From Zingiber officinale (lineage: Eukaryota > Streptophyta > Magnoliopsida > Zingiberales > Zingiberaceae): 64,000 nucleotides of DNA. The translations under genes were made by a program, and so were the position numbers. The stretch lies in contig NW_024589874.1 of assembly GCF_018446385.1 (NCBI RefSeq), forward strand, positions 310,001 to 374,000, written 5' to 3'. Below, piece after piece: positions 1-64,000 of this stretch. Position 1 is the first letter of the stretch; each line of letters starts with the position of its first letter. The notes beneath the pieces are model-generated. The model had not been told where the DNA came from. It made no database searches and was given only the letters and a program-made list of their open reading frames with translations.

Positions 1-3000
1 ATGTATGCTGTGAACGAAATCGGATATCTGTTTTGCCTAGGGCATAGTTAGCAAATATCAAAGTAACTCAGGACCGAGACACTAGACTGTCATAAAGCAT
101 ATATTAAAGTACCTTAAAGGGACTAGAGATTATATGCTAGTTTACAAGACAGATGATTTGTTCCCTGTGGGTTACACAGATTCAGACTTCCAATCAGATA
201 GGGACAATAGTAAGTCAACCTCGGGGTTTTGTGTTTGCTTTAGGAGGTGAAGTCATAACAATGGAGGGGTGTTAAGCATAGGTGTTTTTTCGAACTCCAC
301 TATGGAAGCTAAGTATATGACAACCTCTAAGGCAGTCATAGAAGCTGAATGGCTCAATAAATTCATGATGGACTTAGATGTGATTCCTGGTTTACCAAAA
401 ATTATTTGGTGTAGTAGCAAACTCGAACGAACCACGAGCCCATAAGGCAAGTAAACACAATAGAGCGCATGTACCACCCAATACGAGACATCGTATAACG
501 AGGAGAAGTTGTTGCCACCTAGATTGCATTAGATGATAACCTGAGAGATCTTTTCACTAAGGTCCTTAAGGCAAGAGCTTTTGATGGACATGTTGAAGGG
601 TTAGGAATCAGATGTATGGCAGGATATATGGCAGCATAGTCTTTTAGTATAAGTGGGAGATTGTTGGAATGTATACTGAAAGCCTAACTTTTTGTATAAA
701 CATTTATTTAGAAATAAAGAATCACATTGGTCAAATCTCTACATGCTAAGTGTAGTTGTTCAATTAATTTATATTGTAGATAACATGGTGTGTGGTGTCA
801 CACATAGAAGATCATGTTATCAGTTCCTTATAAATTATAAACAGTAGCTCACGATCGAAATGGAAAGGAACAAACCATCAGAACAGTCGTAGTGTAATTA
901 GATATTAGTTTATCTTGACTATATAATTACACTAGTACACTTAGAGTGTATTGAGTAGGACCATTGAGGCAGTTTTTTTATACTGACTAAATAAAAGAAC
1001 AAGATCTCGGTTATTATGGAAGTGTGTGCTCTTAATCCTAATATAATGACAAACACATATATTTAATATTTATTTCTTTAATTTATCAATGGGTGAGATT
1101 TAGTTCGATAAATCAATAGGCCCGATAAGTTGGGAAATGATATTACTTATAGTGTGTGTTGTTGATTATAGAAGGAAACTATGTCCTAGTAATCTAGGTT
1201 AATAATATTCCCAAGAGGAGCTCATAAGGATTGTCATGTTAACCCCTGCAGGTGGACTTAGTCTGACATGATGATAAGGTTGACTGGTACTACTCTTGGA
1301 CTGAGATATTAATTAAAATGAGTTGTCAGTAACTCAATTAATTAGTGGACATCCGACATCTTAAACACAGGGAGACTAACACACTCATAATAAGAAGGAG
1401 CCCAAAACGTAATTTGGGATTGGTGCGGTAGTTCAATAATAATTCTTTAGTGGTATGAATTATTATTGATGAAATTAAGTTGAGTCTTCGGGGCGAACAC
1501 GGGAAGCTTAATTTCATCGGGAGACCAAAACCAATTCCTCCTCTCGGTCCCTATCGTAGCCTCTTGTATATAGAGAATTATACCCACCTATACCCACCTT
1601 CTTACCCACTCTTTGGTGGTTGAATAAGCTAGCTTGGAGCCCAAGCAAGGGTCGGCCAAGACCCAAAGGTTGAGCCAAGTTAGGGGCCGGCCAATGCTTG
1701 GAGCCCAAGCATGGTGTGGCCGACCCTAAGAAAAATAAAAGGGTTTTTATTTTAAAATTTTCTTATGTGGATTCCATGGTTTTAAAAAGAGAGTTTAAAA
1801 TTTAAAGTTTTCCTTCTACAAAAGATTAAGAAAAGATTTGATATCTTTCCTTATTTGTAGATTGAGCGGAAGATTTTAATTTTGATAAAACTTTCCTTTT
1901 TTCTAACTATGTTCATGATTTAAAAAGAGAGTTTTAAAATTAAATATTTCCTTTATAGTCTTCTACAAAAGATTAAGAAAAAGATTAGATTTCTTCCCTT
2001 ATTTGTAGATTGAAAGGAGATTTTAATTTTAGAGATAACTTTCCTTTTTGGAAATCATCCACATGTTTTAAAAGAGAGATTTTAATTTAAATAAATTTCC
2101 TTTTATAACCATCCATGAAGGGATAAATTATTAGAGAAATTTTATTTTTTAAAAATTTTAGAAACAAATAAGGAATTTTTAATTTTGTTTAAAACTTGCC
2201 TATTTTGGTAGCTCTTGAGGTGGTCGGCCATATAGTTTAAGAAAATGAATGTGATTTTAAATCAAATTAAATTTTCCTTTTCATGGCAAAGTAATAAGGA
2301 AGTTTTTATTTATATTTTTCTTATTTACCAAGACCAAGGATTATAAAAGGGTGCCTTCATGGCTAAGACATCTATTCTATTTTCCTCCCTCTCTTCCTTG
2401 TTGGTGGCCGGCCCTAGAGATTCTTCTCCTTCTCTTCTCTTCTTCTTTAGTGGTCATTTTCATCCCTCTCTTGGAGCTCTTGTTGGTGGTCGGCTCAAGC
2501 TAGGAGAAGAAGGAGAGAAAGGAGGCTTTGCTCTTGCATCCCTTGGAGCTTGGTGGTGGTGGCCGAACCTCTACATCTCTTGGAGACTTGGTGGTGACCG
2601 AATCTAGCTTGGAGAAGAAGGAGCTTGGGTGGTTCTCATCTCGATAGATCGTTGCCCACACAATGTCCGAGATAAGAAGAGGAATACGGTAGAAGATCAA
2701 GAGGTCGTTGTATACAAAGAAAGGTATAACTAGTAATTATTTTCCGCATCATACTAGTTTTTCTTTGTATGAATTCTAAACACAAGAGGCATATGATTCT
2801 AGAGTTTCGGATTTGTTTCGAAGTTGTGTTTTTTTTTTGTTTTTCGAATTTGTGATTCGATTGTTCTTTTCGGTTAAACCTAATGTTATTTTAGGAAATT
2901 AAATATTGAATTTCTATTAAAGGCTTTGTTGAGGCAGTGGTGGATGATTCCATACCCAAGAAGGTCTAGTGTCTCGTCATGTTTGACCTGAAAGCCGATT

Positions 3001-3250
3001 TTAGAAATAAATATTTAATTAACTTTATAACATAGGTGACTTTGGATCAATAGTGTTAAGTTCTGTTTGCGATCCAAATCTAAACCATTAAGAACAGATA
3101 AGTTAAATTTGGAATCAATAATGTTAAGTTCTGTTTGTGATTCCTAATTTAATTTCTAAAGAACACAATACGTTGTTTAGGAAAGATTCGACACTTATAC
3201 AAATTTTTTGTATAGTGGATCCGGTACGATCTTCCTAGGACCAACCAACA
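1..3250 (+). mobile_element. Copia-A, 3' portion (end of pol plus 3' LTR)
   Basis: The first ~480 bases read as the C-terminal RNase H part of a Ty1/Copia polyprotein (a KYLKGTRDYML-like stretch, then YTDSDF and a STSGF motif). A purine-rich tract (about 649-661) follows, then a long LTR beginning TGTTGGAATG at 662 and ending CCAACCAACA at 3250. The 5' part lies outside the window. The coding part is clearly decayed, with several breaks. The right edge of this LTR abuts the point where homology to unit 2 starts, so the element hides the true left edge of the duplication. Confidence 0.8.
662..3250 (+). repeat. LTR of Copia-A (about 2.6 kb)
   Basis: The LTR has TGTTGG...CCAACA terminal inverted ends. 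Its first ~900 bases match, in reverse complement, the solo LTR at 60468-63016. A block at about 1730-2330 is very AT-rich and made of degenerate repeats of a TTTTAAAAGAGAG / CTTTCCTTATTTG type. 2.6 kb is long for a Copia LTR. Confidence 0.8.
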
Positions 3251-4095
3251 TACCAGTCTATTGAGCTCGGCAAGTCCTACCTTATCGACCGAGATTAACC
3301 AGTCGGTCGTATATAAACACTATTGCCCGATAGACCTTCCCTCGGTCAGTCGTAGGCCAAGGATCATGCGAGATTAAATGCCTCTGTGCTCGGTCGGTCT
3401 ATTGAGCTCGGCCGATCCTACCTTATCGACCGAGATTAACTAGTCAAGCGTATACAAATACTATTGCCCGGTAGACATTCCCTCGGTCGATCGTATGCTA
3501 AGGATCGTGCGAGACTAAATGCCTCTGTGCTCGACCGGTCTATTGAGCTTGGCTGGTCCTACCTTATCGACCGAGATTAACCAGTCGAGCGTATATAAGC
3601 CTTCTGGATAGCTTAAGGCTAACTATTTCTACGTTCGGTCGGTCTCTTCCACTTGGCTGGTCTTTGCCTGCCAAACTCATATGCTCGGCCGATCCATTAT
3701 GTTCGACCGATATCTGCCTGCCCAACGTGTAGCAACACTCTTACCAAGTCAAACCTTTTTTTCGTCTTCTTTATTGTCCCCTTTTTCTCTCCTGCAAAGG
3801 GCCCACTTATTATAACCCATATCAGTCGGTATAATTTTAATTATTATATTTAAATTATTGTACTTGCAATTCTCTGATTTATTAGTGAATTTCCCAAAGT
3901 AAATACTCAATGAGTGTGGGCCTTGGAGTAGGAATCGTCACAAGCTCCGAACCAAGTAAAACCAACTAACCAACTTGTGTCGTTGTTTTCTCTACTTGTT
4001 CTTATTCCGTTGTGTTTATCTCTGATTGTGTTTACGAAAAGTGAAAAAGCCATGAGTGCTATTCACCTCCCCCTCTAGCACATCTCGATCCTACA
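3251..4095 (+). repeat. LTR remnant with internal 142-bp tandem repeat, U1 copy
   Basis: The phrase TATTGAGCT recurs at 3258, 3400 and 3541, a period of 141-142 bp over about 2.6 copies. Downstream, a stretch with GAGTAGGAATCGTCAC and CCCCTCTAGCACATCTCGATCCTACA resembles the 3' end of a Copia-type LTR. No primer-binding site follows. The same sequence recurs at 34831-35672 in unit 2. Family assignment is inference from the LTR-end motifs. Confidence 0.6.
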
Positions 4096-4599
4096 ATGAC
4101 TGTCGATTTCACTCGAGTTTAGATTTATGTTCAAATTATTTTATTTTTTTTTGTTCTACTGCCGCTGTTAATTATTTTCTTGCCTTCATTGAATAAATGA
4201 GATTTTGTAATAATAGTATAACTATTATCTTGTGTATATTAGTATATTCATATGTTCATGTATACATATATGTTATTTTGTAATAATAGTATAGCTGTTA
4301 GAGCTCTAACCTAGGGGGAGCTAATTTTTGAGCAATTAGACTAGGAGTTGTTCCAATCATATTTTCATGTTTATTAGTTTCAAAATATGATTTCAAAAAT
4401 GATAGTATTTTAATCTCATAAAGAATTTTGTTTTACTTCTTATCAAGCTGAAATGGACTTAGCTTAAGATCTACCATAGACAACATGTTCCTATAGATCT
4501 AGGTAGCTAGTATCTCATAAAATATCAATGGTATAGCTTGCTTGTGTTTGTAAAACATAGAATGGTGTAAAATGTTTAGGATTACTACCTCTAAATTCT
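4096..4599. other. AT-rich intergenic, nothing recognised
   Basis: This stretch is AT-rich and also present in unit 2 (35673-36170). It contains a short local duplication of TTTTGTAATAATAGTATA. No coding potential, RNA gene or transposon end is recognised. Confidence 0.5.
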
Positions 4600-5345
4600 A
4601 CGATGACTGAGGACTGATCATAAATGTGAAGATGGCAGTGATGGTCATCAAAGTTGTGAAGATGTGAAGTTAGGGTTCTGGTGAGTTAGAAAATCCCAAG
4701 GAATTGTCAGATCTGCATCACTATTCTTCCTCTTCATTCTCTATCACGCGCCTCACCGATGGTGAAGATGATAGCCAAACCTTCAATGGATGCAAAAATG
4801 AAGATGGGCGAGGTAGGAAAATCCCTAGACCTCAATGAATGGGAAGCATCAAGCTCCGGTGGCTAGCGATCATGGTGGAATAGTAATCTCCTCGCCCCTG
4901 TAGAAAATTGATGATCCTTTTCTCGTTACTGTAGCTTCTCATTTGAATCCCATCATATCTGAATGGATGGTCCACAATGTTTCAGATCTTGATCAACTAC
5001 TAGATCAGTTTAGATCTAGATCAAAGGCTCCAAATCTAGGTCAATGGTCATGATCTACTCTCTCTTTGATTTGGATGGACTAGATCATGATGGATGGCCT
5101 AGATTCCTTCAGATCTTGGATGAACAATCTAGATCAATAAAAATTAGTCATTCTCCCTAATTTCCTATAAAATCAATTCCATAAATGAGCACAAAATTCC
5201 ACAAAATAATTTAAATCATATCAAAACTCTAAATGAATCCAAACACATGAAATATAATATAAATGCGAATTTAAACACATAATCAACTCAAAAAATATGA
5301 TTATATGATCTTAAAAAATATGATAAAATGATAGTTATAAGGCAA
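4600..5345. repeat. Gypsy LTR fragment related to solo LTR-G, U1 copy
   Basis: It shares an irregular series with the solo LTR at 41303-42917: TACTGTAGCTTCT, repeated 'gatggaccagatc' and 'gatgaac' phrases, then an AT-rich tail ending in ATAAAATGATAGTTAT (compare ATAAAATCATGGTTATCA there). It is a decayed copy without the 5' part. Unit 2 has the same fragment at about 36170-36910. Confidence 0.5.
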
Positions 5346-5782
5346 CCACCACAAATTCTATCCCAACAATTATTTTTATTATCTAGTATCTCACTTCTAC
5401 TACTTCTGCTTATATTTTGAATTTTAATCCATCTATGCTTTATTATTGTAGCAAAAGGTGGAATCCGCCACCCCAGTGACCCCACACGGTCGGCCCCACC
5501 ACTATCTATGAAGAGGTAAATTGGGAAGCTGTAGTTGGCTAGTGCGAGGGAGGACTTTTTCCTCGGCTTTGTCGAACCATCTGTGCTTTATTATGCTTTG
5601 ACTTGAAGTTGACATATTACTTGATATGTCTAGATTTAATTACATTTATTTATTCTTGACTTTCATTTCGATATATGATTTGAGTTTGCTTGTTTAACTA
5701 TCCAATTATGCTCTAACTTAAGTTTATTATTAACCTCCTTATTTCTTTACTATATGTCATATTGCTTTTTTCTTGTCTTGCC
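5346..5782. other. Unassigned intergenic sequence, U1
   Basis: This is low-GC sequence conserved in unit 2 (36911-37344). No gene or transposon end is recognised. Confidence 0.4.
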
Positions 5783-6010
5783 CTTGGGGCTACAGTACAG
5801 TGTAAGGGCATCACGTTGTCACCCAAGGAACAACGATTCAATCCCCAATAAAGACGCATTTGTATGAATTTTTCCATCAAATGGGCGCGTAACCATGGGA
5901 TGTTGTGTTTTTGGCTGCCCATCACGAGTACTTTTCGATTTACCCTAGCGACTGGTGGAAAACTTTCATGGGGCATGGCTGGTTCCTCCAAGTTCGATGT
6001 TACCTAATTC
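5783..6010 (+). repeat. Candidate tRNA-derived SINE, U1 copy
   Basis: An A-box-like AGTGTAAGGGCATCAC is followed by a B-box-like GATTCAATCCC about 35 bases on, the spacing expected of an RNA polymerase III promoter. Unit 2 has GGTTCAACCCC at the B box, closer to consensus, but lacks about 200 bp of the 3' side. No clean 3' tail or target duplication was found, so the ends are approximate. Confidence 0.45.
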
Positions 6011-6404
6011 ATATTTTTTATGTCATATTTCTTTTTACCCATTTTTTATATATAAAAAATGGGGAGAAAAAAGGTGAGATAAAAGAATTATTTCCGCAAA
6101 CTTAATATTCCTTGTCTGATTAAGGAGGAGCAAAATTTAAGGGGAATCATATTTTTAAATTTTTTTTGATACATGAAAAAGGAGGAGAGAAATAAAAAAA
6201 GTGAGATAAAAGAATTATTTTCCCAAATTAATATTCCTTATATGATTAAGGGGAGCAAAAATTAGGGAGAGACATATTTTCAATTATTATATTCATGTAT
6301 GACTGCACTAACTCTATCTTCTTTCATGCATTGAATATTAATCTAAATTTCAAACTTATTTTTGATTATTGATTACTAATTTGAACTTAGTTTTTATATC
6401 ATCA
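6011..6404. other. Unassigned AT-rich sequence before the 6.4-kb LTR
   Basis: It contains two near-repeats of a GAGATAAAAGAATTATTT...TTAATATTCCTT block (about 6070-6130 and 6200-6260). It may be untranslated internal sequence of the adjacent LTR element. Nothing coding is recognised. Confidence 0.35.
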
Positions 6405-7790
6405 AAAAGTGGGAGATTGCTTGTGCTGAGTGCACAATATTTAATCTAGAGTTTTGATATATGACTAATGTTTAAATTAGATTAGTTATGATCTAACCAG
6501 TTGTGTCAAGTTTGTAGGTGTAGTTTACTTGACAGATATTAAAAGTCCTGGTTGTGAACCAGGAGGTGACTAAGTAATAGTGAATATAAGCATCCAAAGT
6601 CCTAATTTGGATCAAGCATGAGTTAAGTCTTGGTTGGAGACCAAATAACAAATTCCTTGCTAGGTGAATCAAGTCCAAGTGATTAAGTATTGGTAGTAAA
6701 ATTTGTAACTTGGGGCTAGGTGAATCATGTCCAAGTGATTAAGGCTTGGTAGTAAAATTTCTAGCTAGGTGCTAAGTGAATTAAGTCCAGGTAGAGTCAA
6801 TTGAGAGCTGAAGGCTTGGCAAACAAATATAGGTGGAAGCAGCTGGGAGCTGTGGCTTGGCAACTCAATCTAGATGAGTTAGCTGGAGGCTAAACATCTA
6901 GTTCCAACATAATTGTAACTTTACATTCTGCAACATACTCATTACGTGTAACCACTATAGTGAAGCATTTTCGTAAGTTCTAGTCAACCAGATGGAGTCG
7001 GGAGGTGACTGGCTGGTATTAACTCTCAACAAAAGAATTTAACAAAGTCAAGGCGATTGTACAAGTCTAGGCAACCGGAGTGTACAGGCGACCGGAGTAG
7101 CTTCCAAGCGACTGGGGGATGGTGTTATCCACAATTAGAATAAAATGATCACGATGAAGATTGGCCTTTACCTAGCTGACCGGCGGGGTGTACAAGCAAC
7201 CTGAGAGCTTTGTTAACGGTATATTATTGATAGAAGTTGTGGCCATGTCAGTATTTGTATAGGCAATCGAAAAGCTTTCGAGCGATTGATGGAGTATATA
7301 TAAGGAGTTTCAAAGCAGAGCTTCAACACAACTCATCTACTATCAATTCTCTCTTGTTTTGATGCTCTAAGTTCTTCTTCTCCTTTTGTACTATGACACA
7401 TTGTAACTTGTGCTTTATTTCTGATTAGCAATATCTAGAGTAACAATTTCATTTATTTTAGTGTTACCTTATGTGTTATTATTATGATTTAATTTTTATA
7501 TTCTTTTTTCTGAAAGGTTTCTCCACCTAGGAGAAATTAAAAATAAGAAGCACATTTTTTTAATTATTGTGTATGCTTACTTGTGATTTAATTGATAAAC
7601 TTGCATGCTGAAATTGTTAGCTTAATTTACTGTATATTTACTATTTTGTCTTACTTGATTGAATCTGTCTAAAGTTAAATTTATTTTTGTCGTGCTAACT
7701 CTGATTGATTCAACTATTTATTTTTACTATATGCTCATTTTTAATTTGTAACATTATTCACTCCCCTCTAGCACTGATTTTGATCCTATA
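6405..7790 (+). repeat. Copia-type 3'/solo LTR with polypurine tract, U1 copy
   Basis: A polypurine tract AAAAAGTGGGAGAT (about 6405-6417) precedes TGCTTGTGCTGAGTGCAC at 6418, the usual start of a plant Copia LTR of this type. The LTR carries a TATATAAGG promoter near 7297 and ends near CTCCCCTCTAGCACTG...GATCCTATA. The same LTR is at 37778-39171 in unit 2, so the insertion predates the duplication. No coding part remains beside it. Confidence 0.65.
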
Positions 7791-8589
7791 TGATAGATAT
7801 TTTATTACTTGTTGAAAGTCGTGCACTTGCAGATTTCGCCTATGACCAGTAAAGCCGACTCCCTTCAATACTTAAGTCAGGATAATCTTGGAAATAAAAT
7901 TTACCTTCTCTAAGGGTAAGGGCTTATGCTTGAAAAGAAAGTGTCTTCCTCTAGGGAAGAGCTATAGCAAGCTGTGAAAGCAAGTGCCTTCTGTTGAGGA
8001 AGGGATATTTGGTGGAGCAAGGATGAAAAATTAACATAGTGGTGGAGTCGATCAATTGCTGCGTTGAATGGAAAATACTCATAGAATTTGAATTCAGTAA
8101 AGAGCATGCATGGAAGAGAGAACCTTCTTCTTGGCGAACTTCCTTTATCTTATATTGGCATGAAGCTTCCTTCCACGTGGACTCCTCCATGCCTTGTCCA
8201 TCATCTCATATGTGTGTTGCAATCAACTCCCTACATGGAAAGAAGTATGGTTGTTATTCTCTTCTATTAGACAACTTCTTACTTACACGTCTAATAAATA
8301 CTAGTAAGGGTACAAATCCTCCTACTTGCTCAGTTCGTTGACACTGTTGCCATCACCTCCCTTGGTTAACTTTCACTATAGCCATGTTTAGTTCACTGCT
8401 CACTATTTAATTAGCTCCTAGTCTAAGAATGACTAACAACGATAATGAAGTAAAGTAGTTTGTGAAACCAGAGTCCCGAGGGATATCTACAGGTGGGGAT
8501 AATCTCGTAGCTTGAGGGACAACGCCACCTAAGAGGTTATTAGCTAGAGAAGTGTTTATAAAATTGATAAAATAAGATCACCGAATGAG
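7791..8589. other. Unassigned intergenic sequence, U1
   Basis: It is conserved in unit 2 (39172-39964). It holds a ~100-codon open frame (8039-8341) that is not kept at the same length in the other unit and resembles nothing known to me. I see no supported gene. Confidence 0.45.
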
Positions 8590-8934
8590 TTGTAATCTAG
8601 AGGAGACTTCAGCAAGCTAGAAGGCTTTTGCGGCCTAGGATAGTTGAGGTCCAGTGGAGAGATCTCCAAAGATAGGGAGACTTTCACAGCTTGTGATAGT
8701 CGAGTTACAGGGGAGATATGTAAAGGCAGGGAGGCTTTCGAAGCCTGGGATAGTTGAAGTTCAGGAAAGATCTCCAAAGGTAGGGACGCTCTCGCAGCCT
8801 AGGATAGTTGAGGTACAAGGAATATCTTCAAATGCAGGGAAACTCTCGTAACCTAGGATAGTTGAGGTCAGGGGAGATATTCAAAGGCAGGGAGGCTCTG
8901 GCAACCTGGGATAATTGAAGTTCAGGGGATACAT
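8590..8934. repeat. ~53-bp minisatellite, left block (U1)
   Basis: Degenerate tandem repeats have a core of GGCAGGGAGGCTCTCGCAGC / CTAGGATAGTTGAGGT / CAGGGGAGATATTC and a period of about 51-55 bp. The array lies 3' of GLP1 and is interrupted by an LTR piece at 8935-9635. Confidence 0.85.
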
Positions 8935-9635
8935 AAAGCAAAGTGGGAAGAAACGGAGGCCGAACAACCATCTCGCTCGGCTAATAGTAGACGCGACATT
9001 CGGATGAGCGAGCATCCGCCTGAAGGCCGTCAGCCGACGGGCCTCCGCTCGACCCGGGAAAGGTACTAGCCGAGCAGTTCCCCCGCTCGGCCCGGGAAAG
9101 GCACTGGCCAAGCGGTTCCTCCGCTCGGCCCAGTAAAGGACAAAGGGAGCGGGTGGATAGATCTTCCTGGGAACCAGTGTCGCCGACAAGAGGCATGGCC
9201 AGCGGCCTGGTCGGACAGAGAATCGTACGGTGGAAGCTTCCACTGTCACGTCTGAGATATGCTCGTGCTATTAAGGTAGGGTGTCAGTCATGCTTTTCTG
9301 ACACATCCATTCCAGGTATGCTTTGAGGAGCGTGCACGCCTCGGGGAGCGTGCACGTGCCTCTCGGGAGCCCTATATAAGGACCCCCAGACGCCGATGGA
9401 GGTATACACACATCTCTACTGTAGCTACAGTTCTCGCTTCTGCTCTACTTCTTTCTTTCTTTCTGTCAGAGGTTTGACTTGAGCGTCGGAGGGTCATCGC
9501 CGGGGAACCTCTCCCTGTCTCGACACTGTGTTTGCAGGTCCACAACGGCAAGGGATCTACATCTTTGGAGTCTTCGACCAATTAACAGGAGTGTCACGTC
9601 CCCAGCGTCCATCGACTCAGTACTCGGACAAGATC
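8935..9635 (+). repeat. LTR piece of the Gypsy-E family within the minisatellite (U1)
   Basis: The right ~600 bases match the LTR piece at 54027-54510: CCAGTGTCGCCGACAAGAGG, a CCTATATAAGGACCCC promoter, a CTTTCTTTCTTTCTGTC tract and a GACAAGATCA end. The flank following it (ATCTCCAAAGGTAGG) is the one following Gypsy-E in unit 2, which suggests a shared insertion before the duplication. The left part has repeated GCTCGGCCCGGGAAAGG phrases. No coding region accompanies it. Confidence 0.7.
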
Positions 9636-10045
9636 AATCTCCAAAGGTAGGGGCGCTCTCGCAGCCTAGGATAGTTGAGGTACAAGGAATATCTTCAAGG
9701 GCAGGGACACTCTCGTAGCCTAGGATAGTTGAGGTCATGGGAGATATTCAAAGGCAGGAAGGCTCTGACAACCTGGGATAATTGAAGTCCAGGGGATATA
9801 TCCAAAGGCAAGGAGGCTCTCGTAGCCTAGGATAGTTGAGGTCCACGGGAGATCTCCACAGGCAGAGAGGTTTTTGCAGCCATAATTGAGACTCAGAGGA
9901 GATTTCCACAGGCAGGGAGGTTCTTACAGGGTGAGATAGTAGGAGTGTGGGGAGACTTCCATGGGCAAGGAGGTTCTCATAGCCTAGGATAATAGGAGTT
10001 CAGGGGAGACTTCCATAAACAGAGAAATTTTCATAGCTTGGGATA
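9636..10045. repeat. ~53-bp minisatellite, right block (U1)
   Basis: This continues the 8590-8934 array. Starts of TCCAAAGG/TCCACAGG occur near 9801, 9854, 9905 and 9958, giving 51-53-bp steps. The array ends about 250 bp from the GLP1 stop codon. Confidence 0.85.
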
Positions 10046-10293
10046 TCATTTGTTAGGGAAACATTAGCTACAGGAATAATGAAGTCAAGTCCAGAGGACA
10101 TAATTAGCACGGTTAACATTCAAAGATAAATAATGATTCTTTAATTTTCCCTTAGCTTCTTTTATTGATTTGGAATCCAAAAATAGTAAAGCAACAGAAT
10201 TGCAACGTAGAGTAACAACAACGAATACATCATGCAGATGATTTATTGGCAATTAATTAATTAATTAAGCGAGTGAGTGAGGGTTGGTTGAGA

Positions 10294-11071
10294 CTAATTG
10301 TTGTTGTCCGTCCATTGTTGAGCTTGGAGCCGGTCAACGAGGCGTTTGTCCACCTGAAAAGCCTTGGCGAGCACATCATCGGAAATGGGCGGCGTCGATC
10401 CGAACACAGCCTTGGCAATGGTAATGACGCCCGGGTTTTGACTGCTGAGACCGGCGAGCGCAACGGCATTGTATTTGCCCGTGTTGAGTTGGAAGTGGAT
10501 GAGGCCTTGGGGGAACACAAAGACGTCACCCTTCTTCAAATTCTTAGTGAAGAGGCGGTTGGTTTGGCCGATGTTGGACGTCACAAAGCCGACGTAGAGC
10601 TCTCCTTCTAGCACGACGAGGATCTCAGTGGCGCGAGGGTGGGTGTGAGGAGGGTTGAGCCCATTAGGCGCGAAGTCTATGCGAGCCAAGGAGATGCCGA
10701 GGGTGTTCAGCCCGGGGATCTTATTCACGTTGACGGCGGTGACGTTGGAGCGGACATTGTTGACGGTGTTGCCGGGCTTGTCGAGGCCAGAAGTGTAGAA
10801 GTCGTCGGCTGTGACGTCGTTCATGTTCTTGCATACGGCGCCGTTGACGAACACTGCAAAAAGGTAATTAAGGTCCGATTGGTAAACATATGCATGCATG
10901 CGTACTGGAAAATGGAAATGAAAGCGCTTAGCTTAATTAATTGTAAAGCTATGCACCTTTGGAGCTATCATCTGCGACGCAGAAGTCCTGAAGGGGACTA
11001 GGATCTGAAGCCAATACAGCATGAGCGAAAGCCAAGGCGAGGAGTGCGACGAGGAGCAGTTTCATAGCCAT
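10294..11071 (-). CDS. Germin-like protein GLP1 (two exons, intact)
   Basis: A secreted cupin of the germin-like family (apoplastic; some members have superoxide dismutase or other activity, but the activity here is unknown). Exon 1 is 10957-11071 and exon 2 is 10294-10853. The 103-bp intron (10854-10956) has GT-AG ends and phase 1. The product is 224 aa, normal for the family. The N-terminus ([13 protein letters not shown]...) is a signal peptide of about 21 aa, followed by [13 protein letters not shown] (germin box 1). The paired cysteine is in AVCKNM. Box 2 is [11 protein letters not shown], with two His and one Glu metal ligands. Box 3 is [13 protein letters not shown] with the third His. 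SNVT is an N-glycosylation site. A minus-strand AATAAA lies at 10242-10247. It is divergently paired with GLP2. The subfamily looks like grass GLP8/GER4 from memory. Confidence 0.95.
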
Positions 11072-11763
11072 GTCTTTGATTAATTGTATCACTGAGCTGA
11101 GCAATGGTATATTGGTATTGCTATGCATGCATTAATAGGTTTATATAGAGAAGAAGCTAAGTAGGCTTGAAAGTTGAAACATTCTTCCCTGCCCTGCTCT
11201 GCTTTCATTTGGTAGCGTGCGTGAGAAGAGAGATCATGAAATGGTAAACTAAAAGCGCATGACATGCTCAGTCTTCACCTGCTCCTTAATCATCAGAGTA
11301 ATTAACTACTTGGTCTTATCTTATTACTTGACCAATTAAAAGTTTAATTTTCGCCTGAGAATTTGACCATATCATATGGTGCTAGCTACCAAATACAAGA
11401 CATGCACAATTAATTAAAGCTAATTGACTTAGTGATCCTCTACGTCCTTTATATTAATTTACTTGGCCAACATAGAAGCAAATTAGAATGGGCAACACAA
11501 TATAATTAATGCGTTTATCATCGTATTAATTAATTGATTATATTGGCTTGTACTTAACTAATCCACGTTCCCATTAATGTTCATAATTATACATTTATAA
11601 TAAGTTGTAAAGTAAGATTAGTTCAAACCTTCTAGTCTGATAGTCTATATATATATCCCTTTCCTCTAACCTATTCGCATATCATTCATTCATTGCAGCT
11701 AGCAACCAACCGCCGTTTCTACTCTTTTATATATTAATCTCCTAAACAAATTAATTAGCTAAG
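11072..11763. promoter_or_regulatory. Shared divergent promoter of GLP1 and GLP2
   Basis: The 692 bp between the two start codons hold a TATA box for each gene: TATATAA on the minus strand at 11141-11147, 70 bp from the GLP1 ATG, and a TATATATATA run near 11646-11656 for GLP2. Between the GLP1 TATA and ATG is TGCATGCAT (about 11124), an RY-type motif. W-box cores (TTGAC) occur on the plus strand at 11328, 11363 and 11424. W boxes are bound by WRKY factors, and barley GER4 promoters are known for them. Whether regulation is shared is inference. Confidence 0.65.
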
Positions 11764-12558
11764 ATGGCGGCTAAAATTCTTATGGTTATTGCTGCTCTCC
11801 TTGCTTTGCAATTGGCTACCTCTCGTGTAGTATGGGCATCTGATCCTAGTCCACTTCAAGACTTTTGCGTCGCCGATAATAGCTCCAAAGGTTTATATAC
11901 ATAACTTCTTCTCCCTTAGCTTAATTAGCTTGGTTGATTTAATTTAGAGTGGCTTGTCTAATTGCATCTTATATATTCATTGGTTCCTTGATTTACAGTG
12001 TTTGTCAATGGATTCGTTTGCAAGAGCATGGATGACGTGAAAGCCGAAGACTTCTTCACCTATGGCCTCGACAAGCCCGGCAACACCATCAACAAGCTAG
12101 GCTCCAACGTCCGTGCAATCAATGTGAATACAATTCTTGGGCTCAACACGCTCGGCATCTCCATGGCTCGCATCGACTTCGCCCCTCGCGGACTCAACCC
12201 ACCCCACACTCACCCTCGCGCCACTGAGATCCTCACCGTGCTAGAAGGAGAGCTCTATGTTGGCTTTGTGACATCCAACATCGGCCAAACCAACCGCCTT
12301 TTCACCAAGATTCTGAAGAAGGGCGATGTGTTTGTGTTCCCTCAAGGCCTTGTCCACTTCCAATTCAACCGTGGTCATACAAGAGCTATTGCAATCGCTA
12401 CTCTAAGTAGCCAAAACCCCGGTACCATAACCGTTGCAAATGCAGTTTTTGGCTCAAAACCCTCCATATCCGATGAAATTCTCGCTAAGGCTTTCCAAGT
12501 GGATCGGAAGATTATTGACCGACTCCAAGCTCAATTCTGGATGGATAACAACAATTAG
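11764..12558 (+). CDS. Germin-like protein GLP2 (two exons, intact)
   Basis: A secreted cupin paralogous to GLP1. Exon 1 is 11764-11890 and exon 2 is 11999-12558. The 108-bp intron has GTTTAT...TTACAG ends and phase 1. The product is 228 aa. The signal peptide begins [13 protein letters not shown] and ends before [14 protein letters not shown]. The box 2 ligands in [11 protein letters not shown] and the box 3 His in [13 protein letters not shown] are present. The glycosylation site of GLP1 is lost here (SNVR). The poly(A) signal AATAAA is at 12644-12649. It is transcribed away from GLP1 from the common promoter. Its U2 counterpart GLP4 differs at 13 residues. Confidence 0.95.
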
Positions 12559-14464
12559 ATATATGGGAGACGTTTGAATATCATATATATTATCAATATC
12601 ACCGTTACTATGCATGGGTTATTATAACCAGTATAATTGACTTAATAAAGTAATTTGTCATGTAACCATTTAATTTATTTCAATAATAAAGATCATGAGG
12701 ATGATGATGATGATGAGATATTTTCTTTGAATAATGATATAATATGAGATCCAATATGTTTGAAACCTAGGTTTAATCATGCTAACAAAGACAAAAGCGT
12801 CAAATTTATAAATTATGTTGTTTAATTGTACCTTTTAAATTACAAATTAAGCTGCAATTATATATGATTGAAATAGACTTAATTAATCAATGAAAAAATT
12901 TGTGCATGGTACATCCGCCCAACCTTTTTTTCTCAACATACCTATCTTTGTCGACATGCACACTTCAACTAAGATTTTCATAACACATCTAGCTTGTTTG
13001 ATTTATTATATGTACTATCGATGTGATTTGTCCATCCCTCTAATTATATGCCTAACTCAATTGGCTTTCTTGAATCGTCTTGGACATAATTAGTCAATCG
13101 AATTTGCCATGTCAAATCTTTTTGAGCCACCTAGCACAACGATGCGATAATTTCATTTAGCTTGTTCGGCATACTTAGCTTGATTGACACCATTGCCTAC
13201 TACTAGCTTGATTGACATGCTTAATTAGCTTAGCTAACCCACTTGGTCCTCTCATAAAATGAATCTGCCCCGCTCACCAAATACAATTGACCAACCTACT
13301 TCTCCCAACATAATAGACTTACCCAATCAATTATAATCCATTTGGGATATTTTGAATACAAGTTATTCATGACCTTAGATGCATTAAATATAAAGAAGAG
13401 ATTGTCTATGCATACTTTTGAGGTATGTGCAATGGGGAGAAGGGAAAAGTCTAAAGTTAGAAATTTTATTCTCCTATGGTGGAAATTGGAACATTCCTAG
13501 CTAGCTCCATGGGTAGCTTAGGTGTAGGGAGAGATTGTTTTATGTCCCATTTTATTTTTTGATTTCTTTAGCTTATATAATGAATTGACAAACATAAAAA
13601 AAAAAGAGAATACCCGATCACACAAAAATTTTCCACCAGCTGTCAGAGTAAATCGGGATGCGCTTGCGGTGGGAGGCCTAGAAGCCTAGCATCCCTTGGT
13701 GGTGAGTCCCATTTGAAGAAAAAAAAGACCCTGCAAATGTCCCGTATCTGAGAATCAAACCGTGGGTGCCTAGGTGACAATTAGACGCCCTTCCACTACA
13801 TCGTCGCTCCGGGGGCTATTTACGACGTACAAAGTATGATGTTAAGGAGGTGTTTGTGTTAAGATTATTGATGTCGTCTGTTGTGCGCTACAGTTATATT
13901 TATTCGTGGGCTATAAATGTTCTATTAACGCTATTATAAACCAAAATTGAAATAAAAATAGAATCAAAATTCAAATAATTCTCATACCATGATCAACCCT
14001 TAGCAACACACTTGAGCAAAACTATCAGCACCACACTCAAACAATTATCATACCTTGTTCAACTGTCATACCATTTATATGGCTTTTAGATCAATATAAT
14101 CTATAGCAATATAATCACATGAAACTATAATTTTATTTAACAAAGAGACGGTACTTCCTATTGCATCCTCAAGAAAAACATTTCATCATCTTAGCCATTG
14201 ACACTACATCTCTGATGTTCAAAAGAGATGGAAGACCAACCAATATTACATCATAATCCCTAAAGTAGATAATGACTGTGTCATGAGCACACTAGCAAAA
14301 AGTGGATAAAAAGGTCATAATAGCTTGTTCTTACCTTAATATTTTTTTTCAAACACAGACATGTGTGCTACATGTTCAAAGGTACATTTAGCTCCTTCCC
14401 AAGCAATGGCTTTCATGAGCATCTTCAAAACATTCATAAACAATTGTTCATTCTCAATTTCTAA
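12559..14464. other. Intergenic sequence 3' of GLP2, mostly absent from U2
   Basis: After the GLP2 3' UTR, about 1.64 kb (roughly 12672-14308) has no counterpart in unit 2, where the flanks join directly at CATTTAAAAAGGTCAT. It is AT-rich with short GAT-GAT runs (about 12698-12716). Apart from the SINE-like block at 13610-13835, nothing is recognised. An open frame at 12890-13093 is not supported as a gene. Confidence 0.55.
13610..13835 (-). repeat. Candidate tRNA-derived SINE, reverse orientation
   Basis: Read on the minus strand, GGAGCGACGATGTAGTGG resembles a tRNA 5' half with an A box, and GGTTTGATTCT matches a B box about 40 bases later, followed by CAGATACGGGACATTTGCAGG. It occurs only in unit 1. 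No clear tail or target duplication was seen, so the ends are approximate. Confidence 0.4.
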
Positions 14465-14857
14465 CACTACAAAAAAAATCGAGATTACCAACGGAATATT
14501 CCGTTGCAATTCCGTCGGTGAAGTGGTTTAGGGACAAAATTATGACAGAAAATTATTTGTCGGAAGGTGATTCATTGGAAACGATTTTAAAGATGGAATT
14601 TGGGTCTGTTGGTAAATTTTACTATGAAAATTTATTTTCCGTAGCAAATTTTCCTGATGAAAACACTCATTCCGTCAGTAATATCAAAATGGAGTTTCTG
14701 TCAGAAAGTTCATTTTGATATTACCGATAGAAATGTTGTTTTCGTTGAAAAACAATCGATATTTACCGATGGAATACTGATTTTGTCAATAATTAAAAAA
14801 AAATCAAGAATCATTTATATTCAAGATATACCTTGTTTATAATTTCCATATATACAA
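14465..14857 (+). mobile_element. CACTA-type terminal fragment, U1 copy
   Basis: It starts CACTACAAAAAAAA and carries subterminal repeats around CCGTCGGT / ACCGATGGAA / TTACCGATAG in both orientations, the layout of CACTA (En/Spm) ends. A second CACTACAACAAA start follows at 14858. No matching TTGTAGTG right end was found. The U2 copy is at 57942-58333. Confidence 0.5.
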
Positions 14858-15378
14858 CACTACAACAAATGTATAATCAGGATCTACCCAATGGAATACT
14901 CTACTCCTCTGTTAGGATATGATATCTATCACATGTATGTAGGTATAGTTTTGTTAACATATATACACTTGCGTAGGTATACAGGAGTGTACTTATAGGT
15001 ACAAACCTAAGTATATAACTGAAATGTGATGTAAATGCACGAGTATCAATCGGTAACTATACTATGGTATAGTAATGTCATACAAGGAATATTCGGTGCT
15101 AGAAGTTGTTGGGTGATCGAAGGCGTATAGTCTTCCTCCGAGAAATCTTCCGTTATACGTGTATGAATAGTCTTTTATAACCTCCATAATAATGATAGAA
15201 GCTGAGTAGCCTATCTCATAATAAAGTTTTATTGCTTGTATATGTCAGATATTAGAATATTCCTTAATGAATAGTTATTATTCTCTGACTGGTTGTTATG
15301 ATTTCCTGACAATGTTGTATCTTGGAGGTGATCCAACCGGACCCTTATCTGATCGGTTATATGTAATAGGAGACTTAC
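14858..15378. other. Unassigned sequence between CACTA end and LTR, U1
   Basis: It begins with a second CACTACAACAAATG end-like sequence, then about 500 bp conserved in unit 2 (58334-58855). No gene, LTR start or terminal repeat is recognised. Confidence 0.35.
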
Positions 15379-16276
15379 TGCTAGTATCCTGGAGTAGTTT
15401 TGATGTGTCAACTAAGTTTAGTTAGGTCATGTTGTATTTGATCTTTGTTTCTAGGTGTGCAAGAGCTTAGGAACACAAGAAGTTAAGCGAAAGATGCAGC
15501 TAGCGAGAAGGATGATACAAGAAGAGAGTTTACAGGATCGGTGCATCGAAGGACGAGATGATATGGAAGAGTACACCAACGAACAAGAAGGACGCATGCG
15601 ACGGACTGAGGGACGGGATGCCGGGGAGAAAGGCTACTCGAAGAGAAGGTCGGAGTTGGGTTCAAGTGACCTCAACTCCAGTTAGCCGAAGAATCACCTA
15701 TGTGAAGAACTACGTGAAGAGATCAACTTTTCAGCTGAGTTGCCTTGTGAAAGACGCCATCCATGGCTGGAAGGTGCCTAAGATGAATTGTACGAAGACA
15801 TCTTCCAACCTATTGAAGGCTTCTTCCCTAGCTATTAGCCGAAGATAAAATTTTGTCTTCGGCGATAAGATTTGCCACGCTGGAGGCGCCTTCCACCCAA
15901 TTGAAGGCACAATCCAGGTTCGGATGAAATTTTCTAGGGGCTATAAAAAGACCTTTGAAGTTAGGAATAATTCAACAACTTGAACAACAAGCATTGTGCA
16001 CTTTCCTAGTCTTTCTTTTAAGTAACCAACTTCTGTAAGAGGCTTCTCTGCCTGCAACAAAGGAGAATTCTAGTGGAGTTTTCTTCAACGCATTGGATTA
16101 ACAACCACCTAGGTTGTAACAAAGTAAATAGAATTATTCACTTAATTTCTTTTATTTAGTTATTCAATTAATTCATTATTAATATTGTGCTAATCTAATT
16201 TAATCAAAGGATTGAGAAATGGGTTGTTTTTTTTAAGGCAATTCACTCTCCTCTTGCTGGCTCTGCTGGACCAACA
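15379..16276 (+). repeat. Copia solo LTR related to Copia-B, U1 copy
   Basis: It shares several LTR landmarks with the Copia-B LTR: GATGCAGCTAGCGAGAAGGA, GGAAGAGTACAC, CTTCTGTAAGAGGCTTCTC and a GGACCAACA end. A TATAAAAAG promoter lies near 15941. No coding sequence is attached. The U2 copy is at about 58856-59753, so the insertion predates the duplication. Confidence 0.6.
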
Positions 16277-16734
16277 CTAACAAGGATGGGGAACTGAGTC
16301 CATTCATTTTGATCGACAATTAGGATGACCAGACTATATACTAAGTTGTATTGTAATAGTGAGAAATGAGTTGTCCTTTAAGTTCAAACGATGTTGCGCC
16401 CAACCAATAGTATTCTTAAAGTGCTTTTATTGGGAAGTTGGGAGCTCAACCATAGGTTCGTCGGATACTTTAGACCGAGCAACTATATATAATAAGACTT
16501 ACCCCTACACTGCTATGCAGGGATCTGGAAGTTTAGACCGGATCTTATATTGGTCGGCACTAAACCCTATTTACCCTACCAACATTAGGGTTGTTTAGGT
16601 TTATTTTGTATATCTTAGCATCAAGTGGATTGATAAATCCTCCCAATTTGCCCTGTTCTTAGGGCCGGTCATTTTTATACTAAAAGTTATATTACAACAC
16701 TGATAAGATTTTGCATGTAAGCAAAAAGTAATAT
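16277..16734. other. Unassigned spacer before Copia-B, U1
   Basis: This is 458 bp conserved in unit 2 (59754-60211). No gene or mobile-element end is recognised. Confidence 0.4.
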
Positions 16735-18979
16735 TGTTGGAACTCCAAGGTTGTTTTGATGTCATCAACAAGTTAAGTTAGGTCCTGTGGTATTTTAACC
16801 TTGTGTTTAATTGTGCAGGAGCTTAGGACCATAGGGAGTCGAGCAAAAGATGCAGCTAGCGAGAAGGACGACACAGAAGAGACCCGACAGGCTCGGTGCG
16901 TCTGAGGTACGAGGTGCTGCGGAAGAGTACACAGGCGGACGAGAAGGAGGCATGCAACATTTTAGAGGGACGAGAAGCCGGAGTAGAAGGTTGCTCGAGA
17001 AGGCCAAAATTGGGTTCGGGGTGAGCTTTATTTCGGTTGGCTGAAATCATCCAAGCGAGCGGAATCGGAGCGAAAGATTGGGACCGAGGTGAGTAGCACT
17101 GGAGCAGAGGGACCGGACCAAAAGTCAACTTTGTTGACTATTGTGGTTCGGACACCCGGAACTATTTCGGGCGCCCGGACCAATCCGAGCTGCTCGAAAC
17201 CCCTTTCGGGTGCCCGGACCTGAAATTTTATCCTGATCACGGCCAAACACGATCTATGCGAGAAGGGATAAATTTTTATTCCCTCCCAGATGCCTGGAAC
17301 CCTTCCAGGCGCCCCGACCAAGGTTATAAATATAGCCTTAGTCCAAGAAGCTCAATCAACACAAGCAATTAGCATTTCGAACACTTGTACGCTTTCTTTA
17401 GAGTTTTGCTTCTATTTTCTGTGCGTCATTGTTACGATTCCGCAAGTGCACGGATTCGTCGTCAGTAATATATAAGATTATTGAACCACAGGGACTGTTG
17501 ATTAAGCACTAGAGATGTCGCAAAGGAAGTTATCTAGACGGTTGAAAGTTGGCTTTGGCGCTTGCAAACTAACGAGAGTGATTGAAGAGAGAAAGAGAAG
17601 GATGAGAGAATCGATCTTGGAGGGAATTGAGCTTTGGGAAATGAATTCTATGAATTCGGTTTCATTATGGTGGAACCTGATGCATCATGTTCTATCTTTT
17701 ACTCATTGTCAATCAACATACCTTCGTCAGAAGTTAAAGCTACTATCTTTAAGTACTAATCAGAGAAGATCCCTGTGAAATCCTGTTACAGTTAATCCCT
17801 GTCAGTAGGGCGCCTCGGTAGATCACAAGAATACAAATCTAATCGGTATCATTAGGGATAGAGATAGGGGTTTGGTTTGGTCTCTGACTTCCTTGTAGAG
17901 AAGTTGCCTCTCCTTTCAAGGGAATATCCTAGACGTCCGTGAACGGGTTACCCCTAACATTAGGGCCCCTCGGGTATACGATCAAAGATCCTCTCTTTAC
18001 GAAATTAGCAATTCCTACACAATCACTTAACATGACAAGGCAACAAGTCTCATGCACATCAAATAGAAACAAAGCAAGAGAAATCATCCAACAAGTAAAA
18101 GCACGAACATGACTCTTACATCAAACCCTATCCAAAACTACTCCCTACATCCATATAAAAGGAGATCTACTCCATTGCGAGAGACCAAAACATAAAGTAA
18201 AGAACACTTACAACCCTTGATGTGAGAAGAAGGGGAAGAAGAGATTCTTGCCGAGGTTTCCGATGTCTTGGTGATGCCTCCTTACTTTGGAGATGGACGG
18301 AACGTCTAGAGATGGCGGCGGATGAAGCTCTCGAGTTTCCCCCGAAGGGGAGAACCCTTTCCCAAGGAGAGGGGGCGAAATCCCAAACCAAATATCCTCA
18401 CTACAACAAAAACCCTCATAGACATTGGTTTTTCACCGATGTTTATTACATTTTCGACCGATGTCTATGAAGGCGATGTAAAAGGTCTGCCATTTTAGAC
18501 ACCGGGTTAAAACTGGTGTAGTATCACTTAACGACACCGGTTTTCAAATCCGTTATTAACCGATGTAGTATCACTTAACGATACTGTTTCATCAACGACT
18601 TAAAACTGATGTAATAATATATGGAAATAACACCATTTTTGGTAGCGGTATAGGACCGATGTAATATTAGTTAATGACACTGGTTTTGCAGCGGTGGAAA
18701 ACCGATGTAATATCAGTATTTTTTACCAACACAAATTTGATTTCCGAAACAGTGAAAAATCGACTGTAACCAAGAAAATACACAAATATTCACAAATTAC
18801 ACAAATATTCTTCATTCAACAGTATCCATAAAATACATAAATATTGTTCTTACAACAGTATCCATAAAATACACAAACATTCTTTTTACATCAAAATCTA
18901 ATAGATATCAAAATCAAAGTAGAACATTCTTTTAACAACACATTAAGGTAGAACATCGTGAGTCAAAAATCAAGCTGAG

Positions 18980-19400
18980 GCTACATTAAATTATGAGAAT
19001 CAGAATCTGTTCAACTTGCTATACTGCTCCATTCTTCTTGCGCCTTTCATTTCCCTAATCTCACCACTTTTCACCTTCAAATGCCTAGTTTTCTGAGTTA
19101 AAACATCCACTGTTCTAATCTGTCAAACAAAAGTATCATTTGGTCTACTTAACTAAGCAAAGAACAAAAACAGAAGAATTATACATGCTACAGAAGTCCT
19201 AGAATATCACCATCAGAAAGAAATTGACATGGGACAATATACGCAATTTACATTCCATGCAAATGCATGCATCATCCAAAGTTTTCAAAAATCAAATACT
19301 TTTCCTACTCAAATGTAATCTAGCATGCATTCAGCCCACTCGAACCGCACTTCATCAATTTCAACTCTGGAGTGCTTGAGATTTGTAAACTGTAAAAACA
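18980..19400 (-). pseudogene. Unidentified exon-like blocks inside the CACTA element
   Basis: On the minus strand, a block ending near 19319 follows a TACAG acceptor-like site and reads FTNLKHSRVEIDEVRFEWAE. A second block (about 19122-19005) follows TTTGACAG and reads IRTVDVLTQKTRHLKVKSG, then EIREMKGARRMEQY. I do not recognise the gene. These may be a third captured fragment or the C-terminal end of an element gene. Confidence 0.35.
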
Positions 19401-19706
19401 CATAAATAATATATTAGTAAACCAAGACCAAAAATCATAGTTGAAAAAGTAGTAAGAGTACCAGGTAACAAGATGACTAATTTGAATGCTTAAAAAGAGA
19501 CACATTCATCATTTATCTCAACCACATCATATAGTAATAGATCTATCATTCCTGGGAACTTAATAAATTCCAAACCAGAAATTATTGCAACAAAGTTTTC
19601 TCATAGTTGCAATTTAATTAATCAGTACTTGATGGAGGTTCAATCTTTTCATATTCTGAATATCATTCAAATGTCCTGGTGTAGCAACAATGATTGAACA
19701 CTGCGT

Positions 19707-19878
19707 TCAAAAATTAATTAGTACTTTACAGCCTTCAAAAATTCCCACTGCGTTCTTCACAGACTCAACATCAATGTCTATTAGCTTTCCTGTGCTTGAT
19801 GCAATGATTGAACACCTCTTTTCTCGGGCATTAGGAACAAAGGTGTTTTCTTTTTCTTCAGAAGAAAACAATGCAATA
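19707..19878 (-). pseudogene. PnsB1/NDF1-like last exon, captured by CACTA
   Basis: After a poly-pyrimidine tract and CAG acceptor, the minus strand reads IALFSSEEKENTFVPNAREK, then CSIIASSTGKLIDIDVESVK, NAVGIFEG and a stop. This matches, from memory, the C-terminus of the chloroplast NDH subcomplex B subunit 1 (PnsB1/NDF1: ...LFSSEEK...GKL.DID...VKNAM.VFEG). It belongs with the 5' exons at 22707-23563, but the CFA-like exons lie between them. It is a fragment and is not expected to be functional. Confidence 0.7.
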
Positions 19879-20875
19879 CTGAAAAAAAAAACATCTCAAC
19901 TATCACAAACAAAAGAATGATATGTTTGTTATTAACCACTTACGAATCAAATAACGTTGAGCTAGAATATTGAGGGTGATGGGAATTTAGATAAAGACTT
20001 TTTTTTTACTGTACAAGGTTTATTAGTAAAGAGATTATTTTGCTGATCTCTTTCATCCTATATCTTTTCCAATCCATCATGGTATCTTACTGGACATAAA
20101 CTTCAAACGATGCCTAACAAAATATCAAAAATAGTACCAGAGCCAAAATTCTCAAACACATCAATCCTCTTCTTCCTTTGGTTTATCTTATGGCAAACAT
20201 TTTCGTATATTTCCTTTACGACACCCTTTTCTTCCCTGGTACTTTCTATACCAAACACATCAACCCTCCCATGGAGCCTCTATATAAAACAATGCCTATG
20301 CGCTATAACTCATGATATATGTCATGCAAACTTTATATGCATTCAGTATCATCAGTTTATGGAGGTATTAAGGAAAGATTAAAGTGATTGTTGTCTAATT
20401 CATAACCAATTCTGCCTTGATCCTTTCCAGCTTGATGTATTACCATATTAAAATTCCTAATTGCTTTCGCATGATGTGATTTTTCTCTATTCTTGTCCAT
20501 TGTTTTTATGTAACTACTAAAGTACTGCTTGTGTTAACTATGAACTCTGAACAATGCTAAACAAATCATCAAGAATATTATTGTTTCCACAAGTTCTCAC
20601 AAAATTGTGTATAATTGATCTAAATAGTTAGCAAATGCAATTTTGTGATTATTTTTTCAGAAAGATATATAAAGGAAGCCCTTGAGCCTCCATCCCCCAA
20701 TAACTTATAATTGTTGTAAGACATTGACATTGTTGTAATACAATTTCAAAGTGTGTTGTATCCCAAAGGTTCAACTAACTGGGGCTCTGACAATATTAAT
20801 CTTAACTCACCAAGAATTCATGATGTTAAACTAATCATGTCTGGCCAGTTGCTAAGACAAAAATAAAGCACTGAC

Positions 20876-22248
20876 CTGTAACACATTTAACCAATATGTA
20901 AGGCACACACCGTGTTGTGTTGTCCCAAGAAAGTTCCAAGCACTCCATGCCGCTGGATTTTGTGGCATGAAACTTTTGTCATGATGAAGATAAATGTCAC
21001 TGTGCATTGAGAAATTGAAGACTCCAATCAGTCGAGAGGTTGAGAAAACTAAAATTTTGCAAGGACGTGTATGTGATTGAGTTTGAGCAAGAAGAAATGT
21101 GAAGTTCCCCTCAAGTTTGCACTTAGCTAACATTTTTATCCGAGAAGACCATATATCTCCAAATTCTGAGCAAAAATTTGTGTGCAAGATGATTGATCAC
21201 TAAATTCTAAGGAGATATGAATGCTAGTCTTATTTCTCAGTAATAAATTAAAGATGGAATTAAATAGAATTCTCGATGTCAAAAGGACAAGAAGTTGTAT
21301 TGCAATATATGAGTCTTATTTTGTGATTTAAAGTTCCTTTAGTTCCTTAAAAAAATTTTTGAATCAGTATTGCTTATTGGGCTATTTTTGGAAGAAATAA
21401 CTGGAGGTGAGAAAAGGTATGCCGTTTGTTCGAAAACATATCACCGAACACTGTGAGAAAAATTGAGATCTCAGGGCACCATTTGAAAAAAAAAATCACC
21501 TAGATTCGAAGCTATCAGTTGTCCTAGAACTAAGATCCTAGACATTCAGCTAATAGTTATCACATGAACACCCAACTCTTAAAATTCATGGGCTTCTATG
21601 ATTTGAATGGCTTTCTTGCACTTCTCAAAAAAAAAAAAATATGTGTATATATATCAGCATACCTATATACATATTGAAATGCACCAAGTATCCTTGCTTC
21701 CTCAGATGTTTCTTGCTCTCCCAATAACTTTAAAGCATCCGACGCATGAGTGCTAATTATGCATCCATCATATATATCTTTGGAACAATCTTCTCCTACC
21801 ACACAACATCCTGCCAAAAAGGCATTTTCAGGAACTAACTAAAATGTGCACCAGAAATTCAACTTGCATAATGAGTTATTGTAGTTTCCCAAAAAGAAAA
21901 AGAGAAAAAAAAACATGATCTGCTCATTGTGTTCTAATAGTACATTAAGATTTTGTTCCAAGGCAATGTTAAACCTTTAAGTTTATTGATATAAATATCA
22001 ACGATCATTGATTAGGTAACTGAAAGTTGTTTACCTGCATCAGTACTAAAAACTGATTCCATAGCACACCTTGTTCTAATAGTACATGATCTGCTCTCCA
22101 ATTCTTCTCTTATCTACTTATAATAAGCATCAACTTTGAGTCAAAAGTTTACAAAGAATGAGTTCAAACACTCGGGGAGAGGCAATACCTTGTCGACGTA
22201 GCACTATGAACGTGACTTGACAGTGAGCCACTGTGGACGGTCGAATAG
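20876..22248 (-). pseudogene. FAD-oxidoreductase/cyclopropane-fatty-acid-synthase-like gene, four captured exons
   Basis: Four exons with GT-AG introns on the minus strand are 22189-22248 (LFDRPQWLTVK...), 22035-22113 (IREELESRSCTIRTRCAMES), 21663-21810 (DIYDGCIISTHASDALKLLG, ending QYVY) and 20876-20999 (DIYLHHDKSFMPQNPAAWSA, then WNFLGTT...LTYWLNVLQ). In plants this sequence belongs to the N-terminal FAD-binding amine-oxidase-like half of a large protein whose C-terminal half is a cyclopropane-fatty-acyl-phospholipid synthase. Intron phases agree between exons, so it was captured as DNA, not as a spliced copy. Exon 1 has an in-frame stop (SRS, stop, CYVDK). The start, the dinucleotide-binding N-terminus and the methyltransferase half are absent. 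Confidence 0.8.
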
Positions 22249-22706
22249 CTGAAATGTGAATGGAAGCATTAGAGAGATCAGAATAAGGGAGAAGGGAAAT
22301 GGAGAAACAAGGATGCTAAGTTGAATAAGCTCTAGCAAACAACAAAACTTTTGACAACACAGAAGATACATCACTAAGCATGTAACATGCAACTTATACA
22401 ATTACAAAGCACCAAAAATAGTCTGTTCAAATAAAGTGCTAAATAAGAAGAATGAAAATGTGGCAATGCATTACTTCATAATTAACAACGGCAAGAGTCA
22501 CAAAAGTATATTGACCCAAAGAAGGTGGGTCACTGTCTCATAATTAACTTATAACTCATCATGAATTATTTAACTTTGTCTCCCTAACCATTCCTCCATT
22601 TCATCGTACCTGAAACACCACAAGTATCACAAATGAACAATCCACAACAACAAAATATTTTTTTGTATGTTTGTTTAGAATTGAGGCATCAATGGTGGTT
22701 GCCTCA

Positions 22707-23563
22707 CATGTGGTATCCACGTTCGGAGAGGTTCATGGTTGGAGAAGTGAAGGTCTCTGTGAGCAGCAGGCCTGTGCCTGCTGCATTGACATTAGGGTAC
22801 ACGTAGCTTACTTTGTCCCGAGCAGATGTCATGAACAGGAATGCCGCATGGCCAAGTCCAGCAAGCTTGGTCGACAAGATCAAATCATAGTATCGATTCT
22901 GTCAACAAATTCGTAAAAAGCTAGTGAGATTTCTGCTATCATTCCATTTCAAGGATCATGTGTTTTTCCCCCTTTCATTTGTACCCTTAACAGACCGATC
23001 ATGTTGACATACTTCGCTGGCTCCAGGAAATCTTTGTCGGGGTCATACACATTCGCCCACCTCACATTCTTGTTCACCTCGTACACCTACTTCCCCCTGG
23101 GCAAGGCAACGACATCGATCTGCACGCCGGGGTACCTATCCTTGATGAGTTGGATCACGGGGAAGAAGAGGAGGTTCTCGTAGACTCTGCCAGAGATGAC
23201 GCAACAGCAGAGGCGCACGTCGCCGCGGACCTTGGAGGCGAGCAAGGCGAGCTCGACGTTGGAGCCCATGGGAAACTTGAGGAAGTCGTAGGGGTTGTCG
23301 GGAGGGCGAGGGTCCTCCTCCTGCTTTCCGTCGGCGAAGAGGGATCCATACTCGATGTCGGGGTCCTCTCCGCAGTCGAAGGGGTCGAGCCAAGGGTTCT
23401 TCTTCTTCTTCGCGGCGGTGGAGACGAATCGGAGCCATCCTCGCTGAGGATGGTACGCCGAGGAAGAGGATAGGGCATGGGTGTGGAGTGGGGAAGGGAA
23501 TGCGTGGGAGATGGGGAAGGAAAAGCTACAGGAGTGCGAAGAAGGTTTCCTCTTCTCACCCAA
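22707..23563 (-). pseudogene. PnsB1/NDF1-like 5' exons, captured by CACTA
   Basis: Exon 1 (22985-23563, minus) reads a serine-rich transit-peptide-like N-terminus, then NPWLDPFDCGEDPDIEYGSL, EEDPRPPDNPYDFLKFPMGS, CCCVISGRVYENLLFFPVIQ and LIKDRYPGVQIDVVALPRGK. It continues after an in-frame TAG (23087-23089) as VYEVNKNVRWANVYDPDKDF. Exon 2 (22707-22898) reads NRYYDLILSTKLAGLGHAAF and YVYPNVNAAGTGLLLTETF. This is the glycosyltransferase-9-like chloroplast NDH subunit PnsB1 (NDF1), recognised from memory. No ATG is seen at the expected start; the frame opens at TTG. The intron between them has GT and AG ends. Being partial and stopped, it is a pseudogene. Confidence 0.75.
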
Positions 23564-24033
23564 AGGGAGGAGTTGGAAGAGATGCGGTGTGGTTGGATGG
23601 AGAAGGAAGGGGCGTCGATGTAGGAAGGGGAAGAGGGAGATGAGGTTGAGAGAGATGGTCAGGTTTAGGTTTAGGTTTAGGCTGAGAGAGATGGTCGGAG
23701 GAAGGGGCGCGATATAGGTTTAGGTTTGGAGGGAACTTTGTGAAGTGTTGCAAATTTTGGCTAGTGGGAAAATTAAAATATTTTATTTTGGTTCATTAAC
23801 ACCGGATTTTAAAAACCGCTGTTAAAATCGGTGTCTATTAACGAAAAAAAGGTGCTCATAGACATCGCATAAAAAATCGATGTCTATGAGCGAAAATCTG
23901 CGCTCATAGACACCGATTTTTGGAAAAATTGGTGTGAAATACTGAAAGACATCGGTTTTTTGCTTAAAACCGTTATTGTTCCACCGATGTCTATGAGGAT
24001 TTTTCTTGTAGTGCCTCCAAGAATAGGGTTCTT

Positions 24034-27000
24034 TGTTGGTTTAGCGGGGACCGGCAAGAGGGGGGTGAATTGCCTGCAAATCAAACTATACCCTCCTCAA
24101 GTAATTTCAACTCTGAAATAAATGCAACTATATTGAGAATAAAATAATCAGAGAAATAGACACACAAATTTAACCTGGTTACAACCAAGAGGGTTGTTAA
24201 TCCAGGGCGATGAAAGGCTCAGTAAGAAAACTCCTTCTCTAAAGGCGGAGAAGCCTTTTACACTTTGAAAGCACAGAAGTTGCAGAAGATGAATTACAGA
24301 GTTGATTTTTCGTATGAAATCGTTGTTCTCTAAAGCTGCCCGAGACCCTCTTTATATAGGGGTTCTCGAGCTTATCAGATCACCTGATCCTTCGGGATCA
24401 GGTTTGACTCGAGAGGGATCGGTCGACCGATCCCCAGGTTTAGTCGACCGAACCTGCTGTACCTGCCCAGCTTTCCGTCTAGGTGTAGTCTCTGTTGATC
24501 GAGCTCAGGTTCGGTCGACCGATCCTTGTGTTCGGTCGACCGATCGACCAACGGTCTTCCTCTGCGCTGGCCCGATGAAAACGCTCGACTCAGTCTCTGG
24601 ATAAACTTGGGTTCGGTCGACCGATCATGAGGTTCGGTCGACCAATCACTTCACTGCTGGCAGATGTGTTGCTGACGTGTCTCCAACGGCTAGCTTCGGT
24701 TAATGAAGGGTTCGGTCGACCGATCAATAGGTTTGGTCGACCGAACCGTTGACAAGTCAACTCTAGTTGACTTGCTCCGGTTCGGCTCCTTGGATGATTG
24801 CGGTCATCCGGAATAGGGCTCACCCGAACCCAGTTCCCAGCCTTCTCCTCGAGCAGGCTTCCTTCCGGCTTCTCATCCCTCGAATGCCGCGCACATTCTT
24901 CTCGCTCCACCGGAGTACTCTTCCGCAACTCTCTCATCCTTCGGACGTACCGAGCCCGTCGGCTCCCTTCTCGTGCCATCCTTCTCGCTAGCTGCGTCTT
25001 CCGCTCGACTTCAGACACAGGGTTCAGACACAACGCAGGACCTAACTAACTTGGTTGATCACATCAAAACTACCACGGGGTCCAACAATCTCGCCCTTTT
25101 TGATGTGCATCAACCCAAGTTCAAGTTAGGGTAAAACAGACACGAAAAGTAATTTTAAAGAAAAATTACTAAACTAGCATATTAAGCATAAGTTTTGCAA
25201 TAAGTAAAATTGCAACACTATTTAGAAAAATATTAAACATTTAAACTTTTAATTTTCCTAACTCCCTCTAAACTTGTACTTTTCTCTCCCCCTTTGATCA
25301 CAGCAAAAACGGGGAAGCAAGTTCTTAAGATAAAAAAAAATTCTAATAGATCTCTTAGAATTTTCAAAAGGAATTTCTAAGTAAAAATTCTATTTTCTAA
25401 AAATTTTAAAAAAAATCTAAAACTTAAAAAAGTCACAGAAAATGTTTGTACACTTTCAAAGTATTTTAATTCTACTTTTAATGCTTTTTCAGAAAGTTAA
25501 TTAAACATTTTGTTTCAATATTTCAGCTTCTAGGTCGTGGCGAGGCACTAGGCCTTCTTGGTTATTGGAGCAACAATCACTTCCTTAGACAAAGCCTTCA
25601 TAAGGAAAATGTTTAATTTTCTCTCTATAAAGCTTTAAATTTTATGAGATTAGTTTAGCACAGATTTTGGAACCCAATAAAGGTTCCTTCTTACAGGATT
25701 AGTCAAAAATTTAGGGGGTACATAATTTTTAGAAATTTTCCTAAGTTGACCTTGATGCTTCCTTATATACCAGTTTAATTTTCCATAAATTTTAAGTTTT
25801 GATTTTGGAAAAACATTTATCTTTAAGCATGCATCAGATTTCAATTTTTCAATTTCTAATTTTAAATTTTCATTTTCTGATTTCAAATTTTCATTTTCTT
25901 TTTCTAATTTATCTAATTCTTTAGAAAGAGCTTTAATAAATTTAAAAGATTGAGTCGGGGTTAGATTGCATACCTTACTTACCTGGTCTGGTGACGCTCC
26001 CCCTTTACTACTGTTTTCTTTTTCTGATGATTCTCCCCCTTCATCAATGCTCATTTCTGAGCTAGATGTTTCTCCTGGCTGATGGTTAGATAGTAGAGCT
26101 AATCCTGCGAATTCTTCGACTTTTGACTCGGAGGATGAAGAGTCGTCCCATGTTGCCTTCAGATTTCTGTGCTTGGGTAGAGCTGGCTTATTGCTTCTTT
26201 CCTTATCTTTATGTTTGTACTTCAATTTTAGGCAATCATCCTTGATGTGCCCTTCTTCGTTGCAATTGTAGCATCGGACTGTCCTTCCTTTTTGATGGCG
26301 TTTACTTGACTGCGATCTAAACTTGTTAGATTTAAAAAACTTATTAAAACGTCTTACCATTAACGCAGCTTCATTTTCGTCGATTGACGCTTCGGAGTCG
26401 GGATCGTCCTTTTCAGCTCATAGGGCAATGTTGAGATTCTACTTCTTTATTGGTTTTTCTGCAAGTCGAGACTCGTGAAGTTCAAAAGTTGAAAACAAGT
26501 TTTCTAAACTACTTACCTCAAAGTCCTTAGAGATGTAGTAAGCATCTACTAAGGACACCCATTCTGAATTCCTCGGGAAGGCATTGAGCGCGTATCTGAT
26601 GGAATCCCGGTTGGTTACTTCTTCTCTAAGGTTCGTTAGTTGCGTTATTAGCTCCTTGATTCTTGCTTGGAGTTGCGCTACCTTCTCGCCGTTGTTCATC
26701 CGGAGGTTTGTTAGTTGTGTCCGGAGGATGTAGCGTCGCACCAGCTTCGCTTCAGAGGTACCTTCGTGAAGCTCCAGGAATTTCTCCCAGAGATCTTTCG
26801 CTGAATTGTAGCTTCCGATCCGGCTTACCTCCTGAGGTGGCAGAACCCTGAGGAGGTGGAATTCAGCTTTTCCGTTGGCGACGAAATCAGCTTGCTCCTT
26901 CTTGCTCTATGTGTTTTCTTCTTTGTCTTTAGGAGCTGCAAAACCATATTTTATAGTAATTAAAATATCAAAATCTGTTTTAAAGAATACCTCCATTTTT

Positions 27001-28188
27001 CGCTTCCATGTAGCGAAATTTCCGTCGAACTTCGGGAGATGAATGTTCGCGCCGGCCATTGTCTTGATCTTAGTGCTTCAGACGGCGGTTAGTCCTTCTG
27101 AGGCTGTCAGGCTCTGATACCACTTGTTGGTTTAGCGGGGACCGGCAAGAGGATGGTGAATTGCCTGCAAATCAAACTATACCCTCCTCATGCATTTTCA
27201 ACTCTAAAATAAATGCAACTATATTGAGAATAAAATAATCAGAGAAATAGACACACAAATTTAACCTGGTTACAACCAAGAGGGTTGTTAATCCAGGGCG
27301 ATGAAAGGCTCAGTAAGAAAACTCTTTCTCTAAAGGCGGAGAAGCCTTTTACACTTTGAAAGCACAGAAGTTGCAGAAGATGAATTACAGAGTTGGTTTT
27401 TCGTATGAAATTGTTGTTCTTTAAAGCTGCCCGAGACCCTCTTTATATAGGGGTTCTCGAGCTTATCAAATCACCTGATCCTTCGGGATCAGGTTTGACT
27501 CGAGAGGGATCGGTCGACCGATCCCCAGGTTCGGTCGACCGGCCCAGCTTTCCATCTAGGTGCAGTCTCTGTTGATCGAGCTCAGGTTCGATCGACCGAT
27601 CCTTGTGTTCGGTCGACCGATCGGCCAACGGTCTTCCTCTGCGCTGGCCCGATGAAAACGCTCGACTCAGTCTCTGGATAAATTTGGGTTCGGTCGACCG
27701 ATCATGAGGTTCGGTCGACCGATCACTTCACCGCTGGCAGATGTGTTGCTGACGTGTCTCCAACGGTTGGCTTCGGTTAATGAAGGGTTCGGTCGACCGA
27801 TCAATAGGTTCAGTCGACCGAACCATTGACAAGCAACTCCAGTTGACTTGCTCCGGTTCGGCTCCTTGGGTGATTGCGACCATCCGGATAGGGCTCACCT
27901 GAACCCAGTTCCCGGCCTTCTCCTCTAGCAGGCTTCCTTCCGGTTTCTCGTCCCTCGAACGCCGCGCACATGCTTCTCGCTCCACCAGAGTACTCTTCCG
28001 CAGCTCTCTCGTCCTTCGGACGCACCGAGCCCGTCGGCTCCCTTCCTGTGCCGTCCTTCTCGCTAGTTGTGTCTTCCGCTCGACTTCCTGCACTCCTAAA
28101 TTCCTGCACACTCGGACACAGGGTTCAGACACAACGCAGGACCTAACTAACTTGGTTGATCACAACAAAACTACCACGGGGTCCAACA
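24034..28188 (-). mobile_element. Copia-D, gag-only non-autonomous Copia element inside the Gypsy-C LTR
   Basis: It has a target duplication TTCTT (24029-24033 and 28189-28193). LTRs are 24034-25087 and 27125-28188, both TGTTGG...CCAACA, with about 45 substitutions in ~1.03 kb by eye. That suggests one to two million years if a rice-like rate applies. On the minus strand the Met-tRNA primer site (GTGGTATCAGAGCC) lies just inside 27125. A Copia gag region follows (26439-27060), then a CCHC zinc knuckle region with a long coiled coil (25650-26360, CYNCNEEGHIKDDC). No protease, integrase, RT or RNase H is present. The element ends look whole and the gag is broken. Confidence 0.85.
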
Positions 28189-29151
28189 TTCTTGACCCTT
28201 TTATACCTCCTCCAAGCTATCCAAGAAAACCAGGATTACAGGGATCCAGTAAACTGAGTTTTTCACCCATTAAACCAGGATTTCTCATGATTTAACCTAA
28301 ACCAAAGTTGTAGCTCTAACTTATCTTCAATCTGATACTTTGATCAAGCCCTGGCTCCAACCGAGCTAAAAGTTATGGCGGTTCGAAGTTTGGTATGCAG
28401 TCTGGGTGGAGGTCCAGTTGAACCAGCGGTTGGGAGGCACGGCCATGCCATTTAGCACGGGCATACAATGCTTTCTCTCTATTGGTTCTGAAGCAAAGTT
28501 GTAGATCTTGAAGTCAGCTACGTTTTGTTATAAAGAACATCTCGAAATTCCAATGGAGCACAAAGTTATGGACAAATTATGAACAGTCTGCAATCTGCCC
28601 AGAATTCAGCACAGCCCTATTTTGGCGTGGCACGACCCGTGTTCTTTGTCACACGGCTGTGTGGAATCCACACGGCCTCACATGGCTTCTTCTCGGGTTG
28701 AGTCACACGACTGTGTGAAACTCACATGGCCGTGGCCTTTTTCTTCTCTGCCAAGGTGACACGGCTGTGTGGATTCATATGGCCGTGACTTTCTCTCCTC
28801 TGGATCGTTGGCACGGCCATGCCATTTGGTACGACCGTGTGTTGCTTAGCCATGGGGATAATGGCACGTTTGTGTGGGAGCACACAGCTGTGGCTTTCTT
28901 CGCATCGGTTGCTGGCATGGCCAAGACATGATAATGGCACGACCCAAGCTCCTGTGTGCATTTTTGCTCCATTTTCGCTCCAAATAGCATCCTATCAATC
29001 AAAACAAGCAAAGAGTAGATCTTCAAACAAAATATAATGGAAGTATGATATTATAATGAAATAGGGTGCAATCAATATAGATTATGCTAATGAAATGCAA
29101 GTAGATGTGTGTCAAAGCATGCATAAATGATTATATAATCTATGCGCATCA

Positions 29152-30399
29152 CACCCCCAGACTTAAACCTTTGCTTGTCCTCAAGCAAAACCCGCAATCT
29201 AGATTCATGTGGTTAAATAGTGCATCATAATCTCTAGCAAATCAATCTAATCCTATCAAATGATTTCATTGGTGAGCAAGATACAAAAGTAGTTTGAGTA
29301 TGATCTAAGTAGTAGTCCTCCGTGCTCAGTGCGAAAGTGGCCTAAATTTATCAAGTTTCAATCCCTAAGTCTAGTCAAGTCATCATAAAATTGTGTTCCT
29401 TATGCTTCCGGCGATAGACACCTACCTGCCACACGCAAGGTTCGTTCCCCACAAAAATGTTATGCATCGTCTACACAAGGTCTCAAAGGAATACTCAGTA
29501 TCAAGAGAAACATAGCATTCATTTTTCCAGTAACCTAACTCGGTCTCAAAGGGGTGAATTGCTAGTTTCCACTCATGACAACTATTTTTTTATCCTTTTT
29601 TTTAATGTTTGCAACGTATCAAACTTGAACAAACCTTCATTTTTTCATATTTTTTATTTTTTAAATTTTTTTTTTTTGGGATTGATTTTTTCAAATGAGC
29701 TTACATGATCTGAGTTTATCCAGTAACCAAAATGTAGTTGAGAGGTCACCATAGAAGCACAAGTACTAGTCCAATTCTATGAATCATGACTATTTTAGAG
29801 TTATCAACTATCAAAAATAGGCATAGCGCATAGAGATCCTAAAATAAGGTCAATACTTAAACTCTTGTAGTAAAAACATTGCTCACTTCATGCTATCATA
29901 GATAGAAAAATATAGATCACTAAATATAATAGCACCATAAGTAGCCAATAAACCATATGTAATCTAGATTAAACGTGCTAGTATTTTTTAATAAGGAACA
30001 AACAATCATGATGTGATGTAAGATGCAACTAGCAAAAATTTTATTAAGCAAAAAAGAAATAAGCAAAAACTAAATTAAACCAAATGCATCTAATGCATCC
30101 CCCCAGACTTAAACTTTTCATTGTCCCAATGAAAATTAAAAATAATGTGGAGGAGATAAAAAGTAAGAGAAGTTACCAAATGATGTCATTAACTTCTCCA
30201 CCATATAGTTGCCCTCCTCCTAATCTTTGAATCGTATAAAAGAATGTAGACAATAAAAATTAAGTAGAGGATACATGTTTATTATAAAGAAATGAAACTA
30301 GAAAGAACTAAAGGCATGAATGAAAATGAAGAAAATGAACTTGGGTTACCTCCCAAGAAGGGCTTGTTTAAGGTCATTAGCTCGACCACCTCATTAAAT
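29152..30399 (-). other. Non-coding 3' internal region of Gypsy-C
   Basis: It carries two copies of a polypurine-like motif: CCCCCAGACTTAAACCTTTG next to the LTR at about 29154, and CCCCCCAGACTTAAACTTTT at about 30100. No coding sequence is seen. Confidence 0.5.
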
Positions 30400-31823
30400 T
30401 CATCGAAATCTCGCTCTAAGAGGGGTAAGATATTTCAACACCCTCCTACCAAGGACTCTTATTATGGAGAGAGCTTTCATCAAAGGAGCTATAGAGTAAA
30501 GTATTACTCTCTCCATCTTCGTCTTCTTTGAAGTTCTTTCAGGTGGTCGAAGATGGTTCAGTCTGAACTTCCAAATATAGGCCTCATGAAAATCTACACA
30601 CCCAAAAGAAAAACCTACCTCTCCCAAGCATGCTATATTAGATAGAACTAGAACCTTATTAAGATGAATTGAGTATGTATCACAGATTGAATCACATCCA
30701 ACAAAATCTACTATTGGTACATCTATGAAATTTTCCAAAAGATCACAAAGGATACTAACCTTGCTTTGCTGAGAGATACCTGAAAGTTCTAAACATGTGG
30801 ATGTGACTTCTGAATCTTGCATTGGCTCTAGCTCTGGCTCAAGTGGTGGTGCCTCTAAAAGTAGTGATTCTTGGGGCTTTGCTTCTATTGCACAAGTCCC
30901 TACACAATTATCATCAACATATTCCATTCTTTCAAATTCCATAGTATCGAGTTGTTGTGCGACCAAGAGAGGCGATCCTTGGGACATTTCCTCCATAGTA
31001 CATGCCCCTACACTTTTATCTACCACATCATCATCATAAGTGGGGAAGAGTCCACTAACACTAATGTCATCAATAGAGGGATCAACAACATTTTTAGAAA
31101 TTTGAAGTAATATTCGTAAAGTTGAGATCCCCCGTTGCACTATTAGCTCTTCAAAAACTTGTGTTGTGTCTCCATCTGACTTGGAGTAGGGATATTTGTG
31201 TGTTGGAAGTCCTCCAAGCCAACCGGCTCATCTGGTTGTAAATGATGTAAACTGTCCAATGAAAAATCATCCCGAAACACTGAGAAACCCTGTGATGCTT
31301 GAAAAGAATGATCAACACCTTGCACGTTTCTATAATCAAAATTTTGATAATTCCTCCAATCCTGATTGTAGGGATGAGGTGGGTCAGAGTTCTGTTGCTG
31401 GGAAAATGACTACTCACTCTATTCTAGAATTGACTAAGGTTGAAAGTTCTGAATTTGATAATCCCCCCAGTCATAGACATAAGTATCAGGAACCTGCTCA
31501 TACACATCCTGATGTTGAGGTTGGAATAAGTGCTGAAGTTCCGTGGAAGAGCTAGCTGTATTTTGGAAGAAGTAACATAAAGCAACTGGATGGAATGGAC
31601 TACCACAAGCCGTGCAGATATCATCAGTTGGTTCTATGGGAGGGTCATCTTTCTTTTGAAAGAGGTGGCATATGGCAGACGGATGAGACGTGCTACCACA
31701 TCCTCCACAAAGGAACTCAAGTTGCTCATCTGGATCATAGCCTTCATCAATGGGAGATCTGGGTCTTACACTCATGGGTGTGAAAAATTCTCTTAAGGCC
31801 CTGCTTGACATGTTAGTGCTCAC
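30400..31823 (-). other. Gag-like remnant in Gypsy-C with paired CCHC knuckles
   Basis: Downstream of the Gypsy-C primer site, the minus strand encodes two CX2CX4HX4C motifs about 30 residues apart (CGGCGSTSHPSAIC and CTACGSPFHPVALC), followed by acidic low-complexity sequence. No capsid domain is recognised. The spacing is exactly that of a retroviral nucleocapsid knuckle. The region is broken and is treated as a fossil. Confidence 0.6.
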
Positions 31824-32053
31824 GGATATTTAAAAAAAATTATGAGAAAAAACAAAAATGAAGAATTAAGGGCAATAAATAAAATGCTATATGAAAAATA
31901 AGAAAGACAATGCAAAATTTAAATTGCAAGAAAGAAAGTGCATAAAGGAAAAAAGAAGAAAAAGCAAAAGGAAAAAGAAAAATGTCTAGAGTAACTCATA
32001 TGTTATTCAACTAATGTTAATGCGAACAGTCTCCGACAACGGCATCAAAAATT

Positions 32054-33895
32054 TATTACGATTCTGCAAGTGCACGAATTCATTGTCAGTAATATCTAAG
32101 ATTGTCGAACCACAGAGACTGATGATTAAGCACTAGAGATGTCGCAAAGTAAGTTATCTAGACGGTCGAAAGTTGGCTTTGGCGCTTGCAAACTAACAAG
32201 AGTGATTGAAGAGAGAAAGAGAAGGATGAGAGAATCGATCTTGGAGGGAATTGAACTTTGGGAAATGGATTCTAGGATTTCGATTTCGTTATGGTGGAAC
32301 CTGATGCATCATGTTCTATCTTTTACTCATTGTCAATCAACATACCTTCGCCGGAAGTTAAAGCTACTATCCTTAAGTACTAATCAGAGAAGATCTCTGT
32401 GAAATCCTGTTACGGTTAACCCCTGTCACTAGGGCGCCTCGGTAGATCACAAGAATACAAATCTAATCGGTATCATTAGGGATAGAGATAGGGGTTTGGT
32501 TTGGTCTCTTACTTCCTTGTGGAGAAGTTGCCTCTCCTTTCCAGGGAATATTCTAGACGTCCGTGAACGGGTTACCCCTAACACTAGGGCCCCTCGGGTG
32601 TACGATCTAAGATCCTCTCTTTACGAAATTAGCAATTCCTACACAATCACTTAACATGACAAGGCAACAAGTCTCATGCACATCAAATAGAAATGAAGCA
32701 AGAGAAATCATCCAACAAGTAAAGGCACGAACATGAGTCTTACATCAAACCCTATCCAAAACTACTCCCTACATCCATAGAAAAGGAGATCTACTCCATT
32801 GCAAGAGACCAAAACATAAAGTAAAGAACACTTACAACCCTTGATGTGAGAAGAAGGGGAAGAAGAGATACTTGCCGAGGTTTCCGATGTCTTGGTGATG
32901 CTTCCATGCTCTGGAGATGGACGGAACGTCAAGAGATGGCGCCAGATGAAGCTCTCGGGTTTCCCCCAAAGGGGAGAACCCTTTCCCGAGGAGATGGGGT
33001 GAAATACCAAACCAAAGATCCTCCAAGAATTGGGTTCTTGACCCTTTTATACCTCCTCCAAGCTGTCCAGGAAAACCAGGATTACAGGGGTCCGGTAAAC
33101 CGAGATTTTCACCCATTAAACCAGGTTTTCTCGTGATTTACCCTGAACCAAAGTTGTATCTCTTGAAATTATCTTCAATCTGATACTTGTATTGAGCCCT
33201 GGCTCCAACCGAACCGAAAGTTATGGCGGTTCGAAGTTTGGTCTACGGTCTGGGCGGAGGTCCAGTTGATCCCACGGTTGGGAGGCATGACCGTGCCATT
33301 TTATCATTGGCAGACAATGCTTTCTCTCTGTTGGATCTGAAGCAAAGTTGTAGATCTTGAAGTCAGCTATGTTTCGGTATAAAGAACATTTCGAAACTCC
33401 AACAGAGCGCAAAGTTATGGAGAAATTACGAACGGTCTACAATCTGCCCAAAATTCAGCACAACCCTATTTTGGCGTGGCACGACCCGTGTTCTTCGTCA
33501 CATGGCCGTGTGGAATCCACACGGCCTCATATGGCTTCTTCTCGGGTTGAGTCACATGGCTGTGTGGAACTCACACGGCCGTGCCCTTTTTCTTCTCTAC
33601 CATGGTCACACGGCCTTGTGGATTCACACGGCCGTGGCTTTCTTCGCATCGGGTGCTGGCACGGCCAAGGCATGATAATGGCACGACCCAAGCTCCTGTG
33701 TGCATTTTTGCTCCATTTTCGCTTCAAATAGCATGCTATCAATCAAAATAAGAAAAGAGTAAATCTTCGAACAAAATATAATTGAAGTATGCCATTATAA
33801 TGAAATAGGGTGCAATAAACATAGATTATGCTAATGAAATGCAAGTAGACGTGTGTCAAAGCTTGCATAAATGATCATATAATCTATGCACATCA
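32054..33895 (-). repeat. 5' LTR of Gypsy-C
   Basis: This is an uninterrupted 1842-bp LTR. On the plus strand it runs from TATTACGATTCTGCAAG to ATGCACATCA. It serves as the empty-site reference for the CACTA and Copia-D insertions in the other LTR. Confidence 0.85.
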
Positions 33896-34636
33896 GTCAT
33901 TGCTGTAAGAGGCTTCTCCGCCTAAAAGAGATACTAGTGTGACACATTCCTTGGATTAACAACCTCCCCGATTTTAACCAAGTCAAATCCGGTGTCTCTA
34001 CTTTTAGTTTATTGCTTTTATTTATTTTATGCAAGTGTTATTCTGATAGTTCGAGAAGGGTAGTTTTCTTTTACTTTTGCAGAGCTAATCAACCCCCCTT
34101 CTAGCCGGCCAACGTGGTCCAACAAGTGGTATAAGAGCCAGGACGCTTCAGGAGGACTAATCGCCGAATAAAGCACCGAATCAATGGCCGGACCAAGCAT
34201 TTACCCGTCGAAATTCGAAGGGGAATTCACTAGCTGGAAAAAGCGAATGCAGGTATTTTTTAAAACTGATTTCGATTTATTATTAATAATGGAATTTGAT
34301 TTTATAGCACCAGAAGGTAAAGAGAAATACCAATGGACAAAAATGGAGCAGGCCGACTACGTGGCAAACGGCAAGGCAGAATTCCATCTGCTGAGCGTTC
34401 TTCCGCCACAAGAAGTCAACCGGATCGGCAACTATGGCTCAACAAATGAACTGTGGGAAAAGTTCATTGAGCTGCATGATGGAACGTCCGAAGATAAGCT
34501 TGCACGACGGGATTTACTTCGCAACCAACTCACCAACCTGCGACTTGAAGAAAACAAAACAGTCACACATCTGCACTCGAATATTAAGGAAATCATCACC
34601 GGACTTTCGAATCTCGGAGAAAAGGTAAGTAACTAA

Positions 34637-34830
34637 GATTCGCTAAGGTACACACAATTCATTTCCTAGAAATTCTGTATATATGAGGAATACCTTTTGT
34701 TGTGCTACTCTCGGCCGGTATTCTATAATCGATTGGTTATTTATACACGACAAAGACTTTACTATTATAAATATGCCAGAAACCTTGCCAGGTTGAAGAC
34801 CTTTATGCTCGATCTACTTTCCATGCTCGG
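34637..34830. other. Junction sequence between Copia-B gag and unit 2
   Basis: About 190 bp lies between the truncated gag of the U1 Copia-B and the first base that aligns with unit 1 (34831). No counterpart is visible in unit 1, where the Copia-A LTR occupies the position. It may be the original left edge of the duplicated unit. Confidence 0.4.
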
Positions 34831-35672
34831 CCGGTCTATTGAGCTCGGCCGGTCCTACCTTATCGACCGAGATTAATCAGTCGAGCGTATATAAACACTA
34901 TTACCTGGTAGACCTTCCCTTAGTCGGCCGTAGGCTAAGGATCGTGCGAGATTAAATGCCTCTGTGCTCGGTCGGTCTATTGAGCTCGGTCGGTCCTACC
35001 TTATCGATCGAGATTAACCAGTCGGGCGTATACAAATATTGTTGCCCAGTAGACCTTCCCTTGGTCGGTCGTATGCTAAGGATCATGCGAGACTAAATGC
35101 CTCTGTGCTCGGCCGGTCTATGAGCTCGGCTGGTCCTACCTTATCGACCGAGATTAACTAGTCGGGCGTATATAAGCCTTCTGGACAGCTTAAGACTAAC
35201 TATTTCTACGTTCGGTCGGTCTCTTCCACTTGGCCGTTCTTTGCCAGCCGAACTCATATGCTCAGCCGGTCCATTATGTTCGATCGGTCTCTGCTTGCCC
35301 AACGTGTAGCAACACTCTTACCAAGTCAAACCTTTTTTCTGTCTTCCTTATTGTCCCCTTATTCTCTCCTACAAAGGGTCCACTTATCATAACTCATATC
35401 AGTCGGTATAATTTTAATTATTTTATTTAAATTATTGTACTTGCAATTCTCTAATTTATTAGTGAATTTCTCAAAGTAAATACTCAATGAGTGTAAGCCT
35501 TGGAGTAGGAGTCGTCACAGGCTCCGAACCAAGTAAAATCAACTAACCAACTTATGTCATTGTTTTCTCTACTTATTCTTATTTCATTGTGTTTATCTCT
35601 GATTGTGTTTACAAAAAGTGAAAAATCCACGAGTGCTATTCACCTCCCCCTCTAGCACGTTTCGATCCTACA
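34831..35672 (+). repeat. LTR remnant with 142-bp tandem repeat, U2 copy
   Basis: This is the counterpart of 3251-4095, with the same three-step repeat of GGTCTATTGAGCTCGG and the same LTR-like end. Confidence 0.6.
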
Positions 35673-37344
35673 CTGATTGTCGATTTCACTCGAGCTTAGA
35701 TTTATGTTCGAGTTTTTTTTTTGTTCTACTGCCGCTGTTTATTATTTTCATTCCTTCATTGAATCAATGAGGTTTTGTAATAATAGTATAACTATTATCT
35801 TGTGTATATTAGTATGTTCATATGTTCATGCATACATATATGTTATTTTGTAATAATAGTATAACTGTTAGAGCTCTAACCTAGGAGGAGCTAATTTTTG
35901 AACAATTAGACTAGGAGTTGTTCCAATCATATTTTCATGTTTATTAGTTTCAAAATATGATTTCAAAAATTATAGTATTTTAATCTCATAAAGATTTTTT
36001 TTTTACTTCTTATCAAGTTGAAATGGACTTAGCTTAAGATCTACCATAGACAACATGTTCCTATAGATCTAGGTAGCTAGTATCTCATAAAATATCAATG
36101 GTATAACTTTCTTGTGTTTGTAAAACATAGAATGGTGTGAGATGTTTAGGATTACTACCTCTAAATTCTATGATGACTGAGGACTGATCATAAATGTGAA
36201 GATGGCAGTGATGGTCATCAAAATTGTGAAGATGTGAAGTTAGGGTTCCGGTGAGTTAGAAAATCCCAAGGAATTGTCGGATCTGGATCACTATTCTTCC
36301 TCTTCATTCTCTATCACGCGCCTCACCGATGGTGAAGATGATAGCCAAACCTTCAATGGATGCAAAAATGAAGATGGACGATGTAGGAAAAGCCCTAGAC
36401 CTCAATGAATGGGAAGCATCAAGCTCCGGTGGCTAGTGATTGTGGTGGAATAGTAATCTCCTCACCCCTGTAGAAAATTAATGATCCTTTTCTCGTTACT
36501 ATAGCTTCTCATTTGAATCCCATCATATCTGAATGGATGGTCCAGAATGTTTCAGATCTTGATCAACGAATAGAATAGTTTAGATCTAGATTAAAGGCTC
36601 CAAATCTAGGTTAATGGTCATGATCTACTTTCTCTTTGATTTAGATGGACTAGATCATGATGGATGACTTAGATTCCTTCATATCTTAGATGAACAATTT
36701 AGATCAATAAAAATTAGTCCTCCCTAATTTCCTATAAAATCAATTCCATAAATTAGCACATAATTCCACAAAATAATTTAAATCATATCAAAACTCTAAA
36801 TGATTCAAAACTCATGATATATAATATAAATGTGAATTTAAACACAAAATCAACTAAAAAAATATGATTATATGATCCTAAAAAATATGATAAAATGATA
36901 GTTATTAGGCAACCACCACAAATTCTATCCCAACAATTATTTTTATTATCTAGTATCGGACTTCTACTACTACTGCTTATATTTTGAATTTTAATCCATC
37001 TGTGCTTTATTATTGTAGCAAAAGGTGGAACCTGCCACCCCAGCGGCCCCACACGGTTAGTCCCACCACTATCTATGAAGAGGTAAATTGGGAAGCTGTA
37101 GTTGGCTAATGCGAGGGAGAACTTTTTCCTCAGCTTTGTCGAACCATCTGTGCTTTATTATGCTTTGACTTGAAGTTGACATATTACTTGATATGTCCTA
37201 GACTTAATTACATTTATTTATTCTTGACTTTCATTTCGATATATGATTTGAGTTTGCTTGTTTAACTATCCAATTATGGTCTAACTTAAGCTTATTATTA
37301 ACCTCCTTATTTCTTTACTATATATCATATTGCTTTTCTCTTGT
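35673..37344. other. Intergenic U2 block including an LTR-G-like fragment
   Basis: This is the counterpart of 4096-5782. The LTR-G-like fragment is at about 36170-36910. No gene is recognised. Confidence 0.45.
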
Positions 37345-37515
37345 CTTGCCCTTGGGGCTATAGTACAGTGTAAGGGAATCACGTTGTCACCCAAGGACTA
37401 GCGGTTCAACCCCAATAAAGGCGCATTTGTATGAATTTTTCCATCAAATGAGTGCGTAACCATGGGATGCCGGGTTTTTGGCTGCTCATCGTGAGTACTT
37501 CTCAATTTACCCATG
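37345..37515 (+). repeat. Candidate SINE, U2 copy (3' truncated)
   Basis: Counterpart of 5783-6010 with a better B box (GGTTCAACCCC near 37398). It lacks about 200 bp present in unit 1, joining at CAATTTACCCATGGGAATC. Confidence 0.45.
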
Positions 37516-37777
37516 GGAATCATATTTTTAAATTTTTTTTTGATACATGAAAAAGGAGGAGGGAAATAAAAAAAGTGAGATAAAAGAATTATTTTCCCAA
37601 ATTAATATTCCTTATATGATTAAGAGGAGCAAAAATTAGGGAGAGACGTATTTTCAATTATTATATTCATGTATGACTGCACTAACTCTATCTTCTTTCA
37701 TGCATTGAATATTAATCTAAATTTCAAACTTATTTTTTATTATTGATTACTAATTTGAACTTAGTTTTAATATCATC

Positions 37778-39171
37778 AAAAAGTGGGAGATTGCTTGTGC
37801 TGAGTGCACAATATTTAATCTAGAGTTTTGATATATGACAAAGGTTAAAATTAGATTAGTTATGATCTAACTAGTTGTGTCAAGTTTGTAGGTTTAGGTT
37901 ACTTGACAGATATTAAAAGTCTTGGTTGTGAGCCAGGAAGTGACTAAGTCATAGTGAATATAAGCATCCAAAGTCCTAATTTGGATCAAGCATGAGTTAA
38001 GTCTTGGTTGGAGACCAAACAACAAATTCCTTGCTAGATACTAGGTGAATCAAGTCCAAGTGATTAAGGATTGGCAGTTAAATTTGTAACTTGGGGCTAG
38101 GTGAATCATGTCCAAGTGATTAAGGCTTGGTAGTAAAATTTCTAGCTAGGTGCTAAGTGAATTAAGTCCAAGTAGAGTCAACTAAGAGCTGAAGGCTTGG
38201 CAAACAAATATAGGTGGAAGCAGCTGGGAGTTGTGGCTTGGCAACTCAATCTAGATGAGTCAGCTGGAGGCTAAACATCTAGTTCCAACATAATTGTAAC
38301 TTTACATTCTATATCATACTTATTACGTGTAACCACTATAGTGAAACATTTTCGTCAGTTCTAGTCAACCAGATGGAGTCCGGAGGTGACTGGTTGGTAT
38401 TAACTCTCAACGAAAGGATTTAACAAGGTCAAGGCGATCGTACAAGTCCAGGCAACCAGAGTGTACAGGTGACCGGAGTAGCTTCCAGGCGACTGGGGGA
38501 TGGTGTTATCCACAATTAGAATAAAATGATCATGATGAAGATTGGCCTTTACCTAGGTGACCGACGGGGTGTACAAGCAACCTGAGAGCTTTGTTAATGG
38601 TATATTATTGATAGAAGTTGTGGCCATGTCAGTATTTGTATAGGCAATCGAAAAGCTTTCGAGCGATTGATGGAGTATATATAAGGAGTTTCAAAGCAGA
38701 GCTTCAACACAACTCATCTAGTATCAATTCGCTCTTGTTTTGATACTCTAAGTTCTTCTTCTCCTTTTGTACAATGACACATTGTAACTTGTGCTTTATC
38801 TCTGATTAGCAATATCTAGAGTAACAATTTCATTTATTTTAGTGTTGCCTTATGTGTTATTATTGTGATTTAATTTTTATATTTTTTTTTCTAAAAGGTT
38901 TCCCCACCTAGGAGAAATTAGAAATAAGAATCACATTTTTTATATTATTATGTATGCTTACTTGTGATTTGATTGATAAACTTGCATGCTGAAATTGTTA
39001 ACTTAATTTACTGCATATTTACTATTTTGTCTTACTTGATTGAATCAGTCTAAAGTTAAATTTATTTTTGTCGTGCTAACTCTGATTGATTCAACTATTT
39101 ATTTTTACTATTTGCTCATTTTGAATTTGTAACATTATTCACTCCCCTCTAACATTGATTTTGATCCTATA
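37778..39171 (+). repeat. Copia-type LTR with polypurine tract, U2 copy
   Basis: Counterpart of 6405-7790. The tract AAAAAGTGGGAGAT precedes TGCTTGTGCTGAG at 37792. Confidence 0.65.
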
Positions 39172-39964
39172 TGATAGATATTATATTACTTATTGAAAGT
39201 CGTGCACTTGCAGATTTCGCCTATGACCAGCAAAGCCGACTCTCTTCAATACTTAAGTGAGGATAATCTTGGATATAAAATTTACCTTCTCTAAGGGGAA
39301 GGGCTTATGCTTGAAAAGAAAGTGTCTTCCGCTAGGGAAGAGCTATAGCAAGCTGTGAAAGCAAGTGCCTTCTGTTGAGGAAGGGATATTTGGTGGAGCA
39401 AGGATGAAAAATTAGAATAGTGGTGGAGCCGATCAATTGCTACGTTGAATGGAAAATACTCATAGAATTTGTATTCAGTAGAGAGCATGCATGGAAGAGA
39501 GAACCTTCTTCTTTGCGAACTTCCTTTATCTTATATTGGCATGAAGCTTCCTTCCACGTGGACTCCTCCATGCCTTGTCCATCATCTCATATGTGTGTTG
39601 CAGTCAACTCCCTACATGGAAAGAAGTATGGTGTTATTTTCTCTTCTATTAGACAACCTCTTACTTACACGTCTAATAAATACTAGTGAGGGTACAAATC
39701 CTCCTGCTTGCCCAGTTCGCCGACATTGTTGCCATCACCTCCCTTGGTTAACCTTCACTATAGCCATGTTTAGTTCACTGCTCACTATTTAATTAGCTCC
39801 TGGTCTAAGAATGACTAACAACGATAATAAAGTAAAGTAGTCTGTGAAACCAGAGTCCTCGAGGGATATCTACAGGTGGGGATAATCTTGTAGCTTGAGG
39901 GACAACACCACCTAAGAGGTTATTAGCTGGAGAAGTGTTTATAAAATTGATAAAATAAGATCAT
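39172..39964. other. Unassigned intergenic sequence, U2
   Basis: Counterpart of 7791-8589. No gene is recognised. Confidence 0.4.
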
Positions 39965-40157
39965 CGAAGGAGTTACAATCTAGAGGAGACTTTAGCAAGC
40001 TAGAAGGCTTTTGCGGCCTGGGATAGTTGCGGTCCAGGGGAGAGATTTCCAAAGATAGGGAGACTTTCATAGCCTGTGATAGTCGAGGTACAGGGGAGAT
40101 ATGTAAAGGCAGGGAGGCTTTCGCAGCCTGGGATAGTTGAAGTTCAGGAAAGATCTT
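39965..40157. repeat. ~53-bp minisatellite, left block (U2)
   Basis: Same repeat as in U1. The array is split here by Gypsy-E, inserted after GGAAAGATCTT. Confidence 0.8.
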
Positions 40158-40477
40158 TGATCCTGTCTGAGTGCTGAGTTGATGGGCGCTAGGGACATGG
40201 CGCTCTTGTTCACTGGTTGAAGACTCCAAAGACGGATCCCTTGCTGCCATAGACCTACAAACACAGTGCCGAGCTTGGGAGGGGTTCCCTGGCGATGGCC
40301 CTCCGACGCTCAAGTCAAACCTCCGGCAGAAAGAAAGAAAGAAGTAGAGTAGAAGCGAGAACTGTAGCTACAGTAGAGATGTGTGCATCCCTCCATCGGC
40401 ATCTGGGGGTCCTTATATAGGGCTCCCAGAGGCGCGTGCACGCTCCCCGTACACGTACCTAAATCTGAGTCAAGAAG

Positions 40478-41302
40478 ATGGAAGAAGTTGGACGCCAACA
40501 CACAGTGACGCTCTCTCAAGAGGAACTTGACGCGCTTGTGCAGGCGCGAGCAGCCAAGATGATAGAGCAGCAACAAAAGGCACTAGCCGAGCGGCTGGCA
40601 CAACAAGCAACTTCAACATCTGGAGGCCGAGCCGGGCACGAGGACCGTCCGGAACAGCTCTCCAAATGGGGTCAAAACAAAGGTCCAATCGGTACGCAAG
40701 TAGAGGCGCCACCCGCGCCGATCTCATTCCATCGGGCCTTGTTCCAGACACCCTCTGAGATCGCACAAGCAAATCAAGACCGGTCTTCCTTAGACGAAGC
40801 CCCCGCTCGGGATGCAAGAAAGGGCAAAGCGGCCCGAGCTGACTCATCACCCGAGCGGATCAACCGTCAATTCTCCGAAGCAATTCTGCAGGACCCTCTG
40901 CCAAGGCACTACGCACCCTTGGCGATCGATGAGTATAACGGATTGACAGACCCAGACGACCACCTCAGCAGGCAGATGGAGTTAAGTGCCGAGTCTTCCT
41001 CACTACTTTGTCCGGCTCTGCACAACGCTGGTTTCGAAGGTTGCTGATGGGTCGATTCAAAGCTTCAAGGACTTCAGGACGGCCTTCCTCCATCACTTCG
41101 CGGCCGATCGCCTTCCCCCGAACTGTGATATAGGCGGCCGAGCACCGAACGACGAGGGGAGAGTAGGCGGTCACCCGAGCGGCGGCATCAGCATGAAGAC
41201 GACCGCGCCCCAGCTTCGCGTGGACAAGTCGGGCACTCCGCTTGGGTGGAGGAGAACAAAAACAATGTCGCTCAAGGAGAGATCAACATCATCGCTGGTG
41301 GG
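40478..41302 (+). other. Gypsy-E gag region
   Basis: It begins MEEVGRQHTVTLSQEELDAL with a Q/E-rich helical stretch, then PLPRHYAPLAIDEYNGLTDP, the familiar start of a plant Gypsy retrotransposon gag (YNGLTDPDDHL). It is interrupted by LTR-G and is a fossil. Confidence 0.75.
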
Positions 41303-42917
41303 TGATAACGATGTTTGTCACACTCGTAAATCAAATTAACAATGTATATTCCATGAACCCCTTAACTACACAATTATGTTGTAATAACGAGCCCAGGATC
41401 GAACCTCGAGGAACCAACGGTAGGATGTAATCTAGGATTGTATTTTATTTCTATTTTTGGGGGTTTTAATATGGAATTGGGGGTTTAAACTTGAATCTAA
41501 ATCTAACAAAAGTGAAGCACAACAATAAAGAAATAACGAAACGCAATTAAATCTGATCTACAACACCAATTAAAACCCTAGCTTGAACTTAACAACCTAA
41601 CAATTAAACAAGCACCAAATAAGACTTAAACTAAGCTTTAACAAGGTAATGGAATGCTAAACTACTACTAAAAACATAACAACATAAAAATAAATCTGTG
41701 CCAAGATAAAAAACAGGAAATAAAAGAAATAAAACCCTAACCGATCCATTCTCACAACCAATTCCACAAGTTTCACACTCTTGCCATCACAAAAGAGTGC
41801 CAAAGTCGAGAACACCCAACTTGGACCTCAATGAAGACTCTCAGTGGCGTATTAGCTCGAGGTATGCTCAACAACACCGGCGGACCACCTCCGGCGAGCT
41901 AGAACAACCCTAAGCCACTCAAGTGCCGAAAATTCTGGAAATATGCAAATCTGATCTCTGGATCTGATTGGAAGCTGTGGAACGCGGATGGATGTCGGAT
42001 GGAGATCAGGAACACCAGAAGACCACCTCCAAATGTTGCTGATGGGGGATCGGAACTCAGATTTGGAAGAACACCTCCAAATCTGAGGTGAACAGAGGTA
42101 TCGCAGAAATGCAGAATTCGCCGAAGGGAACACCCGCCGGAGGCTCCAGATGATCGGGATGACGCCGCCGAGAAGCTCTCCACCAAGGTTGAAGCTCGGG
42201 AAATTGATTGGAGAAGAGAAAGGGGTCGGAATCCTGAAGAACTCGCCGCGGGATGAAGCTGCGCTATGGAGGAGTCGACGAAGCCTGGAAGCTACTGTAG
42301 CTTCTGTTTTGAATCTGTTCTAGACCTGAACGGACGGTTGAAATCGATTTAGCGCAATCAACGGTGAAAAGCCACCCAAAATCTGATCCGGAGGTACTGA
42401 TCTTCATCTAGGGTCTGGATCTACTCTCCCTTAGGTCGGATGGACCAGATCTTCACTGGATGGTTCAGATCTGCCCAATCTTTGATGAACGGTCCAGATT
42501 AATTCGGGCTTGATCAATGGCTGTATGAACTCAGATCTGGATCAAAACCTCTGGATCTTCATCTATGGCTGCGATCTCCTCCTCATTAGGTTGGATGGGC
42601 CAGATCTTCAATGGATGACTCAGATCTCCTTGATTGTAGATGAACGGTCCAAATAACTCCAAGGTTTGATCATCTCGTTTAAACTTCGATTTGAGCCTAA
42701 TTTCGGTTCGAATAGATCCAAATCCAAGATCCTTTGATGCCTACAAAATAAAAATCAAATATTAGCATCAAATAATACCAAAAATAAGATAATTTACAAT
42801 TAAGCCCAAAATAAAGACAATGCATGAAATGTGATGTAAATCTAGGTTTTATCTATGAACATAACATCAAACCATGCATAAATGAATCAAAAAAATACAA
42901 TAAAATCATGGTTATCA
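41303..42917 (-). repeat. Solo LTR-G inside Gypsy-E
   Basis: It has a target duplication GTGGG (41298-41302 and 42918-42922) and ends TGATAAC...GTTATCA, 1615 bp. No internal region is present, so it is a solo LTR. The minus orientation is inferred from similarity in layout to the Gypsy-C LTR. Diverged relatives lie at 4600-5345 and 36170-36910. Confidence 0.75.
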
Positions 42918-45900
42918 GTGGGCCGACCAGCGGTGACTCCAACCGAGGCCGCAAGACGTACGTGCGACGTTTGGAAATCCACGCGGTAGGCTGTAGCCAA
43001 GAAAGGGCGAGCGGACCAGAGATCCGCTTTGGTCCCAGAGATTTAGAGGGAATCTAAGTACCGCATGATGACACCCTCATCATCCGAGCGGTAATTGCTA
43101 ACTACACAATCCACCGCATATTTATTGATACATGGAGTTCAGTCAACATCATCTTCGAGAAGGCGTTCGACCAACTCCAGATAGACCGGACCGAGCTGCT
43201 GCCGATGACGACTCCATTGTACGGGTTTACCGGTAATGAGGTACAGCCGATCGGCCAGATAAAGTTGGCCATATCCCTCGGAGAAGAGCCGCTCGGAAGA
43301 ACAAGGACGACTACCTTCATCGTTGTAGACGCCCCGTCCGCTTACAACGACATATTGGGTTGACCAGCCCTTAATGAGTTCCGAGCAGTTGTCTCAACAT
43401 TTTGCCAGAAAATTAAATTCCCGGTTGAAGATCGGGTTAGAGAAGTCAAAGGAAATCAACTGGCTGCTCGGCGTTGCTAGGTCGAGACGGTAAAGGCGGA
43501 GGCTAAGTCCGCCCGAAAGGTCCCTTAGATCGAGGTAAACACTATAATCGAGAAACCCCCTACCTTAGTTTATGAAGAAAAGGAGGAAGTGCAGATATAT
43601 CCTGGCCGACCAGAGGCGATGACTTTCATAGCATCTGATCTGGGAGCCGACCAGAAAGCCTAGCTAATCAGCTACCTCCAGCAGAACCATGATGTCTTCG
43701 CGTGGTCAACACACGACCTGCCAGACATCTCCCCTAGCGTCGCGCAGCATGAGCTTCATGTCCGATCAGATGCCCAGCTAGTAAAGCAAAGAAAGAGAGA
43801 TTTCAGCGCCGAGCAGAATCAGATTATCCGGGCGGAGGTCGAGAAGCTGTTAGAAGCCGGCCACATACGGGAGGTCCAGTTCCCGAGCTGGCTAGCGAAC
43901 GTAGTACTCGTCTCCAAGCCGAACAACAAGTGGAGGGTCTGCATCGACTTTCGGGACCTGAACAAAGCGTGCCTGAAGGACTTCTATCCCCTACTCAGAA
44001 TCAATCAGATGGTGGACTCGACCGCTGGGTGCGAGCTGATATGCATGCTGGATGCATACCAAGGATACCATCAAGTGCCGCTCACTCGGGAAGATCAGGA
44101 GAAGGTGAGCTTCATCACGGCGGATGACACCTATTGCTACAATGTAATGTCATTCGACTTAAAGAACGCCGGGGTCACGCACCAACGACTCATGAACAAA
44201 GTCTTCCGGAAGAAGATTGGACGGAATATGGAGGTATACGTCGATGACATACTTATTAAATCCCTCTGAGCTACTGACCTCTATGTAGACATCAAAGAAA
44301 CCTGCTGAACACTCCGAGTGTACGGGATCAAGGTGAACTCGGGCAAGTGTCTGTTCGGCACAAAGAGCGAGAAATTTTTGGGCTATATAGTTACCGAGCG
44401 GGGTATCGAGGCGAACCCTAGCAAAGTAAAAGCACTGCAAGATATGCCACCTCCAAGGAATTTGAAGGAAGTTCAGCGCCTCACCGGTCGAATAACGGCC
44501 TTATCCCGATTCATCTCTAAGACGGTCGACCGGAGTCTACCTTTCTTCAAGATCTTGCGCTGATCCATCAAGTTCCTGTGGGACGAGGAGTGCGATCGAG
44601 CGTTCCAAGAGCTCAAAGCCTATCTCAATTCACTACCGGTACTAGCCAAGATAGTCGTCGGAGAGTCTCTCAGGATCTATCTGTCTTCGACCGAGCATGC
44701 AGTCGGCTCGGCCCTTGTAAGGCCGAATGACGAGGAGCAGCCGGTGTATTTCTTGAGCCATATTTTAAAAGATGTCAAATCCCGCTATACTGGTCTCGAG
44801 AAACTTGCTTTCGCACTGGTACTCGCCGCTAGGAGGGTTCGCCCGTACTTCCTCGCGCACACGATCATTGTAATGACCAACAACCCCCTGGGGGGAGTCC
44901 TCCTCAATCCAGAAGTGTCAGGGCGGCTAATCAAGTGGACGACGGAGCTCAGCGAATTCAATATCCAGTATTAGCTCCGAACGACCATTAAGGCGTAGCC
45001 CTTGGGTTACTGAGGTGTAGACTCCCGAACTAGAGGTCACTTTGAAGATATACATGGGCGGATCATCCACTCGGCAGAGAAGTGGAGTTGGGGTGCTGCT
45101 AATCTCCCCCCAAGAAGAACGAATGCATTTGTCCGCTCGATTGGAGTACCGGGCAACCAACAACGAAGCCAAGTACGCGACACTCATAGTCGGCCTGCAA
45201 GCCACCCGGCACATCGGAGCTATCAAGGTTTTGATTCACTCAGATTCCCAGCTGGCCACACAACAACTTACTGGGGCATTCAAAATCAACAACTTGAGGC
45301 TCAGACTTTACGCCGAGGCCTTTGAGAAATTGAAGGCTGACTTTCGGGAGGTGGGTATACAGAACATACCCCGGGCGGAAAACCAAACTGCGGATGAGCT
45401 GGCAAAACTGGCCAGCTCCATATCGTCGGTCGTCGTCCAGCAGCCGATCGAGCAGGTCTCCCTTGTGGCACACATCGACCGAATGGAGGGGCTCACCTTC
45501 CCGAGTGACTGGAGGACTTCGCTGATAGAGTTTTTGAAATCCGGAGCGACGCCTCCCAACCGGGAAGAGGCCCATCGATTGAGAAGAAGGGCGAGTTGGT
45601 TCACGTTGATAAGAGATCAGCTATACAAGAAAGCTTTCTCCCGACCGCTGCTCAAGTGAGTTGGGCCGGAGGGCAATAACTACATACTGCAAGAAGTGCA
45701 CCAAGGGTCATGTGGAGGGCATCCGAGCGGCCGCTCACTAGCACAGAAGATTATGTTGTCAGGATACTTTTGGCCGACTCTCTAGGAAGATGCCGCTTGG
45801 ACAGTGGCAACCTGTCTATCCTGCCAAAGGTACCATAACTCTTCTCACCGGCCTACGGAAGAGATGAAGTCGTCCATGGTGTCCTGCTCGTTCGACCAGT

Positions 45901-46658
45901 GGGGAATGGACAACGTAGGACCGTTCCCAATGGCGATCGGACAATGGAAATTCCTGCTTGTGGCAGTCAACTACTTCTCCAAGTGGGTCGAGGCCGAGCC
46001 GTTGGCAAGGATAACCGAGCAGATGATCAAAAAGTTCATTTGGCAGCACATCATTTGTCGGTTCGGCATCCCGCGTCGGCTCGTCTCGAACAACGGAAGA
46101 CAGTTCATTGGCCAGCAACTCAGAGAATGGTGCAAAGGGTACGACATCCATCTGGCCTTCACCTTCGTAGCATATCCCCAGAGCAACGGACAAGCGGAAG
46201 TCTCCAATCGGGAGATCTTACAGATCCTTCGAGTTCGGCTTAACCATATAGGAGGCAGCTGGGTGGACGAGCTCCCGGGAGTCCTATGGGCAATTCCCAC
46301 GACTCCAAAGGAAGGAACAGGAGTAACCCCGTTCCACTTGGAGTATGGAGGAGAAGCAGTCGTCCTGGTCGAGGTGGGGGTGGAGTTTGATCGGGTGCAG
46401 TGATACGATGAGGACAATGCCGAGCGGAGACAGCCGGAGTTGGACTTGGTGGACGAAGCACGCGTCAGGGCTGTCGTATGACTGACATCCTACCGACAAA
46501 GGATGCATCAGAACTATAATCGATGAGTGATACCTCAATCCTTTTTGGTAGGCGATCTCGTATGGAAGAAGGTGAAGCCGGTCAACGACGTCACTAAGCT
46601 GGAGGCTCCCTGGGCCGGACCTTTCAAAGTCGTGGAGAAGCTCTGCTTAGGCACTTAT

Positions 46659-49600
46659 TGTTGGAGCAATCCCAATGGTCCGCGGGACCATGTGTTTTGG
46701 TGTTTGGGCAAAGGGTTTAAGTTAGGTTCACCCTTGTTATTTGATATGTGTACTTGAGTTGTGCAGGACTGCAGGATACACATGTGACTCAGGTTGACGG
46801 CTTCGGGTCCGATGAAGGATGGAGCATCCGAGGGACCGTGGACAAGGCAACAAGGACAAGAGCCGATGGAAGCGACTTCGAGGCATATGCGAAGGATGGC
46901 ATTGGGGACGAGCCGCAGGCTTGGTGCATCCGAAGGACGAGAGCCAAAGGAAGTAAGCTTGAAGGCAAGAGGTCAAAGCTGCAAAGAAGAGTCAAGTGAG
47001 TCGTGAGGGTACGAGTGCATGAGAGATTGTACTACGGGAAAAATCCCGTAGGGTACTGTAGCAATTGACGGCACTGTAGTAGTTACTGTAGCAGTCGACT
47101 GATGCACTGTAGCAGTCGACTGGTGCACTGTAGCGTCAACTGGTAGAGAGCCGTTGGGCTGGCACCAGTCGACTGGTGCAAGGACCAGTCGACTGGTAAC
47201 GGGCAAATCAGCTTGCTGATTTCTTCCAAGCTCTATAAGAAGGAGCTTGGGATGGCAGGCTAAGGTGACGAAATTAGACTTGGTTAAAGCCTAATTAGTA
47301 GTCACCAAAGTGCTCAAGGTCTCTTGTGTCCAAGTGTTCTTTGTTGGTGTTGTGGTGAGGTTTCTCCACCCATAAGGAGTTGCTTGAGTAGCCAGAGTTT
47401 GCCGGGGCTAATCCACCGAAGGATCGGGATCATCCACCTTACGGACAACCGTGGAGTAGGAGCATCATCTCCGAACCACGTTACATCGACGTGCATTGGT
47501 TTTCTTGTTCTTTTCTTTGTCATTAGCTTTTGTATTCGTAATTAGTATTTGTATTTCCGCTTGCTCACTAATGAATACGTAGGAAGCGAGTATTTGGGGG
47601 TGCCGTCTATCCAACCCCCCTTCAAGCCGGGCGAAAGATCTCCAACAAGTGGTATCAGAGCCATGACGCTCTCCATTGGACTAATCGCCAAGGAAGCAAA
47701 GATGACCGGCTTGATAGATCCGCCAAAGTTCGAAGGAGGAAGCTTATGGGAGATCACATTTTGGATGGTGAAGATGAAGAACTTCTTCGAGACGGATTGG
47801 GACACAATGATGGTGGTGGAAGAGCCATTTGAAGTCCCGAAGGACAAGAAAGGGAAGAAGCTCCGACCACGACATTGGACGGAGGAGCAAACCACACGGG
47901 CAAAGGCAAATTCAAAGGTAAAATCAATTTTAATTGATATCTTGCCTAATGATGTGATGAGTCATGTAGGTGAATATGAGAATGCTCATGATTTGTGGAG
48001 CAAAGTGAAGAAAGTTTTAGGGAAAGAACTCATGCCTACACAAGAAGAAAGAAAATCCGAAGAAAAAGGAGATGTGGCTCAAGTAGAGGAGGAGCAACCG
48101 GGAGTCGATTCATGCTCAACTTCCGAGGAGGAGATGGATGAAGAAAGGCCATCCACAAGTGTGGATGAGGAAGATGAGGCATCATCTACATTCTCAAGGA
48201 TTGAAGAAGAATCCAAGACAAGCGAAGAAGAGGTCTTGGAGGTCAACCCAGTGAGCACCTCCACCGAAGCAAAGTCAAAAAACCATATTGTGTGCTTCGG
48301 GTGCAATGAGAAGGGACACTACAAGAGTAGGTGTCCTTTGGGTAGGAAAGAGGTAACTCCTAAACCCAATCAAGTTATTTTAGACACTAACAAGGGTTTT
48401 AGGAATGAAGAATCCCAAAGAAGGAAAATGCGCATTATATGCTTCACGTGTGGAAAGAAGGGCCACTACCACACAAAATGCCCCAAGAAGGGAGAGATCA
48501 AGAAGCTAGCGGAATTGAAGAAATGGGAGAAAGAGAATAAAAAGAAGAAGAGCTCAAGTCAAGGGGAGCTTCAAGGGTAAGGGAGGTATACCCTAATTTG
48601 AAATGCAATTCAAATTTTCATTCTTCATTGCATGCTAGGAAAAATAATGTTAATCATTATATGCCCATGCAAAATTTTGGATTTAAATATCATGATAGGA
48701 ATAGGGTAAATATCGATCATAACCTTAGGAGACCTATGCATGATAGACCTAGGAAAGTTAAATTCTCATTACCTAAGGAGAAGAAGGTAATAGAGAACCA
48801 AGGCATTATTCCCAAGAAGGGGAGACATATGCCTAGGAAGGGTAGGTTTAGGAATGTCCAAGGTGGACAAATTAACTCTAGGGTTAGGAACCTAGAGAAG
48901 GAGAATCAAGCTTTAAGGGGAAAGCTTGATAAGTTAGAACAATTCCTTAAGAGATTCAATGTTGGATCTAAGGAATTAAGTATGGTGTTGGGTAGTCAAA
49001 GACCCAACAATGATAGATCGGGCTTGGGATACCGATCTAGTCCCTCCAAGGCCAAAAGGAGACCATGTGGCACATGATAAGGGCAAGGGAGAGTCATCTA
49101 AAGCCAATGAGAAGAAATATGCTAGGGTTTCATATGATTATGGCAAGGATGATGTGTCCAAGGTGTACCACTGTGGTTTAGCCATAATGGAGAAAGCATC
49201 TAAGAAGATGGCTAAGGTTAAGAGCTCTAGGGGGAGCTCAAAGAGTCAATTTGGGACCCATGGCCAATGGATCTCAAATATGTACTACTTGGAATTCTAG
49301 ATGAGTCATGAAATGTGCCAAAAGGTTTGGAGATGGATTTGAGTCTCAAACCTAGGGATTTGGCATACATGATTTATGTTTCATGCAAGAAATATGATAT
49401 TTGGGGTCATATAGCATGATAATTAGTTTTGGATGTATAGATTCCATATAAACCAATGCTAGGGATGCATTATAGGTTGGTATGGGCAAATACATCAAGA
49501 GGAAGCCAAAACTAGGACTTTAGATCAAGGTTCAATTGAACCATTTAGCTAGTTTTGGATTTTGTGTCAATCTTGGGATTAGTGATAGATACATTTTGTA

Positions 49601-51293
49601 ATGTATTTTTCCCAAGTGGACAAGGGTACAATAGACATCTCCATAAAATTTGGGGATTTTTGGAGGTCTAGGGAATTTCTGGTGCATTTCTGAAGTTAGC
49701 CTTAAAAGGCTGATTTTCTCAGAAATAGGGTACCAATCGACTGGTAACAATGTTTTTGAGCACAGAATATCTCTGTAAGCTCATTTTTATGAGGGCAGTC
49801 GACTGGTGCCGAGACCAGTCGACTGATAACAGTAGATTTCGACCATAGAATGCTTCTGTAAGGTTCTGTCGAAGGGGGCAGTCGACTGATACCAGCCTGA
49901 TATTATTTTTTAGTGTTGTTCTTGACTGTGTCAACTCGTTTAAATGTATGAGATTCATGGGAGATAAATACATGAGTTTAGGGTCAGTTTGGACGATAAT
50001 TTTCAACAATTGGGATATTGTTGGAGAGCTTTTTTGGATATTAGGCAAAGGGGGAGAAGTAAGGTTTAGTTGGGAAAACCTTAAATGTCTTTGCATAGGG
50101 GGAGCCTTGGGATAGGTTCAAATGCATGATGCATTGTTTCGGCGGTGTAAGTCCAAGTGTGTAGCCTTGGTAACGTAAGCCCATTCGGCGGTGTAAGTCC
50201 AAGTGTGTAGCCTTGGCAATGTAAGTCCATTATTTTTAGCATGTTTATTTGCTATTTGTTTTCCCTAACTTAAACGTATTGCCAAACATCAAAAGGGGGA
50301 GATTGTTGGAGCAATCCCAATGGTCCGCGGGACCATGTGTTTTGGTGTTTGGGCAAAGGGTATAAGTTAGGTTCACCCTTGTTATTTGATATGTGTACTT
50401 GAGTTGTGCAGGACTGCAGGATACACATGTGACTCAGGTTGACGGTTTCGGGTCCGGTGAAGGATGGAGCATCCGAGGGACCGTGGACAAGGCAGCAAGG
50501 ACAAGGGCCGATGGAAGCGACTTCGAGGCATACGCGAAGGATGACATTGGGGACGAGCCACGGGCTTGGATGCATCCGAGGGGCGAGAGCCAAAGGAAGT
50601 AAGCTTGAAGGCAAGAGGTCAAAGCTGCAAAGAAGAGTCAAGTGAGTTGTGAGGGTACAAGTGCATGAGAGATTGTACTCGGGGAAAAATCCCGTGGGGG
50701 GGGGGGGGGGACTGTAGCAGTTAACGGGTACTGTAGCAGCTGACTGATGCACTGTAGCGGTCGACTGGTGCACTGTAGCGTCAACTGGTAGAGAGCCGTT
50801 GGGCTGGCAACAGTCGACTGGTGCAAGAACCAGTCGACTGGTAACGGGCAAATCAGCTTGCTGATTTCTTCCAAACTCTATAAGAAGGAGCTTGGGATGG
50901 CCGGCCAAGGTGACGAAATTAGACTTGGTTAAAGCCTAATTAGTAGTCACCAAAGTGCTCAAGGTCTCTTGTGTCCAAGTGTTCTTGGTTGGTGTTGTGG
51001 TGAGGTTTCTCCACCCACAAGGAGTTTCTGGAGTAGCCGGAGTTTACCGGGGGCTAATCCACCGAAGGATCGGGATCGTCCACCTTACGGACAGCCGTGG
51101 AGTAGGAGCATCATCTCCGAACCACGTTACATCGACGTGCATTGGTTTGCTTGTTCTTTTCTTTGTCATTAGCTTTTGTATTCGTAATTAGTATTTGTAT
51201 TTCCGCTTGCGCACTAACGAATACGTAGGAAGCGAGTATTTGGGGGTGTCGTCTATCCAACCCCCCTTCAAGCCGGCCGAAAGATCTCCAACA
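46659..51293 (+). mobile_element. Copia-F, gag-only non-autonomous Copia element inside Gypsy-E
   Basis: It has a target duplication CTTAT (46654-46658 and 51294-51298). LTRs are 46659-47647 and 50304-51293 (TGTTGG...CCAACA), about 4% different by eye. The Met-tRNA primer site AGTGGTATCAGAGCC is at 47648 and the polypurine tract AAAAGGGGGAGAT at 50291. One long gag frame (to 48580) has a UBN2-like capsid, an acidic S/E-rich linker and two CCHC knuckles (CFGCNEKGHYKSRC and CFTCGKKGHYHTKC). A second coiled-coil-bearing frame is at 48598-49077. No pol enzymes are present. The ends look whole, and age is similar to Copia-D. Confidence 0.85.
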
Positions 51294-51486
51294 CTTATTA
51301 CCTGGAGGATAAGGACGGGCGGCGGCTCGAACGCCTTTGGAGCACGAACCATCTCCAGCTGTACCGAGCTGGCTGAAAGGTGCGCTGATGTAATCAATGT
51401 CATGTCTCCTATGTTCTTGTCCCTTTCAAATTGCAGTATTGAATCAAAGGCAAAGGTTATCAAAATTACTGTCGAATTGCAAGCTT

Positions 51487-51785
51487 AAAGCCGAAGACCG
51501 TCGAGCGGCGACGTTAAACCCCAGGGTCGGAGCGGCGACCATAAATACCCTGCGCTGAAGACCGTCGAGCGGTGACGTTAAACCCCAAGGTCAGAGCGGC
51601 GACCATAAATACCCCGCGCTGAAGACTGTCGAGGGGCGACGTTAAACCCTAGGGTCGGAGCAGCGACCATAAATGCCTCGCGCTGAAGACCGTCGAGCGG
51701 CGACGTTAAACTCCAGGATCGGAGCTGCGACCATAAATACCCTGCGCTGAAGACCATCGAGCGACAAAGTTAAACTCCAGGGTCA
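51487..51785 (+). repeat. ~72-bp tandem repeat in Gypsy-E
   Basis: About four units of GAAGACCGTCGAGCGGCGAC / GTTAAACCCCAGGGTC / GGAGCGGCGACCATAAATAC lie between pol and the antisense region. Such tandem repeats in this position are common in Tat elements. Confidence 0.8.
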
Positions 51786-52064
51786 TTCATAACTATAAAC
51801 CCGAGTAAAATGGCAACTCTGTGCTCAGGAACAAAAGGAGAGCTTGTGTAAAATCGAAGCTCGAACAGTTGTCCAAAGGACAGGAGATAACGAATATGAC
51901 AGGGAACTAGATTCGAGTGGCAATCCGCCCAGGCTTATAGAGTCAACTAAGGGCAAGGGACATACGAAAAACCAAAAAGGAACTCCATTAACTAGTATAA
52001 ATCCCTGCCGAGCGGTAGGCATACATATGAGACATAAAAATTTTTTTTACAATACCACTCCTCA

Positions 52065-54020
52065 CTCCAAGTAATCGAAGATCTTGTCAGGAATGGTGGT
52101 GAGGAGCTCGGCACGGTCCAAAACCGGAATGGCTGTGGCTTCGGGAAGGTGACCCTTTGCTTTCAAGTAGGTAACCGTGGCATCGATGGCCAGCTCAAAG
52201 GCACTGATAAGTTGTTCGCACGTCTTCTTGACAAATTGTTCTGAACGGATGTAGTTTTGCCTAATTACAGCAAAACGGCTCGGCTCAACGTCCTGGTATT
52301 CCTTAAATGCGAGACGGGAGGCCTCAAGCATGTCCTGGAAGGTCTTCAAGTCCTCTCGAAGAACAACCACCTTCGCCGAGCGACCCTTTTGCTCGGGTTC
52401 CAACAGACTCATCAGCTCCTTAACCTTTTGATCCAAAGCTCGGGCCTCCATGTTCTTCGCTTCCAGGTCGGCGATGACCCTATTTTCCTGGTGGTGGCCA
52501 GATCGATCTTCTGGTCATACGACTTGACCTGGGTCTCGAGTCGACCCACCATGGTCTGCAGGCCGGAGGAGTTCCTCCGCTCCTCCTCTAATAACTTCTG
52601 GGTCTTAGCCAGGTTCGCCTGCAGCTCGGCATATGTAGGGCTCTGGGAGGGACCCACCCCAGAAATTTTAAGCCCCTTGAGCTCTTCCTCCAATAGCGCC
52701 AGGCGGTTGCATACCACCATGCTTTCCACCTAGTACTGGAGTCGATCGGCGGAAGGTTAATACCAAGTTGAAAATAAATCATAAAATAGACAACTTACCC
52801 CGGTTGCCATCTGCATATGGCTATTGCCGAGCAGGCCCGGTGGCATGGTCGCAACCCGAGCTCGAGCCTCCTCCCAAACCTTGGCCAGCTGCCCCCGGAT
52901 AACTATTTGATGTTCGGGGGAGGTTGGCTGATCGGCCGCCAACAGAAGCTCCTCAGTCGAGAGATGCAAGGTCACCTTTATCAACCGACGACCGCTCTGG
53001 GTGGACGGAGCAGATACCGCAGGGCTGAAGGAGGGGCCGATCAGAGTGGAATGGATTCCTGATCGAAGAATCCTCTTGCGAGTGGGGGGCAAGACGTTGA
53101 GCGGCTGAGCGGCGACCGGATCAGACGGGAGGTCACACTGCGAAGGTGTCCTATCAGAGGAGATAGTTTCCACGGTCTCCGTGGCCAAGGGGGGACACCC
53201 GTCTCCTCGGACGCTCTCACCGCCGAGGAAGCCGAACGGGTTGGTATGCCCGTTCGGTGTCGTTTGCGTCTGTTCAGTGGCTCTTCATCGCTATTAGACT
53301 CGGTTTCTTCAGGTCGAGCAGCCGACTGAACGCCGTAGGGGGCAGCCTCCCCAGCAACCTCAATATGTGATGTCCGGGCGGCGGACTCACCACCAGTAGT
53401 TGGAGCTTCCTCGCTCTCACCCTCATGGGAGCCGGCCGGCGTCAGCCCGAGCCTCTCCATCTCCTTCGTAGCAGCTGCCTCAGCCTCGGCTGCTTTAAGT
53501 TTCAGCAGGTCAAGCGCCACCGACTTCATCATGGTGTTAGTTGCAAGAAAAAGAGAGGAAATCAGTTAGATCCAAAGGAAAAAGTCAAGGAAATTTCTCA
53601 CCTAAGCCGCCCGGGAGATACGTTCGAATCATACTCAGTCTGAACATGTAGAGCACGCCCTCCGGTAACAACTTGTTGATATCCAGCTTCAGGCCAGGTA
53701 GCATGTTGGCCGCATGGAGGTACGCTGGCTAGGTCTTGTATCTCTTCAGCTTGGGGTGAGGGTGGAGTCCAACCTGCCACTTGGTTCAGAAAGGAGGCAG
53801 CTAGGGGAGCCTTATATAAAAGAAGTAGTCATTCCAATGCTTATTGTAAGTGAGCATTTTATTTAAAAGACTAAGCTGATCAGAAACTGGAAGACATAAG
53901 TGCCCAGCTCGGATTGCTTAGGGTAATAGAAACAGTGGAATATTTGAGGCTTAAGGGGAATGTTGTGGACTTTGAACAGTACCACAACCCCGCACAGGAT
54001 ACGGAAGGAGTTAGGGACAA
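52065..54020 (-). other. Antisense reading region of Gypsy-E
   Basis: On the strand opposite to pol, segments read (in element order) FYYPKQSELGTYVFQF near 53900, a linker with an E/A-rich region (53040-53530) and a long coiled coil (52062-52730; MEARALDQKVKELMSLLEPE). Antisense frames between pol and the 3' LTR are known from Tat-group elements such as Grande, Retand and RIRE2; their function is unsettled. It is broken and a fossil. Confidence 0.65.
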
Positions 54021-54026
54021 GTAAAG

Positions 54027-54510
54027 GAGAGATCTTCCTGTGAACCAGTGTCGCCGACAAGAGGCATGGCCAGTGGCCTGGTCGGACAGAGAATCGTACG
54101 GTGGAAGCTTCCACTGTCACGTCAGAGATATGCTCGTGCTATTAAGGTAGGGTGTCAGTCATGCTTTTCTAACACATCCATTCCAGGTATGATTTGAGGA
54201 GCATGCACGCCACGGGGAGTGTGCACGCGCCTCTAGGGAGCCTATATAAGGCCCCCCAGACGCCGATGTAGGTATGCGCACATCTCTACTATAGCTACAG
54301 TTCTCGCTTCTGCTCTACTTCTTTCTTTCTTTCTTTCTGTCGGAGGTTTGACTTGAGCGTCGGAGGGCCATCGCCGGGGAACCCCTCCCCGTCTCGGCAC
54401 TGTGTTTGCAGGTCCACAACGACAAGGGATCTAGGACTTTGGAGTCTTCGACCAATCAACAGGAGTGTCACGTCCCCAGCGTCCATTGACTCAGTACTCT
54501 GACAGGATCA
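54027..54510 (+). repeat. Right LTR piece of Gypsy-E
   Basis: It contains CCAGTGTCGCCGACAAGAGG, CCTATATAAGGCCCCC, a CTTTCTTTCTTTC run and the end GACAGGATCA. It matches the U1 LTR piece at about 9160-9635. Confidence 0.8.
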
Positions 54511-55180
54511 ATCTTCAAAGGTAGGGACGCTCTCGCAGCCTAGGATAGTTGAGGTACAAGGAATATCTTCAAAGGCAGGGTGACTCTCGTAGCCTAGGAT
54601 AGTTGAGGTCAGGGGAGATATTCAAAGGTAGGAAGGCTCTGGAAACCTGGGATAATTGAAGTCCAGGGGATATATCCAACGGCAAGGAGGCTCTCGTAGC
54701 CTAGGATAGTTGAGGTCCACGGGAGATCTCTACAGGCAGAGAGGTTCTTGCAGCCATAATTGAGGTTCAGAGGAGATTTCCACAGGCAGGGAGGTTCTTA
54801 CAGCTTGAGATTGTAGGAGTCTAGGGGAGACTTCCATGGGCAAGGAGGTTCTCGTAGCCTAGGATAGTTGAGGTCAGGGGAGATATTCAAAGGCAGGAAG
54901 ACTCTGGCAACCTGGGATAATTGAAGTCCAGGGGATATATCCAAAGGCAAGGAGGCTCTCGTAGCCTAGGATAGTTGAGGTCCACGGGATATCTCCACAG
55001 GCAGAGAGGTTCTTGCAGCCATAATTGAGGCTCAGAGGACATTTCCATAGGCAGGGAGGTTCTTACAGGGTGAGATAGTAGGAGTGTAGGGGAGACTTCC
55101 ATGGGCAAGGAGGTTCTCATAGCCTAGGATAGTAGGAGTTCGGGGGAGACTTCCATAAACAGAGAAATTTTCATAGCTTG
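54511..55180. repeat. ~53-bp minisatellite, right block (U2), with higher-order repeat
   Basis: Same repeat as at 9636-10045. Here a block of several repeats starting CTCGTAGCCTAGGATAGTTG at about 54585 recurs at about 54850, giving a higher-order period near 265 bp that U1 lacks. Confidence 0.8.
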
Positions 55181-55433
55181 GGATATCATTTGTTAGAGAG
55201 ACATTAGCTGCACGAATGATGAAGTAGCACGGTTAACATTCAAAGATAAATGATTATTCTTTATTTTTCCCTTAGCTTCTTTTATTGATTTGGAATCCAA
55301 AAATAGTAAAGCAACAGAATTGCAAGGTAGAGTAACAACAACGAATACATCATGCAGATGATTTATTGGCAATTAATTAATTAATTAATTAATTAAGCGA
55401 GTGAGTTCGGGTTGGTTGAGAAAGTGAAAGTTG

Positions 55434-56207
55434 CTAATTGTTGTTGTCCGTCCATTGTTGAGCTTGGAGCCGGTCAACGAGGCGTTTGTCCACCTGAAAA
55501 GCCTTGGCGAGCACATCATCGGAAATGGGCGGCGTCGATCCGAACACAGCCTTGGCAATGGTAATGACGCCCGGGTTTTGACTGCTGAGACCGGCGAGCG
55601 CAACGGCATTGTATTTGCCCGTGTTGAGTTGGAAGTGGATGAGGCCTTGGGGGAACACAAAGACGTCACCCTTCTTCAAATTCTTAGTGAAGAGGCGGTT
55701 GGTTTGGCCGATGTTGGACGTCACAAAGCCGACGTAGAGCTCTCCTTCTAGCACGACGAGGATCTCAGTGGCGCGAGGGTGGGTGTGAGGAGGGTTGAGC
55801 CCATTAGGCGCGAAGTCTATGCGAGCCAAGGAGATGCCGAGGGTGTTCAGCCCGGGGATCTTATTCACGTTGACGGCGGTGACGTTGGAGCGGACATTGT
55901 TGACGGTGTTGCCGGGCTTGTCGAGGCCAGAAGTGTAGAAGTCGTCGGCTGTGACGTCGTTCATGTTCTTGCATACGGCGCCGTTGACGAACACTGCGAA
56001 AAGGTAAGGTCCGATTGGTAAACATATGCATGCATGCGTACTGGAAAATGGAAATGAAAGCGCTTAGCTTAATTAATTGTAAAGCTATGCACCTTTGGAG
56101 CTATCATCTGCGACGCAGAAGTCCTGAAGGGGACTAGGATCTGAAGCCAATACAGCATGAGCGAAAGCCAAGGCGAGGAGTGCGACGAGGAGCAGTTTCA
56201 TAGCCAT
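55434..56207 (-). CDS. Germin-like protein GLP3 (two exons, intact; U2 copy of GLP1)
   Basis: Exon 1 is 56093-56207 and exon 2 is 55434-55993, with a 99-bp phase-1 GT-AG intron. The product is 224 aa with signal peptide, [18 protein letters not shown] (metal ligands His, His, Glu) and [13 protein letters not shown] (His). By eye the 675 coding bases are identical to GLP1, though the introns, the flanks and the partner gene differ. A minus-strand AATAAA is at 55362-55367. As a secreted cupin, its activity cannot be told from the sequence. Confidence 0.95.
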
Positions 56208-56894
56208 GTCTTTGATTAATTGTATCACTGAGCTGAGCAATGGTATATTGGTATTGCTATGCATGCATTAATAGGTTTATATAGAGAAGAAGTACTAGGC
56301 TTGAAAGTTGAAACATTCTTCCCTGCCCTGCTCTGCTTTCATTTGGTAGCGTGTGTGAGAAGAGAGATCATGAAATGGTAAACTAAAAGCGCATGACATG
56401 CTCAGTCTTCACCTGCTCCTTAATCATCAGAGTAATTAACTACTTGGTCTTATCTTATTACTTGACCAATTAAAAGTTTAATTTTCGCCTGAGAATTTGA
56501 CCATATCATATGGTGCTAGCTACCAAATACAAGACATGCACAATTAATTAAAGCTAATTGACTTAGTGATCCTCTACGTCCTTTATATTAATTTACTTGG
56601 CCAACATAGAAGCAAATTAGAATGGGCAATACAATATAATGCGTTTATCATCGTATTAATTAATTGATTATATTGGCTTGTACTTAACTAATATCCACGT
56701 TCCCATTAATGTTCATATTTGAATTATACATTTATAATAAGTCAAAGTCAAAGTAAGGTAAGATTAGTTCAAACCTTCTAGTCTGATAGTCTATATATAT
56801 ATACATCCCTTTCCTCTAACCTATTCGCATATCATTCATTGCAGCGTTTCTACTCTTTTATATATTAATCTCCTAAACAAATTAATTAGCTAAG
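56208..56894. promoter_or_regulatory. Shared divergent promoter of GLP3 and GLP4
   Basis: 687 bp. The GLP3 TATA is at 56277-56283 (minus strand TATATAA), and the GLP4 TATA run is at 56791-56803. It retains the three TTGAC cores of the U1 promoter. It adds GTCAAAGTCAAAG at 56741-56753, two W-box cores in tandem about 40 bp upstream of the GLP4 TATA, where U1 has only GTTGTAAAG. Confidence 0.65.
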
Positions 56895-57695
56895 ATGACG
56901 GCTAAAATTCTTCTGGTCATTGCTGCTCTCTTTGCTTTGCAATTGGCTACCTCTCGTGTAGTATGGGCATCTGATCCTAGTCCACTTCAAGACTTTTGCG
57001 TCGCCGATAACAGCTCCAAAGGTTTATAAACATAACTTCTTCTCCCTTAGCTTAGCTTAGCTTAGCTTGGTTGATTTAATTTAGAGTGGCTTGTCTAATT
57101 ACATCTTATATATTCATTGGTTCCTTGATTTACAGTGTTTGTCAATGGATTCGTTTGCAAGAGCATGGATGACGTGAAAGCCGAAGACTTCTTCACCTAT
57201 GGCCTCGACAAGCCCGGCAACACCATAAACAAGCTAGGCTCCAACGTCCGTGCAGTCAATGTGAATACAATTCCTGGGCTCAACACGCTCGGCATCTCCA
57301 TGGCTCGCATCGACTTCGCCCCTCGAGGACTCAACCCACCCCACACTCACCCTCGCGCCACTGAGATCCTCACCGTGCTAGAAGGAGAGCTCTATGTTGG
57401 CTTTGTGACATCCAACATCGGCCAAACCAATCGCCTTTTCACCAAGATTCTGAAGAAGGGCGATGTGTTTGCGTTCCCTCAAGGCCTTGTCCACTTCCAA
57501 TTCAACCATGGCCATACAAGAGCTATTGCAATCGTTGCTCTAAGTAGCCAAAACCCCGGTACCATAACCGTTGCAAATGCAGTTTTTGGCTCAAAACCCT
57601 CCATATCCGGCGAAGTTCTCGCTAAGGCTTTCCAAGTGGATCAGAAGATTGTTGACCGACTCCAAGCTCAATTCTGGATGGATAACAACAATTAG
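56895..57695 (+). CDS. Germin-like protein GLP4 (two exons, intact; U2 copy of GLP2)
   Basis: Exon 1 is 56895-57021 and exon 2 is 57136-57695, with a 114-bp phase-1 intron (GTTTAT...TTACAG). The product is 228 aa. The signal peptide starts [13 protein letters not shown], and box 1 QDFCVAD and box 2 [11 protein letters not shown] are intact. Box 3 reads [13 protein letters not shown], a Val-to-Ala change beside a conserved strand, with the His ligand kept. Against GLP2 there are 20 base differences, 13 changing the protein. The intron contains a short TTAGC/TAGCT repeat not in GLP2. Poly(A) signal AATAAA is at 57781-57786. Confidence 0.95.
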
Positions 57696-57941
57696 ATATA
57701 TAGGAGACATTTGAATATCATATATATTATCAATATTATCGTTACTATGCATGGGTTATTATAACCAGTATAATTGACTTAATAAAGTAATTTGTCATGT
57801 AACCATTTAAAAAGGTCATAATAGCTTGTTCTCACCTTAATTTTCTTTTTCAAACATAGAGATGTGTGCTACATGTTCAAGGGTAGATTTAGCTCCTTTT
57901 TCCCAAGCAATGGCTTTCATGTGTTCATTCTCAATTTCTAA
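57696..57941. other. GLP4 3' flank, shortened relative to U1
   Basis: The sequence joins the GLP4 3' UTR directly to a segment that in U1 lies 1.64 kb further on. Confidence 0.55.
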
Positions 57942-58333
57942 CACTACAAAAAAAAATTAAGATTACCAACGGAATATTCTATAGTAATTTTGTTAGTGAA
58001 GTAGTTTAGGGACAAAATTATGACAGAAAATTGTTTGTCAAGAGGTGATTTGTCGAAAATGATTTTACCAATGAAATTTAGGTCCGTTGGTAAAATTTAC
58101 TATGAAAATTTATTTTCAATAGCAAATTTTCCTGACGAAAACAATCTTTCCATCGGTAATATCAAAATGGTGTTTCTGTCGAAAAGTTCATTTTGATATT
58201 ACCGATAGCCATGTTGTTTTGGTTGAAAAACAATCGATATTTACCGATGGAATACTGATTCCGTCAATAATTAAAAAAAATAAGGAATCATTTATATTCA
58301 AGATCTACCTTGTTTATAATTTCCATATATACA
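57942..58333 (+). mobile_element. CACTA-type terminal fragment, U2 copy
   Basis: Counterpart of 14465-14857. It has a CACTACAAAAAAAA start, subterminal ACCGATGGAATACTG repeats and a second CACTACAACAAA start at 58334. Confidence 0.5.
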
Positions 58334-58855
58334 ACACTACAACAAATGTATATTCAGGATCTACCCAATGGAATACTCTACTCCTCTGTTAGGATATGAT
58401 ATCTATCACATGTATGTAGGTATAGTTTCGTTAACATATATACACTTGCGTAGGTATACAGGAGTGTACTTATAGGTACAAATCTAAGTATATAACTGAA
58501 ATGTGATGTAAATGCACGAGTATCAATCGGTAACTATACTATGATATAGTAATGTCATACAAGGAATATTCGGTGCCAGAAGCTGTTGGGTGATCGAAGG
58601 CGTATAGTCTTCCTCCGAGAAATCTTCCGTTATACGTGTATGAATACTCTTTTATAACCTCTGTAATAATGATAGAAGTTGAGTAGCCTATCTCATAATA
58701 AGGTTCTATTGCTTGTATATGTCAGATATTAGAATATTCCTTAATGAATAGCTGTTATTCTCTGACTGGTTGTTATGATTTCTTGACAATGTTGTCTCTT
58801 GGAGGTGATCCAACCGGACCCTTATTTGATCGATTATATGTAATAGGAGACTTAC
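58334..58855. other. Unassigned sequence, U2
   Basis: Counterpart of 14858-15378. Nothing is recognised. Confidence 0.35.
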
Positions 58856-59753
58856 TGCTAGTATCCTGGAGTAGTTTTGATGTGTCAACTAAGTTTAGTT
58901 AGGTCATGTTGTATTTAATCTTTGTGTCTAAGTGTGCAAGAGCTTAGGAACACAAGAAGTCGAGCGAAAGATACAGCTAGCGAGAAGGATGACACGGGAA
59001 GAGAGTTGGCGGGATCGGTGTATTCGAAGGATGAGATGCTATGGAAGAGTACACCAGCGAACGAGAAGGACGCGCACGGCGAACCGAGGGACGAGAAGCT
59101 GGGGAGAAGGGCTACTCGAAGAGAAGGTCGGAGTGGGGTTCGAGTGACCTCAACTCCGGTTAGCCGGAGAATCACCTATGTGAAGAACTACGTGAAGAGA
59201 TCAACTTTTCAGCTGAGTTGCCTTTTGAAAGACGCCTTCCATGGCTGGAAGGCACCTTAGATGAATAGTGCGAAGGCGTCATCCAACCTATTGAAGGCTT
59301 CTTCCCCATCTATTAGCCGAAGATAAAATTTTATCTTTGGCGATAAGATTTGCCACGCTGGAGATTCCTTCCACCCTATTGAAGGCATCATCCAGCTTCG
59401 GATGAAATTTTCTAGGGGCTATAAAAAATCCTCTGAAGTTAGGAATAATTCAACAACTTGAACAACAAGTATTGTGCACTTTCCTTGTCTTTCTTTTGAG
59501 TTACCAACTTCTGTAAGAGGCTTCTCCGCCTGCAACAAAGGAGAATTCTAATGGAGTTTTCTTTAACGCATTGGATTCACAACCACCTAGGTTGTAACTA
59601 AGTAAATAAAATTATTCACTTACTTTCTTTTATTTAGTTATTCAATTAATTCATTATTAATATTGTGCTAATCTAATCTAATCAAAGGATCGAGAAAGGG
59701 GTTGGTTTTTTAAGCCAATTCACTCGCCTCTTGCTGGCTCTGCTCCACCAATA
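58856..59753 (+). repeat. Copia solo LTR related to Copia-B, U2 copy
   Basis: Counterpart of 15379-16276 at a constant offset. Internal open frames are not genes. Confidence 0.6.
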
Positions 59754-60211
59754 CTAACAAGGATGGGGGACTGAGTCCATTCAGTTTGACCGACAATTAG
59801 GATGACCAGACTATATACTAAGCTGTATTGTAATAGTGAGAAATGAGTTGTCCTTTAAGTTCAAATGATGTTGCGCCCAACCAGTAGTATTCTCAGAGTG
59901 CTTTTGCTGGGAAGTTGGGAGCTCAACTATAGGTCCGTTGGATACTTTAGACCGAGCAGCCATATATAATAAGACTTACCCCTACACTACTATGCTGGGA
60001 ACTGGAAGTTTAGACTAGATCTTATATTGGTCGGCACTAAACCCTATTTACCCTACCAACATTAGGGTTGTTTAGGTTTATTTTGTATATCTTAGCATCA
60101 AGTGGATTGATAAATCCTCCCAATTTGCCTTGTTGTTAGGGTCGGGCATTTTTATACTAAGAGTTATATTATAAGACTAATAAGATTGAGCCTGTAAGCC
60201 AAAAGTAATAT
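59754..60211. other. Unassigned spacer before Copia-B, U2
   Basis: Counterpart of 16277-16734. Nothing is recognised. Confidence 0.4.
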
Positions 60212-63200
60212 TGTTGGAATCCCAAGGTTATTTTGATGTGATCAATAAGTTAAGTTAGGTACTGTGGTATTTTAACCTTGTGTCTAAGTGTGCAGGAGCT
60301 TAGGAGCACAAGAACTCGAGCAAAAGACGCAGCTAGCGAGAAGGACGACATGGGAGAGAGCCGACGGGCTCGGTGCTTTTGAGGTATGAGGTGCTGCGGA
60401 AGAGTACGTGGGCGGACGAGAAGGAGGCGCGCGACATTTCCGAGGGACGAGAAGCCGGAGTGGAAGGTGTTGGTTGCTACTCGGAACATCACTCTGTTTC
60501 CCCTTTATAAAAATTTTATACAAGCACAGAACTTAACCTAGCTACCCATGTGCTCTACTGAAGTTAAACTTGGATTGTAAACGATACTTAGCATTATTAA
60601 TCCAAGTTGATCTACAGAAGTTAAACTTGGATTGGAAACAATGCTTAACATTTTTACTCCAAATTAAACCAATGTGATCTTCCTAAGTTAAATCATATTA
60701 CAGAGGTTGATTGAATATCTATTTCAAAGATTGACTTCCAGGTTAAACATGGCGAGGCACTAGACCTTCTTGGTTATGGGATCATCCACCACTTCCTAGA
60801 CAAAGCCTCTCAAAGAAATCGATATTTTACTTCTTATAGTAACCCTAGGTTTAACTACAGAGACCACAATAGAAACACATGATCGAAACGCAAAATCAAA
60901 ATACAAAATCGATAGCACGAAATCGAAACATAAAATCGCTAGCCTCTTGTGTTGGTGTTTCAGAATTCATGCAAAGAAAACTAATTAATTAATTCGAAGC
61001 GGAAACCATTAATTAGTTATACCTTTCTTTGTAGCTAAAGACCTCTTGATCTTCTATTGTATTCCTCTCCTCCTCTTGGACGTTGTGTGGGCAACGATCT
61101 ACCAAGATGGAATCCACCCGAACCACTTCTTCTCCTCCAAGACTCTCGAGCCACCAAGGGATGCCAAAAATAGGAAACTCCTTCTCTTCTTCTTCCCCTC
61201 CAAGCAACCGGCCACCTAGGTACTTCTTGTCTTCTCCTTTCTTCTTCTTCAAGCTCCGGCCTTAGAAGGAAGAAAAGGAGGAAGAAGGGAATATAGATGC
61301 CGCTGGCCTTAAGGGAAGAGAGAAGGAGAGGGCCGACCACAAGCAAGGAGAAGAGGAGAATAATAATATGTGTTTTTTTTCACCATAAGGCATCACCTCC
61401 TCTTCTTTTATAATCCTTGCTCATGGCAAAAAAGAAAAGTTTTAAACATAATTAAAACTTCCTTATTTGTGGCCTTCCTTTAATTTTTTTTTTTAACAAC
61501 AATTAAAATATCTCTTTTTTAAATTTCCTATTGTACATGGCAATAAAGGAAAGTTTTAAAATTAATCTCTCTCTTTTAAATCATGTAGACATCTACAAAA
61601 AGGGAAAGATTAAAATTAAAACTTTTCTTTTAAATCATGGTTACCAAAAAGGAAAGTTTTATCAAAAATTAAAATCTCTCTTTTAAAGAAAGATTTTAAA
61701 ATTTGAAACTCTCTTTTAAAACCATGTGGATGGTTATAAAAGGAAAGATTAAAATCTCTCTTTTAAAATTCTCTTAGTAGATGGCTATAAAAGAAAAAGT
61801 TTTAAACAAAATTAAAATATATTTTTTAACCATTGTAGATAACTACAAAAAAGAAAAGATTTTAATAAAAATAAAATCTCTCTTTTAACCATTGTAGATA
61901 ACTACAAATAAGGAAAGATTTTAATAAAATTTTATTTTTAATCAAAAATTTCCTTTTCCTTTTACTTTGGTCGGCCCCATGCTTGTTCACCAAGCATGGC
62001 TTGGCCAGCCCCTGCTTGGGCTTTATGAAGGACTTGGCCGACCACATCTTGGACATCAAGATGTGCTTGGCCGGCTACAACATTGACTAGAAGATGGGCT
62101 CAGGGTGGATACAAGGCTTTATAGAGGCTACAACAGGGACCGAGAGGAGAAATTGGTTTTGGTCTTCCGATGAGCTTGAGCTTCCTGTGTTTGCCCCGAA
62201 CACCCAATTCAAGTTCATCAATAATAACTTATACTACTAAAGAGTTATTATTGAACTACCGTACCAATCCCAAATTACATTATGGGTTCCTTCTTATCAT
62301 GAGTGCATTAATCTCCCTATGTTTAAGATATCGAATGTCCACTAATTAAATGAGTTATTGACAATTCACTTAATTAATATCTAGATCCAAGAGTAGTACC
62401 ACTCAACTTCATTGTCATGGCGGACTAGGTCCACCTGCAGGGTTTACATGACAATCCTTATAAGCTCCTCAAGGGGACATCATCAACCTAGATTACTAGG
62501 ACACATTTTCCTTCTATAATCAACAACACACCATATAAATAATATTATTTCCCAACTTATCGGGCCTATTGATTTAACGAACTAAATCTCACCCATTAAT
62601 AAATTAAAGAAATACATATTAAGTATATGTGCTTGTTATTATATCATGATTAAGAGTACGCACATCCATAATAACAGAGGTTTTGTTCTTTTTTGTAGTC
62701 AGTATAAAAAAATAACCTCAAATGGTCCTGCTCAATACACACATAGTGTATTGTGTAATTTTATAGTTAAGATAAACTAATACCAAATTACACTACAATC
62801 ATTCCAATGGTTTGCCCCATTCCATCTTAGTTGTGAGCTACTATTTATAATTTATAAGGAAATGATAACACGATCTTCTGTATGGCACCACACACCATGT
62901 TATCTACAATATAAATTAAATGGACAACTACATTTAACATAAATATAGAGATTTGACCAATGTGATTCTTAAATAAATATTTACAAAAAGCTAGGCTTTT
63001 AGTATACATCCTAACACAAGGTTGCTCAAGAAGGTCGAAATTGGGTTTGGGTGAGCCTTATTTCGGTTGGCTGAAATCATCTAAACGAGCGGAGCCGGAG
63101 CGGAAGACCCAGACCAAGGCGAGTAGCACCGGAGCAGAGGGACCGGACCAAAAGTCAACTTTGTTGACTATTGTCTTTCGGGCACCCGGAACCATTCTGG

Positions 63201-64000
63201 GCGCCTGGACCAGTCTGGGGCGCCCGGAACCCTTCCGGGCGCCCGGACCTGAAGTTTTATCCTGGCCATGGTCAAACATGATCTATGCGAGAAGGGATAA
63301 AGTTTTATCCCCTCTCAGGCACCTGGAACCCTTCAAAGCACCCCGACCAAGGCTATAAATATAGTCTTAGTCCAAGAAGCTAAATTAAAACAAGCAATTA
63401 GCATTTCCAATACTTGTACGCTTTCTTTAGAGTTTAGCTTATATTTTTCTGTGCGTCATTGTTGTAAGAGGCTTCTCCGCCTGAAGGAGATACTAGTGTG
63501 ACACATTTCTTGGATTAACAACCTCCCTAGTTATAACCAAGTCAAATCCTGTGCCGCCTCTTTTAGTTTATTGCTTTTATTTATTTTATACAAGTGTTAT
63601 TCTGAGAGTTTGAGAAGGGTAGTTTTCTTTTACTTTTGCAGGGCTATTCAACCCCCTTCTAGCCGGCCAACGTGGTCCAACAAGTGGTATCAGAGCCAGG
63701 ACGCTTCAGGAGGACTAATCGCCGAACGAAGCACCGAATCAATGGTCGGACTAAGCATCTACCCGCTGAAATTCGAAGGGGAATTCGCTAGCTGGAAAAA
63801 GCTACAGCAGGTATTTTTTAAAATTGATTTTGATTTATTATTAATAATAGAGTTTGGTTTTATAGCACCAAAAGATAAAGAAAAATATCAATGGATGAAA
63901 AAGGAGCAGGCCGACTACATGGCAAACGACAAGGCAGAATTTCATCTGCTGAGCATTCTTCCGCCACAAGAAGTCAACCGGATCGACAACTACGACTCAG
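60212..64000 (+). mobile_element. Copia-B, U2 copy: 5' LTR (split by a Copia-A solo LTR), primer site and gag start; runs off the window
   Basis: The LTR starts TGTTGGAATCCC at 60212, is interrupted at 60468-63016 and ends GTGGTCCAACA at 63682. The primer site AGTGGTATCAGAGCC is at 63683. A gag frame starts at 63741 (MVGLSIYPLKFEGEFASW) and is open to the window edge. The site where Gypsy-C sits in U1 is uninterrupted here (GCGTCATTGTTGTAAGAGG). Confidence 0.8.
60468..63016 (-). repeat. Solo LTR of the Copia-A family inside the U2 Copia-B LTR
   Basis: It begins TGTTGGTTGC and ends CATCCTAACA on the plus strand, about 2.55 kb, and is collinear in reverse with 662-3250. The flanks GAAGG and CAAGG are a near-perfect 5-bp duplication, and U1 has the empty site at about 16992. 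No internal region is present. Confidence 0.8.

Follow-up and report, generated by a model that had tools for sequence, protein, structure and literature searches.

How do pieces of unrelated host genes come to lie together between the ends of a single DNA transposon? Host-gene pickup by cut-and-paste transposons is known mainly from its end products. The question is raised by a locus in ginger (Zingiber officinale) within a stretch of 64 kb, C93:310001-374000, which we refer to as the window and which belongs to an assembly of 3,090,333,446 bases in 211 contigs. A sequence-only reading had proposed that positions 18399-24013 of the window are a CACTA element holding exons of two genes, one for a PnsB1/NDF1-like chloroplast NDH subunit and the other for an FAD-oxidoreductase/cyclopropane-fatty-acid-synthase (CFA)-like protein. 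The ginger assembly is haplotype-resolved, with 11 chromosome pairs and 3.1 Gb, and in the main text of the genome paper, in the form available to us, neither "CACTA" nor "gene capture" occurs (PMC8342452). In our genome searches genes occurred pairwise on C1/C2, C3/C4, C11/C12 and so on, as expected of such an assembly. An Rfam scan of the window returned no matches.

A multi-copy CACTA element

The interval 18399-24013 is a CACTA element that carries pieces of PnsB1 and of a CFA-like gene. Its left end, at 18399, reads CACTACAACAAAAACCCTCATAGACATTGG, and the inverted partner ends at 24013. The terminal inverted repeats (18399..18429 on the plus strand and 23983..24013 on the minus strand) are 31 bp long with 3 mismatches, 28 of the 32 outermost bases matching between the ends, and the proposed CCT duplication is present on both sides (18396..18398, supported also by the empty sites described below, and 24014..24016). 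Short repeats occupy a left subterminal region (18399..18720, the right edge being approximate) and the right arm (23521..24013); these regions and the duplications are unstranded. Exact ACCGATG motifs lie at element positions 37, 59, 161, 257 and 303 of the left region. In a plain count, the motif occurs five times at the left end, twice at the right end when both strands are counted, and nowhere else in the element. Genome-wide, the end motif was found 6,835 times (3,437 + 3,398) with up to 2 mismatches and a reversed control pattern not once (0 + 0), so the ends are part of a large family.

A search for other copies, in which 40 of 7,059 candidates were scored and 69 rows returned, placed full-length or near full-length relatives, at 96% identity, on C12 and C1 and interrupted copies on C5 and C18; these numbers refer to the scored candidates. 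A second copy of the window's type (type A, below), L003, bears its own target duplication, ATA. Copies with separate target duplications demonstrate mobility as a unit, in the sense of past movement only. For the empty-site query, 150 bases from each flank were joined with a single CCT; of 4,043 candidates, 40 places were scored. The window's own flanks account for two, and the other 38 span the joint at 91-94% identity. Their matches reach only about 17 bases past the joint, stopping there in 38 of 38 cases. They represent related repeats in which the site is empty, and not the allelic site itself.

Pfam scans of 29 stop-to-stop frames from the element, mostly its longer ones, and NCBIfam scans of 6 gave no transposase match. 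A genome search with Transposase_21 gave 150 scored places (of 6,544 candidates), none of them tied to the element's ends. On C1, 6 transposase rows fall inside the span of 100 listed ends, which are only part of all the C1 ends, and each is, by eye, about 70 kb or more from the nearest listed one. Transposase would be supplied in trans, made elsewhere. Terminal inverted repeats, a 3-bp target duplication and subterminal short repeats are the marks of the CACTA superfamily; coding-gene fragments between the ends, parents elsewhere, the lack of a transposase of its own and occurrence as a multi-copy unit are those of a Pack-CACTA. All were found here, the lack of a transposase within the frames scanned.

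Captured pieces of two host genes

The PnsB1-derived sequence lies in two segments, both on the minus strand. The 3' segment (19723..20813, element 1325-2415), defined by genome search, matches C3:151326879-151327974 and C4:131097287-131098379 at 97%. Within it, element 2136-2415 was aligned to parent sequence, which was read as far as about C3:151327158; 3' of this point the match is that of the genome search. This segment contains the C-terminal exon, which we call exon 6 (19728..19880, minus strand; residues 407-456 of 7wff_a, E 1.6e-12) and which the earlier reading had not named. The 5' segment (22578..23520, element 4180-5122), 95% identical to the parent, contains on the minus strand the first nine codons of exon 3 (22582..22608), after which the exon is cut by filler, exon 2 (22707..22898; PDB 9grx_1, E 3.2e-31) and exon 1 minus its first codons (22985..23518; PDB chain 7wff_a, E 2.1e-55). 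The proposal of PnsB1 exons is thus borne out for exons 1 and 2, but exon 1 is broken by an in-frame TAG at 23087-23089, and its frame holds no methionine upstream of FPMGS. Splice-site dinucleotides are intact at several exon edges of the captured pieces and all identified exon pieces of this copy are on the minus strand, in agreement with the introns, splice sites and single orientation described at the outset.

Parent-like loci for PnsB1 were found as a pair, C3:151324958 and C4:131095364. Both have their own N-terminus (L012) and exon 3 and neither has the CACTA right arm, the match ending at element base 5122. No element ends were matched in the approximately 3.7 kb (C3) and 3.3 kb (C4) read. 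Over the compared stretch of exon 1 the two haplotypes differ by 4 changes, with pN/pS of 0.10. A genome search with exon 1 gave 73 matching rows. Thirty loci were fetched, comprising the 2 parents and 28 others, and all 28 of the latter continue, some with internal deletions, into the right arm of the element and reach at least its base 5612.

The CFA-like segment (20812..22528, element 2414-4130, minus strand) matches C1:37868015-37869734 at 97%, or 97.3% over 1,721 aligned columns. Three exon pieces were identified, all on the minus strand: DIYLHHDK...WLNVLQ (20876..20998), CCVVGEDC...AFQYVY (21665..21808) and RPQWLTVKSRS (22207..22239), the last of which is taken to be part of an exon, as in plant CFA-synthase-like proteins. 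For the captured exons as such, Pfam gave no match and the PDB no convincing one, so their identity rests on the parent locus, L081, which has NAD-binding/amine-oxidase exons with CMAS exons downstream (domain matches). The FAD-oxidoreductase/CFA assignment is upheld on this ground. Parent-like loci lie at about C1:37868k and C2:43367k, and no element ends were matched in the 10 kb read at the C1 locus. Of these candidate parents, C1:37868k is the best match over the whole piece, but over a part of 370 bp it is slightly surpassed by other CFA loci (99.2 versus 98.9%).

Both gene pieces are therefore present, but they are not side by side. The CFA piece is nested within the PnsB1 piece and replaces its middle, with the last PnsB1 exon to its left and exons 1 and 2 and the start of exon 3 to its right. 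The putative PnsB1 exons 4 and 5, recognised by eye in the translated frames, belong to the part that was replaced. Between them, the two remnants of PnsB1, left and right, leave a gap of about 1.1 kb and do not overlap. At the left joint, 2 bases (AA) are common to both parents, giving a 2-bp overlap. At the other joint there is a 49-bp filler (22529..22577, unstranded), which holds an 11-mer also present in the 200 bases on either side. In comparison with 3,000 stretches of the window and as many shuffles, the longest match of this filler has P of about 0.02, and its 8-mer coverage is not unusual (P of 0.19 and 0.14).

Related subfamilies

Comparison of the relatives distinguished three further types. 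In type B, PnsB1 is continuous: L008 and, likewise, L025 can be aligned without interruption to the parent at 95-96% and show PnsB1 where the window copy and the other type-A copies show CFA sequence, L008 covering element 1-2415 and 4180-4376. L019, L020, L034 and L038 were also placed in type B, their element match stopping at 4180-4181 without the CFA piece, and L020 also shows PnsB1 exon 3. These copies mark the CFA piece as a capture that was probably later and that replaced part of the first.

Type C comprises 14 loci, in 12 of which CFA sequence spans about 3622-3995 and PnsB1 sets in at 4185; the other two, L016 and L022, were placed here on the strength of a U-box piece 10-12 kb away. 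An 18-bp filler between the CFA part and PnsB1 was read in three type-C loci, with P of 0.01 and 0.05 for its longest match and 0.002 and 0.005 for coverage. To the left of the CFA piece lies a piece of a U-box-type ARM gene, on the plus strand in the three type-C loci translated (Pfam ARM_PUB, E 1.5e-15 with a joined query). The probable parents of this piece, at 96% identity, are C12:9490784 (open frame of 767 aa) and C11:7828084 (766 aa). Over 368 positions of the CFA part, the majority base of type A is also that of type C wherever, among the positions listed, the first two parent loci differ, and these shared bases are also present in a parent locus, a pattern compatible with one shared CFA capture as well as with two separate ones. 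The PnsB1 breaks of the two types lie about 5 bp apart.

In type D, read in L035-L037, PnsB1 exon 1 extends to element base 4735 and is followed by a fourth gene; there are 26 places where a match to this gene adjoins one to exon 1. The likely parent is C73:197279, 95% identical, with an open frame of 404 aa. The fourth gene has no PDB match and its first part no Pfam match; a longer part scores below threshold with Arm_4 (E 0.0015; 18.3 bits, the cut-off being 27). The gene may be of the BEACH/SPIRRIG type. L036 also shows part of the ARM piece of type C. Thus B and A have the left arm in common, A and C the CFA piece, and C and D the ARM piece, and the simplest chain of types is B-A-C-D, with a presumed direction from B to D. 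L010 and L033 were considered as further joints and rejected; they are more probably later insertions inside C- and A-type copies, since the missing parts lie 10-14 kb away. The sequence-only reading had missed the nesting, the type-B copies and subfamilies C and D.

Apparently neutral decay of captured PnsB1 exon 1

Across the 28 element copies, PnsB1 exon 1 carries 225 distinct changes, of which 144 alter an amino acid, 73 are silent and 8 create stops. The neutral expectation with mutation classes kept is 138.9 ± 4.6, 75.9 ± 4.5 and 10.2 ± 2.2, respectively. Silent changes number 73 against the 75.9 expected when distinct changes are counted, 43 against 42.9 ± 4.5 when private changes are counted, and 124 against 143.2 ± 8.6, which is fewer than expected, when all changes are counted. 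Transitions per 1000 cells amount to 69 at CG, 65 at CHG, 8 at CHH and 7 at A/T sites. Raw pN/pS values, 0.58-0.80 against the parent by type and 0.39-0.61 within types, are suggestive of purifying selection, but this is unsupported once mutation classes are controlled. Once the CG/CHG mutation bias is taken into account, exon 1 in these 28 copies fits neutral decay and gives no sign of coding constraint. The pattern looks like that of long-methylated, unselected transposon DNA, methylation being presumed from the spectrum of changes. A chimeric transcript from the element is possible, judging from the arrangement of its exons.

Origin of the element

As a whole, these results make it very probable that the element is a non-autonomous, gene-carrying CACTA (Pack-CACTA) that captured PnsB1, later exchanged part of it for CFA sequence, and carries its exons as decaying passengers. 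An ancestor would have taken up almost all of PnsB1, giving type B. Later the 1.7-kb CFA-synthase-like piece would have been swapped in for the central portion of PnsB1, comprising exons 4 and 5 and most of exon 3, giving type A. Most likely, a break within the element was mended by error-prone repair, in which one end was copied from the CFA gene starting at the 2-bp match and the other joined with filler; the match at one joint and filler at the other are what suggest one-sided copying. We lean slightly towards break repair as the mechanism. The captured exons would then decay as methylated transposon DNA. Under the tandem-insertion model (Catoni et al. 2019, cited after PMC8903248 and PMC13317346), two type-B copies flanking a CFA-like gene would instead have fused after losing their inner ends. 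This is the published model for Pack-CACTA (PMC8903248), it fits the joints in the window nearly as well as break repair, and the outer-old, inner-new layout of the window's type resembles maize Pack-PIF cluster 18, in which, according to that paper, a later, inner capture lies within an older one. However, the two PnsB1 parts leave a gap where fusion would lead one to look for overlap, and the asymmetry of the joints is that of one-sided copying, a weak argument drawn from one event fully read. We therefore consider fusion a credible but somewhat unlikely origin.

Might the PnsB1 frame instead have been kept by selection, as a working chimeric gene? In 7 of 38 rows there is a stop-free frame of 262 aa, the type-D fusion in which exon 1 reads on into the fourth gene, and raw pN/pS is below 1, with an uncorrected 0.43 for this fused frame in three copies. 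Against this, the neutral fit of exon 1 disfavours selection there, the U-box piece has pN/pS of 1.11 in 12 type-C copies with one stop in 5 of the 12, and the window copy has a stop in exon 1 and, in its frame, no methionine upstream of FPMGS. Selection is very improbable on this evidence. The notion of a local chimeric pseudogene whose CACTA-like ends arose by chance found no supporting evidence; it is refuted by the near full-length copies on other chromosomes, by the separate target duplication of L003 and by the empty sites, and can hardly be entertained.

More tentatively, and with less confidence than we place in break repair itself, the family as a whole may be a stepwise record of captures, of PnsB1 (B), the CFA-like gene (A), the U-box ARM gene (C) and the Arm-like gene (D), in which break repair would each time replace the middle and leave the right arm in place.

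Discussion

Pack-CACTA elements with several gene pieces are already known, from maize and, as Tgm-Express1, from soybean. The Pack-CACTA/Pack-TYPE elements of Arabidopsis, rice and maize, in the sections of PMC8903248 available to us, likewise have CACTA ends, coding-gene pieces and no transposase inside, and likewise combine several loci per element with later captures further in. In the ginger element, by contrast with those accounts, the second capture was not added to the first but took the place of part of it, and the ginger relatives carry pieces of four genes for which parent-like loci were found. Tgm-Express1, a 5.7-kb CACTA with five unrelated host gene fragments, resembles the ginger element in that the fragments keep exons and introns; it lies within a gene intron and its fragments are spliced into chimeric transcripts (PMC1947982), which for the ginger element are a possibility. 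Chenopodium CACTA elements also contain host gene fragments, but there a transposase-type domain (TAD) follows downstream of the fragments within the element (PMC8978399), unlike in the ginger element, which gave no transposase match. Our literature search found no paper tying PnsB1 to a CACTA transposon. The ginger family adds to these a history of captures in several steps, resolved to the base and accompanied by parent-like loci, in which the order of captures is readable.

Early and late stages of this family, along with parent-like loci, are preserved in a single haplotype-resolved genome, and the joints, the order of events and the replaced stretches can therefore be read to the base. 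If the stepwise record is true, capture in such elements would proceed largely by internal replacement and not by fusion of neighbours. Dozens of close copies of an exon of a chloroplast NDH gene sit in decaying, probably methylated DNA, and this makes small-RNA cross-talk with the real PnsB1 straightforward to test.

Insertion site and neighbouring features

The site that received the CACTA element (window positions 18249-18398 and 24017-24033) is a repeat, other copies of which lie on contigs C93 (the contig of the window), C17 (45.3-45.6 Mb) and C18 (42.9-43.0 Mb). Because this flanking repeat has copies on all three contigs, there is a hint in the sequence that C93 belongs with C17 and C18. 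Elsewhere in the window, reading frames at 10294-10899, 11998-12558 and 55434-55994 match Cupin_1; they are about 190-200 aa long, lie in both orientations and perhaps represent a local cluster of germin-like genes. A further frame of equal size lies at 57135-57695. Positions 45042-46403 match reverse-transcriptase-like/RNase H and integrase core domains and are retrotransposon remains.

Captured genes in the type C and type D copies

In type D copies of the element, exemplified by locus L036 (C17:93920624-93923899), PnsB1 exon 1 is joined in frame to the next captured gene, the fourth in this family. A stop-free open frame of exactly 262 aa was present in 7 of the 38 listed matches to the fourth gene, and the raw pN/pS of the fused frame, calculated from three copies without a mutation control, was 0.43. 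Type C copies carry a U-box ARM piece on the strand opposite to the PnsB1 and CFA-synthase-like pieces; it spans a 323-aa frame that was stop-free in 5 of 11 matches. Clusters of CFA-synthase-like sequences are present on paired chromosomes (C1:37.87-38.37 Mb, C2:43.37-43.67 Mb, C11:10.7-10.9 Mb and C12:12.9-13.3 Mb). At five places (C21:58933845, C4:108896873, C7:86476636, C11:132354723 and C8:47633951) the ARM piece is found together with the fourth gene, with no adjoining match to PnsB1 exon 1, and these are possibly a further derivative of the element family.
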